DNA of 64,000 nucleotides, taken from positions 526,704 to 590,703 of the forward strand of contig NZ_LMSK01000002.1 in the NCBI RefSeq assembly GCF_001428385.1, in the 5' to 3' direction. Numbering within the stretch: the first letter of the stretch is position 1; every line of letters starts with the position of its first letter. Below are positions 1-64,000 of the stretch, piece by piece. The notes under the pieces were generated by a model. It saw nothing but the letters and a program-made list of their open reading frames with translations. It was not told the origin of the DNA and made no database searches. The stretch is from Rhodanobacter sp. Soil772 (GTDB taxonomy: Bacteria; Pseudomonadota; Gammaproteobacteria; Xanthomonadales; Rhodanobacteraceae). Position numbers and translations under genes: made by a program.

Positions 1-2988
<2,988 letters not shown>

Positions 2989-3058
2989 CTACCCCTCCGG
3001 GCTGCGCAGATCGCCGCGATGCCGATGGCACCAATCGTTTTGCGCAGGAGCGGCTCCG

Positions 3059-3087
3059 ACTAAAACACAATTGCTGCGCCGCGTCAA
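3059..3087 (-). promoter_or_regulatory. Candidate sigma-70 promoter of gltB
   Basis: On the minus strand TTGACG (3082-3087) and TTTAGT (3059-3064) are 17 bp apart, about 70 bp before the gltB start and inside an AT-richer stretch of an otherwise GC-rich region. This is a sequence match only. Confidence 0.5.
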
Positions 3088-3455
3088 AATATTTACTTGG
3101 ACGGCTAAACTTCCATCTGTCGATCGCCATCGGGCGCGGCCCTGGCGAGGCTGGCGCACCGAGCTGCACTTTTCAGCCGAAACCCGCCAGGCCGGCCACC
3201 GGGCAGCCGGCGAACCTGAACCGAGCCATGACCAAGCAGACAGCCAACGGCGCGCGCGGGGAAGGCCTTCCGCAGGCGCGGCTCGACACCCCGCCGAGCT
3301 GCGTTCAAGTGCCTCGTGGGGCGGCATTTTCAGGCATATGGCGCACAGTGGAAGAGATCTCGCCACCGACGCGGCCACTGCGCCCCCGACATCCGGCACA
3401 GCCGAACATGAGCGCCGTCTCGCTCCGCCCGCCCCGCTCGGGGATAATCGGCCGC
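3088..3455. other. Intergenic region between divergent gltB and envC-like gene
   Basis: No convincing gene is visible in this 368-base stretch between the gltB promoter and the EnvC-like start. Open frames here lack ribosome-binding sites and recognisable protein sequence. It probably holds the promoter for the rightward gene; no clear -35/-10 pair could be assigned. Confidence 0.4.
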
Positions 3456-4673
3456 ATGCCCAAACCCGCCTGCTCCGCTACCCGCCCCGCCTGCTGCCTC
3501 ATCCTCGCCGCACTGCTGGGCTGTCTGGCCATCGCTCCGCTGCAGGCACGCCAGGACAGCAAGAGCGAACAGGCCGAGGCGAAGCAGAAGTTGGCCGACT
3601 TGCGACACAAGATGGAAGCGCTGGCAAAACAGCAGGCCGACACCGCCACCCGCCGCGACAGCGCCAACGCGGAACTGGCCAAACAGGCCAACGCGCTGGC
3701 CGGTGCCGCGCGCGCGGTACGCCAGACCGATGCCGAGTTGGCCACCAAGCAGCAGCAGCTGGATCAACTGCAGCTGCAGCGCACCGCGCTGAGGCAGACG
3801 CTGGACAGCCAGCGCGCCGCGATCGCCGACCTGCTGCGCGCCACCTATGCGCTCGGCCACGGCTCGGACCTGCGCCTGCTGCTGGGCGACGAGGACGTGG
3901 CGCGCATCGCGCGCGCGCTGGTGTACTCGAAGTACTTCCAGCAGGACCGCGTGCAACGCGTGCAGCGATTGATGGCCGACCTGGCCAAACTGCAGGAACT
4001 GGAAGATGCGATCAGCGCCGAACAGCAGGCACTGCAGGCGACCCGGACCCAGCGCGAGCAGCAGGCGGCCGTGCTGGCCAAACAGCGCGCCGCGCAGCAG
4101 AAGCTGGCCGCCGAGACCGACGCCCAGTACAAGGACCAGGCGCAGCGGCTGGCCGCGCTGAAGCAGAACGCGCAATCGCTCAACAACCTGCTCGACAAGC
4201 TGCAGAAGGCGATCGACGAAGCCGCCGCCCGCGCCGCCGCCGAACGTGCCGCAGCGGTCAGGAAGCACCCCGGGCGCAAGCCACCACCGCCGGTCGAGGT
4301 CGGCGGCGCCAGCGCCAACATCCGCGGCAACCTGCCGTGGCCGGCCAGCGGCGTGGTCAACAGCTATGGCAACGGTGTGCTGATCAAGGCCAGCGGCGGC
4401 AGCGAGATCCACGCGGTGGCGCGCGGCCGGGTGATCTACGCCGGCTTCCTGCGCGGCTACGGCATGCTGCTGATCGTCAACCACGGCAACGGCTGGATGA
4501 GCATGTACGGCAACAACGAGACCCTGCTGCACGACGTCGGCGACCAGGTCGAGGCCGGCCAGGCACTCGGCACCGCCAGCCCGCCCACCGGCGCCAACAC
4601 CGGCGTCTATTTCGAGTTGCGCCGGAACAACCAGCCGGTCGATCCGCGCAGCTGGCTGAGCCAGCGCCGTTGA
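3456..4673 (+). CDS. envC: EnvC-type murein hydrolase activator (degenerate LytM/M23 protein)
   Basis: 405-residue periplasmic protein. A signal peptide (about residues 1-30, ending near LQARQ) is followed by a long Ala/Gln/Lys/Glu-rich coiled coil (about 35-260), a proline-basic linker, and a C-terminal LytM/M23 domain (about 285-405). The HxxxD and HxH zinc-ligand motifs of active M23 peptidases are absent; the corresponding stretches read YGNGVLIKA and GVYFELRR. That is the EnvC pattern: a catalytically dead domain that activates septal amidases and is itself controlled by FtsEX, whose genes lie at 9.0-10.7 kb. The frame is open further upstream, but this ATG begins the signal peptide. The gene is followed by a carboxy-terminal protease, a common pairing in gammaproteobacteria. 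Confidence 0.9.
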   Translation: MPKPACSATRPACCLILAALLGCLAIAPLQARQDSKSEQAEAKQKLADLRHKMEALAKQQADTATRRDSANAELAKQANALAGAARAVRQTDAELATKQQQLDQLQLQRTALRQTLDSQRAAIADLLRATYALGHGSDLRLLLGDEDVARIARALVYSKYFQQDRVQRVQRLMADLAKLQELEDAISAEQQALQATRTQREQQAAVLAKQRAAQQKLAAETDAQYKDQAQRLAALKQNAQSLNNLLDKLQKAIDEAAARAAAERAAAVRKHPGRKPPPPVEVGGASANIRGNLPWPASGVVNSYGNGVLIKASGGSEIHAVARGRVIYAGFLRGYGMLLIVNHGNGWMSMYGNNETLLHDVGDQVEAGQALGTASPPTGANTGVYFELRRNNQPVDPRSWLSQRR

Positions 4674-4804
4674 CGCGACCGCCGCCGCATCGCAGGCTAC
4701 GAACGAGTTCACGCTGAATTACCCCGGCATCTGGTTGTCTCATGCCTGACCACATTTCCGTCGCGCTCCGGCGCGACAGCTGTCTGCTGTACGGAGTCAC
4801 ACGC

Positions 4805-6205
4805 ATGCGTCTTTCCCCTTCTAGCCCGACGATCGGCATCGCGGTCCTGCTGCTGGCCGTTCCGTTCCTGCTGGCCGCGCCGGATGCCCGCGCGCAGAGC
4901 GCGCCGGCCGCTGCCGCCAGCGTGGCGCCGCCGGTCGACCTGCCGGCCACCAACAGCAGCGCCAATGCGCCGGCCCGCGCCAGCTCCACCGACCAGGTGG
5001 ATCTGGACGACATCCGCAACTTCAGCCGCGTCTACGAAGTGGTGCGCCAGGCGTACGTGGAAAAGGTCGACAACAAGACCCTGATGAAGGCCGCCATCAC
5101 CGGCATGCTCAGCGGCCTCGACCCTCACAGCGAATACCTGGACAAGGACGGCCTGACCCAGCTCAGCGAGGACACCACCGGCGAGTACAGCGGCCTCGGC
5201 ATCGAGGTGCTGCAGGTCGACGGCGGCCTGCGCATCGTCTCGCCGATCGACGACACCCCGGCGGCGCGCGCCGGCATCAAGCCGGGCGACAGCATCGTCA
5301 AGATCAACGGCGCCGTGATCGACGCACAGAACGTGGACGAGATGTTCAAGCAGCTGCGCGGCAAGCCGGGCAGCAAGATCGACCTGACCATCGTGCATCA
5401 GAACAGCGACAAGCTGATCGACCTGCATCTCGTGCGCCAGAACATCTCGATCAGCAGCGTCAAGGTGCGCGAGCTGGAGCCGGGCTACGCCTACGTGCGG
5501 ATCAGCCAGTTCCAGGACGACACCGCCGGCGATCTGGAACAGAAGCTGGGCCAGTTGATCGCGAAGAACGGCGCGCCGAAAGGCGCCGTGCTGGACCTGC
5601 GCAACAACCCGGGCGGCCTGCTCACCGCGGCCGTGGGCGTCAGCGACGACTTCCTCGACGCCGGCACCATCGTCACCACGCGTGGCCGCCTGCAGGACGC
5701 GAACATGAGCTTCAACGCGCATCCGGGCGACCAGCTCGGCGGCGCGCCGATGATCGTGCTGACCAACAACGGCACCGCCTCGGCCGCCGAGATCGTCTCC
5801 GGTGCGCTGAAGGACAACCACCGCGCGCTGGTCATGGGCCAGCGCACGTTCGGCAAGGGCGTGGTGCAGACCGTGCTGCCGCTGGACGCCGAGCATGCGG
5901 TGAAGATCACCACGGCGCGCTATTACACGCCGAACGGCACCTCGATCCAGGCCGAGGGCATCAAGCCCGACATCGCACTGGCCGACCTCACCGTGAACCC
6001 CTCCGATCGCGGGCCGGTACTGATCAGCTCGGAAGCCGACCTGCCGAACCACCTGGCCAACGAGAACGCCAAGGCCGCCAGCGACATCAACGACGACGGC
6101 AGCGCCGACGACGCCAAGCTGGCCACCAGCGACTACGCGCTGTCACAGGCACTGAACGTGCTCAAGGGCATGGCGCTGCGCCAGCCCGCCGCCGTCCGGC
6201 GCTGA
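4805..6205 (+). CDS. Carboxy-terminal processing protease, family S41
   Basis: 466-residue exported serine protease of the CtpA/Prc type. A signal peptide (residues 1-33) ends at DARAQ. A PDZ domain (about 110-190, with the IDDTPAARAGIKPGD motif) precedes the S41 catalytic domain. The probable Ser/Lys dyad is Ser326 in NGTASAAE and Lys351 in FGKGVVQ; the 25-residue spacing is the same as in characterised S41 proteases. Such enzymes trim or degrade periplasmic proteins, including cell-wall hydrolases, from the C terminus. The start was chosen because GGAG lies 8 bases upstream and a signal peptide follows at once; an in-frame ATG 63 bases earlier would bury it. The gene follows the EnvC-like gene on the same strand with a 131-base gap. 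Confidence 0.93.
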   Translation: MRLSPSSPTIGIAVLLLAVPFLLAAPDARAQSAPAAAASVAPPVDLPATNSSANAPARASSTDQVDLDDIRNFSRVYEVVRQAYVEKVDNKTLMKAAITGMLSGLDPHSEYLDKDGLTQLSEDTTGEYSGLGIEVLQVDGGLRIVSPIDDTPAARAGIKPGDSIVKINGAVIDAQNVDEMFKQLRGKPGSKIDLTIVHQNSDKLIDLHLVRQNISISSVKVRELEPGYAYVRISQFQDDTAGDLEQKLGQLIAKNGAPKGAVLDLRNNPGGLLTAAVGVSDDFLDAGTIVTTRGRLQDANMSFNAHPGDQLGGAPMIVLTNNGTASAAEIVSGALKDNHRALVMGQRTFGKGVVQTVLPLDAEHAVKITTARYYTPNGTSIQAEGIKPDIALADLTVNPSDRGPVLISSEADLPNHLANENAKAASDINDDGSADDAKLATSDYALSQALNVLKGMALRQPAAVRR

Positions 6206-6234
6206 CCACCGGCACACCACGACGGCGCAAACAC

Positions 6235-6258
6235 AAACGGCCCCTTGCGGGGCCGTTT
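6235..6258. terminator. Bidirectional hairpin between ctp and rpoH
   Basis: Perfect 10-bp inverted repeat AAACGGCCCC / GGGGCCGTTT with a 4-base loop, between the convergent protease and rpoH genes. The T-tract is short on either strand (three Ts), so termination strength is uncertain. Confidence 0.7.
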
Positions 6259-6292
6259 GCATGGGCAGCTCATCGGGCTGCGATGCGGTGGC

Positions 6293-7159
<867 letters not shown>

Positions 7160-7188
7160 GGGTGGAACCTCCTGAACGACATCAAAGT

Positions 7189-7215
7189 TTAGCACTCGGG
7201 CACTTGGAGTGCTAA
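7189..7215 (-). promoter_or_regulatory. CIRCE operator (HrcA binding site) upstream of rpoH
   Basis: Perfect inverted repeat TTAGCACTC-N9-GAGTGCTAA, identical to the CIRCE consensus in both 9-base arms and in spacer length. It ends 29 bases before the rpoH start codon, within the expected 5' untranslated leader, the usual CIRCE position in front of groESL and dnaK operons. The match is direct; HrcA binding is inferred. Confidence 0.93.
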
Positions 7216-7251
7216 AGCACGGCATTGGTTCCGCGCTTTAATGAACTAAAT

Positions 7252-7278
7252 GGTATAGATATTAATCACCCTTGTCCA
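7252..7278 (-). promoter_or_regulatory. Possible core promoter of rpoH
   Basis: On the minus strand TGGACA (7273-7278) and TATACC (7252-7257) lie in the only AT-rich segment upstream of rpoH. The 15-base spacer is short, so the assignment is tentative. Initiation here would put the CIRCE element about 30 to 56 bases into the transcript. Confidence 0.3.
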
Positions 7279-7318
7279 GCGTCTCATCCAGCCCGATATG
7301 AGGCTGATGAAACCGCAT

Positions 7319-8041
7319 TCAAGCGGACGTGAAACCGCTTTGCAATGCGACTTTCGGCGGCAGCGACCAGTCGATCGGCGGCTGCCCGTGGGCCTCCAGG
7401 TAGCGGTTGGCGGCAGAGAAGTGGCCGCAGCCGAGGAAGCCGCGGTGGGCCGACAGCGGCGACGGATGCACCGAGCTCAGCACGCAGTGGCGACGGCTGT
7501 CGATCAGTTGGCCCTTGCGCTGGGCGTATGAGCCCCACAGCAGGAACACCAGGCCTTCGCGCTCGCGGTTCAGCGCATCGATCGCCGCATCGGTGAAGCC
7601 CTCCCAGCCCTTGCCTTGGTGCGAACCGGCGCGACTTTCTTCCACCGTCAGCACGCTGTTGAGCAGCAGCACGCCGCGATCGGCCCACGGCGTGAGGCAG
7701 CCGTGGTCGGGCCGCGCGATGCCGAGGTCGCGCTGGATCTCCTTGAAGATGTTCTCCAGCGACGGCGGCACCCGCACGCCGGGACGCACCGAGAAGCACA
7801 AGCCGTGCGCCTGGCCGGGGCCGTGGTACGGGTCCTGGCCCAGGATCACCACCCGCACCGCGTCGAACGGGGTGTGTTCGAACGCCGCGAAGATCTCCGG
7901 CCCGGGCGGATAGATCCGTTTGCCGGCCTGCTTCTCCGTGCGCAGGAACGCCGCCAGCGCCTGCATCTCCGGGCGCAGCAGGTGGTCGCCGATGCGCGCC
8001 TTCCACGACGGTTCCAGCTTGATCTGCGCCGCGTCGCTCAT
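7319..8041 (-). CDS. ung: Uracil-DNA glycosylase, family 1
   Basis: 240-residue enzyme that excises uracil from DNA to start base-excision repair. It shows the family 1 water-activating motif [13 protein letters not shown] with catalytic Asp70, the SLENIFKEI Ser/Pro-loop region, [10 protein letters not shown] for uracil recognition, and the C-terminal [11 protein letters not shown] intercalation motif. Its length is usual for the family. The start codon overlaps the stop codon of the upstream response regulator gene (ATGA), so the two are translationally coupled. Confidence 0.97.
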
Positions 8042-8880
8042 GCCTCGGCCGTGTGCCCGCGCAGGTGCTTCGCCACGCGCAGCTGGAACAGCAGCTTGGT
8101 GACCAGCAGCCTTTCCTCGACCGGCTTCTCGACCAGATCGTTGGCACCGGCCTTGATCAGCGCGGCCTGGTTGGCCGGGTTCTCGTCGCCGGTCATCACC
8201 AGCACCGGCAGCCGGCCCTTGCCGTAGCCGAACTCGCCGCGGATGTGCTTGAGCAGGTCGCCGCCGGTGAGCTCGCCCTTCAGGCTGACATCGGTGAGCA
8301 CCACGTCGGCGCCCACCCCGCCCTGCGCCTTCGAGGTTTCCAGCAAGGCCAGCGCGTCTTCCACGCTGACCACGTGGCGCACGGTGAGGCCGATCTTCTC
8401 CAGCATGCGGCGGGTCGCCAGCGCCACCACGCGACTGTCCTCGACGTACAGCACCACGCCTTCGGCGGTGTTCTCGGGCCGCACATAGCCGCGGATGAAC
8501 TCGGCCAGCGCCTGGAAGCCCAGCGCCTTATCGAAGTAGTCGGTGACGTGCTCGCCCAGCGAGCGGCGGTGCAGCCGGTCATCCACGTCGCCGGAAACCA
8601 CCACGATCGGCACGTAGGCCTGCGGCGCCGACTCGCGCACGAAGCGCGCCAGCTCCAGCCCGTCCATGTCGGGCAGGCGCAGCGCGATCGTGATGAAATC
8701 GAACACGCCCTCGCCGAGTACCTGCTGCGCCTCGGCGCCGCCGCCGCAACCCACCACCTCGACGCCGGGCAACTCGGCCTGCAGCACGCGGGTGATCAGC
8801 TGGCGCACCACACGTGAACCATCGACCACCAGCACCCGCGGTGCGTCGGTCAGCAGACGGCTGCTGATATTCGTACTCAT
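8038..8880 (-). CDS. Response regulator with two tandem receiver domains
   Basis: 280 residues made of two REC domains (about 14-130 and 140-270) and no output domain. The second domain looks functional: acidic pair in YVEDS, phosphoacceptor Asp in [10 protein letters not shown], and the conserved Lys in DLVEKPV. The first appears degenerate: the position expected to hold the phosphoacceptor is Ala66 in [14 protein letters not shown], and the usual acidic pair is reduced to VVDGS. It may therefore be a phosphorylation-independent binding module paired with a phosphorylatable one. No histidine kinase lies nearby. The gene sits 139 bases downstream of ftsX and overlaps ung by 4 bases. Its biological output cannot be told from sequence. 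Confidence 0.85.
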
Positions 8881-9019
8881 TCCTTAGCTCACCCACCCGA
8901 CCCGTGGCAGTCCTTCGCCGATGAACCTGCGGGCGCACCCCTGCACCCGCTGCAACTGGTGATAGTGCACCGGATACGGCATCGGCGGCTGCGATTCACG
9001 TCACCCCGGCGCAAGACCG

Positions 9020-10000
9020 TCACACCGCGTTGCGCAATTGCCATGCGCTGACCAGTCGCGCGCCGAGCCAACCCAGCGCCGCGGCGACCAGCGGTACCGC
9101 CAGCAACAGCCACGGCGGCAAGCCGCCGACCTGCAGTTTGCCATCATAAGCCTGGCTCAACTGCGCCACCGGCGTGGCCAGCGCCAGCTCGATCAGCACT
9201 GCCAGCAACGCGGCCAGGATGCCGCTGAACAGGCCATACCAGATCCCGGCATACAGATACGGCCGACGCACGAACGCGCCGCTGGCGCCGACCAGCAGCA
9301 GCACGCCGATCTCCTCGCTGCGACTGGCGATGTCCACCCGAATCGTATTGCCGACCACCAGCAGCGCCGCCAGCGCCAGCAGCGAAGCCAGCACCAGCAC
9401 CACGCGATTGCCCACGCCGAGCAAGGCGTCCAGCCGCTGCCGCCAGCTGCCGCTGTCCTGCACCAGCTCGACGCTGCGCAGCGTACGCACGTCGGCCACC
9501 AATTGCTCCAGCGCGTGCGCGCTCACCCCCCCGCGCGGCTGCAACTGCAGCACGTACGGCAGCGGGTTGTCGTCCAGTGTCTGCAGGGCACCGGAGAAGC
9601 CCTGCATCTGCGCCAGTTCGTCCATGCCCTGCTGCGGCGTCTTCACCACCACTGCGGCCACTTCGGGGCGGTCGCCCAGCTGCTGGGCAAGCAGTTGCGC
9701 CTGCGACGCGGTCTGGCCCGGCTGCAGGAATACGCTGATCGCCTGGCTCTGGCCCAGCGCATGGCCGAGCTGCTGCACATTGCCCAGCAGCAGGTAGAAC
9801 GCCAGCGGCAAGGCCAGCGCCAGGCCCATGACCGCGATCGTGAGCAGGCTGCCGAACGGGCGCGAAGCAAGCCGGCGCAGGCTGGACGCCGCGCTCCAGC
9901 GGTGATGCTCCTGCCAGCTGACGAAGCGGTTGCCACGGCTGTGGCCGTTGCGCGGCGGTGCGTCCGCCGACACGGACAGGGTTTCCGGCGACGTGCTCAC
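9020..10000 (-). CDS. ftsX: Cell division protein FtsX
   Basis: 326-residue inner-membrane permease-like subunit of the FtsEX complex, which acts at the septum and relays ATP hydrolysis to EnvC-type amidase activators. A cytoplasmic N-terminal segment (1-55) is followed by TM1 (about 57-78), a periplasmic loop (about 80-215, with VFLQPGQTASQ) and three further TM segments toward the C terminus. The GTG start overlaps the ftsE stop codon (GTGA), giving coupled translation. Length and topology are usual for the family. An EnvC-like activator gene lies 4.3 kb away in this window. Confidence 0.94.
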   Translation of the reverse strand: MSTSPETLSVSADAPPRNGHSRGNRFVSWQEHHRWSAASSLRRLASRPFGSLLTIAVMGLALALPLAFYLLLGNVQQLGHALGQSQAISVFLQPGQTASQAQLLAQQLGDRPEVAAVVVKTPQQGMDELAQMQGFSGALQTLDDNPLPYVLQLQPRGGVSAHALEQLVADVRTLRSVELVQDSGSWRQRLDALLGVGNRVVLVLASLLALAALLVVGNTIRVDIASRSEEIGVLLLVGASGAFVRRPYLYAGIWYGLFSGILAALLAVLIELALATPVAQLSQAYDGKLQVGGLPPWLLLAVPLVAAALGWLGARLVSAWQLRNAV

Positions 10001-10674
10001 AGCACCTCCTCGGCGGCCAGGTCGGCCACCAGGCGGCCGTGGTCGAGCACGATCACGCGTTTCTTCATGCGCTTGATCAGCGGCAAGTCGTGACTGGCGA
10101 CCAGCACGGTGGTGCCGACCTGCTGGAACTCGCCGAACAGGCCCATGATCTCTACCGCCAGCTGCGGGTCGAGGTTGCCGGTGGGCTCGTCGGCGATCAA
10201 CAGGCTGGGACGCGCCACGATCGCACGGGCGATGCCCACGCGTTGCTGTTCGCCGGTGGACAGCGTGGCCGGCAGCTGCCGTTCGTAAGCGAGCAGGCCG
10301 ACCTTCTCCAGCGCCGCGCGCACCCGCCGCGCGCGTTCGGCGCGGGCGATACCGCCGATCGCCAACGGCAACTCGACGTTGGCGAACACCGTGCGATCCA
10401 GCAGCAGGCGATGGTCCTGGAACACCATGCCGATGTGCCGGCGCCACTTCGGAATGCCGCTGTGGCGGATCTTCGCCAGGCTCTTGCCGTCCACGCTGAT
10501 CACGCCGTGCGAGGGCCGCTCGATCAGTCCCAGCAACTTGAGCAGGGTGCTCTTGCCGGCACCGGAATGCCCGGTGACGAAGGCCATCTCGCCCGTCGGC
10601 ACCTCGAACGAAAGCTGCGAGAGCGCCTCATGGCCGCCCTCGTAGCGCTTGCTGACTTGATCGAAATGGATCAC
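9997..10674 (-). CDS. ftsE: Cell division ATP-binding protein FtsE
   Basis: 225-residue ABC ATPase partner of FtsX. Walker A is GHSGAGKST, the Q-loop lies in [10 protein letters not shown], the signature is [14 protein letters not shown], Walker B is [12 protein letters not shown], and the H-loop is in VLVASHD. FtsE usually begins (M)I-x-F-x-x-V-S-K; here GTG opens [11 protein letters not shown], so GTG at 10674 was chosen over an in-frame TTG 39 bases upstream. GGGGA lies about 6 bases before it. It is first gene of ftsE-ftsX, which may read through into the response regulator and ung. Confidence 0.95.
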
Positions 10675-10785
10675 CGAGCGTCCCCGAGCCTGCGTGTCGT
10701 CATATCGACGCAAGGATAAGGGAAGCCGGCCGCAAGATGCGGACTTCTCTGATCGCCGCGGTTCAGCCCGCGGCGATCATGACGC

Positions 10786-12537
10786 TCAGCGGCCGGTGAA
10801 CAGCCGGGTCAAGCGGCGGAACAGACCCGGCTTTTTCGGATGAGCGTGTTCGACGGCCTTGCCCGAAGTCACCGCGACCTGCCGCGACGGCCGGCTGTGC
10901 GCCGTGCCGCCGGACTCGGCCGCATTGCGCTCGCGCGGCGGGCGACGCTCGCCGCGCGGTGCGCGATTGCCCTCGGCGACCGCGGCCTGGTGGCCAGTCG
11001 TCTCGACGCCATCGGTCGGCGCGCCTTCACGCCGGCGATTGCGCCCGCCACGACGGCGCCGCGGCTTGCGCGTGCCTTCGGCGGCCGTGCCGCCATCCGC
11101 GGCCGGGGCCGCGTCGGTCTTGTGCGCGGCCACGGCGACCGGTTGTTCGGTCGCGATGGCCGCGCTGCCATCGGCTGCGGCCGGCCGGCGCTCGCGCGGC
11201 GGACGCGTGGCGCCGCGGCTGCTGCCACCGTGCTCGCCACTGCGGCCGGGGCCACCACCATGGCGCGGCTTCTCGCCCGGACGCGGCGCCACCACGTCGC
11301 CGAACGCGGCGCTGTCGGCGGCGGCGTTCGCGGCGAATTCGGGATCGACCGCGCGCGGCTTCGGCATCACCAGCAGTTCCGGATCCATCTGCGCGACCGG
11401 AATGCTCTGCCCGATATAGGTCTCGATGTCCGGCAGCGACATCGCGTACAGGTCGCAGGCGAAGCTGATCGCGTCGCCCTCAGCACCGAGCCGCGCGGTG
11501 CGGCCGATGCGATGCACGTAATCCTCGGCCTCGTGCGGCAGGTCGTAGTTGAAGACGTGGCTGACCGCGGGAATGTGCAGGCCGCGCGCGGCCACGTCGG
11601 TGGCCACCAGGATGTCCAGCTGGCCATCCTTGAAACGCTGCAGCAGCTTCTGCCGCTTCAGCTGCGGCACGTCGCCGGAGATCGCGCCGACGCGGCAGCC
11701 GTGGCGCTTGACCCGTTCGGTGATGCGCTCGGCGGCGGCCTTGGTGTTGACGAAGATGATGCTGCGCGAAGGCTGGTGCCGGTCGATCAGATTCAGCAGC
11801 AGCGGCATCTTCTCTTCCTTGGCCGGGAAGTAGACCAGCTGGTGCACGTGATCGGCGGTGACGTTGTCGCTCTCCACCACCAGCTTCTCGGCCTCGTGCA
11901 TGTGCTCGTAGGCCAGTTCCAGCACGCGGTGGCTCAGCGTGGCGGAGAACAGCAGCACCTGGCGCTGTTCGCGTGGCGGCAGCTTGCGGAAGATGAAGCG
12001 CACGTCCTTGATGAAGCCGAGGTCGAACATGCGGTCGGCCTCGTCGATCACCATCACCTCGACGCTGTTGAGGCTGAAAACCCCCTGCTTGTGGTAGTCG
12101 AGCAGGCGGCCGGGGGTGGCGATGATGATGTCGCAGCCGTCCTTCAATTGCTGACGCTGCTTGTCGTAGTCGACGCCGCCGTAGATCAGCGCGCTGCGCA
12201 GGCCGGTGTGGCGGCCGATCGCCTTGGCGTCCTTCTCGATCTGGATCGCCAGTTCGCGGGTGGGCGCGATCACCAGTGCGCGCGGGTCGCTGTCCTTGCG
12301 CTCGGCCACGGCCGGCGTGGTCAGCAGGCGATTCATCAGCGCGACCAGGAACGCACAGGTCTTGCCGGTGCCGGTCTGCGCCTGGCCGGCGACGTCGCGC
12401 CCGGCCAGGGCCGGCGCCAGGGTCATTTCCTGGATCGGCGTGCAGCGGGTGAAGCCGCTGTCGTCCAGGCCCTGCTGCAGCAGCGGATGAAGATCGAAGT
12501 TGGTGAAGAAGGTATCGGTGAGTACGGTTTGTGACAT
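10786..12537 (-). CDS. rhlB: ATP-dependent RNA helicase RhlB
   Basis: 583-residue DEAD-box helicase, in E. coli part of the RNA degradosome. The Q motif is FTRCTPIQ, motif I AQTGTGKT, motif [15 protein letters not shown], motif III FSATLS, motif [12 protein letters not shown] and motif [10 protein letters not shown]. About 190 residues beyond the helicase core form a low-complexity tail rich in Arg, Gly, Pro and Ala (for example [13 protein letters not shown]), as in other xanthomonad RhlB proteins, probably an RNA-binding disordered tail. [10 protein letters not shown] was taken as the start by family similarity; an in-frame GTG at 12582 with AGGAG 4 bases upstream is a real alternative adding 15 residues. 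It is divergent from trxA-rho. Confidence 0.93.
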
Positions 12538-12921
12538 ATGCGGATGGTTGACCTTGCCTGACGGCGGCGTGATGCGCTGCACTTGGCTCCTGGCGCCGGA
12601 TGTCGGCGCGAAAGCGGTGCAGGACGGGTGCGCGATGCGCAGCGAAGCGGCTCAATGTCAGGGTCAACAAGATCGCGCCGCGGCTGGCGACGCCGTAGTT
12701 GCCGGCGGTCTGACGGGCGGCTGTGCAAGCCGCCCTTGAATCGTGCCCGGAGTTGCGCTGGAATGAGGGCTTGCCGCCCTCCTCCTGCCCAACCCGCGCT
12801 TCGTGGGCGCCTGAGTGTAGCCGATGACGGCCCTGCCCGTCGTCACTCCTTGTTTTTCCGCCCCGGTCACCCCATTGTTCTGCACCTGCCAGTTTTGCGC
12901 CCCCAGCCACGGAGATCCCCG
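12538..12921. other. Divergent intergenic region rhlB / trxA
   Basis: This 384-base region holds the leaders of rhlB and trxA. Open frames exist on both strands but show no recognisable protein and no ribosome-binding site. A rhlB extension from the GTG at 12582 is possible. No convincing promoter pair or hairpin was found. Confidence 0.4.
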
Positions 12922-13248
12922 GTGAGCGACCTGATTACCCATGTGAACGACGACGCCTTCGACGAGCAGGTGCTCAAATCCGAAACCCCGGTGCTGCTGG
13001 ATTTCTGGGCGGAATGGTGCGGCCCGTGCAAGGCCATCGCGCCGATGCTGGACGAGATCGCCCAGCAGTACGAGGGCAAGCTGCGCATCGTCAAGGTCAA
13101 CATCGACCAGAACCAGCAGACCCCGCGAGCCTATGGCGTGCGCGGCATCCCGACCCTGATGGTGTTCAAGAACGGCAAGGTCGAGGCGACCCAGATCGGT
13201 GCCGTCAGCAAGGGCCAGCTGACCCAGATGATCGACAAGGCCATCTGA
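12922..13248 (+). CDS. trxA: Thioredoxin 1
   Basis: 108-residue cytoplasmic thiol-disulfide reductant with the active-site motif WAEWCGPCK, the cis-proline in [13 protein letters not shown], and full family length. The GTG start follows GGAGA at 12911; upstream in-frame codons do not look like protein. It lies directly upstream of rho on the same strand, the rhlB/trxA/rho arrangement of xanthomonads. The gap to rho is 187 bases and contains a candidate promoter, so rho can be transcribed separately. Confidence 0.97.
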
Positions 13249-13310
13249 TCCACCCGTTGCAAACCCGCTGCATGAAGCCGGCCCGGCGCTGCCCGGTCGG
13301 CTTGCGAGGC

Positions 13311-13340
13311 TTTACGCCGATACGCAACGGGTGCTAGATT
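13311..13340 (+). promoter_or_regulatory. Candidate promoter of rho
   Basis: TTTACG (13311-13316) and an extended -10 TGC-TAGATT (13332-13340) are 18 bases apart, about 95 bases before the rho start. The rho leader is a known autoregulation site in enterobacteria; no attenuator could be verified here. Confidence 0.4.
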
Positions 13341-13435
13341 CAGCGCGTCCGTCGGGACAGTCCTGTCCCCTTGCGCCTTCCGCGCGACGCACACCCTCCC
13401 TCCTGTAATTCAACGGCGCCCCGCGAGGATAGCCC

Positions 13436-15238
13436 GTGTCCGATACCGAAAACAAAATCCCGAACGATGCCAAGGGCGTCGACGCCAGGTCTGTTGTTGA
13501 AGACAAGCCCGAGCCGCGTCCCCGCGCGCCGCGTCGCACGGCCGCGGCGATCGCGGCGGCGAACGCCGAGAAGACGGCGGTCGCCGACAAACCCGCGGCT
13601 TCGGCGCCAGCACCCGCTCCCGCGGCACCCGCCCCGATGCAGGCCAGCCTGCCGGTGACGCCGGCGGAACCATCGGCACCGCGGCCGGCGCAGGAACCGC
13701 GCGACTTCGCGCCCCAGTCCGCGCAGAACCAGGATCAACCGCAAGGTCAGAACCAGGGCCAGGGCCAGGCGCAGAACCCGAATCCAAACCAAGGCCAGAA
13801 CCCGAACCAGAACGGCGCCGGCCGCGAGGGCCGCGGCCGGCGCCGCCGCAACGAGCGCGGCGGCAACCCGAACCAGCAACAGCAGGGACGCCCGCAGGGC
13901 GGCGGTCATCCGCGGCCCAACCCGAACGGCCTGCCGGTGGACGACGACAACGCCGATCCGGGCAGCAACGACCGGGTCATCAACCTCACCGAACTGAAGC
14001 GCAAGAACGCGATCCAGCTGCTGGAATTCGCCGAGTCGCTGGGCGTGTACGAAGGCGTCGCCCGCGCGCGCAAGCAGGACGTGATCTTCAACGTGCTCAA
14101 GGCGCACGCCCGCTCCGGCGGCGGCATCTGGGCCGAAGGCGTGCTGGAAATCCTGCAGGACGGCTTCGGCTTCCTGCGCTCGGCCGACGAGTCGTACCTG
14201 GCCGGCCCCGACGACATCTATGTATCGCCCAGCCAGATTCGCCGCTTCAACCTGCGCACCGGCGACTACATCACCGGCCGCGTGCGCCACCCGAAGGAAG
14301 GCGAGCGCTACTTCGCGATGCTGCGCGTCGACGACATCAACGGCGATCCGCCGGAAGCATCGAAGAACAAGATGCTGTTCGAGAACCTCACCCCGCTGTT
14401 CCCGCGCAAGTCGTTCAAGCTGGAGCGCGGCAACGGTTCCAGCGAGGACATCACCGGGCGCATCCTCGATCTGATCGCACCGATCGGCAAAGGCCAGCGC
14501 GGCCTGATCGTCTCCCAGCCGAAATCCGGCAAAACGATGATGCTGCAGAACGTCGCCCAGGCGATTACCTACAACCATCCCGAAGCGCATCTGATCATGC
14601 TGCTGATCGACGAGCGCCCGGAGGAAGTGACCGAGATCGCCCGCACCGTGCGCGCCGAGGTCATTTCCTCGACCTTCGACGAGCCGGCCGTGCGCCACGT
14701 GCAGGTTGCCGAGATGGTGATCGAGCGGGCCAAGCGCCTGGTCGAGCACAAGAAGGACGTGGTGATCCTGCTCGACTCGATCACCCGCCTGGCCCGCGCC
14801 TACAACACCGTGGTACCGAGCTCCGGCAAGGTGCTCACCGGCGGTGTCGACGCCAACGCGCTGCAGCGGCCGAAGCGCTTCTTCGGTGCCGCCCGCAACG
14901 TCGAGGAAGGCGGCAGCCTGACCATCATCGCCACCGCGCTGACCGAAACCGGCAGCAAGATGGACGAGGTGATCTACGAGGAGTTCAAGGGCACCGGCAA
15001 CATGGAAGTGCATCTGAGCCGGCGCATCTCCGAGAAGCGCGTCTACCCGGCGATCGACATCAACCGCTCCGGCACCCGCCGCGAGGACCTGCTGATCGAG
15101 CCGGACATGCTGGCCAAGATCTGGATCCTGCGCAAACTGCTGCACCCGATGGACGAGCTCTCCGCGATGGAGTTCATGCTCGACAAGATGAAGAACACCA
15201 AGTCCAACGACGAGTTCTTCAACTCAATGAAGCGTTGA
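13436..15238 (+). CDS. rho: Transcription termination factor Rho with long N-terminal extension
   Basis: 600-residue hexameric RNA-dependent ATPase that ends transcription of untranslated RNA. The conserved protein starts at about residue 182 ([10 protein letters not shown]), matching residue 1 of E. coli Rho (419 aa). It continues through the RNA-binding domain ([21 protein letters not shown]), Walker A PKSGKTMM, the catalytic DERPEEVTE, Walker [10 protein letters not shown] and the R-loop region to [10 protein letters not shown]. The first 181 residues are an added disordered region: Ala/Pro-rich (about 50-95), a Gln/Asn/Gly/Pro-only stretch (about 97-127), then an RG/RR-rich basic part. 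The start is GTG. The last 88 bases occur again, diverged, at 18.7-18.8 kb. Confidence 0.96.
15151..15238 (+). repeat. rho 3' end, direct repeat copy 1
   Basis: The last 88 bases of rho recur in the same orientation at 18744-18831. From 15167 to 15238 the copies differ at only four positions; in the first 16 bases six differ. Copy 1 is continuous with the intact gene. Confidence 0.85.
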
Positions 15239-15370
15239 AGGAGCCCGGACTCAAAAGCCGGAAATCCGAAATCTGCCGCTTCATGGTTTCCATCTGAAAT
15301 TGACGATGTGCAGCGGCTTTTGACGCTGGCCCGCCCGGTGACGCACACGGCGCACCGGGTCGGGTATCGC

Positions 15371-15727
15371 TCAGTGAGAGTGGGAATCGGCTTTCGCCAC
15401 CGCCGTCCCTCCAGAGATCGCCAGCGCCCGTGCGGGCAGCTTCTGCCATGCTGCAAACGACGCAGCAGCTCCATTCTGCATCGGCAGCAGGTGTACACGC
15501 CCCTGCGCCACCGCCCGCTGCAACTTGCGTGCCGACACATCGTAGGTGATATACGACGTCGTATATGCGGTGGGGCTGCTGCTCAACAGCATCTGCACCT
15601 CGCGCACCTGCAGTCCTGACGCCGCGGCGATGGCACGCAATTCGTCCTGGCCACTGTTCTGGGCACAGGCGGCACCCCCCAGCACCACTGCCAGTACGCC
15701 GACCATGAGTTTCGTTTGAGTTTGCAT
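15371..15727 (-). CDS. Small secreted protein of unknown function
   Basis: 118 residues with a signal peptide (about 1-22, cleavage near GAACAQ). The mature part is Ala/Ser/Gln-rich with no recognised domain; it has a helical segment (DELRAIAAASGLQVREVQMLL), a Tyr/Thr-rich patch (AYTTSYITYD) and a His-ended tail (ADSHSH). The ATG has AGGAG 8 bases upstream, so it is probably expressed. It lies downstream of, and on the same strand as, the large LuxR-type regulator, inside the segment bounded by the two rho 3' ends. I do not recognise the family. Confidence 0.7.
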   Translation of the reverse strand: MQTQTKLMVGVLAVVLGGAACAQNSGQDELRAIAAASGLQVREVQMLLSSSPTAYTTSYITYDVSARKLQRAVAQGRVHLLPMQNGAAASFAAWQKLPARALAISGGTAVAKADSHSH

Positions 15728-15902
15728 GATGTGATCTCCTTGCCACGTGCGCCTGCGGGGCGCCGGCCGCGGAACCTGACAGCTCCTGGTGCCTACCGCT
15801 CACATCGCGATGATGTGGATCCGATCGGCATGAGAGGCATCATGAACAGACAAGCTCCACCGATCATGGGGTTGCGCACCCGGTTTTCCCGCCAGCACCT
15901 AC

Positions 15903-18584
15903 CTATTTTTCGTGCTCCGTGTCGGGAGCGCGCTCCTGCAGCAGCCAGGGCTCGTCGTGCAACCGCAACAGCAGCTCGACGCGGGTGCTGATACCCAGCT
16001 TGGCGTAGATGCCGGCAATGTGGTGCTCCACCGTGCGCGGTGAACGAGACAATCGTTGCGCGATATCCAGGTTGCCATATCCCGCATGCAGCAGTTCGGA
16101 CACCTGCAACTCACGCCGGGTCAAGCCCAGCGCATTCGTTCGCGCGACACTGTAGCGTCCGCGCCGGGGGTGTGGCAGCGCGGCATCTACACCCAGGTCC
16201 CGCGCCATGCCACGCACCCTCGCGAGCAGGGCCTGCGCGTCGAGCGGCTCCAGCAAGCGCAAGGCCTTGGCGCACGCGGCACCGGCATCCGTGCCGCGCA
16301 CCTGCAGCAGCGCCAGTGCGGCTTCGCACGGCGCGCCCAATTGCAGCCAGGCCTCGGCGGCAGCCAGAGGATCTCCGCGCAATTCGGCCGCCCATGGCTC
16401 CGGAACCGGGCGCGTCGGCTGCGTTCGCGCCACAGGCAGCTTCTGCCGCCGCTGAAGCCATACGGCCAGCTCCCCATATTCCCAAAGATCAAGAGAGGCA
16501 TCGGTCATCGCCTCCAATGCCGCCAGCTGCGCGTCGCACCCGGTCATATCCTGTTCGATCCAGGCAGCTTCGACCAAGGCAAGATGCAGCGGCACCATGC
16601 GTTGCGGTTCGGCGGTTGGCAACGCCAGTTGCAGGGCTTCCCGCAACACGTTCACGGCTCCGGGAATGCCCAGCCTCGCCCGCGCCCGGCCCAACACCAA
16701 CATTGCCGGCAGTCGCTCGATCACGCTCTGCATCGTCATCGCCACGACGTGTCGCGCCACGGACTCGGCTTCGTGCAACCGTCCTTGTGCCAAGCGCAAC
16801 TGCGCCTGCCACCCCACCAGATAGTTCGTCCAGACGCTCAGATCATGCTGGCGATCGAACGCGATGCCGCCTTCGAGCACGCGCTCGGCCAGCGCAAATT
16901 CCTTGAACTGGACTGCATACTCTGCGAGGTTGGTGTAGGCACGCGCGGTCTGCTCGTGATAGCCGTGCATCTGGGCCAGTTGCAGACTTTGCTCGAGTTT
17001 GGCGCGCCCGCCGGGATCGAACTCCTCACCGAACAATTGCGCCGCACCGATGTTGTTGAGCGCATGCACGCGCACCTCGACGTCACCCAACCGCTCGGCC
17101 AGCGCCAGCGCCCGCTCGCCCCATTCGATCGCCAACCCAAAACGGTCGTGCAACATGTGCAACTGCGAACGCATGCTGTAAGCCATCGCCAACTCGCTGC
17201 ACGGCGGCAACACCTCCAGCTCGCGCACCGCGGCGTCGGCGTATTCCTCGGCCTGCTTCCCCTCGCCTCGGTACCAATGAAGACGCGACAACCAGCGCAG
17301 ATTGTGGCCAACCTTTTCGGAGCGCCCGAGGCGACGCCAGATATCGATGGCCTGGTGCCGCGCCGCGATCACCGCATCGCTGATGCGCACGGAGAGGCCC
17401 ATTTCGTAAGCCCAGTCCTGATAAAGCTGCGCGGCCTCGATATCGCTGGCCTGCGCCACGAATCGAAGGGCCAGCTCAAGGTGCTGCGCCGCCTGTCGAT
17501 GCGCACCCAACGCGGCAGCTTCAGCGGCAGCGCGCGGTGCCAGCGCCAATACGCGCTGCGCGTCCTCGGCGGCAGCGGCATGGTGCACCAGGCGCGCCAG
17601 TGGCACGGGTGCCGATCGCGCACGCCGCTCCAGCAATGCCAGCACGTGCGCGTGCATGTGCCGCTGCTCCTCCGGCGCCAGGTGCACCAGGACCGCCTGC
17701 CGCGCCAGCTCGTGCCGAAAAGCCAGCGCACCCGCCGCATCGCGCAACAGAATCCCGCGCGCGATGCAGCGCTCTGTCGCCGCGACGTCTTCGGCACGCA
17801 GCGACGCCCATAGCGCATGCTCCACGCTGCCGGGGATCACACTGATCAGGTCAAGCATCCAGTGTTCCTGTGCATCCAACCGCGCCAGTCGTGCCCCCAC
17901 GGCGTCGCGCACGGTGATGGGCAACGCGTCACCAATGCTATCGGTTTCCGTCAACAACACGTTGACGAAAAATGGGTTGCCGGCAGTGACGCGATAGATC
18001 TCGTCGCCGTCACGCCCTGCCTGCCGCGCCAGAGCGCCGACGGCGGACGCGGACAGCGGCATCAAATCGACCCGCACCAGTGTGTTTGCCGGCAGGTCAC
18101 CCGCCAGCCTGGCGAGTGCAGTATCTGGAGCCACCTCATCGCTGCGCAGACTTAGAATCAGCAACGCCGGCACGGCCGGCAGCCGCCGCCCCAGGTAGCG
18201 AACCAGATCCAGGGTGACGTCATCGGCCCAGTGCACGTCTTCGAAAATCAGCACCCTGGCCGGTGCCGCCTTCTGCAGAGCCGCTAGTACCCGGGCGAAG
18301 ATGCTGGACGGTGTCGCGCCCCGCTCGAGCAGCGCGGGCAATTCGGGATCCAGTGCCGCCGCCATATCCTGCAGTGGCCCCAGTGGACGTGGCGTGGACA
18401 GCGGTTCGCAGGCACCCCAGAGTATCTGGCGCGCTGCCTCCTGCTGGGTCGAAAACGCCTTCAGCAAGGCAGTCTTGCCGATACCCGCCTCCCCGGCCAG
18501 CAGGACCGTGCAGCCACATCCACAGTCAGCCCGCGACGCGATCTCGCCAAGCATGCGTAACTGGTCTTCACGCTCAAGCAACAT
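15903..18584 (-). CDS. Large ATP-binding LuxR-family transcriptional regulator
   Basis: 893-residue signal-transduction ATPase of the LAL/MalT-like group. An N-terminal AAA/NACHT-like ATPase has Walker A GEAGIGKT (31-38) and Walker B VLIFEDVHWAD (about 111-121). A long helical TPR-like middle follows (about 330-760, e.g. AQLYQDWAYEMGL, ARAYTNLAEYAVQ). A C-terminal LuxR-type helix-turn-helix occupies about 835-885 (LTRRELQVSELL, SPRTVEHHIAGIYAKLGI). Such proteins bind an inducer in the TPR region and activate promoters in an ATP-dependent way. The probable target is the adjacent small secreted-protein gene or its own promoter; no inducer can be inferred. It lies within the presumed insertion downstream of rho. 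Confidence 0.9.
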   Translation of the reverse strand: MLLEREDQLRMLGEIASRADCGCGCTVLLAGEAGIGKTALLKAFSTQQEAARQILWGACEPLSTPRPLGPLQDMAAALDPELPALLERGATPSSIFARVLAALQKAAPARVLIFEDVHWADDVTLDLVRYLGRRLPAVPALLILSLRSDEVAPDTALARLAGDLPANTLVRVDLMPLSASAVGALARQAGRDGDEIYRVTAGNPFFVNVLLTETDSIGDALPITVRDAVGARLARLDAQEHWMLDLISVIPGSVEHALWASLRAEDVAATERCIARGILLRDAAGALAFRHELARQAVLVHLAPEEQRHMHAHVLALLERRARSAPVPLARLVHHAAAAEDAQRVLALAPRAAAEAAALGAHRQAAQHLELALRFVAQASDIEAAQLYQDWAYEMGLSVRISDAVIAARHQAIDIWRRLGRSEKVGHNLRWLSRLHWYRGEGKQAEEYADAAVRELEVLPPCSELAMAYSMRSQLHMLHDRFGLAIEWGERALALAERLGDVEVRVHALNNIGAAQLFGEEFDPGGRAKLEQSLQLAQMHGYHEQTARAYTNLAEYAVQFKEFALAERVLEGGIAFDRQHDLSVWTNYLVGWQAQLRLAQGRLHEAESVARHVVAMTMQSVIERLPAMLVLGRARARLGIPGAVNVLREALQLALPTAEPQRMVPLHLALVEAAWIEQDMTGCDAQLAALEAMTDASLDLWEYGELAVWLQRRQKLPVARTQPTRPVPEPWAAELRGDPLAAAEAWLQLGAPCEAALALLQVRGTDAGAACAKALRLLEPLDAQALLARVRGMARDLGVDAALPHPRRGRYSVARTNALGLTRRELQVSELLHAGYGNLDIAQRLSRSPRTVEHHIAGIYAKLGISTRVELLLRLHDEPWLLQERAPDTEHEK

Positions 18585-18720
18585 CGTCGAATGTCTCCCG
18601 ACAACGCGCCCCCGCTGTCAGAGCATACGCCCGCATGAGCCGGCCATGCGTAGGCTGAAGGCCCGCCACCTCCCGGGCAAGATCAGGTTCCGCGGCCTGC
18701 CGTGAAGTCGGTTCGTCAGA

Positions 18721-18831
18721 ATCCGGAACCTGCAGCATGCGACGGACGAACTGAGCACAATGGAGTTCATGCCCGACAAGATGAAGAACACCAAGTCCAA
18801 CGACGAGTTCTTCAATTCGATGAAGCGCTGA
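18721..18831 (+). pseudogene. Displaced 3' fragment of rho (direct repeat copy 2)
   Basis: Read in frame to TGA at 18829-18831, this encodes [16 protein letters not shown] followed by [13 protein letters not shown], nearly identical to the last 28 residues of Rho. Weaker similarity continues about 8 codons upstream (IRNLQHA against LRKLLHP), then is lost; a stop lies at 18703-18705. Several differences are synonymous (for example TCC to AGC, CGT to CGC), as expected of a rho gene from a related lineage rather than of simple decay. It has no start or body of its own. Together with copy 1 it bounds a segment of about 3.6 kb. Confidence 0.85.
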
Positions 18832-18837
18832 GAAGCC

Positions 18838-18872
18838 GGGAATCGGGAATCGGGAATCGGGAATCGGGAATC
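18838..18872 (+). repeat. Tandem heptamer array, 5 x GGGAATC
   Basis: Five perfect head-to-tail copies of GGGAATC begin seven bases after the displaced rho stop codon. Short GGGAATC arrays are frequent between genes in xanthomonads and vary in copy number between strains. There is no spacer, so this is not a CRISPR. Confidence 0.9.
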
Positions 18873-18901
18873 GGAAGAGCGTAAAGCACGACTGACCTGC
18901 C

Positions 18902-18934
18902 CCTCTCCCCCAAGCAACGCTTAGGGGAGAGGGT
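18902..18934. repeat. CCCTC-type intergenic hairpin repeat
   Basis: Perfect 10-bp stem CCCTCTCCCC / GGGGAGAGGG with a 13-base loop, followed by TTGGGGTGCGGGG. A related element in the other orientation lies at 43690-43725. It looks like a REP-type dispersed repeat rather than a terminator, as no T-tract follows. Confidence 0.75.
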
Positions 18935-19095
18935 TGGGGTGCGGGGGACGCTTTTCACCCCTGAGCACATCACCGCCCCTCTGCTTTTTCGACCTCCACA
19001 ACAAGGCTGGCATGTGCCGACCTTGTTGCTTTCGCGCACTTGCGAAAACTTCCCTGCTAGCCTGCAACGATGGTTGGCTCAGGGAGAACATCCAC

Positions 19096-20034
19096 ATGCT
19101 GCCTCGCATAGCTCTGCTGGTCGCTGGATTTCTGCTAGCGGGCACCGCCAAGGGCGTTGAAAAACCTCACCCCCCGCTGACCCTCATTTGCCCAGCTCAG
19201 ACCGCCCTGGCGCGCACGCTCGCCGTTCACGATGCCTTCGATGCGCCACCCGCCATCAACGCGCTTATTGTCAATGTGATCGACGGCAAGTTGGCGCAGG
19301 TGCGCCAACAACTGGATGCTATGGATACCGCGGACGCTGCCCGTTGGCGGCAATCCGCCCTGGTCATCGCGGCTTACGCCAGAAATCCCGCAATGGTGGC
19401 TGGCCTGCTGGACGGAGGTGCCCTGGTCGATGGTCAGGGAGCGCTGCCCGGCCTCAAGCGCAAGATCCGGGATGAGCTCATGGCAGAAGTGAAGAAGGAT
19501 CCCAAATGGGCTACCGTCGACCCAGCTCCAAAGACAGCACGTGAACTGGATGCTGTTTTCCTGTTCGACGGCCGACTCGACGGCCCCGCGGCCACCATCT
19601 CCGCGCAGTGCGGCGACCTGGCGACACTCGACGTCGCGCTGGATCACCACGCCAACCTGAAGGCACGAATACCGCACAGCAACGATGTCATGGTCATGGC
19701 GGTGATCGCTGATGACCCGGCCATCGTCAAACGTCTGCTCGATAACGGCGCCGATCTCACGAACGCACTAAACGACTCCTCCGACGGACTGATTACTGCC
19801 ATCGTTGATGGCAACGCCGCCATGGTGACGCTCTTGCTGGATCATGGCGCCGACCCCTGTGTCGAATATCGAAGCCGCCAGCAACAGCTCGACGCGTACC
19901 TGACCAAGCATCATAAGCAAAAGAGGACGTTGCCCACCGACGCCGAGGTTGGTCGCCGCCAGAAGCTGCCCGATGCTCTGGTCGCCCGACTGAGCTGCCC
20001 TGAACTTGACAAGGCCAGCGCTTCTCGCCTTTGA
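19096..20034 (+). CDS. Secreted ankyrin-repeat protein
   Basis: 312 residues with a signal peptide (about 1-22, LLVAGFLLAGTAKG). It has at least three ankyrin-type repeats: VIAAYARNPAMVAGLLDGGA (about 95-115), ADDPAIVKRLLDNGADL (about 210-226) and VDGNAAMVTLLLDHGADP (about 237-254). Ankyrin repeats mediate protein-protein contacts; no catalytic domain is visible. The start follows AGGGAGA at the proper distance and opens the signal peptide; the upstream open frame runs back into repeats. It lies just beyond the displaced rho fragment, so it may be the original downstream neighbour of rho. Partner and role are unknown. Confidence 0.8.
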   Translation: MLPRIALLVAGFLLAGTAKGVEKPHPPLTLICPAQTALARTLAVHDAFDAPPAINALIVNVIDGKLAQVRQQLDAMDTADAARWRQSALVIAAYARNPAMVAGLLDGGALVDGQGALPGLKRKIRDELMAEVKKDPKWATVDPAPKTARELDAVFLFDGRLDGPAATISAQCGDLATLDVALDHHANLKARIPHSNDVMVMAVIADDPAIVKRLLDNGADLTNALNDSSDGLITAIVDGNAAMVTLLLDHGADPCVEYRSRQQQLDAYLTKHHKQKRTLPTDAEVGRRQKLPDALVARLSCPELDKASASRL

Positions 20035-20182
20035 CAACAGCTCCCGGACACCCGTTCGGCGATTCGACTAACAGGCGTCACGCCGCCATCTGTACCGCCA
20101 CGTACAATTATTTCTCGTCAACCCCTTTTCGTGGCTCCGCGGCGCCTCCATAGTCAGAGCCTCACCCAGCGAGGCTTTGCCC

Positions 20183-21550
20183 GTGTCCATACCCAGTGCC
20201 GTCAAGAGCACCCCGATCCAGGGCCGCCAGCAGCTTGCCGACTACCTCGCCGCCGGCGAGAAGCCGCGCGAGGCGTGGCGCATCGGCACCGAGCACGAGA
20301 AGTTCGGCTTTCTTACCGACAGTCTGCGCCCGCCCACCTTCGAGGGGGAGCGCGGCATCAAGCTGCTGCTGGAAACCATCGCCACCCGCTACGGCTGGGA
20401 CGTGGCGCGCGAAGGCGAGAATCCGGTGGCGCTGTCGCGCGACAAGGCCTCGATCACACTGGAGCCGGCCGGCCAGCTGGAGTTGTCCGGCGCGCCGCTG
20501 GAAACCATCCACCAGACCTGCTGCGAGGTGAACTCGCACCTGGAGGAAGTGCGCTCGGTCGCCGACGGCATGGGCCTGGGCTTCCTCGGCATGGGTTTCC
20601 AGCCGAAGTGGCGCCGCGACGAGATGCCGTGGATGCCCAAGGGCCGCTACAAGATCATGCGCGAGTACATGCCCAAGGTCGGTTCGCTCGGCCTGGACAT
20701 GATGACGCGCACCTGCACCGTGCAAGTAAACCTGGATTTCTCGTCCGAAGCGGACATGATCAGGAAGTTCCGCGTCGGCCTGGCGCTGCAGCCGATCGCC
20801 ACCGCGCTGTTCGCCGATTCGCCGTTCACCGAAGGACGTCCAAACGGCTATCTGTCGTACCGCTCGCACATCTGGACCGACACCGACCCGGACCGCACCG
20901 GCATGCTCGACTTCGTGTTCACCGACGGCTTCGGCTACGAGCGCTACGTCGACTACATCCTCGACGTGCCGATGTACTTCAGCTACCAGGACGGCCGCTA
21001 CATCGACCTGGCCGGGCAGGACTTCAAGCGCTTCCTGGCCGGCGAGTTGCCGATGCTGCCGGGCACCCACGCCACCATGAAGGACTTCGCCGACCACCTC
21101 ACCACCGCCTTCCCCGAAGTACGCCTGAAGCAGTATCTGGAGATGCGCGGCGCCGACGGTGGCCCGTGGAACCGGCTGTGCGCGCTGCCCGCGTTCTGGG
21201 TCGGCCTGCTCTACGACCAGCAGGCGCTGGACGCCGCGTGGGACCTGGTCAAGGACTTCACCCGCGAGGAACGCCACGCGCTGCGCGACGGCGTGCCGAA
21301 GCACGCGCTGAAGTTGCCGTTCCGCAACGGCAGCGTGCGCGACCTCGCCGAGGAAGCGTTGAAGATCGCCGGCCACGGCCTCAAGCGGCGCGCCCGTCTC
21401 AACCGCAACGGCGCCGACGAGAGTATCTTCCTCGAACCGATGATCGAGATCGTGCAAGCCAACCAGACCCCAGCCGAACGCAAGCTGGAACTGTTCCACG
21501 GCGCGTGGAACGGCAGCGTCGATCCGGTGTTTCGCGAGTTCGCGTACTGA
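20183..21550 (+). CDS. gshA: Glutamate-cysteine ligase, GCS2/plant-like class
   Basis: 455-residue ligase for the first step of glutathione synthesis (gamma-glutamylcysteine from Glu, Cys and ATP). It belongs to the class found in alphaproteobacteria, xanthomonads and plants, not the E. coli GshA class. Typical stretches are [60 protein letters not shown] and [18 protein letters not shown] at 20183 was chosen because GAGG lies 8 bases before it; an in-frame TTG at 20177 is possible. The gene stands alone, convergent with pyrC, and their stop codons are 6 bases apart. Confidence 0.95.
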
Positions 21551-21556
21551 GAACGG

Positions 21557-22609
21557 TCAGGGCGCAGCCGTTTCCACCAACGACCACGCTACCGACTCGC
21601 CGGCGCGCATGGGCTTGCAGGTAGATCCGGCCAGCGGGTACTCGTCCGGCACGATCCACGACGTGCGTTCGAGCGCGATGCGATCCTGGTTGCGCGGCAG
21701 ACGATAGAAATCCGGGCCATGGAAGCTGGCAAACGCTTCCAGCCGATCCAGCCGGCCCGCCTGCTCGAACGCCTCGGCATACAGTTCCAGCGCCGCATGC
21801 GCCGTATAGAGCCCCGCACACCCGCAGGCCGATTCCTTCGCTTCGCGCGGATGCGGCGCGCTGTCCGTGCCGAGGAAGAAATGCGGGTTGCCACTGGTGG
21901 CCGCCTGCAGCAGGGCGGCGCGATGCGTTTCGCGCTTCAGGATCGGAGCACAGTAGTTGTGCGGACGGATGCCACCCTCGAACAGCGCATTGCGGTTGAG
22001 CAGCAGATGATGCGCGGTGATGGTGGCCGCCAGGTTGGCCGGGGCGCGGCTGACGAAGTCGACCGCATCGCGGGTGGTGATGTGCTCCAGCACCATGCGC
22101 AAACCCGGAAACCGGGCCTGCAGCGGCATCAGGTGGCGCTCGATGAAAACGCGTTCGCGATCGAAGATGTCGATGTCCGGATCGGTGACCTCGCCATGCA
22201 GCAACAGAGGCAGTTCGTGCCGCTCCATCGCTTCGAGCACGGGATACACCCGCGAAAGTTCGCGCACTCCCGAGTCGGAATTGGTGGTGGCGCCCGCCGG
22301 GTAATACTTCACCGCAAACACGCTGTCGCTCGCCTTGGCACGCGCGATCTCCTCGACCGGCGTGTTCTCGGTAAGGTACAGCGTCATCAACGGCTGAAAG
22401 TGGGAATTCGCTGGCAGGCTCGCCAGAATCCTCCGGCGATAGTCCTCGGCCTGCGCCACCGTCGTCACCGGCGGCTTCAGGTTCGGCATCACGATGGCAC
22501 GCGCAAAGCGCTGCGCGGTGTGGCCGATCACCGAGGCCAGCGCATCGCCATCGCGAAGATGCAGATGCCAGTCGTCGGGGCGGGTGATTTCAAGACGCGT
22601 GGGGGTCAT
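21557..22609 (-). CDS. pyrC: Dihydroorotase
   Basis: 350-residue metal-dependent amidohydrolase that interconverts carbamoyl-aspartate and dihydroorotate in pyrimidine synthesis. Visible metal ligands are the HxH in DWHLHLRDG, the Lys to be carboxylated in [17 protein letters not shown], His in LLLHGEV and EHITT, and the Asp in GTDSAPHP. Length and motifs match the E. coli PyrC (class II) type. It lies 93 bases downstream of hemB on the same strand; the genes may be co-transcribed but are functionally unrelated. Confidence 0.97.
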
Positions 22610-22702
22610 GGCTGGCGAACTCGGGGCAGATCAGGGCAAAGGGCCGCAGGAAGGCCGGGCCTGTTGGCGTGAAAGGACGGGACTCGCATCGCCGTCACGG
22701 GA

Positions 22703-23881
<1,179 letters not shown>

Positions 23882-23893
23882 TCAGGAAGTTAC

Positions 23894-24910
23894 ATGAGCC
23901 AGTCCAGCAGCGCCCCCACCTTGCTCGTCGATCTCGGTGGCACCAACGTCCGTTTCGGGGTGGCCGATCCTGCACGCGACAAACCTCTGCTCGACGACAG
24001 CATCCGGCGCTACCGCGTGGCCGAGCACGACTCGCTGGTCTCGACCGCGAAGCAGTATCTCGCCGACACCGGCCTGGAAGTGCGCCGCGCGATCGTAGCC
24101 GCCGCCGGGCGCATCGTCGACGGCGAGACGGTCAAGGTCACCAACAATCCGTGGGCGATCTCGGCGCACCAGACGGCCAGCGCGCTCGGCCTGGAGTACG
24201 TGCACCTGGTCAACGATTTCGCGGCGCAGAGCATGGCGGTGACCTTGCTGCAGGGCGACAACCTGGTCACCGTGGGCAAGCAGGCGCGGCCGGTCATCGG
24301 CGCCGAGGCCGAGCAGACCTTTGCCATCGTCGGGCCGGGCACCGGCCTGGGCGTCGGCGGCCTGCTCGTGCGCGGCGGCCATTGCAGCGTGCTGCAGACC
24401 GAGGGCGGCCACGCCGGCTTCGCCGCGCACTCGCCGGAGGACATCGCCATCCTCGACTACCTCAACCACAAGTACGGGCGTGTCTCCAACGAGCGGCTGA
24501 TCTGCGGCCAGGGCCTGGTGAACCTGTACGACGCGATCTGCCACATGGTCGGCGCCCAGCCCGAGGACCTCAAGCCGGAAGACATCACCGCCCGCGCCAA
24601 GGACGACAGTTGCCCGCTGTGCATCCGCACCGTGGAAACCTTCGCCGGCATCTTCGGCAGCGTCGCCGGCGACCTCGTGCTCACGCTCGGCGCCTGGAAC
24701 GGCGTCTACCTCACCGGCGGCCTGATCCCGATCCTGCTGCCGTGGCTGGAACGCGGCCGCTTCCGCGAACGCTTCGAAGCCAAGGGCCGCTTCCGCGACA
24801 TCATGGAAAAAGTGCCGACCCAGGCGATCATGAATCCCGAGCCCGGTCTGCTCGGCGCGGCGGCGCTGGCAGTCGTGGAATCGGGGCGGTCGTTGTTGCC
24901 ACGCGGCTGA
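23894..24910 (+). CDS. glk: Glucokinase (Glk/ROK-superfamily)
   Basis: 338-residue ATP-dependent glucose kinase of the bacterial Glk family. Motifs are the phosphate-binding LLVDLGGTNVRFGVAD near the N terminus, NDFAAQS with the catalytic Asp, the glycine-rich PGTGLGVGGLL and the glucose-binding TEGGHAGFA. It feeds glucose into central metabolism in the cytoplasm. The HAD phosphatase gene starts 15 bases downstream, so the two form an operon. The start has a GGAAG ribosome-binding site. Confidence 0.95.
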   Translation: MSQSSSAPTLLVDLGGTNVRFGVADPARDKPLLDDSIRRYRVAEHDSLVSTAKQYLADTGLEVRRAIVAAAGRIVDGETVKVTNNPWAISAHQTASALGLEYVHLVNDFAAQSMAVTLLQGDNLVTVGKQARPVIGAEAEQTFAIVGPGTGLGVGGLLVRGGHCSVLQTEGGHAGFAAHSPEDIAILDYLNHKYGRVSNERLICGQGLVNLYDAICHMVGAQPEDLKPEDITARAKDDSCPLCIRTVETFAGIFGSVAGDLVLTLGAWNGVYLTGGLIPILLPWLERGRFRERFEAKGRFRDIMEKVPTQAIMNPEPGLLGAAALAVVESGRSLLPRG

Positions 24911-24925
24911 CCACGGAGAACCGCC

Positions 24926-25609
24926 ATGCCCCGCCACGACACCGCCTTCCTGTTCGACCTCGACGGCACCCTGATCGACAGCGTGTACCAGCACGTGCTG
25001 GCGTGGAAAGAAGCGCTGGATCGCGAAGGCGTGGAATTGTCGGTGTGGCGCATCCACCGCAAGATCGGCATGAGCGGCGGCCTGTTCGCCAACATCCTGC
25101 TGCGCGAGACCGGGCTGGAGATCACCGCGGACCGCCTCGACCGCCTGCGCCAATGGCATGCCGAGGCGTTCAACCGGCAGCATGCGCAGGGCTCGGTGCG
25201 GCCGCTGCCCGGCGCGCGCGAACTGCTGGCCCATCTCGACGAACAGAACATCCCGTGGGCGATCGCCACCAGCGGGCGGATGGAAACCGCCGCGCCCAAC
25301 CTGGAGGCGCTCGGCGTCGACCCGTCGAAGGTGCCGGTGGTGACGCGCGACCAGGTGCGCCACGCCAAGCCCGACCCGGACCTGTTCCTGGCTGCCGCCG
25401 CGCAGCTGGGCGTAGACATCCAGCAGTCGCTGGTGATCGGCGACAGCGTGTGGGACATGCTCGCCGCGCAGCGTGCCCGCGCGCTCGGCGTGGGCCTGCT
25501 CTCGGGCGGCTACGGCCACGCCGAGCTGCAGCAGTCCGGCGCGTTCCGCGTGTACGACGACCCGGCCGACCTGCTGCGGCATATCGACGAGATCGCGGCG
25601 CGCGACTGA
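24926..25609 (+). CDS. HAD-superfamily phosphatase / phosphomutase-like hydrolase
   Basis: 227-residue haloacid-dehalogenase-type hydrolase with helical cap (subclass I). Motif I is FLFDLDGTLIDS with nucleophile and acid-base Asp residues, motif II is in WAIATSGR, motif III Lys is in HAKPDPDLF, and motif IV is VIGDSVWDM. Such proteins dephosphorylate sugar phosphates or phosphoglycolate, or act as beta-phosphoglucomutase. Its operon with glk points to a sugar-phosphate substrate, but the exact substrate cannot be read from sequence. Confidence 0.88.
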   Translation: MPRHDTAFLFDLDGTLIDSVYQHVLAWKEALDREGVELSVWRIHRKIGMSGGLFANILLRETGLEITADRLDRLRQWHAEAFNRQHAQGSVRPLPGARELLAHLDEQNIPWAIATSGRMETAAPNLEALGVDPSKVPVVTRDQVRHAKPDPDLFLAAAAQLGVDIQQSLVIGDSVWDMLAAQRARALGVGLLSGGYGHAELQQSGAFRVYDDPADLLRHIDEIAARD

Positions 25610-25715
25610 GCGGACGGCCGGCCCTGCTGAACCGCGCCGCCGCGCATCATGAAAAATTAATCACCCGTGCACGCGCACGCAGTAGGCTCCCGCTCAGCCA
25701 CCCACGGAGCCGTCC

Positions 25716-26033
25716 ATGCGCCGCCTCGTCGCCAGCCTGCCGCTCGCCCTGCTGCTCGCCGCGTGCTCGCCCTCGCCGGCACCGCCGCAATCCGGTGCCA
25801 GCCGATCCGCGCCGGCAAACGCCGCGCTCGGTTCCCCCGAATGGTATGCGTGGGTCGATCGATCGCTGAGCATCAGCGACGACGGCCACGGCCCGGACCA
25901 CGGCTCGGACGAATGGAACCGCGCGGTGCAGAACAAGCTGGGCCAGGAAGCGCCGCAGTCGAAACCCGGTTCGCCGGAATGGCAGCAGTCGGTGGACGCG
26001 CTGCTGCGCACGCGCCTGCCGCCGTCGACCTGA
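25716..26033 (+). CDS. Small lipoprotein of unknown function
   Basis: 105 residues with a lipoprotein signal peptide (MRRLVASLPLALLLAACSPS; lipidated Cys17). The mature part has three similar segments built on SPEWYAWVDRSL, SDEWNRAVQNKL and SPEWQQSVDALL, each a (G)S-x-E-W-x-x-x-V motif followed by hydrophobic residues, so it is an internal repeat protein. It is probably anchored in the outer membrane, as Ser follows Cys. No known domain was recognised. Confidence 0.75.
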   Translation: MRRLVASLPLALLLAACSPSPAPPQSGASRSAPANAALGSPEWYAWVDRSLSISDDGHGPDHGSDEWNRAVQNKLGQEAPQSKPGSPEWQQSVDALLRTRLPPST

Positions 26034-26047
26034 GCGCCGTGAAAAAA

Positions 26048-26066
26048 ACCGCCCGCCTGCGGCGGT
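26048..26066 (-). terminator. Hairpin with T-tract on the minus strand
   Basis: ACCGCC / GGCGGT stem followed on the minus strand by seven Ts. Both flanking genes run on the plus strand, where the hairpin has no T-tract. It therefore blocks antisense transcription at most; function uncertain. Confidence 0.45.
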
Positions 26067-26133
26067 CGCCCTGCCTACCGACCGGTTGACGTTCCATGCC
26101 AGACTGTTCGGGCCGGCCCTGATGTGAGGCGGC

Positions 26134-28896
26134 ATGGCTCGGGGGGAGTTCATGTATATCGGCTGGGCGCTGGCGGGACTGGTGTTGTTCATGGTCGTCG
26201 GCACGATCGACGGCTCGGGTTCCGGCAGCCACCTGTACGGCATGCTGACCGGCGTGCTGCTGGGCCTGATCTGGGCGCGCCAGAAAAATCTGCGCAGCGA
26301 ACTGGACAAGACCCGCGCACTGCTCGATCGGGCGCTGGCGCAACGCGTCGCGACGCCGACACAGGCGCGGCCTTCCGAACAACCGCCGACTGCCGCGCCG
26401 GCAGCGAAGCTGCAGGAAACCCGCTACGACGCCGCGTATTCCGACGCGCCGACGCCAGTCGCGCCGCCGCCGCTGACGCACCCCATCCCAAGCGCCACGC
26501 CGCGACCACGCGCCGCCACCCCGGCGCGCCCGGACCAACCCGCGCAGCCGGACCTGGTAACCGCGGCGATAGCGCGCATCAAGAGCTGGTTTACCGAAGG
26601 CAACGTGCCGGTGAAGATCGGCATGCTGGTGTTGTTCGCCGGCGTGGCGGCCTTGTTGAAATACGCCGCGGACGCCGGGATGCTGCGCGTGCCGATCGGC
26701 CTGCGCCTGAGCCTGGTGGCGCTGGCGGCGATCATCGCGCTGCTGGTGGGCTGGCGTCAGCGCGATGGGCGGCGGGTGTTTGCGCTGTCGCTGCAAGGTG
26801 GCGCGATCGGCGTGCTGCTGATCACCGTGTTTGCCGCGTTCCGCCTGTACGCGTTGCTGCCGCCGGCGGCGGCGTTTGCGCTGCTGGTGGTGCTGGTCGC
26901 CGGTGTCGGCTTGCTGGCGGTGTTGCAGGAAGCGCTCGCGCTGGTGGTGCTCGGCCTGCTCGCCGGCTTCCTCGCGCCGATCCTCACCTCCACCGGCCAT
27001 GGCAGTCACGTCGCGCTGTTCAGCTATTACGCCGTGCTCAACCTGGCCATTCTCGGCATCGCGTGGAAGCGCTCGTGGCGGGTGCTCAACCTGCTCGGTT
27101 TCGTGGCCACGTTCGGCATCGGCAGCGCCTGGGGCGTGCTGCAGTACCGACCGGAACTGTTCGCCAGCACCGAACCCTTCCTGATCCTGAATTTCCTGTT
27201 CTATCTGGCGATCCCACTGCTGTACCTGCACCGCGCCGCGCCGGAGCAACGCAAGCTGATCGACGGTTGCCTGCTGTTCGGCAACCCACTGATCAGCCTG
27301 TTGCTGCAGGCGGCCCTGCTGCAATGGCGCGGCCAGCCGCTGGCGTTTTCCGCGCTGGCGGCGGCGGTCATCTACGTGGCGGTGGCGTGGAGCATCCGCG
27401 GGCGCAGCCACTTCGGGATCCTGCGTGACGCCTGGGCCGTGCTGGCCATCGCGTTCGCCACCTTGGCGGTGCCGCTGGCGCTGAGCGCCAGTCTGACCGG
27501 CAGCATTTTTGCGCTGGAAGGCGCCGGCCTGATCTGGCTCGGCCTGCGTCAGCAGCGCCGGCTGGCGCGCTGGGGCGGCGTGGCCTTGCAGCTGGCGGCG
27601 GCGGTGGCGTTGGTGATCGGGCGCAGCGACAGCGCGCCGATGCTCGCCACGGCGTGGCTCGATCGTGACTTCATCGGCGCCCTGATCCTGGTCGCCGCGG
27701 CGTTCGCCAGCGCGGCGTTCTATGCGCGGCTGGGCACGGACGCCGTACTGCAGCGCTGGACCGCGGTGCTGCTGTACGGGTGGGGGCTGTGCTGGTGGCT
27801 GGGCGCCAGTTGGAACGAAATCAGCCGCCACGTCGGCACATCGGGCGAAGCCGCGGCGGCGATGGGCCTGTTCGCGCTTACCGGTTGGGCCGCCGCCGAA
27901 GCGGCGCAGCGACGGCCGCGCTTCGAGCTGGGTACCGTGGTGGCGTGGACGGCGCCGATCCTGCTCGCCGCGATCCTGCCGCTGGTGCTGCGGCAGCTTC
28001 TCGATGGGCAGCCACCGTTGTGGGGCTGGAATCTGCTGGCGACCCTGTCCGCGGCAGCGCTGGGCTGGCGCACGCTGCAGTGTCTGCGCAGCTGGCCGCT
28101 GCCGGCCATGCTGGCCCAGCTGGGCTGGCTGTGGCGCTGGGCCCTGGTGGCCAGCGCCACGATCAAGGTGCTGCTGCAGGGCACGCCGGGGATATCCGGT
28201 GCCTGGATGCTGCTGCTGGTCATGCTGCCGCTGTGCGCGCTGGCGGCGCTGGCGCTGGCCCGGCCGCAGTGGATCGCGCCGCCGCTGGTCGAACTGCTGC
28301 CGAAGCTGCGCCCGCCCTTGCTCGGCTCGGTACTGTTCGTGCTGGGCCTGTACTGGCTGGCCGGGTTGTTCATGGCCGGCGACACCGCGCCGATGACGTA
28401 TCTGCCGCTGCTCAATCCCCTGGAGTTGCTGCTGATCGTCATCAGCCTGCTGTTCGCACGCTGGCTGGGCGATGGCGCGATGGCGGCGACACTGCGCCGG
28501 GGCCGGCCGATGGTGCTGGGCGTTCTCGGCATGGCCGTGGTCACCAGTGCCACGTTGCGCGCCGTGCACCAGCTCGGTCACGTACCGTGGAACGGCGCCC
28601 TGTTCGATTCGAGCCTGGCGCAGATGTCGCTCACCGTGGTCTGGAGCGTGTTCGGCCTGCTGGCCTGGGTGTGGGGTTCGCGGCGCGGCCAGCGGCTGGT
28701 CTGGCTGGCCGGCGCGGTGACCATGGGTGTGGTGCTGGCCAAGTTGCTGCTGATCGATCGCAGTCATCTGGGCAACCTGTTCGGGATTGCCTCGTTCATT
28801 GCCTACGGCCTGCTGTGCACGGTCATCGGCTATCTGGCACCGGCGCCGCCGCGCCGGCCATCGACGTCCACCGGGGAGGCCGCCGATGCGCCTTGA
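26134..28896 (+). CDS. DUF2339 polytopic membrane protein
   Basis: 920 residues. Two N-terminal hydrophobic segments (about 7-48) are followed by a polar, Pro/Ala-rich linker (about 50-145). Then comes an almost continuous series of about two dozen transmembrane segments (about 165-900), rich in Leu, Ala, Trp and Gly. This is the architecture of DUF2339, large bacterial membrane proteins of unknown function. It overlaps the next gene, a DUF3999 protein, by 11 bases; the two families are known to be paired, so they probably form one envelope complex. The start could also be the ATG at 26152. Confidence 0.85.
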   Translation: MARGEFMYIGWALAGLVLFMVVGTIDGSGSGSHLYGMLTGVLLGLIWARQKNLRSELDKTRALLDRALAQRVATPTQARPSEQPPTAAPAAKLQETRYDAAYSDAPTPVAPPPLTHPIPSATPRPRAATPARPDQPAQPDLVTAAIARIKSWFTEGNVPVKIGMLVLFAGVAALLKYAADAGMLRVPIGLRLSLVALAAIIALLVGWRQRDGRRVFALSLQGGAIGVLLITVFAAFRLYALLPPAAAFALLVVLVAGVGLLAVLQEALALVVLGLLAGFLAPILTSTGHGSHVALFSYYAVLNLAILGIAWKRSWRVLNLLGFVATFGIGSAWGVLQYRPELFASTEPFLILNFLFYLAIPLLYLHRAAPEQRKLIDGCLLFGNPLISLLLQAALLQWRGQPLAFSALAAAVIYVAVAWSIRGRSHFGILRDAWAVLAIAFATLAVPLALSASLTGSIFALEGAGLIWLGLRQQRRLARWGGVALQLAAAVALVIGRSDSAPMLATAWLDRDFIGALILVAAAFASAAFYARLGTDAVLQRWTAVLLYGWGLCWWLGASWNEISRHVGTSGEAAAAMGLFALTGWAAAEAAQRRPRFELGTVVAWTAPILLAAILPLVLRQLLDGQPPLWGWNLLATLSAAALGWRTLQCLRSWPLPAMLAQLGWLWRWALVASATIKVLLQGTPGISGAWMLLLVMLPLCALAALALARPQWIAPPLVELLPKLRPPLLGSVLFVLGLYWLAGLFMAGDTAPMTYLPLLNPLELLLIVISLLFARWLGDGAMAATLRRGRPMVLGVLGMAVVTSATLRAVHQLGHVPWNGALFDSSLAQMSLTVVWSVFGLLAWVWGSRRGQRLVWLAGAVTMGVVLAKLLLIDRSHLGNLFGIASFIAYGLLCTVIGYLAPAPPRRPSTSTGEAADAP

Positions 28897-30280
28897 CGCC
28901 TGGTTGCCGAAGCGGCGCGCATGGCTGCTGTGCCTGCTGCTGCCGCTCACGGCCGGCGCCGGCACGCCAGCCGACTACGCCTATCGCTACGCGCTGGATA
29001 CCGCGGGCAGCAGCGCGGCCTGGCGGGTCGAGCTGACGCCGGCGGTGTACGCCGCGTCCACGCCCGCAGCCAACCTGCGCGATCTGGTGGTGGTCAATGC
29101 GCAGGGCCAGGAGGTGCCGTTTGCGCCCCTGCCCGCGGCGCCGCCGCGGTCGCATCCGTTTGCGCTGCGCGCGACCCTGCTGCCGCTGCCGTCCGGCAGT
29201 GCAGCCAACGGCACCGGCGTGCGCGTGCAGCGCAACAGCAACGGCGACATCGTGATCGAGCAGCCGGGAATGCCATCGGCATCGACCCGGCCAGGCCAAT
29301 GGCTGGTCGACGCCCATCGCCAGGTGAGCCTGGATCGCATCGAGATCGACCCGGCCGCCCTGCCGGTCGACGCGCGCTTCCATCTCTCGGTGCAGGCCAG
29401 CAACGATCTGCAGGCATGGAGCGAGCGCAGCCTGGACATCGAAATCGTCAGCGTGAAACGCGGCGGGGACGCGGTGGAACAGCACACGATCGCGCTGAAC
29501 GGCGGCGGCCCGGCGCGCTACTACCGGCTGAGCCTTCGCCAGAACGATGTCGCGCCATGGGACAGCGCGCAGACGCCGCAGGTGGAACTTCGCGGCAGCT
29601 ATGCCGACCCGCTCGCCGAACGCATGGCAGCACGCCACTGGCTGACCTTGCCGGCCGCGCCGGCGGCGCCCGTCACCGCCGGCGGCGCCGATTACGACTA
29701 CGCCCTGCCCGCCGCCTTGCCGGTGGAAGCGGTGCGGGTCGTGCTCGGCGGCGACAACACGGTGGCGCGATTCAGCCTGCTCGACCACGACGAGGGCAAC
29801 GGGCGGATGCTGGCCACGATCACCGCGGTGCGCATCGGCACAGGCACGGGCGAAGACCCGGCCACTCTATTCGCGACGACGCGCGTGCAACACCTGCGCC
29901 TGCACACCGACACGCCGCTGTCCCAGCCGCCGTCGCTGCAGGTGGCATGGCAGCCGGATGTGTTCGTGTTCCTGGCCGAAGGCAGCGGCCCGTACAGCCT
30001 GCTCGCCGGCAGCCATGCCGCACGGCGCGGCGACTATCCACTGGAGGCCGCGCTGGAGCGACTGCGTCCGCGCGACGCCGGCGCCAACTGGCAACCGCCG
30101 CTGGCCACGCTGGGTGCGGTCAGCGACGCCGGAGGCGCAGCGGCCCTGCTCGCGCCAAAGGCGCCGTTCGACTGGACCCGCCTGCTGCTGTGGCTGGTGT
30201 TGATCGGCGGCGCGCTGGCCGTGGCCGGCATGGCGTGGAGCTTGCTGCGACAGTCGCGGCGCGAGGACGATACGCACTGA
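28886..30280 (+). CDS. DUF3999 family exported, membrane-anchored protein
   Basis: 464 residues: signal peptide (1-26, LLCLLLPLTAGAGTP), a large beta-rich extracytoplasmic region (about 27-425) containing ANLRDLVVVNAQGQEVPFAPL and a discoidin-like stretch WLVDAHRQVSLDRIEID, then one C-terminal transmembrane helix (about 430-452) and a basic tail. The pattern fits DUF3999. The ATG has GGGGAGG upstream and lies inside the end of the DUF2339 gene, so translation is coupled. Function is unknown; the topology suggests a periplasmic sensory or binding partner of the DUF2339 channel-like protein. Confidence 0.82.
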   Translation: MRLDAWLPKRRAWLLCLLLPLTAGAGTPADYAYRYALDTAGSSAAWRVELTPAVYAASTPAANLRDLVVVNAQGQEVPFAPLPAAPPRSHPFALRATLLPLPSGSAANGTGVRVQRNSNGDIVIEQPGMPSASTRPGQWLVDAHRQVSLDRIEIDPAALPVDARFHLSVQASNDLQAWSERSLDIEIVSVKRGGDAVEQHTIALNGGGPARYYRLSLRQNDVAPWDSAQTPQVELRGSYADPLAERMAARHWLTLPAAPAAPVTAGGADYDYALPAALPVEAVRVVLGGDNTVARFSLLDHDEGNGRMLATITAVRIGTGTGEDPATLFATTRVQHLRLHTDTPLSQPPSLQVAWQPDVFVFLAEGSGPYSLLAGSHAARRGDYPLEAALERLRPRDAGANWQPPLATLGAVSDAGGAAALLAPKAPFDWTRLLLWLVLIGGALAVAGMAWSLLRQSRREDDTH

Positions 30281-30342
30281 TCGCCGATGGCGACGACGCA
30301 CTTCCGCACGCGATCCCTCCGCCATGAATCAGGCCGCGGAAA

Positions 30343-33366
<3,024 letters not shown>

Positions 33367-33472
33367 GCGATCCGTTGCGACGACCAAAACATTGAGCTTA
33401 GCAGCGCAGGGGCAGGATGCGACCGTCGCAAGCGCAGCCGGGCCAGAGCGACCCGGATGCGCAACGAATGGT

Positions 33473-34498
33473 TCAGGCGTTGCCGAACAGGCCTTGCGGA
33501 TATTCCGGCTTCTGCTCGCGCGCCATCAGCGCCTTGAGCCCTTCCACGGGCGTGACCTCGCCGTGCAGCACGGCGCGCACGCCGGCGCTGATCGGCAGAT
33601 CCAGGCCGTGCTTGTCGGCCAGCCGCGCCACCTCGTCGGCGGTGAGGATGCTTTCCACCACCTGGCCGATCCGGCGCACCGCCTCGTCGATCGCCACGCC
33701 CTGGCCCAGCGCCAGGCCAAGCCGGCGGTTGCGCGAAAGGTCGCCGGTGCAGGTCAGCACCAGGTCGCCGAGGCCGGACAGGCCGATCAGCGTTTCCGGC
33801 CGCGCGCCCAGCGCCACGCCCAGGCGCAGCATTTCGTTCATACCGCGGGTGATCAGGCCGGCGCGGGCGTTCAAGCCCAGCTGCATGCCGTCGGCGATGC
33901 CGGTGGCGACCGCCAGCACGTTCTTCATCGCGCCACCGAGTTCGGCGCCGAGCACGTCGCCGCCGGAGTACGCGCGCAGGTTCGGCGCGTGCAGCAGCGT
34001 AGCCAGCTGCTGCGCGAATGCCGCGTCGTCCGAGTGCACGGTAACCGCACTGGGCAGGCCGGCGGCGACTTCCTTGGCGAACGACGGGCCGGTGACCACC
34101 GCCGCGGGATGACCGGGCAGCCGTTCGGCCACCAGTTCGTGCAGGAAGCGGCCGGTGCCCGGCTCAAAGCCCTTGGTCGCCCAGGCGATCGCGGTGCCCG
34201 CGTCGAGCAGCGGCGCCAGCTCGGCCAGCATCGCCGCGAACGCGTGACTGGGCACCACGATCAGCACGATGCCGGCACCACGCACGGCGCGGGCCAGGTC
34301 GCCTTCGTAGGCCAGCTCCGCGGGCAGCTCGATGTCGGGCAGGTAACGCTGGTTGCAACGGCTCGCCGCCAGCGCCGCCAGCGCCTCGCGGTCGCGCCCC
34401 CACAACGTGGTCGGCACGCCGTTACGCGCACTCAACGCCGCCAGCGCCGTACCCCAGGAGCCGGCGCCGAGGACGGTCAGCTTCGGGTTTTCAGCCAT
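33473..34498 (-). CDS. gpsA: Glycerol-3-phosphate dehydrogenase [NAD(P)+]
   Basis: 341-residue cytoplasmic enzyme reducing dihydroxyacetone phosphate to sn-glycerol-3-phosphate, the precursor used by PlsB (encoded at 59.8 kb). It shows the dinucleotide-binding motif [12 protein letters not shown] at the N terminus, GPSFAKEV, the catalytic Lys in [14 protein letters not shown], and [19 protein letters not shown]. An in-frame GTG six bases upstream (34504) is possible. secB lies immediately upstream with only a 9-base gap, the secB-gpsA order seen in enterobacteria, so they form an operon. Confidence 0.97.
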
Positions 34499-34507
34499 GG
34501 ACACGGC

Positions 34508-35011
34508 TCAGCTGTTGAGCGTGGCCGGGGCGTCGTCGCCACCCATCGCGCGACGCTGCTGCTCGGCGAACAGCGCATCGAAGTTGATCGGCTGCAGCAG
34601 GAACGGCGGGAAGCCGCCTTCCAGCACCAGCGAGGAGATCACCTGGCGGGCATACGGGAACAGCAGGTTCGGGCAGTAGCTGCCGATGATGCCGGCGTGG
34701 TCCATCTCGTTGAAACCGGCGATGCCGAACAGGCCGGCCTGCTCCACTTCCGCCAGGTAGGCGGTGCGCTGGCCGATCGTGCAGGTCAGGGTGAGGCTGA
34801 GTACCACTTCGTACAGGTCGTTGCCGAGGTCGGTGGCCTTCTGGCCCAGGTTCAGCTGCACCTGCGGCTGATCCTTCTCGTCGATTTCATGGAAGATCTG
34901 CGGCGCATTCGGCGCCTCGAAGGACACGTCCTTCACGTAGATCTTCTGCATCACCAGCTGCGGCTGACTGGCCTGGCCGTTGGCCTGGTCGTTGGTGATC
35001 TCTTGTGCCAT
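34508..35011 (-). CDS. secB: Protein-export chaperone SecB
   Basis: 167-residue cytosolic chaperone that holds precursor proteins unfolded and delivers them to SecA. Conserved stretches are [37 protein letters not shown] and the C-terminal [32 protein letters not shown]. Length is usual. The ATG has GAGGAA about 7 bases upstream. It is first gene of secB-gpsA and is divergent from the ribosomal protein operon rpmBG. Confidence 0.97.
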
Positions 35012-35112
35012 CGGGAGTTCCTCGGGTCTGGGTCGTGTGTATAAAAGAGACCGATTGTTCCATACATCCCCGCGGCGCGCACGCCGAAAGACAGCCACGG
35101 AACCCGGGAAGA

Positions 35113-35142
35113 TTGCGCATAGCCTTGTTTTTCTGCGAGAAT
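35113..35142 (+). promoter_or_regulatory. Candidate promoter of rpmB-rpmG
   Basis: TTGCGC (35113-35118) and an extended -10 TGC-GAGAAT (35134-35142) are separated by 18 bases, in the AT-richer part of the 293-base secB/rpmB divergent region. The leader to the rpmB start would be about 155 bases, long enough to hold a control element; none was identified. Confidence 0.35.
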
Positions 35143-35304
35143 ACGCGGCTCGCCTCTGTCGACCCGGTGCTTCCGGGCGGTCCGCCACGCGGTACGGACC
35201 TCACGATCATGCGTTGCGACAACTCCAGCATCGCGTGGCGCATGGCGCCGCTGGGCCGATCACACCCTGGCCAACGGGTGTCAAAAAAGTTTACGGAGGT
35301 CGTC

Positions 35305-35541
35305 ATGGCCCGTGTATGTCAAGTCACCGGTAAGGGTGTGCAGAGCGGCAACAACGTCTCGCACGCCAACAACCGTACCCGTCGCCGCTGGTTGCCGAAC
35401 CTGCATGAGCGTCGCTTCTGGGTTCCCAGCGAGAATCGCTGGATCAAGCTGCGCGTTTCCAACAACGCCCTGCGCACGATCGACAAGAATGGCATCGAGG
35501 CCGTGATTGCCGAGATGCGCGCCCGCGGCGACAAGGTCTGA
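35305..35541 (+). CDS. rpmB: 50S ribosomal protein L28
   Basis: 78-residue ribosomal protein. It begins [23 protein letters not shown] and contains [16 protein letters not shown], the conserved L28 signature. A strong GGAGGT site lies five bases before the ATG. rpmG follows after 10 bases, forming the conserved rpmBG operon. Confidence 0.98.
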
Positions 35542-35551
35542 GGATTGAGCC

Positions 35552-35719
35552 ATGGCTAACAAATCACAAGACAAGATCCGCATGATCTCCTCGGCCGGCA
35601 CCGGCCACTTCTACACCACGCAGAAGAACAAGAAGAACACGCCGGAAAAGTTCGAGTTCAAGAAGTACGATCCGGTCGTGCGCAAACACGTGATCTACAA
35701 GGAAGGCAAGATCAAGTGA
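35552..35719 (+). CDS. rpmG: 50S ribosomal protein L33, zinc-free type
   Basis: 55-residue ribosomal protein starting [20 protein letters not shown], with [20 protein letters not shown] and ending YKEGKIK. The CxxC pairs of the zinc-binding L33 form are absent (no Cys at all), so this is the C-minus form that does not need zinc. It follows rpmB after 10 bases. A short hairpin begins 10 bases after the stop and a strong terminator lies at 35834. Confidence 0.98.
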
Positions 35720-35728
35720 CGTTCTGAC

Positions 35729-35751
35729 CCACTCGCGCCTTGCGCGAGTGG
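35729..35751 (+). terminator. Hairpin after rpmG
   Basis: Perfect 10-bp stem CCACTCGCGC / GCGCGAGTGG with a 3-base loop directly after rpmG, without a T-tract. It may stabilise the 3' end or assist Rho-dependent termination. Confidence 0.5.
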
Positions 35752-35762
35752 CGCTGTCAGAA

Positions 35763-35786
35763 CGTCATCCCTGCGAAAGCAGGGAT
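35763..35786. repeat. dRS3-like short palindrome
   Basis: CGTC followed by ATCCCTGC-GAAA-GCAGGGAT, an 8-bp stem with a GAAA loop. It belongs to the same family as the two palindromes at 42013-42098, which also start with CGTCAT. Confidence 0.65.
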
Positions 35787-35833
35787 CGCTGTTGCTCCTG
35801 CAACAGTGCAACGGCGACACCGATGCCTCAAAG

Positions 35834-35863
35834 AAAACCCGCCCACGTGGCGGGTTTTCTTTT
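35834..35863. terminator. Strong rho-independent terminator of rpmBG
   Basis: AAAACCCGCC / GGCGGGTTTT, a 10-bp stem with 5-base loop followed by CTTTT on the plus strand, preceded by an A-rich stretch that would serve the minus strand. It ends the rpmBG transcript. Confidence 0.88.
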
Positions 35864-35909
35864 GCTCGAATGCTTGCCCGGCCTGCCGCCATCCCCGCAT
35901 CATCGAGCC

Positions 35910-36065
35910 ATGACCTCCCTCGCCCTGTTCCCCGATCTGCTCGGCGACGACGCCTGGCGCTCGTTGCCCGCCGCCGTGCAGGCGATGCACGGAGCCGCAC
36001 CAATGCTGCGTGCGCACGGCCTGGCCGATGTCGTCGGCGCCGACCACTTCATGGCGCGCTGCCTG
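35910..36065 (+). pseudogene. 5' remnant of a DUF4166-type gene
   Basis: From ATG at 35910 the frame encodes SLALFPDLLGDDAWRSLP followed by AAVQAMHGAAPMLRAHGLADV, similar to the N terminus of DUF4166 proteins (a compact LLGDAWxxLPxAVRxLH motif). After about 50 residues the similarity ends and the frame continues as antisense of the oppositely oriented fragment. The gene has lost its 3' part. The family assignment is from memory of the motif and is moderate. Confidence 0.55.
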
Positions 36066-36275
36066 CGCCGCCAACGCTTCGGCCAGTCCGGCCGCGGCCA
36101 CGTCGAGTGCGGCCAGCTGTACCGACGGATCGCCCAGGCTTTCGCGCAGCGTCGCCAGGCTGGCCAGCTGCCGGCCGGCAAGCGTCAGGCGAAAGCGCGG
36201 ATCGCCGGCCAGCTGGCGGGCAACGCGCGAACCGAATACGCCGCTGGCACCGATCAGCAATACGCGCAGGCTCAT
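36050..36275 (-). pseudogene. 5' remnant of a saccharopine-dehydrogenase-like (Rossmann) gene
   Basis: From ATG at 36275 it encodes MSLRVLLIGASGVFGSRVAR and continues RQLASLATLRESLGDPS with a second strand ALDV, an NAD(P)-binding Rossmann start with the GASGVFGSRVA glycine motif. This is typical of saccharopine-dehydrogenase-like proteins of about 350-400 residues. The similarity breaks near residue 75, close to 36050-36065; beyond it the frame reads the complement of the DUF4166 fragment. The two broken genes thus meet tail to tail. Confidence 0.65.
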
Positions 36276-36309
36276 CCACTTCCCCAGCCATCGAACTCTC
36301 TCAAAAACA

Positions 36310-36333
36310 AAAACCCGCCATCGGGCGGGTTTT
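36310..36333 (-). terminator. Rho-independent terminator of the desaturase gene
   Basis: AAAACCCGCC / GGCGGGTTTT with a 4-base loop; on the minus strand the stem is followed by a T-rich stretch (TTTTT-G-TTTTT including the stem end). It ends transcription of the desaturase gene 28 bases downstream of its stop. Confidence 0.85.
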
Positions 36334-36360
36334 GCTGGCGCATGTGCTTTCGCTGCGACG

Positions 36361-37554
36361 TCAGGCAGCTGCGACGCTGTAGCCCTTGAGCCGCTGTGCG
36401 AATTCCTGCAGCGAACGGATGCCGCTCTCTTCGGCTTCGTGGATCCACTGCTGCAGACCCTTCAGCGCCTGCTCGGCACCGCGCTGCTCCATCAGGGCGG
36501 CGAGGCGGTTGCGGAAATCGCACACGGTCTTCAGGGTCGGGCGCTTGGCCAGCACCGCCTGCATGCGCTCGCGGCCTTCGCTGTCCAGCCAGCGGCCACC
36601 GTCGGCCATGGCCAGACGGATGCGCCGCGGCATCGACTTGAGACTCTCGCCGGCATGCTGCGCCTCGTCGCCGAGGGTCGGCACGATCACGCCGCGGTAG
36701 TAGTCGGTCATCGCCTGGAAGCGGTGGGTGAGCACGGCTTTCAGCGTCTCGGCATCGGGCAGGCGCACGTTCGGGCGCACGTCCAGCGACGGCGCCACGC
36801 GCAGCACCTTGGCCAAACCGACGGCGCGCAGACCGCAGATCGCCGCCCAGCCGATGTCGAATTCCCACTTGCGCAGCGCGAACTTGGCCGAGCTGGGGAA
36901 CGCGTGATGATTGTTGTGCAGCTCCTCACCGCCGATCCAGAAGCCCCACGGGATCAGGTTGCGCGCGGTATCGGCGCTCTCGAAGTTGCGGTAGCCGGCC
37001 CAGTGGCCGATGCCGTTGACGAAACCGGCGGCCCAGAACGGGATCCACACCATCTGCACCGCCCACAACGCGGCACCGATCACGCCGAACAGCGCGATGC
37101 TGATGAACAGCATCAGGGTCGGGCCCCAATACGGGTGCGCGCCATAAACCTTGTGCTCGACCCAGTCGTCCGGCGTGCCGCGGCCGTACTGTTCCATGTC
37201 CTGCTTCGACTCGCAGGCGTCGCGGTACAGCGAGACGCCGTCCCAGAACACCTTCTTGATGCCGTAGATCATCGGGCTGTGCGGATCTTCCTCGGTCTCG
37301 ACCTTGGCGTGGTGCTTGCGATGCACCGCCACCCACTCGCGGGTGACCATGCCGGTGGTCAGCCAGCCCCAGAAGCGGAAGAAGTGCGCCAGCACCGGGT
37401 GGAAATCCACGCCGCGATGGGTCTGGCTGCGATGCAGGTACAGCGTCACCGTGAAGATGGTGAGCTGAGTCACGACCAGCATGTAGATCGCGATCTGGCC
37501 CCAGCTTGCGCCGGTGAGACCATCGTTCAGAAAATTGAGCACTGCATCGAGCAT
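36361..37554 (-). CDS. Acyl-CoA / acyl-lipid fatty-acid desaturase
   Basis: 397-residue integral-membrane di-iron desaturase that introduces a cis double bond (probably delta-9) into fatty acyl chains. The three histidine boxes are LYLHRSQTHRG, VAVHRKHHAKVE and ELHNNHHAFPSSAKF. Hydrophobic segments lie at about 22-42, 145-185 and around the boxes. The C-terminal 130 residues are a helical soluble extension (DFRNRLAALMEQRGAEQAL) typical of the proteobacterial subgroup. A GTG at 37563 is an alternative start. The gene is monocistronic, with its own promoter and terminator, and probably adjusts membrane fluidity. Confidence 0.93.
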   Translation of the reverse strand: MLDAVLNFLNDGLTGASWGQIAIYMLVVTQLTIFTVTLYLHRSQTHRGVDFHPVLAHFFRFWGWLTTGMVTREWVAVHRKHHAKVETEEDPHSPMIYGIKKVFWDGVSLYRDACESKQDMEQYGRGTPDDWVEHKVYGAHPYWGPTLMLFISIALFGVIGAALWAVQMVWIPFWAAGFVNGIGHWAGYRNFESADTARNLIPWGFWIGGEELHNNHHAFPSSAKFALRKWEFDIGWAAICGLRAVGLAKVLRVAPSLDVRPNVRLPDAETLKAVLTHRFQAMTDYYRGVIVPTLGDEAQHAGESLKSMPRRIRLAMADGGRWLDSEGRERMQAVLAKRPTLKTVCDFRNRLAALMEQRGAEQALKGLQQWIHEAEESGIRSLQEFAQRLKGYSVAAA

Positions 37555-37627
37555 GGAAAGCACCGGGTAAGGGACAAGTCAGTGTAAATCAGGGGTTTCC
37601 GTACCCGCCAGCATGGTGTGACCACGA

Positions 37628-37636
37628 ATAATAGCA
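37628..37636 (-). promoter_or_regulatory. Extended -10 promoter of the desaturase gene
   Basis: On the minus strand TGC-TATTAT forms an extended -10 element 74 bases before the desaturase start. A TTGACC lies 20 bases further upstream, too far for a standard -35, so the extended -10 probably carries recognition. Confidence 0.45.
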
Positions 37637-37727
37637 GTCCGTCAAGAGCAGGAGGTCAAGCCGACGTTATCCGCGGACGTGACATCAACCAGTTGTTTAA
37701 CCATGGGGGCACCGTGACAATCACGCA

Positions 37728-38492
37728 ATGACCTCGCCCCCCCCCGCATCACCCAAGACCGTCCTGCAGTTGGACCGCGTCAGCCGCCGCCGTGCCAGTC
37801 GCGCCGCGGTACAGGATCTGAGCCTGAGCCTGCAAAGCGGCCAGGTGATGGGCCTGCTGGGCGTGAACGGCGCCGGCAAGTCGACCACCTTGTCGATGAT
37901 CGCCGGCGCGCTGCGCCCCGACAGCGGCGGCATCGAGCTGAACGGCGAGGATTTCCTGGAACACCCGGAACTGGCCCGCACGCAGATCGGCTGGCTGCCG
38001 GAACGCGCGCCGGTGTGGGCCGAGCTCAGCGTCGACGAGCATCTCGACGCGCATGGCCGCCTGCGTGGGCTGAACGGCGCGGCGTTGCGCCAGGCGCGCA
38101 CTGCCATCATCGAACGGCTGGAACTGCAGCCGCTGGCCCGGCGCCTGGCCGGCGTGCTGTCGCAGGGCCAGCGCCAGCGGCTGGGCCTGGCCTGCGCGCT
38201 GCTGCATCGCCCCGCCCTGCTGGTGCTGGACGAGCCGGCCAACGCGCTCGACCCGGTACAGGTCGCCGCGCTGCGCGCGTTGATCCGCGAGCAGGCCGCC
38301 AGCGGCACCGCGGTGATCCTGTCCACTCACCTGCTCGCCGAGGTCACCGCGGTCTGCGATCGCGTGGCGATCCTGCACGAAGGCATCCTGCGTCACGACG
38401 GCGCGGTGCTCGCCGACGACCATGCCGCGCTGGAGAAAACCTTTTTCGGGATCGCGATGAACGGCAACACCGAATCGGCGCGCGCCGCATGA
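37728..38492 (+). CDS. ABC transporter ATP-binding protein, GldA-like
   Basis: 254-residue ATPase: Walker A GVNGAGKSTT, Q-loop QIGWLPERAPVW, signature LSQGQRQRLGLA, Walker B LLVLDEPANALDP, H-loop LSTHLL. It starts a four-gene run in which each start overlaps or nearly touches the previous stop: ATPase, permease, a Gld/Ift-type auxiliary protein and a DUF4340-like protein. In Bacteroidetes the homologous GldA-GldF-GldG set is linked to gliding; in proteobacteria these loci lack that role and the substrate is unknown. Confidence 0.9.
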   Translation: MTSPPPASPKTVLQLDRVSRRRASRAAVQDLSLSLQSGQVMGLLGVNGAGKSTTLSMIAGALRPDSGGIELNGEDFLEHPELARTQIGWLPERAPVWAELSVDEHLDAHGRLRGLNGAALRQARTAIIERLELQPLARRLAGVLSQGQRQRLGLACALLHRPALLVLDEPANALDPVQVAALRALIREQAASGTAVILSTHLLAEVTAVCDRVAILHEGILRHDGAVLADDHAALEKTFFGIAMNGNTESARAA

Positions 38493-39259
38493 GCCGCGCT
38501 TTCGTGAACACCGTCGCCGTGGCGCGACTGGAATGGCGCCGGCTGCTGGTGCGTCCGCTGGCCTGGGTGCTGGCGGCGCTGACCCTGGCCTGGCTGGCAT
38601 GGAATTTCACCCTGCTGCTGGGCGGTTTCCTGGCCGGGCAGATCCAGCGCGCCGCGTTGCCGGACGGGCCCGGCTTCACCGACCTGGTCGGCGTGCCCTT
38701 GCTGGGCCAGCTCGCCCAGCTGGCGTTCCTGGTGGTGCCGCTGCTGTGCATGTCGGTGATCGCCGGCGAACGCCGCAACGGCACCCTGCCGCTGCTGTTC
38801 GCCGCCGGCGTGCCGGCCTCGCGCATCGTGTTGGGCAAGTACCTGGCCGTGCTGGGCTGGCTGCTGCTGTGGTTGCTGCTGACCCTGGCGATGCCGCTGG
38901 CGCTGACGCATGCCACCCATGTCGATTGGGGCAAGCTGGCCGCCGCCACGTTGGGCCTGGCACTGATGCTGGCCGCGCTGGCCGCGATCGGCGTGGCCTG
39001 TTCGAGCTTCGCCTCGCACCCGGCGCTCGCCGCCGCCGCCGCGCTGGTGATCGCGCTGGCACTGTGGAGCGTGAACCTGGGCGCGCAGATGGCCGGCATC
39101 AACGGCGGCGCGATCAACTGGCTGGCGATGAGCACGCACCTGCAACCGCTGCTGCGCGGACTGGTATCGACCGCCGACATCGTGTGGTTCGCGTTGCTGA
39201 TCGTGCTGGCGCTGGCCTTGGCCACGCGCCGACTGGCGGCCGACAAGGAGCGCAACTGA
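38489..39259 (+). CDS. ABC-2 type permease, GldF-like
   Basis: 256 residues with six predicted transmembrane segments (about 22-48, 68-88, 108-130, 143-165, 172-190, 225-248), and the SVIAGERRNGTLPLLFAAGV motif between TM2 and TM3 typical of ABC-2 permeases. The ATG overlaps the ATPase stop codon (ATGA). It is the membrane partner of the upstream ATPase. Confidence 0.88.
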   Translation: MSRAFVNTVAVARLEWRRLLVRPLAWVLAALTLAWLAWNFTLLLGGFLAGQIQRAALPDGPGFTDLVGVPLLGQLAQLAFLVVPLLCMSVIAGERRNGTLPLLFAAGVPASRIVLGKYLAVLGWLLLWLLLTLAMPLALTHATHVDWGKLAAATLGLALMLAALAAIGVACSSFASHPALAAAAALVIALALWSVNLGAQMAGINGGAINWLAMSTHLQPLLRGLVSTADIVWFALLIVLALALATRRLAADKERN

Positions 39260-40614
39260 TGAGCGCGCTGTTCAGACGTCTGGACGGCTGGTTGTTCGCG
39301 CTGCTGCTGGTACTGGCGGCGGCGGCGATCGGCTACCTCAGCACGCGCTACGCGCACCAGGCCGACTGGACCGCGAACGGCCGCACCAGCCTGTCGGCGG
39401 AAAGCCGCGCGGTGCTGGCCAGGTTCGACGGCCCGGTGGAAATCGTCAGCTACGCGAACCCGCAGGGCGACCTGCGCCAGACCGTGGCCGGTTTCCTGCA
39501 GCGCTACCAGGCGGTGAAGAGCGACCTCACGCTGCGCTTCGTCGATCCGCAACTGGACCCGGCGAAGATGCGCGAGCTGGGCATCACCGTCGACGGCGCG
39601 CTGATCCTGCACTACAAGGATCGCGAGCAACGCCTGGACGAGTTGTCCGAACGCAGCCTCACCAATGCGCTGGAACGCCTGCTGCGCGGCAGCGACCGCA
39701 TCGTGGCCTTCGTCACCGGCGACGGCGAGCGCCGCGCCGACGGCCAGGCCAACGCCGATCTCGGCACCTTCATGACGCAGCTGGAAGCGCGCGGCATGCG
39801 CGCGGTGCCGCTGAACTTCGCGCAAGTGACGGCGGTGCCCGAGCACACCGACCTGGTGGTGCTGGCCAGCCCCAGCCTGGCGCTGCCGCCGGGCGCGGTG
39901 CAGGCGCTGGTCGGTTACGTGCGCAACGGCGGCAACCTGCTGTGGCTGAGCGAACCGGCGAACGACGACCTCGGCCTCAAGCCGCTGGCCGACGCGCTCG
40001 GCGTGCGCGTGTTGCCCGGCGTGCTGGTCGACGGCTCCGGCAGCGCGCTTGGCCTGCACGATCCGCGCCTGATCGCGCTGGGCGACTACCCGTCGCAGGC
40101 GATCACCCGCGGCTTCACTCTGACCACGCTGTTTCCGCAGGTGTCCGCGTTGGCCAAGGTGGCGCAAGGCGACTGGGCAGTCGCGCCGTTCCTGCGCTCC
40201 GGCGCGCAGAGCTGGACCGAGTTCCAGCCGATCGACAACAACAAGCCCACGGACATCCGCTTCGACGCCGACGCCGGCGAGTTGAAGGGGCCGCTGGACT
40301 TCGGCTTCGCGCTGAGCCGGCTGTCGCCCAGCCCGGACAAGAGCGAGCAGCGCGCGGTGGTGATCGGCGACGGCGACTTCCTGTCCAATACCTTCCTCGG
40401 CAACGGCGGCAACCGCGCGCTGGGCGAGCGCGTGTTCGACTGGCTGCTCGGCGACGACAAGCTGGTCGAGCTGCCGCCGCGCGGTGCGCCGGATCGGCTG
40501 CTGGACATTTCGCAAACCGAGTTGAACGCGCTGAGCTTCGGCTTCCTGGTCGCACTGCCGGTGCTGCTGCTGCTGATCGGCGGCCTGATCGCATGGCGCC
40601 GGCGGCGCCGCTGA
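39259..40614 (+). CDS. GldG-like ABC-type auxiliary protein
   Basis: 451 residues: N-terminal transmembrane helix (about 12-30), a large periplasmic region with an IFT52/GldG-type fold (LSAESRAVLARFDGPVEIVSYA, IVAFVTGDGERRADG, DLVVLASPSLALPPGAVQALVGYVRNGGNLLWLSEP), and a C-terminal transmembrane helix (about 425-446) followed by RRRRR. The ATG overlaps the permease stop (TGATG). The family accompanies GldA/GldF-like transporters and may present substrate or span the periplasm. Confidence 0.85.
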   Translation: MSALFRRLDGWLFALLLVLAAAAIGYLSTRYAHQADWTANGRTSLSAESRAVLARFDGPVEIVSYANPQGDLRQTVAGFLQRYQAVKSDLTLRFVDPQLDPAKMRELGITVDGALILHYKDREQRLDELSERSLTNALERLLRGSDRIVAFVTGDGERRADGQANADLGTFMTQLEARGMRAVPLNFAQVTAVPEHTDLVVLASPSLALPPGAVQALVGYVRNGGNLLWLSEPANDDLGLKPLADALGVRVLPGVLVDGSGSALGLHDPRLIALGDYPSQAITRGFTLTTLFPQVSALAKVAQGDWAVAPFLRSGAQSWTEFQPIDNNKPTDIRFDADAGELKGPLDFGFALSRLSPSPDKSEQRAVVIGDGDFLSNTFLGNGGNRALGERVFDWLLGDDKLVELPPRGAPDRLLDISQTELNALSFGFLVALPVLLLLIGGLIAWRRRRR

Positions 40615-40617
40615 GCG

Positions 40618-41109
40618 ATGAAACGCCGTACCCGCCAACGCCTGCTCCTGCTGCTCGCCGTATTGGCCTTGTCTCTACTGGCCGGTTGGCAATGGCAGCG
40701 TGACGCGCGCCACGAGACCGGCAACCTCACCGCGCTCGACCCGGCCGGCATCAGCCGCATCGCGCTGACCTTGCCCGGCGCGCCGACCCTGCACTACGAA
40801 AAACGCGACGGCCACTGGTGGCGTACCGACGGCACGCCGGTGCGCGCCATCGACGCCCGGCTCAGCGACCTGGCCGATACCGCCGCGGCGCACGTGCTGA
40901 GCTGGCGCCCGGCCAGCGATTTCGAGCCGGCGAAGATCGGGCTGGCGCCGCCGCGGGCGGTGCTGGTGCTGGATGGGCAGGTGCTGGAATTCGGCGAAAG
41001 TTCGGTTACCGGGCCGCAGCATTACGTGCGCGTGGGCCAGCGCATCGCGCTGGTATCGTCGCGCTACGTGCCACGCTCGCCGGCGACGGCGACCACCGAG
41101 CTGCACTGA
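40618..41109 (+). CDS. Short DUF4340-like membrane-anchored protein
   Basis: 163 residues: one N-terminal transmembrane helix (about 8-25, [16 protein letters not shown]) and a beta-rich domain (about 40-155, with [15 protein letters not shown] and [19 protein letters not shown]). The position after a GldG-like gene and the sequence style point to DUF4340, whose members are usually about 300 residues with repeated units. Here only one unit is present, so it is a minimal form. It starts 3 bases after the previous stop and completes the operon; mutM follows after 16 bases. Confidence 0.72.
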
Positions 41110-41125
41110 GCCGCGGGACAACAAC

Positions 41126-41953
41126 TTGCCTGAACTGCCCGAAGTCGAAACCACCCGCCGCGGCATCGCGCCATATCTGGTCGGCCGCCGCGTCACCGGG
41201 GTGATCCTGCGCCGGCTCGACCTGCGCTGGCCGATCCCGCCGGAGATCAGCGAGCTGCTGCCCGGCCAGCGCATCGACGCGGTGGAGCGTCGCGCGAAGT
41301 ACCTGCTGCTGCGCACCGGAATCGGCAGCGCACTGCTGCACCTGGGCATGTCCGGCGTGCTGCGCGTGTTGCCGCCGGACGCGCCGGTGGGCAAGCACGA
41401 TCATGTCGACATCGCGCTGGAACGCACGCCGGCGCAGGTGCCACGCATCCTGCGCTTCACCGACCCGCGCCGCTTCGGCTGCCTGCTGTGGCAACCGCTG
41501 GGCGAGACGCACGAGCTGCTGGCGAAGCTGGGTCCGGAACCACTGACCGATGCGTTCGACGGCGACCTGCTGTGGCATCTCTCGCGCGGCCGCAGTGCGG
41601 CGGTGAAACTATTTCTGATGGACAACGCGATCGTCGTCGGCGTGGGCAACATCTACGCCAGCGAAGCACTGTTCTACGCCGGCATCGACCCGCGCCGCGC
41701 CGCCGGCGCGGTCTCGCGCGCACGTTACGCACGACTCGCCGCCGAAGTGAAACGCATCCTGGCGTGGGCGATCGAACGCGGCGGCACCACCCTGCGCGAC
41801 TTCCTCAATCCGGATGGCGCACCCGGCTACTTCTTCCGCGAACTGATGGTCTACGGCCGCGCGGGCGAACCCTGCCGCGTCTGCGGCACGCCGATCCGGC
41901 AGGTCGTGCTGGGGCAACGCTCGACGTTCTGGTGTCCACACTGCCAACACTGA
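41126..41953 (+). CDS. mutM: Formamidopyrimidine-DNA glycosylase (Fpg)
   Basis: 275-residue glycosylase/AP lyase that removes 8-oxoguanine. After start removal the N-terminal Pro is the nucleophile: [13 protein letters not shown]. The lysine region [11 protein letters not shown] and the C-terminal zinc finger (CRVCGTPI and FWCPHC) are intact. The start is TTG, fixed because the catalytic Pro must follow the first residue. It may be co-transcribed with the ABC operon (16-base gap). Confidence 0.96.
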
Positions 41954-42012
41954 GGTGAGGAGCAAACCCTGTGCGATGCTCTATGGGTGACCTCGAAAAA
42001 CCTTCTACGCAA

Positions 42013-42098
42013 CGTCATTCCAGCGAAAGCTGGAATCCAGTGCCTTTACGTTTCAAAGGCCTTGGAGTCACTGGATCCCAGCTTTCGCTGGGATGACG
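42013..42098. repeat. Composite palindromic repeat (two dRS3-like hairpins)
   Basis: Two short palindromes, ATTCCAGC-GAAA-GCTGGAAT (42017-42036) and ATCCCAGC-TTTC-GCTGGGAT (42075-42094), are arranged as inverted copies bordered by CGTCAT and ATGACG, so the whole 86 bases form an imperfect large palindrome. It lies between mutM and a hypothetical gene on the opposite strand; it looks like a mobile MITE-like or BIME-like intergenic repeat. A single half-element occurs at 35763-35786. Confidence 0.8.
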
Positions 42099-42187
42099 AG
42101 CTTGAAGCAGTGTTATTCGGGTGCCCGATGGGGTCCATCCACCAAAAAATGATCACGCACAAGGCGCGTTCCTGCAAAACCCACCAT

Positions 42188-42958
42188 TCACTCCGGCCAG
42201 CGGAACCCCACGTGGGTGTTGTTGAACTCGGGGTCATCGAGGCTGCCGCCCGGTTGCGCCACCAGGCCGTCGGGCAGGCCGTCGACTTCGAGCGGCTGGC
42301 CGGCGCTGAAGTGCGCGCCCAGCGACAACAGTTCGACCAGCCGCTCGCACAGCACGCCGGCGCGGTCGACATCGCGATCGGGCACGTTGCGCAGGCTGAT
42401 ATCCGGACGGCCGAACTTGCGCATGCCGCGGGTGTGGATCCACGAGCGGTCGGCGGCCTCCTCGCCGCTGCGCAGGATCAGCACGTGATGGCGCGGCGGC
42501 GCACCGTCCTTGACCAGGTAGTGGCGACGCCAGTGTGTAGCGTCGAACAGGGTGAGGATCTGCGGATCGAGAATCGAGGTGCCGCCCACGTCGAGCATGC
42601 CGGCCAGCACGCCGAGCGTGTCGCGCAGGTAGTCGAGGCTGGCGCCGTCCTTGAGCACACCGCGCACCACCAGCACTTCCGGCGCGATACGCGCCTGCTC
42701 GTACGCTTCCGGCGTGTCTTCCCTGACGAGGCCGCCCAGCGCGCCATTCAGCGGGTAACCTTCCCACTGGCGCAGCACCGCGTTCTGGAAGCGCTGGATC
42801 TCGACGCCCGCAGGCAGGCCCGGGCTGCCGTAGCGCGGCGACGGAATCAACAGCTCCGGCTCGAACTTGCCGAACACGTAGAACTGCAGCACGGCCTCTT
42901 CTTCGCCAGGCTGCCAGTACGGTCGCGGCCAGCTGACGGGTGTGGTGGCTTCGCTCAT
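42188..42958 (-). CDS. Conserved hypothetical protein
   Basis: 256 residues, soluble, no signal peptide or membrane segment. Notable features are the Trp-rich N terminus (WPRPYWQPGEEEAVLQFYVFG), the central DVGGTSILDPQILTLFDATHWRR, HHVLILRSG, and a WIHTRGMRKFGRPDISLRNV motif that looks conserved. I do not recognise a named family. The open frame has the high-GC codon pattern of its neighbours and an AGGAAC ribosome-binding site, so it is very likely a real protein. tdk lies 22 bases away on the same strand upstream, suggesting co-transcription. Confidence 0.75.
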   Translation of the reverse strand: MSEATTPVSWPRPYWQPGEEEAVLQFYVFGKFEPELLIPSPRYGSPGLPAGVEIQRFQNAVLRQWEGYPLNGALGGLVREDTPEAYEQARIAPEVLVVRGVLKDGASLDYLRDTLGVLAGMLDVGGTSILDPQILTLFDATHWRRHYLVKDGAPPRHHVLILRSGEEAADRSWIHTRGMRKFGRPDISLRNVPDRDVDRAGVLCERLVELLSLGAHFSAGQPLEVDGLPDGLVAQPGGSLDDPEFNNTHVGFRWPE

Positions 42959-42980
42959 GCAGGTTCCTTGGTGGGTCGGT

Positions 42981-43613
42981 TCATTCGCGCTCGCCCAGCG
43001 GCAGCACGGTCTGCTGCAGCTCGATGCGACCGTTGCCCGCGCTGATCTTCTTGAACTCGGCGCGGCTCACCGAGACATAGCGTTCGTTGCCACCGATCTC
43101 AACCTGCGGGCCGTCGGTGACGGCGCGGCCGTGTTCATCCACGCGCACCACCATGGTGGCCTTGCGCCCGGTGTGGCAGATCGTCTTGATCTCCTCCAGG
43201 TTGTCGGCCCAGGCCAGCAGGTAGCGGCTGCCCTCGAACAGTTCGCCGCGGAAATCGGTGCGCAGGCCGAACGCCAGCACCGGGATGCCAAGCTTGTCGA
43301 CCACGTCGCTGAGTTGCCACACCTGCGCCTTGGTCAGGAACTGCGCCTCGTCGACGAACACGCAGTGCAGCGGGCCGTGCGATGCGATGTCGGCCTCGAC
43401 CAGCGCCAGCAGGTTCTCCTCGCCGCGGAAGCGCCGCGCATGCGCCTTCAGGCCGATCCGCGAGGCCACCACGCCATCGCCGAAGCGGTTGTCCAGCGCC
43501 GGCGTGAGGATCAGCGTGCGCATGCCGCGCTCGTGGTAGTTGTACGCGCTCTGCAGCAGCGTGGTGGTCTTGCCGGCGTTCATCGCCGAGTAATAGAAAT
43601 AGAGTTTGGCCAT
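42981..43613 (-). CDS. tdk: Thymidine kinase, type II
   Basis: 210-residue salvage kinase phosphorylating thymidine. The P-loop is [14 protein letters not shown] (residues 8-20), the catalytic Asp-Glu is in VFVDEAQFL (88-89), and the lasso region [15 protein letters not shown] binds thymidine. The family usually carries a structural zinc held by four residues; here most ligands appear substituted: ICHTGRKA keeps one Cys (146) with Thr148, and the later Cys/His positions read Ser183 and Glu186. The upstream open frame continues to 43730 without a ribosome-binding site; MAKLYFYYS is the family start. Confidence 0.93.
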
Positions 43614-43701
43614 GGTGGCGCGTTCGGTTGAAGACCGTGCATGGTAGCGCGACAGGCGATTGATGACGGCCTGCCTGAAGATCAAGAGCACCCCACCCCA
43701 G

Positions 43702-43725
43702 CCCTCCCCTGCGAGCAGGGGAGGG
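43702..43725. repeat. CCCTC-type intergenic hairpin repeat
   Basis: Perfect 10-bp stem CCCTCCCCTG / CAGGGGAGGG with loop CGAG, preceded by CACCCCACCCCAG. This is the reverse orientation of the element at 18902-18934. It lies between tdk and the flavoprotein gene. Confidence 0.75.
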
Positions 43726-43733
43726 AGCATGCG

Positions 43734-45065
43734 TCAGGCCTTGTCCAGCGGCGTGTTGCCGCCGGTGAACTGCGCGCGCGCCTGGGCCAGGCGGTACTTG
43801 TGTTCGGCGCGGCTGCGGCGCCAGTCGCGCAGGAAGCAGATCGCGTAGACCAGCTTGAACAGCTGCAATCGCCGCAGCACTTTCGGGGTGTCGAACAGGT
43901 CGCCGGCGAGCATCGAGATCACGCCCTGCTCCAGCTGCCAGGTGTTGCGCGGCTGGCGGAACATCTGCTGCATCACCGGGCCGTTGAAGCGGTAGATGAA
44001 GAACGAGAAACGCGCCATGCCGGCACGCTGGCGTTTCTCCAGTTGGCGCAGCAAGGCCGGCTCGCGTTGCGGTTCACGCAAGGCCTGGTCGACCATCGCG
44101 GCGGCCTGCTCCGCGCCGCTCATCGCCAGGTACACGCCGGAGGAAAACACCGGATCGAGGAAGGCGAACGCATCGCCCACCAGCACCCAGCCCGGCCCGC
44201 CCATGCGGCTTGCGTCGTAGGAGTAGTTGCCGGTGACGCGTACCTCGTTGTCGATCAGTTCGGCGTGCTGCACGCGCGTCCACAACGCCGGGCTCAGCTT
44301 CAGCGTGTCGAGCAGGAACTCCACCGTGCGGCCCTTGCGCTGCTTGAGGTAATCCGGCCGGCACACCGCGCCCACGCTCATCACGCCGTCCGGCAGCGGG
44401 ATCATCCACATCCAGCCGTGCGCGAAGCTGTAGATGCTGATGTTGCCGGCGTCCTCGCCCTCGCGCCGCGCGGCACCGCGGAAGTGGCCGAAGATCGCCG
44501 CGCTCTGGTGCTGCTCGTTGCGCCGGCGCAGCTTGCGCTTCGTCGCCAGCAGCGCATCGCGGCCGCTGGCGTCGACCACGTAGCGCGCCCGGATCGCGTA
44601 GTCGCGGCCGTCGTCGGTCCGCACGTCCAGCCAACTCTCGCGCGGACCGCGCTGCTCGACGCGCAGCACTTCGTGCCCTTCGCGTGCGTCGGCGCCGCAT
44701 TCGCGCGCATGCCCATACAGCATCTTGTCGAAGTCCTGCCGCCACACCTGGTACGCATGCGGTGGGCTCTGCCCGATCGCGCGGGCGAACGCGTAGGTGT
44801 TGTAGCCGCGTGCGTTGTCGGCCTCGAAATCCGCGCCGGGCTTGAACACGCCCAGCGCACGCACCTTGTCCAGCACGCCGAGCCGCTCGAACACCGGCAG
44901 ATTCATCGGCAGCAGCGATTCGCCGATATGGAAGCGCGGGTGGTGCGCCTTCTCCAGCGCGATCACCTTGTAGCCGCGACGCGCCAGCAAGGCTGCCGCG
45001 GTGCTGCCGCCGGGCCCGCCGCCGATCACCGCCACGTCGCACTGCTCGACTTTCTGCTCCGCCAT
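43734..45065 (-). CDS. Flavin-dependent halogenase / monooxygenase-like oxidoreductase
   Basis: 443-residue FAD enzyme. Motifs: Rossmann VAVIGGGPGGSTAA, the RFHIGESLLP motif, GWMWMIPLPDG, which fits the WxWxIP motif of flavin-dependent halogenases, and WVLVGDAFAFLDPVFSSGV for FAD. The set matches the halogenase branch related to PCP-tethered pyrrole halogenases and to the halogenase of xanthomonadin pigment clusters. No other pigment genes flank it, so its substrate is unknown; geranylgeranyl-reductase-like enzymes are an alternative, less supported by the WxWxIP motif. It stands alone and is divergent from rep. Confidence 0.82.
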   Translation of the reverse strand: MAEQKVEQCDVAVIGGGPGGSTAAALLARRGYKVIALEKAHHPRFHIGESLLPMNLPVFERLGVLDKVRALGVFKPGADFEADNARGYNTYAFARAIGQSPPHAYQVWRQDFDKMLYGHARECGADAREGHEVLRVEQRGPRESWLDVRTDDGRDYAIRARYVVDASGRDALLATKRKLRRRNEQHQSAAIFGHFRGAARREGEDAGNISIYSFAHGWMWMIPLPDGVMSVGAVCRPDYLKQRKGRTVEFLLDTLKLSPALWTRVQHAELIDNEVRVTGNYSYDASRMGGPGWVLVGDAFAFLDPVFSSGVYLAMSGAEQAAAMVDQALREPQREPALLRQLEKRQRAGMARFSFFIYRFNGPVMQQMFRQPRNTWQLEQGVISMLAGDLFDTPKVLRRLQLFKLVYAICFLRDWRRSRAEHKYRLAQARAQFTGGNTPLDKA

Positions 45066-45170
45066 GCCGTTCTCCGCTGACTGCCGTGCGGCCGATTATG
45101 GCCGAAGCGGACCGGGGCGCCAGTGGTGCTCTGTTACCATCGAACACCGCCTCGTCCTGTCTCCCGATCC

Positions 45171-47153
45171 ATGCTCAATCCGCAACAACTGGCCGCCGTC
45201 GAACACTGCGACAGCCCGCTGCTGGTGCTCGCCGGCGCCGGTTCCGGCAAGACCAGCGTGATCACCCAGAAGATCGCGTACCTGGTCCAGCGCCGCAAGC
45301 TGGCGCCATCGAAGATCGCCGCGATCACCTTCACCAACAAGGCCGCGCGCGAGATGCGCGAGCGCGTGGCGAAGCTGGTCAGCAGCGAGGATGCGGCTGC
45401 GCTCACGGTAAGCACCTTTCACGCGCTGGGGCTGAAGTTCCTGCAGATCGAACATGCCCGCGCCGGCCTGCGCCGCGGCTTTTCGGTGCTGGACGCGGAC
45501 GACAGCGGCGGCATCGTCAAGGAGCTGGCGCCCAAAGGCGCGAAGAACGACGTGCTGTTCGGCATCCGCAACCTCTTGAGCCGCGCGAAGAACGGCGGCC
45601 TCTCGCCGGAGGAAACGCTGGCTGCCGCGCGCAGCCCGCGCGAGCTGGAAGCGGCGACGATCTATGACATGTACCAGCAGCGCCTTGCCGCGTTCAACGC
45701 GGTGGATTTCGACGACCTGATCCGGCTGCCGCTGCGCATCCTGGAAAGCGACGCCGAGTGCCGCGACGCGTGGCGCGAGCGCCTGCGCTACCTGCTGGTG
45801 GACGAGTACCAGGACACCAACGACGCGCAGTACCGCCTGCTCAAAGTGCTGACCGGCGAACGCGGCGGGATCACCTGCGTGGGCGACGACGACCAGTCGA
45901 TCTACGCCTGGCGCGGCGCGAATCCGGAGAACATCGACCAGCTCGGCCGCGACTGGCCGAACCTGCGCGTGATCAAGCTGGAACAGAACTACCGTTGCGG
46001 CAAACGCATCCTGCGCGCGGCGAACGCGCTGATCGCGCACAACCCGCACAGCCACGAAAAGAAGTTGTGGAGCGAGCACCCGGAAGGCGCGCCGATCCGC
46101 GTACTCGAATGCAAGGAGGCCGAGCACGAGGCCGAGCGCGTCGCCGCGATCGCCACCACGCTGGCCGAGAAGCACAAGGCGCGCTGGGACGACATGGCGA
46201 TCCTGTACCGCGGCAATTTCCAGGCGCGGCCGCTGGAGAAGGCGCTGCGCCTGGCGCGCGTTCCCTATCACCTCACCGGCGCGCTGTCCTTCCTCGACCG
46301 CGCCGAGGTGAAGGATGTCTTGTGCTACCTGCGCCTGCTGACCAACCCCAGCGACGACGCCGCGTTCCTGCGCGTGGTCAACGTACCGAAGCGCGAGATC
46401 GGCGCGACCACGCTGGAGAAGCTGGGCCAGATCGCGCAATCGCGGCACTCGTCGCTGCTCGATGCGACGCGCAGCGACGGCGTGCTGCGCCAGCTCACCC
46501 CGCGCCCGGCCGCCGCGCTCGCCTCGTTCGCGAACCTGCTGGACGAACTGCGTAGTGCTTCGCTGCACGAAAGCGCCGCCGACCTGGTCGAGCTGATCCT
46601 GAAACGCACCGGCTACGTCGCGCAAATCATCGCCGGCACACCCGACGCCAGCACGCGCGATCGCAAGCTGGGCAATCTGCAGGAACTGGCCGACTGGTTC
46701 CGCGCGATGCAGAAGGGCGGCAATACGGCCGGCGACCTCGCCTCGCAGCTGGCCCTGCTCAGCCACGCCGACCGCGACGAGCCCGGCAACGCCGTGCGGA
46801 TGATGACCCTGCACGCGGCCAAGGGCCTGGAGTTCCGTTTCGTCTTCATCGTCGGCTGCGAGGACGGCACGCTGCCGCATGAAGGCGCCATCGACGAAGG
46901 CCGCATCGATGAGGAGCGCCGGCTGATGTACGTCGGCATCACCCGCGCGAAGGAATGGCTGACGCTGTCGTGGTCGGCCAAGACCAAGCGCTACGGCGAC
47001 GTCCACAGCAACCAGCCCAGCCGCTTCCTGCACGAACTGCCGCAGGCCGACCTGCACTGGCAGGGCAAGGACCCGGAAGCGGACAAGGAAGTGACCCGCG
47101 AAACCGCCGAGTCGCACATGGCGCGGATCAAGGCGATGCTGGCGGCCCAGTGA
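45171..47153 (+). CDS. rep: ATP-dependent DNA helicase Rep
   Basis: 660-residue superfamily 1A 3'-5' helicase that clears protein blocks ahead of replication forks. Motifs: Q motif LNPQQLAAVE, Ia VLAGAGSGKTSVI, TFTNKAAREM, motif II VDEYQDTN, III CVGDDDQSIYAWRGA, IV LEQNYR, V VRMMTLHAAKGLEF and VI RLMYVGITRAKE. The length and motif wording fit Rep rather than UvrD. ATG at 45171 directly opens the conserved N terminus. The stop is 13 bases before the convergent gltS stop. Confidence 0.95.
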   Translation: MLNPQQLAAVEHCDSPLLVLAGAGSGKTSVITQKIAYLVQRRKLAPSKIAAITFTNKAAREMRERVAKLVSSEDAAALTVSTFHALGLKFLQIEHARAGLRRGFSVLDADDSGGIVKELAPKGAKNDVLFGIRNLLSRAKNGGLSPEETLAAARSPRELEAATIYDMYQQRLAAFNAVDFDDLIRLPLRILESDAECRDAWRERLRYLLVDEYQDTNDAQYRLLKVLTGERGGITCVGDDDQSIYAWRGANPENIDQLGRDWPNLRVIKLEQNYRCGKRILRAANALIAHNPHSHEKKLWSEHPEGAPIRVLECKEAEHEAERVAAIATTLAEKHKARWDDMAILYRGNFQARPLEKALRLARVPYHLTGALSFLDRAEVKDVLCYLRLLTNPSDDAAFLRVVNVPKREIGATTLEKLGQIAQSRHSSLLDATRSDGVLRQLTPRPAAALASFANLLDELRSASLHESAADLVELILKRTGYVAQIIAGTPDASTRDRKLGNLQELADWFRAMQKGGNTAGDLASQLALLSHADRDEPGNAVRMMTLHAAKGLEFRFVFIVGCEDGTLPHEGAIDEGRIDEERRLMYVGITRAKEWLTLSWSAKTKRYGDVHSNQPSRFLHELPQADLHWQGKDPEADKEVTRETAESHMARIKAMLAAQ

Positions 47154-47166
47154 ACGGTCGCGCCCG

Positions 47167-48387
47167 TCATTTCCAGCCGTTGACGAAGAACGTGATGACG
47201 ATGGCGTTAGTGAAGTCGATCAGGAACGCACCGACGATGGGCGCCACCAGGAAAGCGCGCGGCGCCGGACCGAAGCGCTCGGTCAGCGAACTCATCACCG
47301 CCATCGCGTTGGCCGTCGTGCCCAGCATGAAGCCGACGAAGCCGCTGGCCATCACGGCGGCATCGTAGTCGCGCCCCATCAACCACCATAGCGGCCAGCA
47401 GCAGAAGGCCACGACCACGATCGACTGCACGCCCAGGTTGACCAGCAAGGGCATGGCCAGTCCGGCGAGATCCCACAGATGCAGGTTCATCAGCGCGACG
47501 ACGAGAAACAGCGAGAGCGAGGCGTTGCCGATGATGTCGATGCTGCGCAGCGACAGGCCGAACCAGCCGAGGTGGTCGTCGAGGTTGCGGATCAATGCGC
47601 CCACGAGCATCGCGCCGATGTAGCTGGGCAGGGTCAGGCCGAGCGCGCCCAGCCCGCCGCTGATCCAGGCACCGATGCCCATGGCCAGCAGGATCAGCAC
47701 GAAGCTCCTGAGCCCCGCATAAGTCTGCTCTTCGGCGCTGATGGCGTTTGCCGCGGCAGCGACGGGCGCCGGTGGCGGCATTGCCGGCGTGCTCCCGACC
47801 ACGTCCAGTGATTGTGGCGTGCGCAGCTTGAGCCGCTCGATCAGCATCGTCGCCAGCGGTGCGCCGATCACCGAGCCGCAAACGATGCCGGCCATCGCGT
47901 TGGCCAGCGCCACGCTCGGTGCGCCTTGCACGCCGGCCTGGGTGAACAGCGGCGCGAAGGCCAGGCCGGTGGCGGGGCCACCGGCGAGCGTGACCGAGCC
48001 GGCGATCACGCCGAACAACGGCGGCAGTCCGAACGCCGTGGCCAGTCCGATGCCCACCAGGTTCTGCACCACGGCGAGACCGGTGGCGAGGCCGAGGAAC
48101 AGCACGATCTGGCGACCGCTGACCTTGAGCAGGGACGTGCTTGCGTTGAAGCCGATGGCGGTGAAGAACGCGATCATCAGCGGCTGTTGAAACGCCGTAT
48201 CGAAGTGCACCGGGGTGAGGTTCCACGGGCGGCAGGCGAGCAGCGCCAGCGCCACCAGCAGGCCGCCGATCACCGGCGCCGGGATGCTGAAGCGCGCCAG
48301 CAGCGGCACCCGCGCGCGGATCGCATACCCGGCGATCAGGCACAGGCCGCCACAGGCCACGGTCTGGATCGGGTCGAGGGTCAGCAT
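47167..48387 (-). CDS. gltS: Sodium/glutamate symporter
   Basis: 406-residue inner-membrane carrier with about 10-12 transmembrane segments in two halves joined by a polar linker (about 205-225). Each half carries the glycine-rich re-entrant loop of the family: SVTLAGGPATGLAF in the first and GFVGFMLGTTANAMAV in the second. GltS imports L-glutamate with sodium; some homologues also carry D-glutamate. It is last gene on the minus strand of the cluster lysR, receptor, ggt, dgcN, dgcA, gltS, 70 bases after dgcA, so it probably imports the glutamate set free in the periplasm. Confidence 0.93.
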   Translation of the reverse strand: MLTLDPIQTVACGGLCLIAGYAIRARVPLLARFSIPAPVIGGLLVALALLACRPWNLTPVHFDTAFQQPLMIAFFTAIGFNASTSLLKVSGRQIVLFLGLATGLAVVQNLVGIGLATAFGLPPLFGVIAGSVTLAGGPATGLAFAPLFTQAGVQGAPSVALANAMAGIVCGSVIGAPLATMLIERLKLRTPQSLDVVGSTPAMPPPAPVAAAANAISAEEQTYAGLRSFVLILLAMGIGAWISGGLGALGLTLPSYIGAMLVGALIRNLDDHLGWFGLSLRSIDIIGNASLSLFLVVALMNLHLWDLAGLAMPLLVNLGVQSIVVVAFCCWPLWWLMGRDYDAAVMASGFVGFMLGTTANAMAVMSSLTERFGPAPRAFLVAPIVGAFLIDFTNAIVITFFVNGWK

Positions 48388-48457
48388 GCGGGTGCCCTCT
48401 CAACCGCCGCGGCTCGCCCAGCCGGCAAGCCCGCAGATGCGCGAGCGGCGATCGCCC

Positions 48458-49444
48458 TCATCCGCCCCAGAACGCCGGCAATGGCGGCAGCAGGAAGCCG
48501 CCCTGCAGACTCACGCCGTCGGGGTAGTCGTCCTGCAGCCAGAGCGGGCCGTCCAGGTCGATGAACTCCGCTTCGCGCGCGATCTCCAGCGCCGGCGTGA
48601 TACCGAGCGAGGAACACACCATGCAACCGACCATGATCCTGAAACCGTCGACGCGCGCGGCCCGCAACAAGCGCCAAGCCTCGGTCAAGCCGCCGGTCTT
48701 GTCCAGCTTGATGTTGACTGCCTGATAGCGGCCGCGCAGCCGCGGCAGGTCGGCGGTGACATGGCAGGACTCGTCGGCGCAGATCGGGATGCGGCTGAAG
48801 AAACCCAGCAAGGCGTCGTCCGCGTCCGCCGGCAGCGGCTGCTCCAGCAGTTCGACGCCCGCGCACTCCAGCATCGGTTGCATGTCGCGCAGCAGTTCGA
48901 TGTTCCAGCTTTCGTTGGGGTCCACGATGAGATGGGCGAGCGGCGCCGCCCGCCGCACCGCCTCGATCCGCGCCGCCGGGTCGTCCGCGTCGACCTTGAT
49001 CTTGATCAGTCCGGCGCCGGCGATGCGGGACGCCGCCTCCCCCATCCGCTCCGGCGTGTCGATGCCGACGGTGATCGCGCTGACCAGTGTGGACCGTGGC
49101 GGGCGCGCCAGCTGCACCCACACGGGCACCGAGCTGAGTTGCGATTCGAGATCCCACATCGCCGCGTCCAGCGCATTGCGCGCGGCGCCCGCCGGCAGCC
49201 GCACCTGCAATTCATCGCGCCCCATGCCGGCGACGAGTTCGGCGCGCAACGCCTCCATCGCGTCGATCACCGACGCCACCGATTCGCCGTAGCGCGCGTA
49301 GGGAACGGATTCGCCGCGCCCGATGCGGCCCGCCTGGCGCAACTCGACCGTCACCACGTCGGCGGCGTACTTGACCCCGCGCGCGATGCGGAAAGGCGCC
49401 ACCAGCGGGAAGCTGTGCTGCGTGATGCTCAGTTCGCGAAGCAT
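48458..49444 (-). CDS. dgcA: Enolase-superfamily dipeptide epimerase / N-acetyl-D-glutamate racemase DgcA-like
   Basis: 328 residues of the muconate-lactonizing subgroup. Acid-base residues are Lys148 and Lys150 in LIKIKVDADD and Lys246 or Lys249 in VNIKLDKTGG; metal ligands are Asp175 (VDPNESW), Glu201 (LLEQPL) and Asp224 (CADES). The spacing nearly equals that of E. coli L-Ala-D/L-Glu epimerase. Two activities are plausible: epimerising L-Ala-D-Glu from murein, or racemising N-acetyl-D-glutamate as DgcA in the D-glutamate pathway of Pseudoalteromonas. Coupling to a DUF1611/DgcN gene (16-base overlap) favours the latter. Confidence 0.85.
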   Translation of the reverse strand: MLRELSITQHSFPLVAPFRIARGVKYAADVVTVELRQAGRIGRGESVPYARYGESVASVIDAMEALRAELVAGMGRDELQVRLPAGAARNALDAAMWDLESQLSSVPVWVQLARPPRSTLVSAITVGIDTPERMGEAASRIAGAGLIKIKVDADDPAARIEAVRRAAPLAHLIVDPNESWNIELLRDMQPMLECAGVELLEQPLPADADDALLGFFSRIPICADESCHVTADLPRLRGRYQAVNIKLDKTGGLTEAWRLLRAARVDGFRIMVGCMVCSSLGITPALEIAREAEFIDLDGPLWLQDDYPDGVSLQGGFLLPPLPAFWGG

Positions 49445-50472
49445 GCGAGCAGGTTGTCCACGATGGTTTCGACACCCATGGTCACCGGGTCCTGGCAGGG
49501 CAGCTGGAGCAGATCGCTGATCCGCTGGCAGGCCGCCAGCGCTTCCGGTGCCGACAGGCCGGAGGTGTTCAGCGCGACGCCGACCGGCTGGACGGCCGGG
49601 TTGGTCAGGCGCGCGGCGGCGAGATTGGCTTCGAGACAGTGTTGCAGTTCGGGCAGCGGGTAACCGGGCAGGCCGCGCATGTGACGCCGGGTCGGCTCGT
49701 GGCACAACACCAGCGCGTCGGGCTGGGCGCCGTGCAGCAAGCCGAGCGACACGCCGGCGTAGGACGGATGGAACAGCGAGCCCTGGCCCTCGATCAGGTC
49801 CCAGCCGTCGTCGCTGCGGGCCGGCGAAATCCATTCGACGGCGCCGGAGATGAAATCGGCGACCACCGCATCGACCGGTACGCCCGCGCCGGCGACGAAA
49901 ATGCCGGTCTGGCCGGTGGCGCGAAAATCCGCCGCGCAACCGCGCTGGCGCATGGCGCGTTCCAGCGCGAGCGTGGTGTACATCTTGCCGACCGAGCAGT
50001 CCGTGCCCACCGTCAGCAGCCGTCGGCCGGCGCGCGGGCGACCGGTGCCGACCGGTATGCCCGGTGCGGGGTCGCGGGCGTCGAACAGCACGCGGCCGTT
50101 GCGCCGCGCGGCCGCCACGATGTCCGGATTCGCGCGCAGCTTCTGGTGCAGGCCGGCGATCACGTTGAGGCCGGCGTCGAGCGCCGCGATGGCGTCGGCA
50201 ACGATCTCCGGCGCCATCACGCCACCGGCGTTCGCGATGCCGATCATCATGGTATTCGCGCCGCGGGTCCTGGCCTCGGCCATGCCGATGTCGGGCAGGC
50301 CCAGCGTCAGCGTGCAGTCGGGGTGACGGTACTGGCCCACGCACCATTCCGGGCGCCAGTAGGCCACGCCCCTGGCCGTCTTGATGGCCAGATCGTCGGC
50401 CGGGTTGCCCAGGTACAGCAGGTAAGGCGGGCCCCAGCTGGAAGGCGGGGTCGCAGCGCCATGGTTTGGCAT
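49429..50472 (-). CDS. dgcN: DUF1611 protein, DgcN-like D-glutamate N-acetyltransferase
   Basis: 347 residues. The N-terminal domain (about 15-150, LYLGNPADDLAIKTARGVAYWRP) precedes a P-loop-like domain beginning VGTDCSVGKMYTT (155-167) with TGQTGIFVAGAGVPVDAVVADFISGAVEW and EGQGSLFHPSYAGVSLGLLHGAQPDALVLCHEP, the DUF1611 signature. DgcN of Pseudoalteromonas, a member of this family, acetylates D-glutamate before racemisation by DgcA; here the dgcA-like gene overlaps its 3' end. The start at MPNHGAATPP is uncertain, since the frame is open to 50559. Activity is inferred from family and neighbour. Confidence 0.83.
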   Translation of the reverse strand: MPNHGAATPPSSWGPPYLLYLGNPADDLAIKTARGVAYWRPEWCVGQYRHPDCTLTLGLPDIGMAEARTRGANTMMIGIANAGGVMAPEIVADAIAALDAGLNVIAGLHQKLRANPDIVAAARRNGRVLFDARDPAPGIPVGTGRPRAGRRLLTVGTDCSVGKMYTTLALERAMRQRGCAADFRATGQTGIFVAGAGVPVDAVVADFISGAVEWISPARSDDGWDLIEGQGSLFHPSYAGVSLGLLHGAQPDALVLCHEPTRRHMRGLPGYPLPELQHCLEANLAAARLTNPAVQPVGVALNTSGLSAPEALAACQRISDLLQLPCQDPVTMGVETIVDNLLACFAN

Positions 50473-50662
50473 GAAAGGCTTGCTCCACGTGACGGTCACG
50501 CCGCCGACCGGATGAAAGTGCCTGCGCCGAGGCGTGGTTCGGTGAGCCTTGACCGGCAACAGACAGGGGAAATGCGGGTGAGTCGGGCGGCCGCGCCACT
50601 GCCGGATGACTCACCGGCAGCGCGCAGCATCCCGTCAGCCATGCCGACCAGGCGGCCGGGCC

Positions 50663-52435
50663 TCAATGGATGGTTTCGACCTTGCCCAGGCCATTGGGAT
50701 TGCGTGGATCGCTGGCCGCGGTCTTGGTGTTGGTCGTCTTGTCCCAGACCACCACGTTCATGTTGCCCCACGAATTCTCGTCGTTGATCTCGTAGCCCAT
50801 CGCCTTCAGCTTTTCGAGCACGTCGGCGGGAATGTCGCTGCCCTTCTCGATGTCGACGCGGTCGGGCATGAACTGATGGTGGATGCGCTTTTGCGCGGTG
50901 ATCTCGCCAGCGTTCTTGCCGTCTATGAAGGCCAGGATGCCTTCGAACACCTGCGTGATGATGGTCGAGCCGCCGGGCGATCCGATCACCGCCAGGCGAT
51001 CCTTGCCGATGACGAAGCTGGGCGTCATCGACGACAGCATCCGCTTGCCGCCGACCGGCGCGTTGGCCGAGCCGCCGATCAGGCCGAACGCGTTGGGCTG
51101 GCCGGACACCAGGGCGAAGTCGTCCATCTCGTTGTTCAGCAGCACGCCGGTCTTGCCGGCGACGAAACCGGAGCCCAGCGTGGTGTTGACCGTGGCGGTC
51201 ATCGACACCATGTTGCCGTCCTTGTCGACGATCGAGTAGTGCGTGGTATGCATGCCCGGATCCTTCGCATGCACCGACGGCAGCCACGCCGACTTGGTCG
51301 CCCGGTCGGGCAGGATGCTCTGGCGCAGGCCGTCGGCGTAGTACGGCGAGAGCAGCATGTCCAGCGGCATCTTCACGAAGTCGGGGTCGCCCAGGTATTC
51401 GTTGTGGTCGCGGAAAGCGCGGCGCATCGCCTCGACGAGGTAATGGATGCGATGAGCTTCATCCATGCTCTTGAGATCGATCGGCGCAAGGATGTTCAAC
51501 ATTTCGGCGAGCGCCACGCCGCCGGAAGACGGCGGTGGCGCGGTGACGATCTTGTAGCCGGCGTAATTCAGCTCGATCGGCGCGCGCTCCTTCGCCTGAT
51601 AACTCGCCAGATCGGCGAGCGTCCAGGTACCGCCGGACGCCTTCACCGCCCTGACCAGTTCCTTCGCCACCGCGCCCTTGTAGAAACCGTCGGCACCTCG
51701 TTCGGCGATGGCTTTCAGCGTGCCGGCCTGACCCGGATCGCGGAAGATATCGGTCGTCTGCGGCGCCTTGCCGCCGGGGAAGAACTTGCCGGCCGAGGCC
51801 GGATACCGGCGCAGCACGTCGGCCTCGCGCCCGATCGAACGGACCAGCGCGCCGCTGGGATGGAAGCCCTTGTCGGCCAGCCGGATCGCCGGACGCAAGG
51901 ACACGGCGAGCGGCAACTTTCCGTACTTGCCGGCCATGTAGGCCAGCCCGGCCGGCATGCCGGGAATGCCGGCGGCGAGCGGGCCGTGGAGTGAGGTGTC
52001 GCGGTTGGGGCTGCCGTCGGCGTTGCGATAATCGGCTTCGCGCACGGCCTGCGGCGCCATCTCGCGCGCGTCGATGAAGGTGTCCTTGCCGGTGGCGGCA
52101 TCGTGGATCAGGGCGAGGAAGCCGCCGCCCAGGCCCGACGCTTCCGGCTGCACCACCGACAGCGAGGTGGCCACGGCAATCGCCGCATCGACCGCGTTGC
52201 CGCCTTGGGCGAGGGTTTCGAAACCGGCTTCGGTGGCCAGAGCATTCGCGCTGGCGATCGCGGCGGTGCCCGTCGCCGTGGTTCGGGGTGCCGCGCCGTC
52301 CTGTGCGTACCCGAGCACGCCGAACGCGGCGATCGCCACCACCAGGACGGGTCGGTACCAACGCAAGGTCTGACGGCTCAGCGGCGCCCGACAGGCTGGC
52401 TTGGCATGGGGTCGCGGCGTGTTTCGATCGGACAT
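50663..52435 (-). CDS. ggt: Gamma-glutamyltransferase / gamma-glutamyl hydrolase
   Basis: 590-residue Ntn hydrolase exported to the periplasm; cleaves gamma-glutamyl bonds (glutathione, gamma-glutamyl peptides, possibly poly-gamma-glutamate). An N-terminal hydrophobic segment (about 30-48) acts as signal. The precursor self-cleaves before the nucleophile Thr397 (GMHTTHYSIVDKDGN). Other motifs: NAVDAAIAVATSLSVVQPEASGLGGGF, the oxyanion-region RMLSSMTPSF and GSPGGSTIITQ. GGAGG lies 8 bases before the ATG. It sits between a TonB-dependent receptor gene and the dgcN-dgcA-gltS set, so its physiological substrate is probably a gamma-glutamyl compound imported by that receptor. Confidence 0.95.
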   Translation of the reverse strand: MSDRNTPRPHAKPACRAPLSRQTLRWYRPVLVVAIAAFGVLGYAQDGAAPRTTATGTAAIASANALATEAGFETLAQGGNAVDAAIAVATSLSVVQPEASGLGGGFLALIHDAATGKDTFIDAREMAPQAVREADYRNADGSPNRDTSLHGPLAAGIPGMPAGLAYMAGKYGKLPLAVSLRPAIRLADKGFHPSGALVRSIGREADVLRRYPASAGKFFPGGKAPQTTDIFRDPGQAGTLKAIAERGADGFYKGAVAKELVRAVKASGGTWTLADLASYQAKERAPIELNYAGYKIVTAPPPSSGGVALAEMLNILAPIDLKSMDEAHRIHYLVEAMRRAFRDHNEYLGDPDFVKMPLDMLLSPYYADGLRQSILPDRATKSAWLPSVHAKDPGMHTTHYSIVDKDGNMVSMTATVNTTLGSGFVAGKTGVLLNNEMDDFALVSGQPNAFGLIGGSANAPVGGKRMLSSMTPSFVIGKDRLAVIGSPGGSTIITQVFEGILAFIDGKNAGEITAQKRIHHQFMPDRVDIEKGSDIPADVLEKLKAMGYEINDENSWGNMNVVVWDKTTNTKTAASDPRNPNGLGKVETIH

Positions 52436-52530
52436 TCGTTCACCCTCCACAGGATGGGTCGAGCATAGTTACGCGCAGACGGGTGCCACCAATGAAAAGA
52501 CCGCTGCGTTGCATAACCGACGGTTGTAGA
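52436..52530 (-). promoter_or_regulatory. ggt promoter/operator region (shared block A)
   Basis: This block is repeated, at almost equal distance from a matching ATG, at 55345-55440 (block B). Identical parts include CCAATGAAAAGACC (52489-52502), GCATAAC with GGTTGT (52511-52527) and GAGCATA (52461-52467). On the minus strand TTGGTG and TATGCT are 19 bases apart, a weak promoter that would need an activator. The conserved upstream words are candidates for LysR-type operator half-sites. Confidence 0.6.
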
Positions 52531-52552
52531 TGTCTGCGTACCGCAACGAAAA

Positions 52553-52570
52553 CCCCGGCATGCACCGGGG
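52553..52570 (-). terminator. Rho-independent terminator of the TonB-dependent receptor gene
   Basis: CCCCGG / CCGGGG stem with a 6-base loop, followed on the minus strand by TTTTCGTT, 28 bases after the receptor stop codon. It separates the receptor transcript from ggt, which has its own promoter block. Confidence 0.8.
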
Positions 52571-52597
52571 CCTTCGTCGCGTCAGCGCGAACGCGAT

Positions 52598-55090
52598 CTA
52601 CCAGTGGTACTGGACTTTCCCGTACACGAACGCGCCCTGGAAGCCGAACGGCGAACTCGACGAATACGGGAACGCGCCGTTCTGGTCGCTGTCCTGGCGG
52701 GTCTTTTCCGGATAGGTGTTGAGCACGTTGTCGCTGCCGACGGTGAAGGTCCAGCTGTTCACGCTGTAGTTCACCGCAAGGTCGATCAGCCACTTGTGCG
52801 GGTACACCTGATCGTTCAAGTAGCTGGTCGAACCGTACGAGGTGATGCGGCCATAGCGGGTCGCGGTGGCCGTGACGCCCCAGCGGCCCAGGTTGTACGT
52901 CTCGGTCAGGATCACCTTGCTGCGCGGCGCGGTGTCGGCCAGCAGGCCCTTGGTGGCGCTGCGGTTGAGGCGCAGGAAGATCGCGCCGAGCGAGTCGAGT
53001 ACGGCCGGGTTCGCGCGCACGCCGGTGACCTTGTTCTCGTTGTAGGTTGCCGACAGCGTCGTCATCAGTGTGCCGCCGTTGCTGAAGTCACTGCGGTAGC
53101 TGGACACCCAGTCGATGCCCCGGCTGCGCACGTCGCCGGCGTTGGTGAAGTAGGAAATGCCGCTGTACTGCAGGTTGGTCACGCCGTTGGCGGCCAGGTA
53201 ATCCTTCACGGCCGGCGTCGAGGTGGAAAGCGTGCTCGACAGCGCGATACGGTCGTTGACGTTGATCTGGTATGCATCGATGCTCAGGCTCAGCGCATCG
53301 GTCGGATTCCACACCATGCCGAACGTGTAGTTGCGCGACTTCTCCGGCTTCAGCGGTTCACTGCCGAGCAACCTGGCGATGGGGTTGTCCACCGGCACCA
53401 GCCCGCGCAGGTAGATGCCTGCCGGCAGGCCCAGCGAGTTGCCGGCGCCGAAGGACGCCGAGGTGGTTTCCGAATAATGCTGCTGCCCCAGCGTCGGTGC
53501 GCGGAAGCCGGTCGAGACGCTGCCGCGCAGGGCGAACGTGTCGGTGAAGTCGAAGCGCGCCGACAGTGCGCCGGACGTGGTGGTGCCGAAGTCCGAGTAA
53601 TCCTCGTGGCGCGCCGCAAGCGAAACGCCCAGCTTGTCGGTGAGGTTGGTTTCCAGCTGCACGTACTCGGCGATGTCGGTGCGGGCCACCGACATTGCGT
53701 CCTGCGGCCCCCAGCCGGCGAAGCCCTGGGCGCCGCCGCGCACGCCGGAGGTGCCGACGTAATACGAACCCGGCTCGCCCGCCTCGACGTTGTAGGCCTG
53801 GCGCAACCATTGCGTGCCGAAGGAAACCGTCACCGGATTGGGCAGCCAGCCGACGGCCATCTCCTTGGAGATGTCGATGTCGAAGGTCTGCTGCGTCGCC
53901 GTCAAGGTGCCGTCGTGGAAGTCGGTGGGGCTGCTGCCGAAATCATTCAGCAAGGCATAGTTGGTGCTGTTGAGGGTGCTGTAGAAAACCCGGTTGCCGC
54001 CGTAGTTCGCGCTGACGTCCCAGTGCCAGCCGTTCACCGTTCCGCGCAGTCCGGCAACCAGCGAGCGGTCGATCGAGACGCCGTGTTCCTTCGGCAGGAA
54101 GCCGTCCGGATAGACCAGTCCGATCAGCGCGTTGTTCGGGCTCGGCGTGTTGGTGCCGTAGCGGAAGAACCCGCGTGGCTCGCCGACGCGGCGCCCGTAA
54201 TGCCCGAACGCGTAGAACTCCACCCCGGGGGTGATGTCGTATTGCGTGTTGAGGAACAGGTTCTGGTTCTTGAACGACACCACGCCGTAGCTGAATTTCG
54301 GACCCAGTTGAGTGAAGCCGGGCCGACGGTCCACGCCGGCGCGGTTGGCCGGGCTCTGGTTGCTCTTCTCCATGGCGAAGCGCATCCAGCCCTTGTCGCC
54401 GCCAAGCGGGAAACCGAAGCTGGTCGAACCCTGCCATTGGCGGCCGTCGCCGGCCGAATACTGCCCGCCGGTGGCCTGCACGTCGCCGCCTTCGGCACCC
54501 TTCTTCAGGATGATGTTGATGACGCCGGCCAGCGCGTCCGAACCGTATTGCGCCGAGGCGCCGTCACGCAGTACCTCGACATGGTCGATGGCGGACATCG
54601 GGATCGTATTGAGGTCGATGCCCTGCGAGCCCTGGCCGATCTGGCCCAGGCTCAGCAACAGCGCGCCGGAGTGCCAGCGCTTGCCGTTCACCAGCACCAG
54701 TACCTGGTCCGGCGACAGGCCGCGCAACTGGAACGGCCGTTGGAACGCGAACGTGTCCGAGGCGGGCGCGAACGGGAAGTTCAGCGACGGAATGGCGCGG
54801 GCGAGCGCCTGGGTCAGGTCGATCGTGCCAGTCTGTTTCAGCACGTCGGAGGAGATCACGTCGATCGGCGTCAGCGACGAACTTTCCGTGCGGTTGCCGG
54901 CACGCGTACCGGTCACCACCACCGGGCCCAGGTTCTTCACCCTGGCCTGTGCCTCGGTCGATGCCTTGGCCGTTGCATCGGCCGATGCCGCGGGCGGGCT
55001 CGCATTCTGCGCCGCCGCCGTGTGGGTGAGTGCAAGCAGTATCGCAGCAGCCAGCGAGGTCGAAGTGATCCGACCGGGACGCTTGTTCAT
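52598..55090 (-). CDS. TonB-dependent outer-membrane receptor
   Basis: 830 residues. Signal peptide (1-27, ending TAAAQ), a polar linker, a TonB-box-like VVVTGTR (about 57-63), the plug domain (about 70-190, QLRGLSPDQVLVLVNGKRWH and LRDGASAQYGSDALAGVINIIL), and a 22-strand-type beta-barrel ending VQYHW with a terminal aromatic residue for BAM recognition. It imports a ligand across the outer membrane using TonB energy; the ligand is unknown. Position directly upstream of ggt and downstream of a LysR gene suggests gamma-glutamyl peptides or related amino-acid oligomers. The ATG follows GGGGGGAA. Confidence 0.93.
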   Translation of the reverse strand: MNKRPGRITSTSLAAAILLALTHTAAAQNASPPAASADATAKASTEAQARVKNLGPVVVTGTRAGNRTESSSLTPIDVISSDVLKQTGTIDLTQALARAIPSLNFPFAPASDTFAFQRPFQLRGLSPDQVLVLVNGKRWHSGALLLSLGQIGQGSQGIDLNTIPMSAIDHVEVLRDGASAQYGSDALAGVINIILKKGAEGGDVQATGGQYSAGDGRQWQGSTSFGFPLGGDKGWMRFAMEKSNQSPANRAGVDRRPGFTQLGPKFSYGVVSFKNQNLFLNTQYDITPGVEFYAFGHYGRRVGEPRGFFRYGTNTPSPNNALIGLVYPDGFLPKEHGVSIDRSLVAGLRGTVNGWHWDVSANYGGNRVFYSTLNSTNYALLNDFGSSPTDFHDGTLTATQQTFDIDISKEMAVGWLPNPVTVSFGTQWLRQAYNVEAGEPGSYYVGTSGVRGGAQGFAGWGPQDAMSVARTDIAEYVQLETNLTDKLGVSLAARHEDYSDFGTTTSGALSARFDFTDTFALRGSVSTGFRAPTLGQQHYSETTSASFGAGNSLGLPAGIYLRGLVPVDNPIARLLGSEPLKPEKSRNYTFGMVWNPTDALSLSIDAYQINVNDRIALSSTLSTSTPAVKDYLAANGVTNLQYSGISYFTNAGDVRSRGIDWVSSYRSDFSNGGTLMTTLSATYNENKVTGVRANPAVLDSLGAIFLRLNRSATKGLLADTAPRSKVILTETYNLGRWGVTATATRYGRITSYGSTSYLNDQVYPHKWLIDLAVNYSVNSWTFTVGSDNVLNTYPEKTRQDSDQNGAFPYSSSSPFGFQGAFVYGKVQYHW

Positions 55091-55214
55091 GAAATTCCCC
55101 CCAAGTGTTTTGCCGCAACAAGACCGCCGCAGGCCAAAGCGCTCGCATGGCTTTGTCGGTCGACGGATGTACCCCAGTAAATTGCCTCGACCGCGAACCG
55201 GTCCCCGCCGGCGA

Positions 55215-55344
55215 ACGCGGCGTCACCGTCCTGCGCGGCTACCGCCGCCGGGAGAACAATCCGGCATGACCGCGAGGTGCTGCGGCATGGCCGTTCCCCC
55301 CAGGCCGGCTCCGTACGTTGTCGCGGCGCGTTTCGGTCGGACAT
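55215..55344 (-). pseudogene. Degenerate duplicate of the ggt 5' end
   Basis: From ATG at 55344 the frame reads MSDRNAPRQRTEPAW and later VLPAAVAAQDGDAA, resembling the N terminus of the intact Ggt (MSDRNTPRPHAKPAC, VLVVAIAAFGVLGYAQDG). The similarity stops after about 45 codons and no catalytic region follows. With the matching upstream block B it shows that the ggt promoter and 5' end were duplicated and that this copy lost its body, leaving the promoter in front of the receptor gene. Confidence 0.7.
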
Positions 55345-55440
55345 TCGCTCACCCTTCGCAGCACGAGGTTGAGCATAGGCACAGGCATGCAACAGCGACC
55401 AATGAAAAGACCGGCACGTGGCATAACTGAAGGTTGTGGA
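55345..55440 (-). promoter_or_regulatory. Receptor-gene promoter/operator region (shared block B)
   Basis: Duplicate of block A: CCAATGAAAAGACC (55399-55412), GCATAAC and GGTTGT (55421-55437) and GAGCATA (55371-55377), with the ATG distance differing by one base. TTGGTC and TATGCT are 19 bases apart on the minus strand, as in block A. It lies just downstream of lysR and about 255 bases upstream of the receptor gene, so it probably drives the receptor gene under the same regulator as ggt. Confidence 0.55.
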
Positions 55441-55473
55441 CGCCTTCGCCGCGAGCGGGCGGGCGAGGTGTCT

Positions 55474-56376
55474 TCAGGCCGGTGCCAGCATCTGCTGGGC
55501 AAGCTGGCGCACCAGGTCGAGGAAACGTTTCTGCACCGGGTTCAGCGGGCTGTCCAGCCGGTAGACCGCATAAAGCACGATGTCCAGTTGCAGCTTCAGC
55601 GGACGCGTCTGCACGGTTTCCCCGCTGCCCCGCGATGCCGTGAAGGGATCGACCAGGGCCAGGCCTTCGCCTTGCGCGACGAGCGAATACGCCAGCTGGT
55701 AGGTCTGTACCCAGACCGAGGTCTGCGGCGCCGGAACCACTTGCGCCAGCTGGCTTTGCAGCATGCGACCCAGCGCGTCCTGCATGGCGATGCCGATCAT
55801 CGGCTGGTCGGCCAGCGCGGTGACCGGCAACGGTTGCGCCAGCTCCGCGGCCGACCACCAGCCGGGCGGGGCGATGACCATGACGTGTCCATGGCACAGC
55901 GGTTCCTGGCGCAACCCCGGGTGGCCGGCGTCCTGCAGCGTGAGGCCGATGTCTGCCTCGTGCAGCATCAGCGACTCGCACATCTGCGCCGAGTGCTGGG
56001 TGAACAGTTCCGCGGTCGTGCCCGGGAAAGCCTTGCGCAACAGGGTGGTCGCGTCAGGCACCAGCGCCTGCGCCAGGGTCGGCGTGCACGTCACCCGCAA
56101 CGGGTAGCTTTCTGCACGGCCGATGTTCGCCGTGAGGCGCTGCAGGTCGTGCAGGTCCTGGATGATCTTCTCGACGCGGTGGCGCAGCAGCAGCGCTTCC
56201 TGGGTCGGCTGCAGACGCCCGCGCACGCGGCTGAACAAGGCGAAGCCGAGCTGGTGTTCGGCGTGCTGCAAGGCCTTGCTGGCGGCTGGCTGCGAAATGT
56301 TCAGGAGGTCGGCCGCACCGGTCAGGCTACCGGTGGTCAGCACGGCGTGAAACAGTTCGATATGGCGCAGACGCAT
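55474..56376 (-). CDS. LysR-family transcriptional regulator
   Basis: 300 residues. N-terminal winged helix-turn-helix (RLRHIELFHAVLTTGSLT, then AADLLNISQPAASKALQHAE; residues 2-62) followed by a periplasmic-binding-like effector domain (about 90-295). It is first gene of a same-strand cluster for a TonB receptor, Ggt, DgcN, DgcA and GltS. In Pseudoalteromonas a regulator named DgcR activates dgcN-dgcA; this protein is the obvious counterpart candidate, though equivalence is inferred only from position. Repeated sequence blocks upstream of the receptor gene and ggt are its likely targets; the effector may be D-glutamate or a related amino acid. Confidence 0.9.
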   Translation of the reverse strand: MRLRHIELFHAVLTTGSLTGAADLLNISQPAASKALQHAEHQLGFALFSRVRGRLQPTQEALLLRHRVEKIIQDLHDLQRLTANIGRAESYPLRVTCTPTLAQALVPDATTLLRKAFPGTTAELFTQHSAQMCESLMLHEADIGLTLQDAGHPGLRQEPLCHGHVMVIAPPGWWSAAELAQPLPVTALADQPMIGIAMQDALGRMLQSQLAQVVPAPQTSVWVQTYQLAYSLVAQGEGLALVDPFTASRGSGETVQTRPLKLQLDIVLYAVYRLDSPLNPVQKRFLDLVRQLAQQMLAPA

Positions 56377-56487
56377 GCCGGATTTCCGCCCCTTGCGCCA
56401 CGACGGCGATGGTGCCCGAGTGCAACATAGGCTCTGTTGCGAAGCAAGCTCCCGCGATGGGCGCCCGGCACAACCGGCGAGCGACAG

Positions 56488-57519
56488 CTACAACAGGTGC
56501 TCGGCTTCCAGCTCGCTTTTCAGATACGCGTAGTAGATCGGTGCGGCGATCACGCCGGGCAGGCCGAACGCGGCTTCCATCAGCAGCATGGCCACCAGCA
56601 GCTCCCATGCGCGGGCACGAATCTGGGTGCCGACGATGCGCGCGTTGAGGAAGTACTCGAGCTTGTGGATCAGGACCAGGAACACCAGCGCGGCGATGCC
56701 CACGCCCAGCGAGACCGACAACCCCGCGATGGCGATCGCGGTGTTGGAGATCAGGTTGCCGATCACCGGCAGCAGGCCGACCACGAAGGTCACCACCACC
56801 AGCGTCTTGGCCAGCGGCACGTGGATGCCCATCAGCGGCAGCACGCCGAGCAGGAAGATCGCGGTGAACAAGGTGTTGATCAGCGAGATCTTGATCTGCG
56901 CGAACACGATGTTGTGGAACGCCTCGGCCAGGCGCTGGCAGCGCAGGCTCAGCGCCCCCGCCAGCGGGCCCATCTGGTGCGCCGGCCGGGTCCGGCTGAG
57001 CGCCACGATCGCGCCCAGCACCAGGCCGATGATGATGTGCACGAACACCCGCACCGCGCCCTTGCCGGCCAGTTGCAAGGTGGCCGCATGCTTGCGCGCC
57101 AGCTCGATCGCGCCCACGCGCAGGTCGTCGACGCTGTCGGGCAGGTTGTTCACCAGGATCGGCGGCAGCTGCTGGCGTGCCTTCTCCACCAGCGGCATCA
57201 GTTGCTGCTGCCACAGTAGTTGGGGATTGCCGATCTCGCTGTGGAACAGGCTGATCGCGCCCAGGATCAGCAGGATCAGCAAGCCCACCACGACCGCGCC
57301 CAGCACGGCCACCACCACCACCCGCGCGCGGTCGCCGGAAATGCGCCGGCCCAGCAGCGGCACCATCGCCTGCACCAGCTCGAACACCAGCAGGCCAGCC
57401 AGCAGCGCCGGCAGCAGATGGATCTCGACGATCAGCAGCAAGGCCGCGGCCGTCAGCAGGTAACTCGCGTAACGGATGGTCGGCGAAGGCTCGCGCAGGG
57501 CGGGCAAGGGAGAATCCAT
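56488..57519 (-). CDS. AI-2E family (PerM/YdiK-type) membrane permease
   Basis: 343 residues with about seven to eight transmembrane segments: two pairs near the N terminus (about 17-50 and 68-92), a soluble middle (about 95-150), then five C-terminal segments. Motifs are FAQIKISLINTLFTAIFL and VGLLPVIGNLISNTAIAI, typical of the AI-2E transporter family (PF01594). Members export small molecules or act as sodium/proton antiporters; no substrate can be given. It stands alone, divergent from the acid phosphatase gene. Confidence 0.88.
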   Translation of the reverse strand: MDSPLPALREPSPTIRYASYLLTAAALLLIVEIHLLPALLAGLLVFELVQAMVPLLGRRISGDRARVVVVAVLGAVVVGLLILLILGAISLFHSEIGNPQLLWQQQLMPLVEKARQQLPPILVNNLPDSVDDLRVGAIELARKHAATLQLAGKGAVRVFVHIIIGLVLGAIVALSRTRPAHQMGPLAGALSLRCQRLAEAFHNIVFAQIKISLINTLFTAIFLLGVLPLMGIHVPLAKTLVVVTFVVGLLPVIGNLISNTAIAIAGLSVSLGVGIAALVFLVLIHKLEYFLNARIVGTQIRARAWELLVAMLLMEAAFGLPGVIAAPIYYAYLKSELEAEHLL

Positions 57520-57644
57520 GCGGGATGAAGCCGTGGGTGCGGGGTCGCCAGTCTGTCAGCAGCCCGCGCTGGCTGCCAGCCCTGCCACGGCGCTGTCGTA
57601 AACTCCGTTCATTGTCTTCGCCTCGCCTTTCCAAGGATTTCCCG

Positions 57645-58541
57645 ATGCCATTCCGCCTGCCCACGACCCTGCTCGCGCTCGCCCTGCTGGCCGGCTGTGC
57701 CACCACGCCGCGCCAACCCATGGCCGTGGCGCCGGCCGCGCCGACGGCACAGGCGGCGCCGGCCGTCGTTGCCGCCAACGACAACCTCAATGCCGTGGCG
57801 TGGAGCCAGACCGCGATCGAGCACGACCTGATCTACCTGCAGACCTACCGCGACGCCCAGGCGCGCCTGCTGGCCGCGCTGCACGACCGCCACTGGGACG
57901 CGTTGGGCAAGGGCGATCGCGGCACCCCGCTGCGCGGCCTGAAGCCGGCGGTGATCCTGGACATCGACGAGACCGTGCTGGACAACTCGCCGTTCGCCGC
58001 GCGCATGGTGCGGGGCAACCACGAATACAACGAGGCCGACTGGGCGGCCTGGTGCCGCGAGGAAAGCGCCCGCGCGCTGCCCGGCGCGCTCGAGTTCACC
58101 CGGTTCGCCGCGAAGCACGGCGTCGAGGTGATCTACATCTCCAACCGTGCCAAGGACCTGGACCAGGCCACCCTGGCGAACCTGCGCAAGGCCGGGTTTC
58201 CGGTCAGCGGCCCGCAATCGTTCCTCGGCCTCGGCACCGTGGTCGAGGGCTGCGAGCAGGCCGGCAGCGAAAAGGGGTGCCGCCGCCAGCTGGTCGCGCA
58301 GCATTACCGCGTGCTGATGCAGTTCGGCGACCAGATCGGCGATTTCGTCGACGTCCTCGCCAATACCGCCGACGGCCGCCGCAAGGCCGTCGCCGACTAC
58401 CTGCCGTGGATCGGCACGCGCTGGTTCGTGCTGCCCAACCCCACCTACGGCTCGTGGGAGCCGGCGCTGTTCAACAACGACTGGAGCGCCGCGCCCGAGC
58501 AACGGCGCCGGCAGAAGCTCGACGCGCTACGCACTCAATGA
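57645..58541 (+). CDS. Class C (e(P4)-type) acid phosphatase lipoprotein
   Basis: 298 residues with a lipoprotein signal peptide ([20 protein letters not shown]; lipidated Cys18). The HAD-type phosphatase domain has motif I VILDIDETVLDNSPF, the EADWAAWCREESARALPGAL region, motif II EVIYISNRAKD, and DxxxD-type motif IV FGDQIGDFVD. The class C enzymes, such as Haemophilus e(P4), are outer-membrane nucleotidases that release phosphate or nicotinamide riboside from nucleotides. AAGGA lies 8 bases before the ATG; the earlier open frame would hide the signal peptide. The AT-rich sequence downstream starts a candidate small RNA gene. Confidence 0.92.
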   Translation: MPFRLPTTLLALALLAGCATTPRQPMAVAPAAPTAQAAPAVVAANDNLNAVAWSQTAIEHDLIYLQTYRDAQARLLAALHDRHWDALGKGDRGTPLRGLKPAVILDIDETVLDNSPFAARMVRGNHEYNEADWAAWCREESARALPGALEFTRFAAKHGVEVIYISNRAKDLDQATLANLRKAGFPVSGPQSFLGLGTVVEGCEQAGSEKGCRRQLVAQHYRVLMQFGDQIGDFVDVLANTADGRRKAVADYLPWIGTRWFVLPNPTYGSWEPALFNNDWSAAPEQRRRQKLDALRTQ

Positions 58542-58586
58542 TGAATTTTCATATAAAACATTAAATTACAGAACAAAACAAAAGCA

Positions 58587-58615
58587 TTGCCTTAGCTTTA
58601 ACGAACAAGTAATAT
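58587..58615 (+). promoter_or_regulatory. Promoter of candidate small RNA
   Basis: TTGCCT (58587-58592) and TAATAT (58610-58615) with an optimal 17-base spacer. Directly upstream (58545-58586) lies an A/T-rich tract, rare in this genome, that resembles an UP element. Confidence 0.6.
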
Positions 58616-58621
58616 TTCGCC

Positions 58622-58721
58622 TGCCAACACCTGCTGACCAATACCTTTGCAGGCAAGGCCATTTCCCTTCCGGCTCTGCCGGATTTCCCCGCGAGGCCCC
58701 GTGCCCGCGGGGTTTTCTTTT
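58622..58721 (+). ncRNA. Candidate small regulatory RNA, about 100 nt
   Basis: From the predicted start near 58622 to the terminator T-tract at 58721 there is no convincing reading frame. Structural elements: GCCTGC at the 5' side pairs with GCAGGC near 58650; a perfect hairpin TCCGGC-TCT-GCCGGA lies around 58670-58684; the terminator hairpin CCCCGCG / CGCGGGG (58687-58712) with TTTTCTTTT follows. The spacer between the acid phosphatase stop and the next start is 301 bases and otherwise empty. I do not recognise the RNA family. Confidence 0.5.
58687..58721 (+). terminator. Rho-independent terminator
   Basis: CCCCGCG / CGCGGGG stem (58687-58693 with 58706-58712) followed by TTTTCTTTT. It lies 180 bases after the acid phosphatase stop and 122 bases before the next start, so it ends either a long phosphatase 3' UTR or a separate small RNA. 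Confidence 0.85.
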
Positions 58722-58842
58722 ATGGCATCGCCAAAACTTGCGCCGCGCCCTTGTTTCGACGTCGCCGCGACCCTTACCCTGCGCGATCACCCCGCCCCGT
58801 GGCGCGCCTTGGCCCGCCACCATCCACCGCAAGAGTCCGCCG

Positions 58843-59772
58843 ATGCGCCTCCCTTCGCTTCTTCGCCACGCCATGCTGCCGTTGTTCGCCGCACTGCTGC
58901 TGGGCGCCTGCCACGGCAAGGACGATCCCGCGCAACCAGGCGGCAGCACGCCGGAAGCGGCGCTGCAGGCCTCGGTCGACCTGCTCAAGGCCGGCGACTT
59001 CAACGGGCTGTGGAAGCACACCCTGCCGCCGGCCGACTACGCCAACATGCGCGCCGACTGGCAACTCCAGCAGCGCGATGCGCAGCCGATCAGCGCCGAG
59101 GACCGCGCCCGCTTCAACGAGACGATGCAAAAGCTCACCGCGCCGGATGCGGAGAACAAGTTGTACGCCGAACTGCAGCCGAAGCTGGTCACGATGGAAC
59201 AGCAGTACAAGGACCAGCTGCCGGTGCTGATCAGCATCGGCGACGCCATGCTGAAGAGCGCCGTCGCGCAGAGCCAGACCCTCAGCGAAACGCAGAAGGC
59301 CCAGGCCGGCGGCGTGCTCGACGTGCTGCTGCCGTGGGCCCAGCAGACGCCATGGTTCGACCAGGCCAGGGCGAAGCAGGCGGTCGGCGTGGCGGTGGCA
59401 ACGGCGCGCAAGCTGGACCTGAAGAGCCCCGAGCAGATGCGCGCGATGGACTTCGACACCACGATGGGCAAGTACGCGACCGGCTACGCCGGACTCAAGC
59501 AGCTGCTGACGATCTATGGCTTGTCGGTGGACGACACGCTGAACTCGGTCAAGCTCACCCCTGTGTCCAGCAGCAACGGCCATGCCGTGGTGAAGGTCGA
59601 CTACATCCTGCTCGGCAAGCCGTTGTCGACCGAATCGAAACTGGTGCAGGAGAACGGCCGCTGGTACAGCGAGGATCTGCTGCAGAACGCGCGCCGGTCA
59701 CATCAGCAGCTGCAGCAGGCGGCCATTGCCGGCGCGCCCGCCAGCGCCGGCAGCGTCGTAACGAAAGACTGA
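58843..59772 (+). CDS. Putative lipoprotein of unknown function
   Basis: 309 residues with a lipoprotein signal peptide (LLRHAMLPLFAALLLGACHG; lipidated Cys23). The mature part is mostly helical (SPEAALQASVDLLKAGDF-like start, ENKLYAELQPKLVTMEQQY) and ends in a small beta-rich domain (HAVVKVDYILLGKP, QENGRWYSEDLL), resembling proteins with a DUF4878-like/NTF2-like tail. No active site was seen. ATG at 58843 was selected as the one that opens the signal peptide. plsB starts 25 bases downstream, so the genes may be co-transcribed. Confidence 0.78.
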   Translation: MRLPSLLRHAMLPLFAALLLGACHGKDDPAQPGGSTPEAALQASVDLLKAGDFNGLWKHTLPPADYANMRADWQLQQRDAQPISAEDRARFNETMQKLTAPDAENKLYAELQPKLVTMEQQYKDQLPVLISIGDAMLKSAVAQSQTLSETQKAQAGGVLDVLLPWAQQTPWFDQARAKQAVGVAVATARKLDLKSPEQMRAMDFDTTMGKYATGYAGLKQLLTIYGLSVDDTLNSVKLTPVSSSNGHAVVKVDYILLGKPLSTESKLVQENGRWYSEDLLQNARRSHQQLQQAAIAGAPASAGSVVTKD

Positions 59773-59797
59773 ACGACGCAACCGTTAGAATGGACGG

Positions 59798-62452
59798 ATG
59801 CAAATGACTACCACCGCGGACTCCCCCGCCCGCCAACGTGCCCCCTGGTGGTTCAACCTGGCCGGCCAGTTGCTGCAGCCATGGGTGCGCATCCGCCGCG
59901 ACCCGGCCGAACCGACCAGCCTGCTGCAGGCCGGCGTGCCGGTCTGCTACGTGATCGAGCGCGACGGTTTTTCCGATGCGCTGATCCTGCAGCGCGCCTG
60001 CCGCGAAGCCGGCCTGCCCAACCCGATGCGGCCGCTGGCCGGCACCCGCCGGCGGCGCTCGGTGTTCGCGCTGGCCCGACGCGACGGCAGGCTGCTCGGC
60101 CGCAATCGCAAGCGCAACCCGAACGAGCCGCTGCGGCAACTGGTGCATGCGCTGGAAGGCATGCCCGAGCGCGACATCCAGATCGTGCCGGTGTCGATCT
60201 ACGTGGGCCGCGCGCCCAGCCGCGACAGCGGCTGGTTCAGCGTGCTGTTCTCGGAAAACTGGGTGATGGTCGGCCGCTTCCGCCGGATGCTGGCGCTGCT
60301 GCTGAACGGGCGCGACACCGTGGTGCACTTCTCCGCGCCGGTATCGCTGCGCCTGATGCTGGACGAATCCCGCGGGATCGCCCCGGAGCGCTTCGCACGC
60401 AAGGTCGCGCGGGTACTGCGCACCCACTTCCACCGCATCCGTGCCGCGGTGATCGGGCCGGACTTGTCGCACAAGCGCACCGTGGTCGACGCGGTGCTGA
60501 ACGCCGAACCGGTGCGCGCGGCGATCGCCGCCAGCGCCACCAAGGAAAAGATCAGCCACACCAAGGCCTGGCGCAAGGCGCACCAGCTGGCGCTGGAGAT
60601 CGCCGCCGACTACTCGCACCCGGTGGTGCGCTCGGCCTCGTTCCTGCTCGGCAATTTCTGGAACAAGCTGTACGACGGCATCTCGATGCACCACTTCGAC
60701 AAGGCGCGCGCCACCGCGCCCGGCCATGAAGTGATCTACGTGCCCTGCCACCGCAGCCACGCCGACTACCTGCTGATGAGCTACCAGCTGCACGTGTCCG
60801 GCGTGGTGGTGCCGCACATCGCGGCGGGCGTGAACCTCAACCTGCCGGTGATCGGACCGATCCTGCGCCGCGGCGGCGCGTTCTTCCTGCGCCGCAGCTT
60901 CAGGGGCAACGCGCTGTACTCGGTGGTGTTCAACGAGTACGTGGCGCAGCTGATCGACCGCGGCGTGCCGATGGAATACTTCATCGAAGGCGGCCGCTCG
61001 CGCACCGGCCGCCTGCTGGCGCCGCGCGCCGGCATGCTGGTGATGACGGTGCGCGCGTTCCTGCGCGCGCCGCGCCGGCCGGTGCTGTTCCAGCCGGTCT
61101 ACATCGGCTACGAGAAGCTGATGGAGGGCGCCTCGTATGCAGGCGAACTCAGCGGCCAGCCGAAAGAGAAGGAATCGCTGATCGGCCTGCTGCGCGGCCT
61201 GAAGGTGCTGCGCCAGCGCTACGGCCACGTGGCGCTGAACTTCGGCGAGCCGATCGAGCTGACCCCGTTGCTGGATGCGGCCAGCGCCGACTGGCGCGCC
61301 GCCGGCGCCGATCCCGAGGCGAAACCGGAGTGGCTGGGCGCGGTCACCGACCGCCTCGCCGAGCAGATCCAGATCAACATCAACCGCGCCGCCGACGTCA
61401 ATCCGATCAACCTGCTGGCGCTGGCCCTGTTGGCCACGCCGAAGCACGCGATGGCCGAGAGCGACCTGCTGACCCAGCTCGAGCTGAGCAAGACGATGCT
61501 GGAGGAACTGCCGTATTCGGACCGGGTCACGCTGACCCCGATGAATCCGGCCGCGATCATCGCCTACGGCGAGCAGATGGGCTGGATCCAGCGCGTGCAG
61601 CATCCGCTCGGCGACGTGCTCACCGTCACCGGCGAGCGCGCGGTGCTGCTCAGCTACTTCCGCAACAACGTGCTGCACCTCGCCGCCACCGCCGCCTGGG
61701 TGGCCTGCTGCTTCCTCAACAACCGGCGCATGTCGCGCGCCTCGATCCTGCGGCTGGGCCGGATCATCTATCCGTTCATCCAGGGCGAGCTGTTCCTGCC
61801 GTGGGATACCGACGGCTTCGCCGCGCAGCTGCAGGCGACCATCGACTTCTTCGTGCGCCGCGGCCTGCTCGAATCGGTCAGCGATGGCCGCGTGCTGGAA
61901 CGCAGCCCCGGCCAGGACGATGGCGCCTTCCAGCTCAAGGTGATCGCGCGCAGCTTGATCCAGGCCTTCGAGCGCTACTACATCACCATCGCCGCGCTGG
62001 CCAAGAACGGCCCGCACACGATGACCGGCGCCGAACTCGAAAACGCCTGCACGCTCACCGCACAACGGCTGTCCCTGCTCAACGAACTGTCCGCGCCGGA
62101 GTTCTTCGACAAGGCGCTGTTCCGCGGCTTCATCCAGAAGCTGCGCGAACGCCGCATCGTGTGGACCGACGACGACGGCAAGCTCGATTACGACGCCGCG
62201 CTGGAAGGCATGGTGCGCGACGCGCGGGTGATCCTGTCGCGCGAAGTACGCCATTCGATCCTGAAGATCACCCCCGGCGGCAACGACAAGGAAGCGGGCG
62301 CTGCCGAGACCCGCGAGGATGCCGACGCGCCCGCCCACGTCCCCACCGACAGCGACGACGCCGCGCTGCACGAGCGCCACGTCGCCGCCGAGCACTACGA
62401 ACACGAGCGACGCAGCGGCGACGACCGTCGCGGCACGCCGCCCGACGCCTGA
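59798..62452 (+). CDS. plsB: Glycerol-3-phosphate 1-O-acyltransferase
   Basis: 884-residue membrane-bound enzyme making lysophosphatidate from glycerol-3-phosphate and acyl-ACP/acyl-CoA, the first step of phospholipid synthesis. The HX4D catalytic box is [14 protein letters not shown]; block [12 protein letters not shown], block [18 protein letters not shown] and block [16 protein letters not shown] follow. The C-terminal 40 residues are acidic/His-rich and probably disordered. Length is close to that of other proteobacterial PlsB (about 800-890). It uses the product of gpsA, also in this window. ubiE follows after 28 bases on the same strand. Confidence 0.96.
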
Positions 62453-62480
62453 CAACGGCGTTCCTGTAGCATTGCCGGCC

Positions 62481-63248
62481 ATGAACGAACAGCCAGAAAC
62501 CCCGCCCGAATCGACCACCCACTTCGGCTTCCGCGACGTGCCGGTCGGCGACAAGCAGAAGCTGGTCGGCCAGGTATTCACCTCGGTCGCGCGCAGCTAC
62601 GACCTGATGAACGACCTGATGTCGTTCGGCGTCCACCGGTTGTGGAAACGTCACTTCGTGGCGATCAGCGGCGTGCGCCGCGGCGACCGCGTGCTGGACC
62701 TGGCCGGCGGCACCGGCGACATCGCCGCGTTGGTGAAGCCGGTGGTCGGCGACGAGGGCGAGGTGGTGGTCGGCGACATCAACGCGGCGATGCTCGGCGT
62801 CGGCCGCGACCGCCTCACCGACCGCGGCCTGGTTTCCGGCTTGCGCTGGGCCCAGCTCAACGCCGAGGCGCTGCCGTTCCCGGACAACAGCTTCGACGCG
62901 GTGACCATGGCGTTCGGCCTGCGCAACGTCACCGACAAGGACAAGGCGCTGGCCGACATCTGCCGCGTGCTGAAGCCCGGCGGCCGCGCGCTGGTGCTGG
63001 AGTTCTCGAAAGTGCAGAACGAGCTGTTCGGCAAGCTCTACGACTTCCACTCGTTCAAGGTGCTGCCGAAGCTGGGCCAGCTGTTCGCCGGCGACGCCGA
63101 CAGCTACCAGTACCTGGCCGAGTCGATCCGCAAGCATCCCGACCAGGCAACCCTGAAAGGCATGATGGAACACGCCGGCTTCGGCCGCGTCGAGGTGCGC
63201 AACCTCACCAACGGCGTCGTGGCGATCCATCGCGCGTACAAGTTCTAG
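62481..63248 (+). CDS. ubiE: Ubiquinone/menaquinone biosynthesis C-methyltransferase
   Basis: 255-residue SAM-dependent methyltransferase of quinone synthesis. Motifs are [22 protein letters not shown] motif [13 protein letters not shown], the ubiE signature [12 protein letters not shown], and [17 protein letters not shown] at 62481 begins [20 protein letters not shown], the family N terminus. It is downstream of plsB. Confidence 0.97.
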
Positions 63249-63358
63249 CGTCCTGCCGGCACCCGGCCGAATCGTCATTGCCGCCGCCCTGACCCAGATC
63301 AGTGGCCGGCCGCGCGCTGCGGCGTATGTTTGGGCTCCCTTTCCTGCGAGCCCGCATC

Positions 63359-63625
63359 ATGTCCATCGACATCGTTTCCGAACAGAACGTGCACCTCTTC
63401 GACGCGCGCGGCGTGGCGCGGCGTTTCCGCCACTCGGCCATATTCGGGGCGATCGGCGTGTTGCGCTCGGGCGAGACGATGCGCTTCGTCAACGACCACG
63501 ACCCGATCCCGTTGATCGCCCAGCTGCGCGAGCGCCTCGGCGACCACCTCACGGTGAGCTATCGCCAGCGCGATGCCGACGCGGTGGTGATCGACTTCGG
63601 CATCACCGGCTTGCCGGTCGAGTGA
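63359..63625 (+). CDS. DUF2249 domain protein
   Basis: 88 residues, a single compact domain: LFDARGVARRFRHSAIFGAIGVLRSGETMRFVNDHDP and PLIAQLRERLGDHLTVSYRQRDADAVVIDFGI. This is a DUF2249 pattern (LD-x-R-...-L-x-x-G-E-x-L-x-x-x-x-DHDP, small alpha/beta domain related to TusA/SirA folds). Such genes often accompany denitrification and nitric-oxide response genes; the following gene continues on the same strand after 13 bases. ATG at 63359 fits the domain start; upstream codons do not. Confidence 0.78.
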   Translation: MSIDIVSEQNVHLFDARGVARRFRHSAIFGAIGVLRSGETMRFVNDHDPIPLIAQLRERLGDHLTVSYRQRDADAVVIDFGITGLPVE

Positions 63626-63638
63626 GCGGCCCCGGCGC

Positions 63639-64000
63639 ATGAATTACCCCGCGTTCTACGAACAGGCACCGCGCATCCGCATGCGCGATCCGCTGGCGGC
63701 CTTCCTCGGCGCCGCCGAAGACGGCCTGCTGGAATATTCCTATATCGATGCGGTGCGCCTGGCCGGCCACTCCTGTCCCACCGTGGCCGGCGCGTGGCTG
63801 ATGGCGCGCACGGCGCTGCAGGCGCTGTACCCGGACGAACCGGCCGAGCGCGGCGGCATCGCGGTGCACATGCCGGCCGCCGAAGACGAAGGCGTCACCG
63901 GCGTCATCGCGCAGGTGCTGACCCTGATCACCGGCGCCGCCGCCGGCAACGGCTTCCACGGCATCGGCGGCCGCTTCGTGCGGCAGTCGCTGCTGGGCTT
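63639..64000 (+). CDS. Unrecognised protein, N-terminal part (possibly FmdE-like)
   Basis: The 120 codons present run off the right edge. They begin MNYPAFYEQAPRIRMRDPLA and include LAGHSCPTVAGAWLMARTAL, IAVHMPAAEDEGVTGVIAQV and NGFHGIGGRF. The GHSCPTVAGAWL stretch with a Cys near a His is reminiscent of FmdE-type metal-binding domains (GHxCPGxxxG), but the match is partial. It is 13 bases downstream of the DUF2249 gene, so it is probably in one operon with it. Confidence 0.55.
   Translation, partial: MNYPAFYEQAPRIRMRDPLAAFLGAAEDGLLEYSYIDAVRLAGHSCPTVAGAWLMARTALQALYPDEPAERGGIAVHMPAAEDEGVTGVIAQVLTLITGAAAGNGFHGIGGRFVRQSLLG

Follow-up and report, generated by a model that had tools for sequence, protein, structure and literature searches.

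A LysR-linked gene cluster of Rhodanobacter sp. Soil772 with a probable role in the catabolism of murein-derived gamma-D-glutamyl peptides

Gene content of the cluster

The window, a stretch of 64,000 nucleotides from Rhodanobacter sp. Soil772, contains six open reading frames on the minus strand in the order lysR, TonB receptor, ggt, dgcN, dgcA, gltS, which confirms the arrangement and the coordinates given in a preliminary description of this DNA. The genes and the associated upstream features are as follows.

55474..56376, minus strand: lysR, LysR-type regulator (Pfam HTH_1 and LysR_substrate)
55371..55438, minus strand: conserved 68-nt element before the TonB receptor gene, proposed LysR operator/promoter
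55317..55344, minus strand: similarity to the first ggt codons, after the element and ahead of the receptor gene (alignment)
52598..55090, minus strand: TonB-dependent outer-membrane receptor (Pfam Plug and barrel)
52461..52528, minus strand: the 68-nt element again, upstream of ggt
50663..52435, minus strand: ggt, gamma-glutamyltransferase (TIGR00066; alignment to 2e0w)
49429..50472, minus strand: dgcN, D-glutamate N-acetyltransferase homologue (DUF1611) (NF041892; 7xrj)
48458..49444, minus strand: dgcA, N-acetyl-D-Glu racemase / dipeptide epimerase homologue (NF042940; motifs)
47167..48387, minus strand: gltS, sodium/glutamate symporter (TIGR00210)

The gene identities proposed in that description hold at the family level, through NCBIfam and Pfam models for DgcN, DgcA, GltS and Ggt, and through Pfam models for the TonB receptor and LysR. 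The Pfam domains of the six proteins are DUF1611, MR_MLE, Glt_symporter, G_glu_transpept, TonB receptor and LysR, and no NlpC/P60 or amidase domain was detected among them. DgcN is by sequence a homologue of D-glutamate N-acetyltransferase (NF041892 score of 522 against a cut-off of 480; E-value of 7.6e-103 with 7xrj), with its start placed at 50472 because several relatives start near the same residue. GltS matches its NCBIfam equivalog model (TIGR00210 score of 325.7, cut-off 310.75). For the TonB receptor, no NCBIfam model scored above its cut-off, and the best NCBIfam model for the regulator is that of E. coli LysR (NF008239), on which it scores 147.1, below the cut-off of 288; E. coli LysR itself scores 590.7.

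Ggt scores 436 on TIGR00066 (cut-off 357.85), and its nearest solved chain is the E. coli GGT 2e0w (E-value of 5.2e-114). The regions of the nucleophile (Thr) and of the lid loop align to 2e0w without a gap and the substrate motifs are present, with the loop carrying Phe where E. coli GGT has Tyr. The N terminus appears signal-like by eye. The genome contains three ggt genes, so the Ggt of the window need not be its sole gamma-glutamyl hydrolase. DgcA scores 420.3 on NF042940 (cut-off 400) and retains all of the KxK, D, E, D, K and DxD motifs of the enolase superfamily, in agreement with the earlier claim that its catalytic residues are intact.

The 68-nt element across the family

A sigma-70 scan of positions 46000-58000 found no promoter. 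The 68-nt element occurs at only two sites in the genome, where it heads the receptor gene and the ggt-gltS run. The receptor promoter may have arisen through duplication of the ggt 5' region, as suggested by the similarity to the first ggt codons that follows the element and precedes the receptor gene. A matrix built from 8 copies in 4 genomes finds the element in 24/24 other type-1 dgcN loci containing the upstream region, a count that excludes L061, in which the contig begins within dgcN and no match is present. The same matrix finds no element in three shuffles of the window, at the second and third loci of the genome, or in 10/10 named loci L099-L108. It provides a more independent test than model R1, which was made from sites that it then recovers.

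At E<=1e-4 the element is present in 31/147 genomes of the family, comprising 29 genomes with dgcN type 1 and two fragmented genomes with the element alone (G128 and G138); eight genomes with a best E-value of 0.0046-0.0098 were treated as noise. Of the 147 genomes, the 29 with dgcN type 1 are also those that have an orthologue of the LysR protein (E<=1e-80), G098 and G137 (29-30% identity, E-values of 4.5e-4 and 8.6e-4) not being counted as having DgcN. This co-occurrence of element, regulator and dgcN looks like a regulon rather than mere neighbours, in counts that are not independent, the genomes being related. The first gene after an element encodes a TonB receptor in 29/31 genomes, this label in the run survey being given by a model pooled from three receptor clusters, including that of the window. 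dgcN is present in 29 of the 31; the operon rule missed it in G041, G061, G117 and G142, where the dgcN matches lie 46-170 nt beyond the end of the element sites; in G096 the element site adjoins a dgcN piece. The second site of G075 and one site of G142 fall outside the stretches read. ggt lies in an element-led run in 18/30 rows and, by site and gene positions, in G118 and G096, giving 20/31; it was not found in the element-led runs of the other 11 (G005, G013, G064, G078, G124, G134, G061, G111, G142, G128 and G138), for some of which the stretch is short.

Co-conservation of the six genes as a block, on which the preliminary description had staked its proposal, was not observed: the exact order is kept in only 4/29 genomes (that of the window, G126, G146 and G009), the others being rearranged or missing members. 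What is conserved as a regulon is lysR, dgcN, the element and a receptor, with ggt, dgcA and gltS variable. The conserved element common to the receptor and Ggt supports the proposal that the genes function together on gamma-(D-)glutamyl compounds.

The runs headed by the element in some relatives include genes for D-amino-acid dehydrogenase, for diaminopimelate decarboxylase and for a dipeptidase of VanX-like type. Locus L041 contains lysA (TIGR01048 score of 466, cut-off 297.9), dadA (NF001933, 685.6 against 383) and a VanX-like protein that is above the Pfam M15 cut-off (135 against 27) and below both NCBIfam VanX-type cut-offs (173.6/320 and 122/176). Within element-led runs, lysA occurs in 8/30 rows and VanX-like genes in only 3/30; dgcN, dgcA, ggt, lysA, a bla-like gene, vanX and dadA are found all together in 3/30 (G024, G042 and G083). 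In G024, a D-acylase-like gene followed by dapF (TIGR00652 score of 229, cut-off 114.65) also lies under an element. A gene of the size of dapF is seen at the corresponding place in G128. Stand-alone lysA is present in 29/29 genomes with dgcN type 1 vs 28/118 others, and is linked to dgcN in 13 of the 29; in the Soil772 genome the mDAP genes are in another locus, without the element. The presence of genes for the breakdown of mDAP, D-Ala-D-Ala and D-Ala under the element in some relatives points to murein stem peptides as the favoured substrate.

Proposed route and alternative readings

The cluster is probably (we estimate a probability of about 0.6) the central part of a LysR-controlled regulon, which would serve the uptake and catabolism of the gamma-D-Glu part of murein stem peptides (L-Ala-gamma-D-Glu-mDAP-D-Ala); here the substrate and all of the reactions are inferred, as are the binding of LysR to the element and the direction of control. 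The TonB receptor would carry the peptides over the outer membrane, another enzyme, for which no gene was found in the window cluster, would first take off the N-terminal L-Ala, and periplasmic Ggt would then cleave the gamma-D-Glu-mDAP bond. GltS would import the D-Glu (or L-Glu). In the accessible text of PMC12502697, a Vibrio fischeri D-Glu auxotroph needed gltS mutations for growth at low D-Glu, so import of D-Glu through GltS is not a given. Inside the cell, D-Glu would be acetylated by DgcN, DgcA would convert N-acetyl-D-Glu to N-acetyl-L-Glu, and the latter would be deacetylated or fed to arginine synthesis. As had been pointed out, a deacetylase is missing from the window: none is encoded by the six cluster genes, and a candidate lies elsewhere in the genome (acetylornithine deacetylase equivalog, score of 623.8 against a cut-off of 345).

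Neither the MurI (Asp/Glu racemase) model nor PF01177 has a match in the Soil772 genome, and MurI is above its cut-off in 1/147 genomes (45 have a match, of which 44 are under the cut-off and were not counted). With no Asp/Glu racemase found, there would be no other outlet for imported D-Glu, and DgcN/DgcA may serve as the cell's own route from D-Glu to L-Glu. The accessible part of PMC8788868 places MurD2/MurL in these genera. A broader proposal, which we advance tentatively and at slightly less than even odds, is that of a previously undescribed peptidoglycan-peptide regulon of the Rhodanobacteraceae, with one LysR and one 68-nt element. Ggt and DgcN/DgcA would replace the endopeptidase/dipeptide-epimerase route because D-Glu is made only on the murein precursor (MurD2/MurL), with no free glutamate racemase; the TonB receptors recruited to the regulon would be unrelated to one another, the one here having been captured when the ggt promoter region was duplicated, and some genera would have added mDAP and D-Ala catabolism.

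The strongest competing view, although we consider it rather unlikely, is that the DgcA-like enzyme is a YcjG-type L-Ala-D/L-Glu epimerase acting on the dipeptide, with DgcN acting separately on free D-Glu. E. coli YcjG, a dipeptide epimerase, scores 424.1 on the DgcA model, has the same catalytic motifs and falls within the dgcN-linked family in a quick tree, in which the branches of YcjG, Pantoea and Photobacterium are long; profile score, motifs and tree did not separate the two assignments. Because YcjG scores equally high and nests in this family, the predicted N-acetyl-D-Glu racemase role of DgcA is not singled out. Moreover, every one of the 29 dgcN1 genomes has type-1 dgcA only (12), a 33%-epimerase locus only (11) or both (6), and none has neither; for 8 of the 11 without type-1 dgcA, the 33% epimerase is the only DgcA/YcjG-like protein that was found. 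Against this view, the dgcN and dgcA frames overlap (by 16 nt), dgcA is present in 75/80 named dgcN loci (loci of up to 21 kb), and the window DgcA scores 323.1 on the YcjG-type epimerase model NF011708, under its cut-off of 343.

The preliminary description had listed murein peptides, glutathione and poly-gamma-glutamate as likely substrates, of which the partner genes favour the first. General scavenging of gamma-glutamyl compounds and glutathione, in which the receptor and Ggt would supply L-glutamate to GltS and DgcN/DgcA would clear occasional D-Glu, is less favoured and in our judgement improbable. It would suit the close relationship of Ggt to E. coli GGT, as the accessible text of PMC8062742 describes GGTs of the E. 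coli type as degrading glutathione (and also has E. coli GGT accepting D-glutamine as donor), and the equivalog match of GltS; it accords poorly with the constancy of dgcN relative to ggt in the regulon genomes (29/31 and 20/31) and with partners in some relatives that act on D-amino acids and DAP. Poly-gamma-glutamate, from which Ggt would trim D/L-Glu, is very improbable as the main substrate and was set aside: the polymer includes D-Glu and B. subtilis GGT is reported to free both isomers from it, but the Bacillus GGTs that degrade it are without the lid loop (both from the same part of PMC8062742), Ggt has this region as in E. coli, and the lysA, vanX-like and dapF genes of the regulon would be left useless.

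Comparison with known systems

A literature search without most subscription papers found no murein-peptide TonB receptor with D-Glu catabolism and no dgcN regulon. If the murein-peptide reading is true, the regulon supplies candidates for receptors and inducers as well as an operator that can be tested. The role of DgcN/DgcA would then reach beyond D-Glu use in marine organisms to cell-wall scavenging, and the pair would be tied to the MurD2/MurL mode of murein building.

The linkage of dgcN-dgcA to a TonB receptor, previously put forward for a xanthomonad, is present and is not limited to xanthomonads: a receptor gene occurs in 24/80 named dgcN loci, 13 of the 24 in sphingomonads. A second locus in the Soil772 genome (L003) likewise has dgcA and dgcN adjacent to a TonB receptor gene. 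It differs from the window cluster in its RpiR regulator, APC permease and D-acylase-like amidohydrolase with a signal-like N terminus; neither Ggt nor GltS was found among its genes and no 68-nt element is present, and its DgcN2 scores 463.8, below the cut-off of 480.

D-glutamate catabolism by DgcN-DgcA is known from marine Proteobacteria and halophilic archaea (Yu et al. 2023, ISME J, as related in the accessible part of PMC12363236). The window cluster resembles this system in that dgcN adjoins dgcA and the family scores are above the curated cut-offs, and differs from it in that the pair is joined to a TonB receptor, Ggt, GltS and a LysR-linked element; among the families modelled, many of the alphaproteobacterial, Vibrio and Photobacterium loci in the set of 80 have dgcN-dgcA only.

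Bacillus subtilis ykfABCD is a system for murein peptide catabolism via a dipeptide epimerase. The window cluster shares with it, and with the annotated ycjG-mpaA of E. coli, the D-Glu problem, a related epimerase family and a murein-peptide logic. Such clusters combine an epimerase with a gamma-D-Glu-DAP endopeptidase or amidase, a combination that the window cluster does not have; in the Soil772 genome an epimerase lies at a separate locus with a TonB receptor, lysA, M19 and an amidase, and an NlpC/P60 protein is present in the epimerase loci of relatives. In place of an endopeptidase, the window cluster would rely on cleavage by Ggt and on conversion via acetylated free D-Glu.

The cluster and its upstream element

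The preliminary description placed six minus-strand genes here (lysR, a TonB receptor gene, ggt, dgcN, dgcA and gltS), an assignment borne out by open reading frames and by NCBIfam and Pfam matches. The DgcN, DgcA, GltS and Ggt proteins score above their NCBIfam cut-offs (522 against 480, 420.3 against 400, 325.7 against 310.75 and 436 against 357.85, respectively); Pfam recognises the receptor and LysR, for which the scan of window proteins gave no NCBIfam model above cut-off. The dgcA gene overlaps the 3′ end of dgcN by 16 nt.

An 82-nt direct repeat (73% identity) has one copy before the receptor gene and one before ggt. A conserved 68-nt element, the proposed LysR operator or promoter, stands at both places:
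55371–55438, before the minus-strand TonB receptor gene
52461–52528, before the minus-strand ggt

In gene sense, the element runs approximately as follows: CACAACC, a short spacer, GTTATGCC, some 10 bases, GTCTTTTCATTGGTGGC and, about 20 bases further, TATGCTC; it includes an imperfect dyad, ACAAC-N5-GTTAT, presumably of a size that fits a LysR-type site. The 14-base core, allowing one mismatch at most, occurs twice in the home genome, both times in this cluster, and a reversed control pattern occurs once. A matrix built from eight copies (window, L034, L035 and L037) picked up the element in every one of the 24 other loci that have the window's type of dgcN (dgcN1) and include the upstream region. 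Three shuffled versions of the window gave no hit, nor did the home genome's second and third loci (L003, L076 and L077) or the ten named loci L099–L108, which come from other xanthomonads, alphaproteobacteria and one unclassified MAG. Because the similarity of the aligned element copies extends into the first codons of ggt, which resemble positions 55317–55344 between the element and the receptor gene, the receptor promoter looks, by sequence, like a duplicated ggt 5′ region.

Composition of the proposed regulon among relatives

Clear DgcN is present in 36 of 147 genomes of the family, taken to be Rhodanobacteraceae (two weak matches left out), and the window type, at 71–100% identity for the main piece, in 29. 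The LysR orthologue (E ≤ 1e-80) occurs in the same 29, one match apiece. The element (E ≤ 1e-4) is found in 31, namely these 29 together with G128 and G138, which have no dgcN match and no LysR orthologue at E ≤ 1e-80, and whose assemblies are both split over many contigs. Receptors and acylase-like genes stand behind the element in G128 (L197) and G138 (L198 and L199).

The six genes are not co-conserved as the set first envisaged: in the neighbourhood survey their exact order is found in only 4 of 29 genomes, and members vary elsewhere. In most other dgcN1 genomes, lysR and dgcN diverge from a stretch that contains an element, and a varying selection from dgcA, ggt, gltS and lysA comes next; type-1 dgcA, the window's kind, is present in 18 of 29. 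The first gene after an element encodes a TonB receptor in 29 of 31 genomes. Among the element-led runs (genes read as an operon behind an element, surveyed as 30 genome rows), 26 rows contain a receptor of the carboxypeptidase-regulatory-domain type and 12 a receptor matching a pooled model that includes that of the window. A TPR-sulfotransferase protein gene lies behind the former type in many of the loci read (L039 2579–4216 and similar). Such runs include ggt in 20 of 31 genomes, with none found in those of the other 11; ggt distant from dgcN can carry its own element (G041, G022, G082, G095 and G117).

Partner genes and substrate

Element-led runs also contain genes for beta-lactamase-family hydrolases (10 of 30 rows), diaminopimelate decarboxylase (8), D-amino-acid dehydrogenase (6) and a VanX-like dipeptidase (3; above the Pfam cut-off, below NCBIfam cut-offs), joined in some relatives by D-acylase-like amidohydrolases. 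Genome G024 adds DapF and a D-transaminase-like protein (score below its cut-off), and a GH20 glycosidase gene behind an element in G096 (L204 1382–3682) hints that the regulon can take in functions for breaking down glycans. A stand-alone lysA, scoring at least 430 bits, is present in 57 of 147 family genomes and in all 29 with dgcN1; long open frames that score near 320 bits, presumed to be AK-DAPDC fusions, were set apart. The stand-alone gene is linked to dgcN1 in 13 of the 29, counting G142, where a contig break interrupts dgcA and the link across it is inferred, and G093, where the distance is 13 kb; it lies within 15 kb of a 33–35% epimerase in 17, G093 belonging to both sets.

The home genome (G000) has two further loci:
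L003 3639–12516 (G000:C2:277000–296999), second DgcN/DgcA locus
L076–L077 (G000:C2:371000–402000), third (epimerase) locus, contents assigned by clustering with annotated relatives

The second comprises rpiR, an APC permease gene, dgcA2 (its product having AHETY where the N-terminal ARG motif would be), a D-acylase-like amidohydrolase gene (signal-like N terminus), dgcN2 and a TonB receptor gene. The third encodes the epimerase, an RpiR regulator, SDF and DUF819 transporters, a transglutaminase-core protein, a TonB receptor, LysA, an M19 dipeptidase, beta-lactamase-like proteins and an Amidase_2 protein; in relatives it also carries genes for NlpC/P60 (with SH3) and VanX-like proteins, and it appears to be a conserved locus for murein peptides. 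Taken together, the partner genes, the lysA distribution and the epimerase locus content point to murein stem peptides as the substrate.

A glutamate racemase model matches above cut-off in one of 147 family genomes, with weak matches in 44 more; in the home genome neither this model nor Asp/Glu racemase PF01177 gives a match, each search giving matches in 10 of 14 control genomes. Free D-Glu would thus lack a direct way to L-Glu in the home genome, and DgcN/DgcA would supply one.

Comparison with known systems

Escherichia coli YcjG scores 424 on the DgcA model, above the cut-off, has motifs in common with the window DgcA, and, in a quickly built tree that has long branches, is placed inside the family linked to dgcN. 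Among the 29 dgcN1 genomes, 6 have both type-1 dgcA and the epimerase locus, 12 only dgcA, 11 only the epimerase locus and none neither (Fisher p 0.0004, kinship ignored), a distribution suggesting that the two can replace one another, but also that DgcN functions without type-1 DgcA in 11 of 29. Import of D-Glu by the cluster GltS is putative, since a Vibrio fischeri D-Glu auxotroph required gltS mutations to grow at low D-Glu (PMC12502697).

Named dgcN loci (the best 80 of 591 confirmed) are often shorter than 21 kb, so gene counts are minima: dgcA in at least 75, a TonB receptor gene in at least 24, a D-acylase-like gene in at least 23, a ggt-like gene in at least 10, gltS in at least 7 and lysA in at least 1. 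As all seven gltS-bearing loci belong to Frateuria, Luteimonas, Pseudoxanthomonas or Stenotrophomonas, gltS with dgcN seems, among these best 80, to be a trait of the xanthomonad order, and the receptor link to dgcN is wider.
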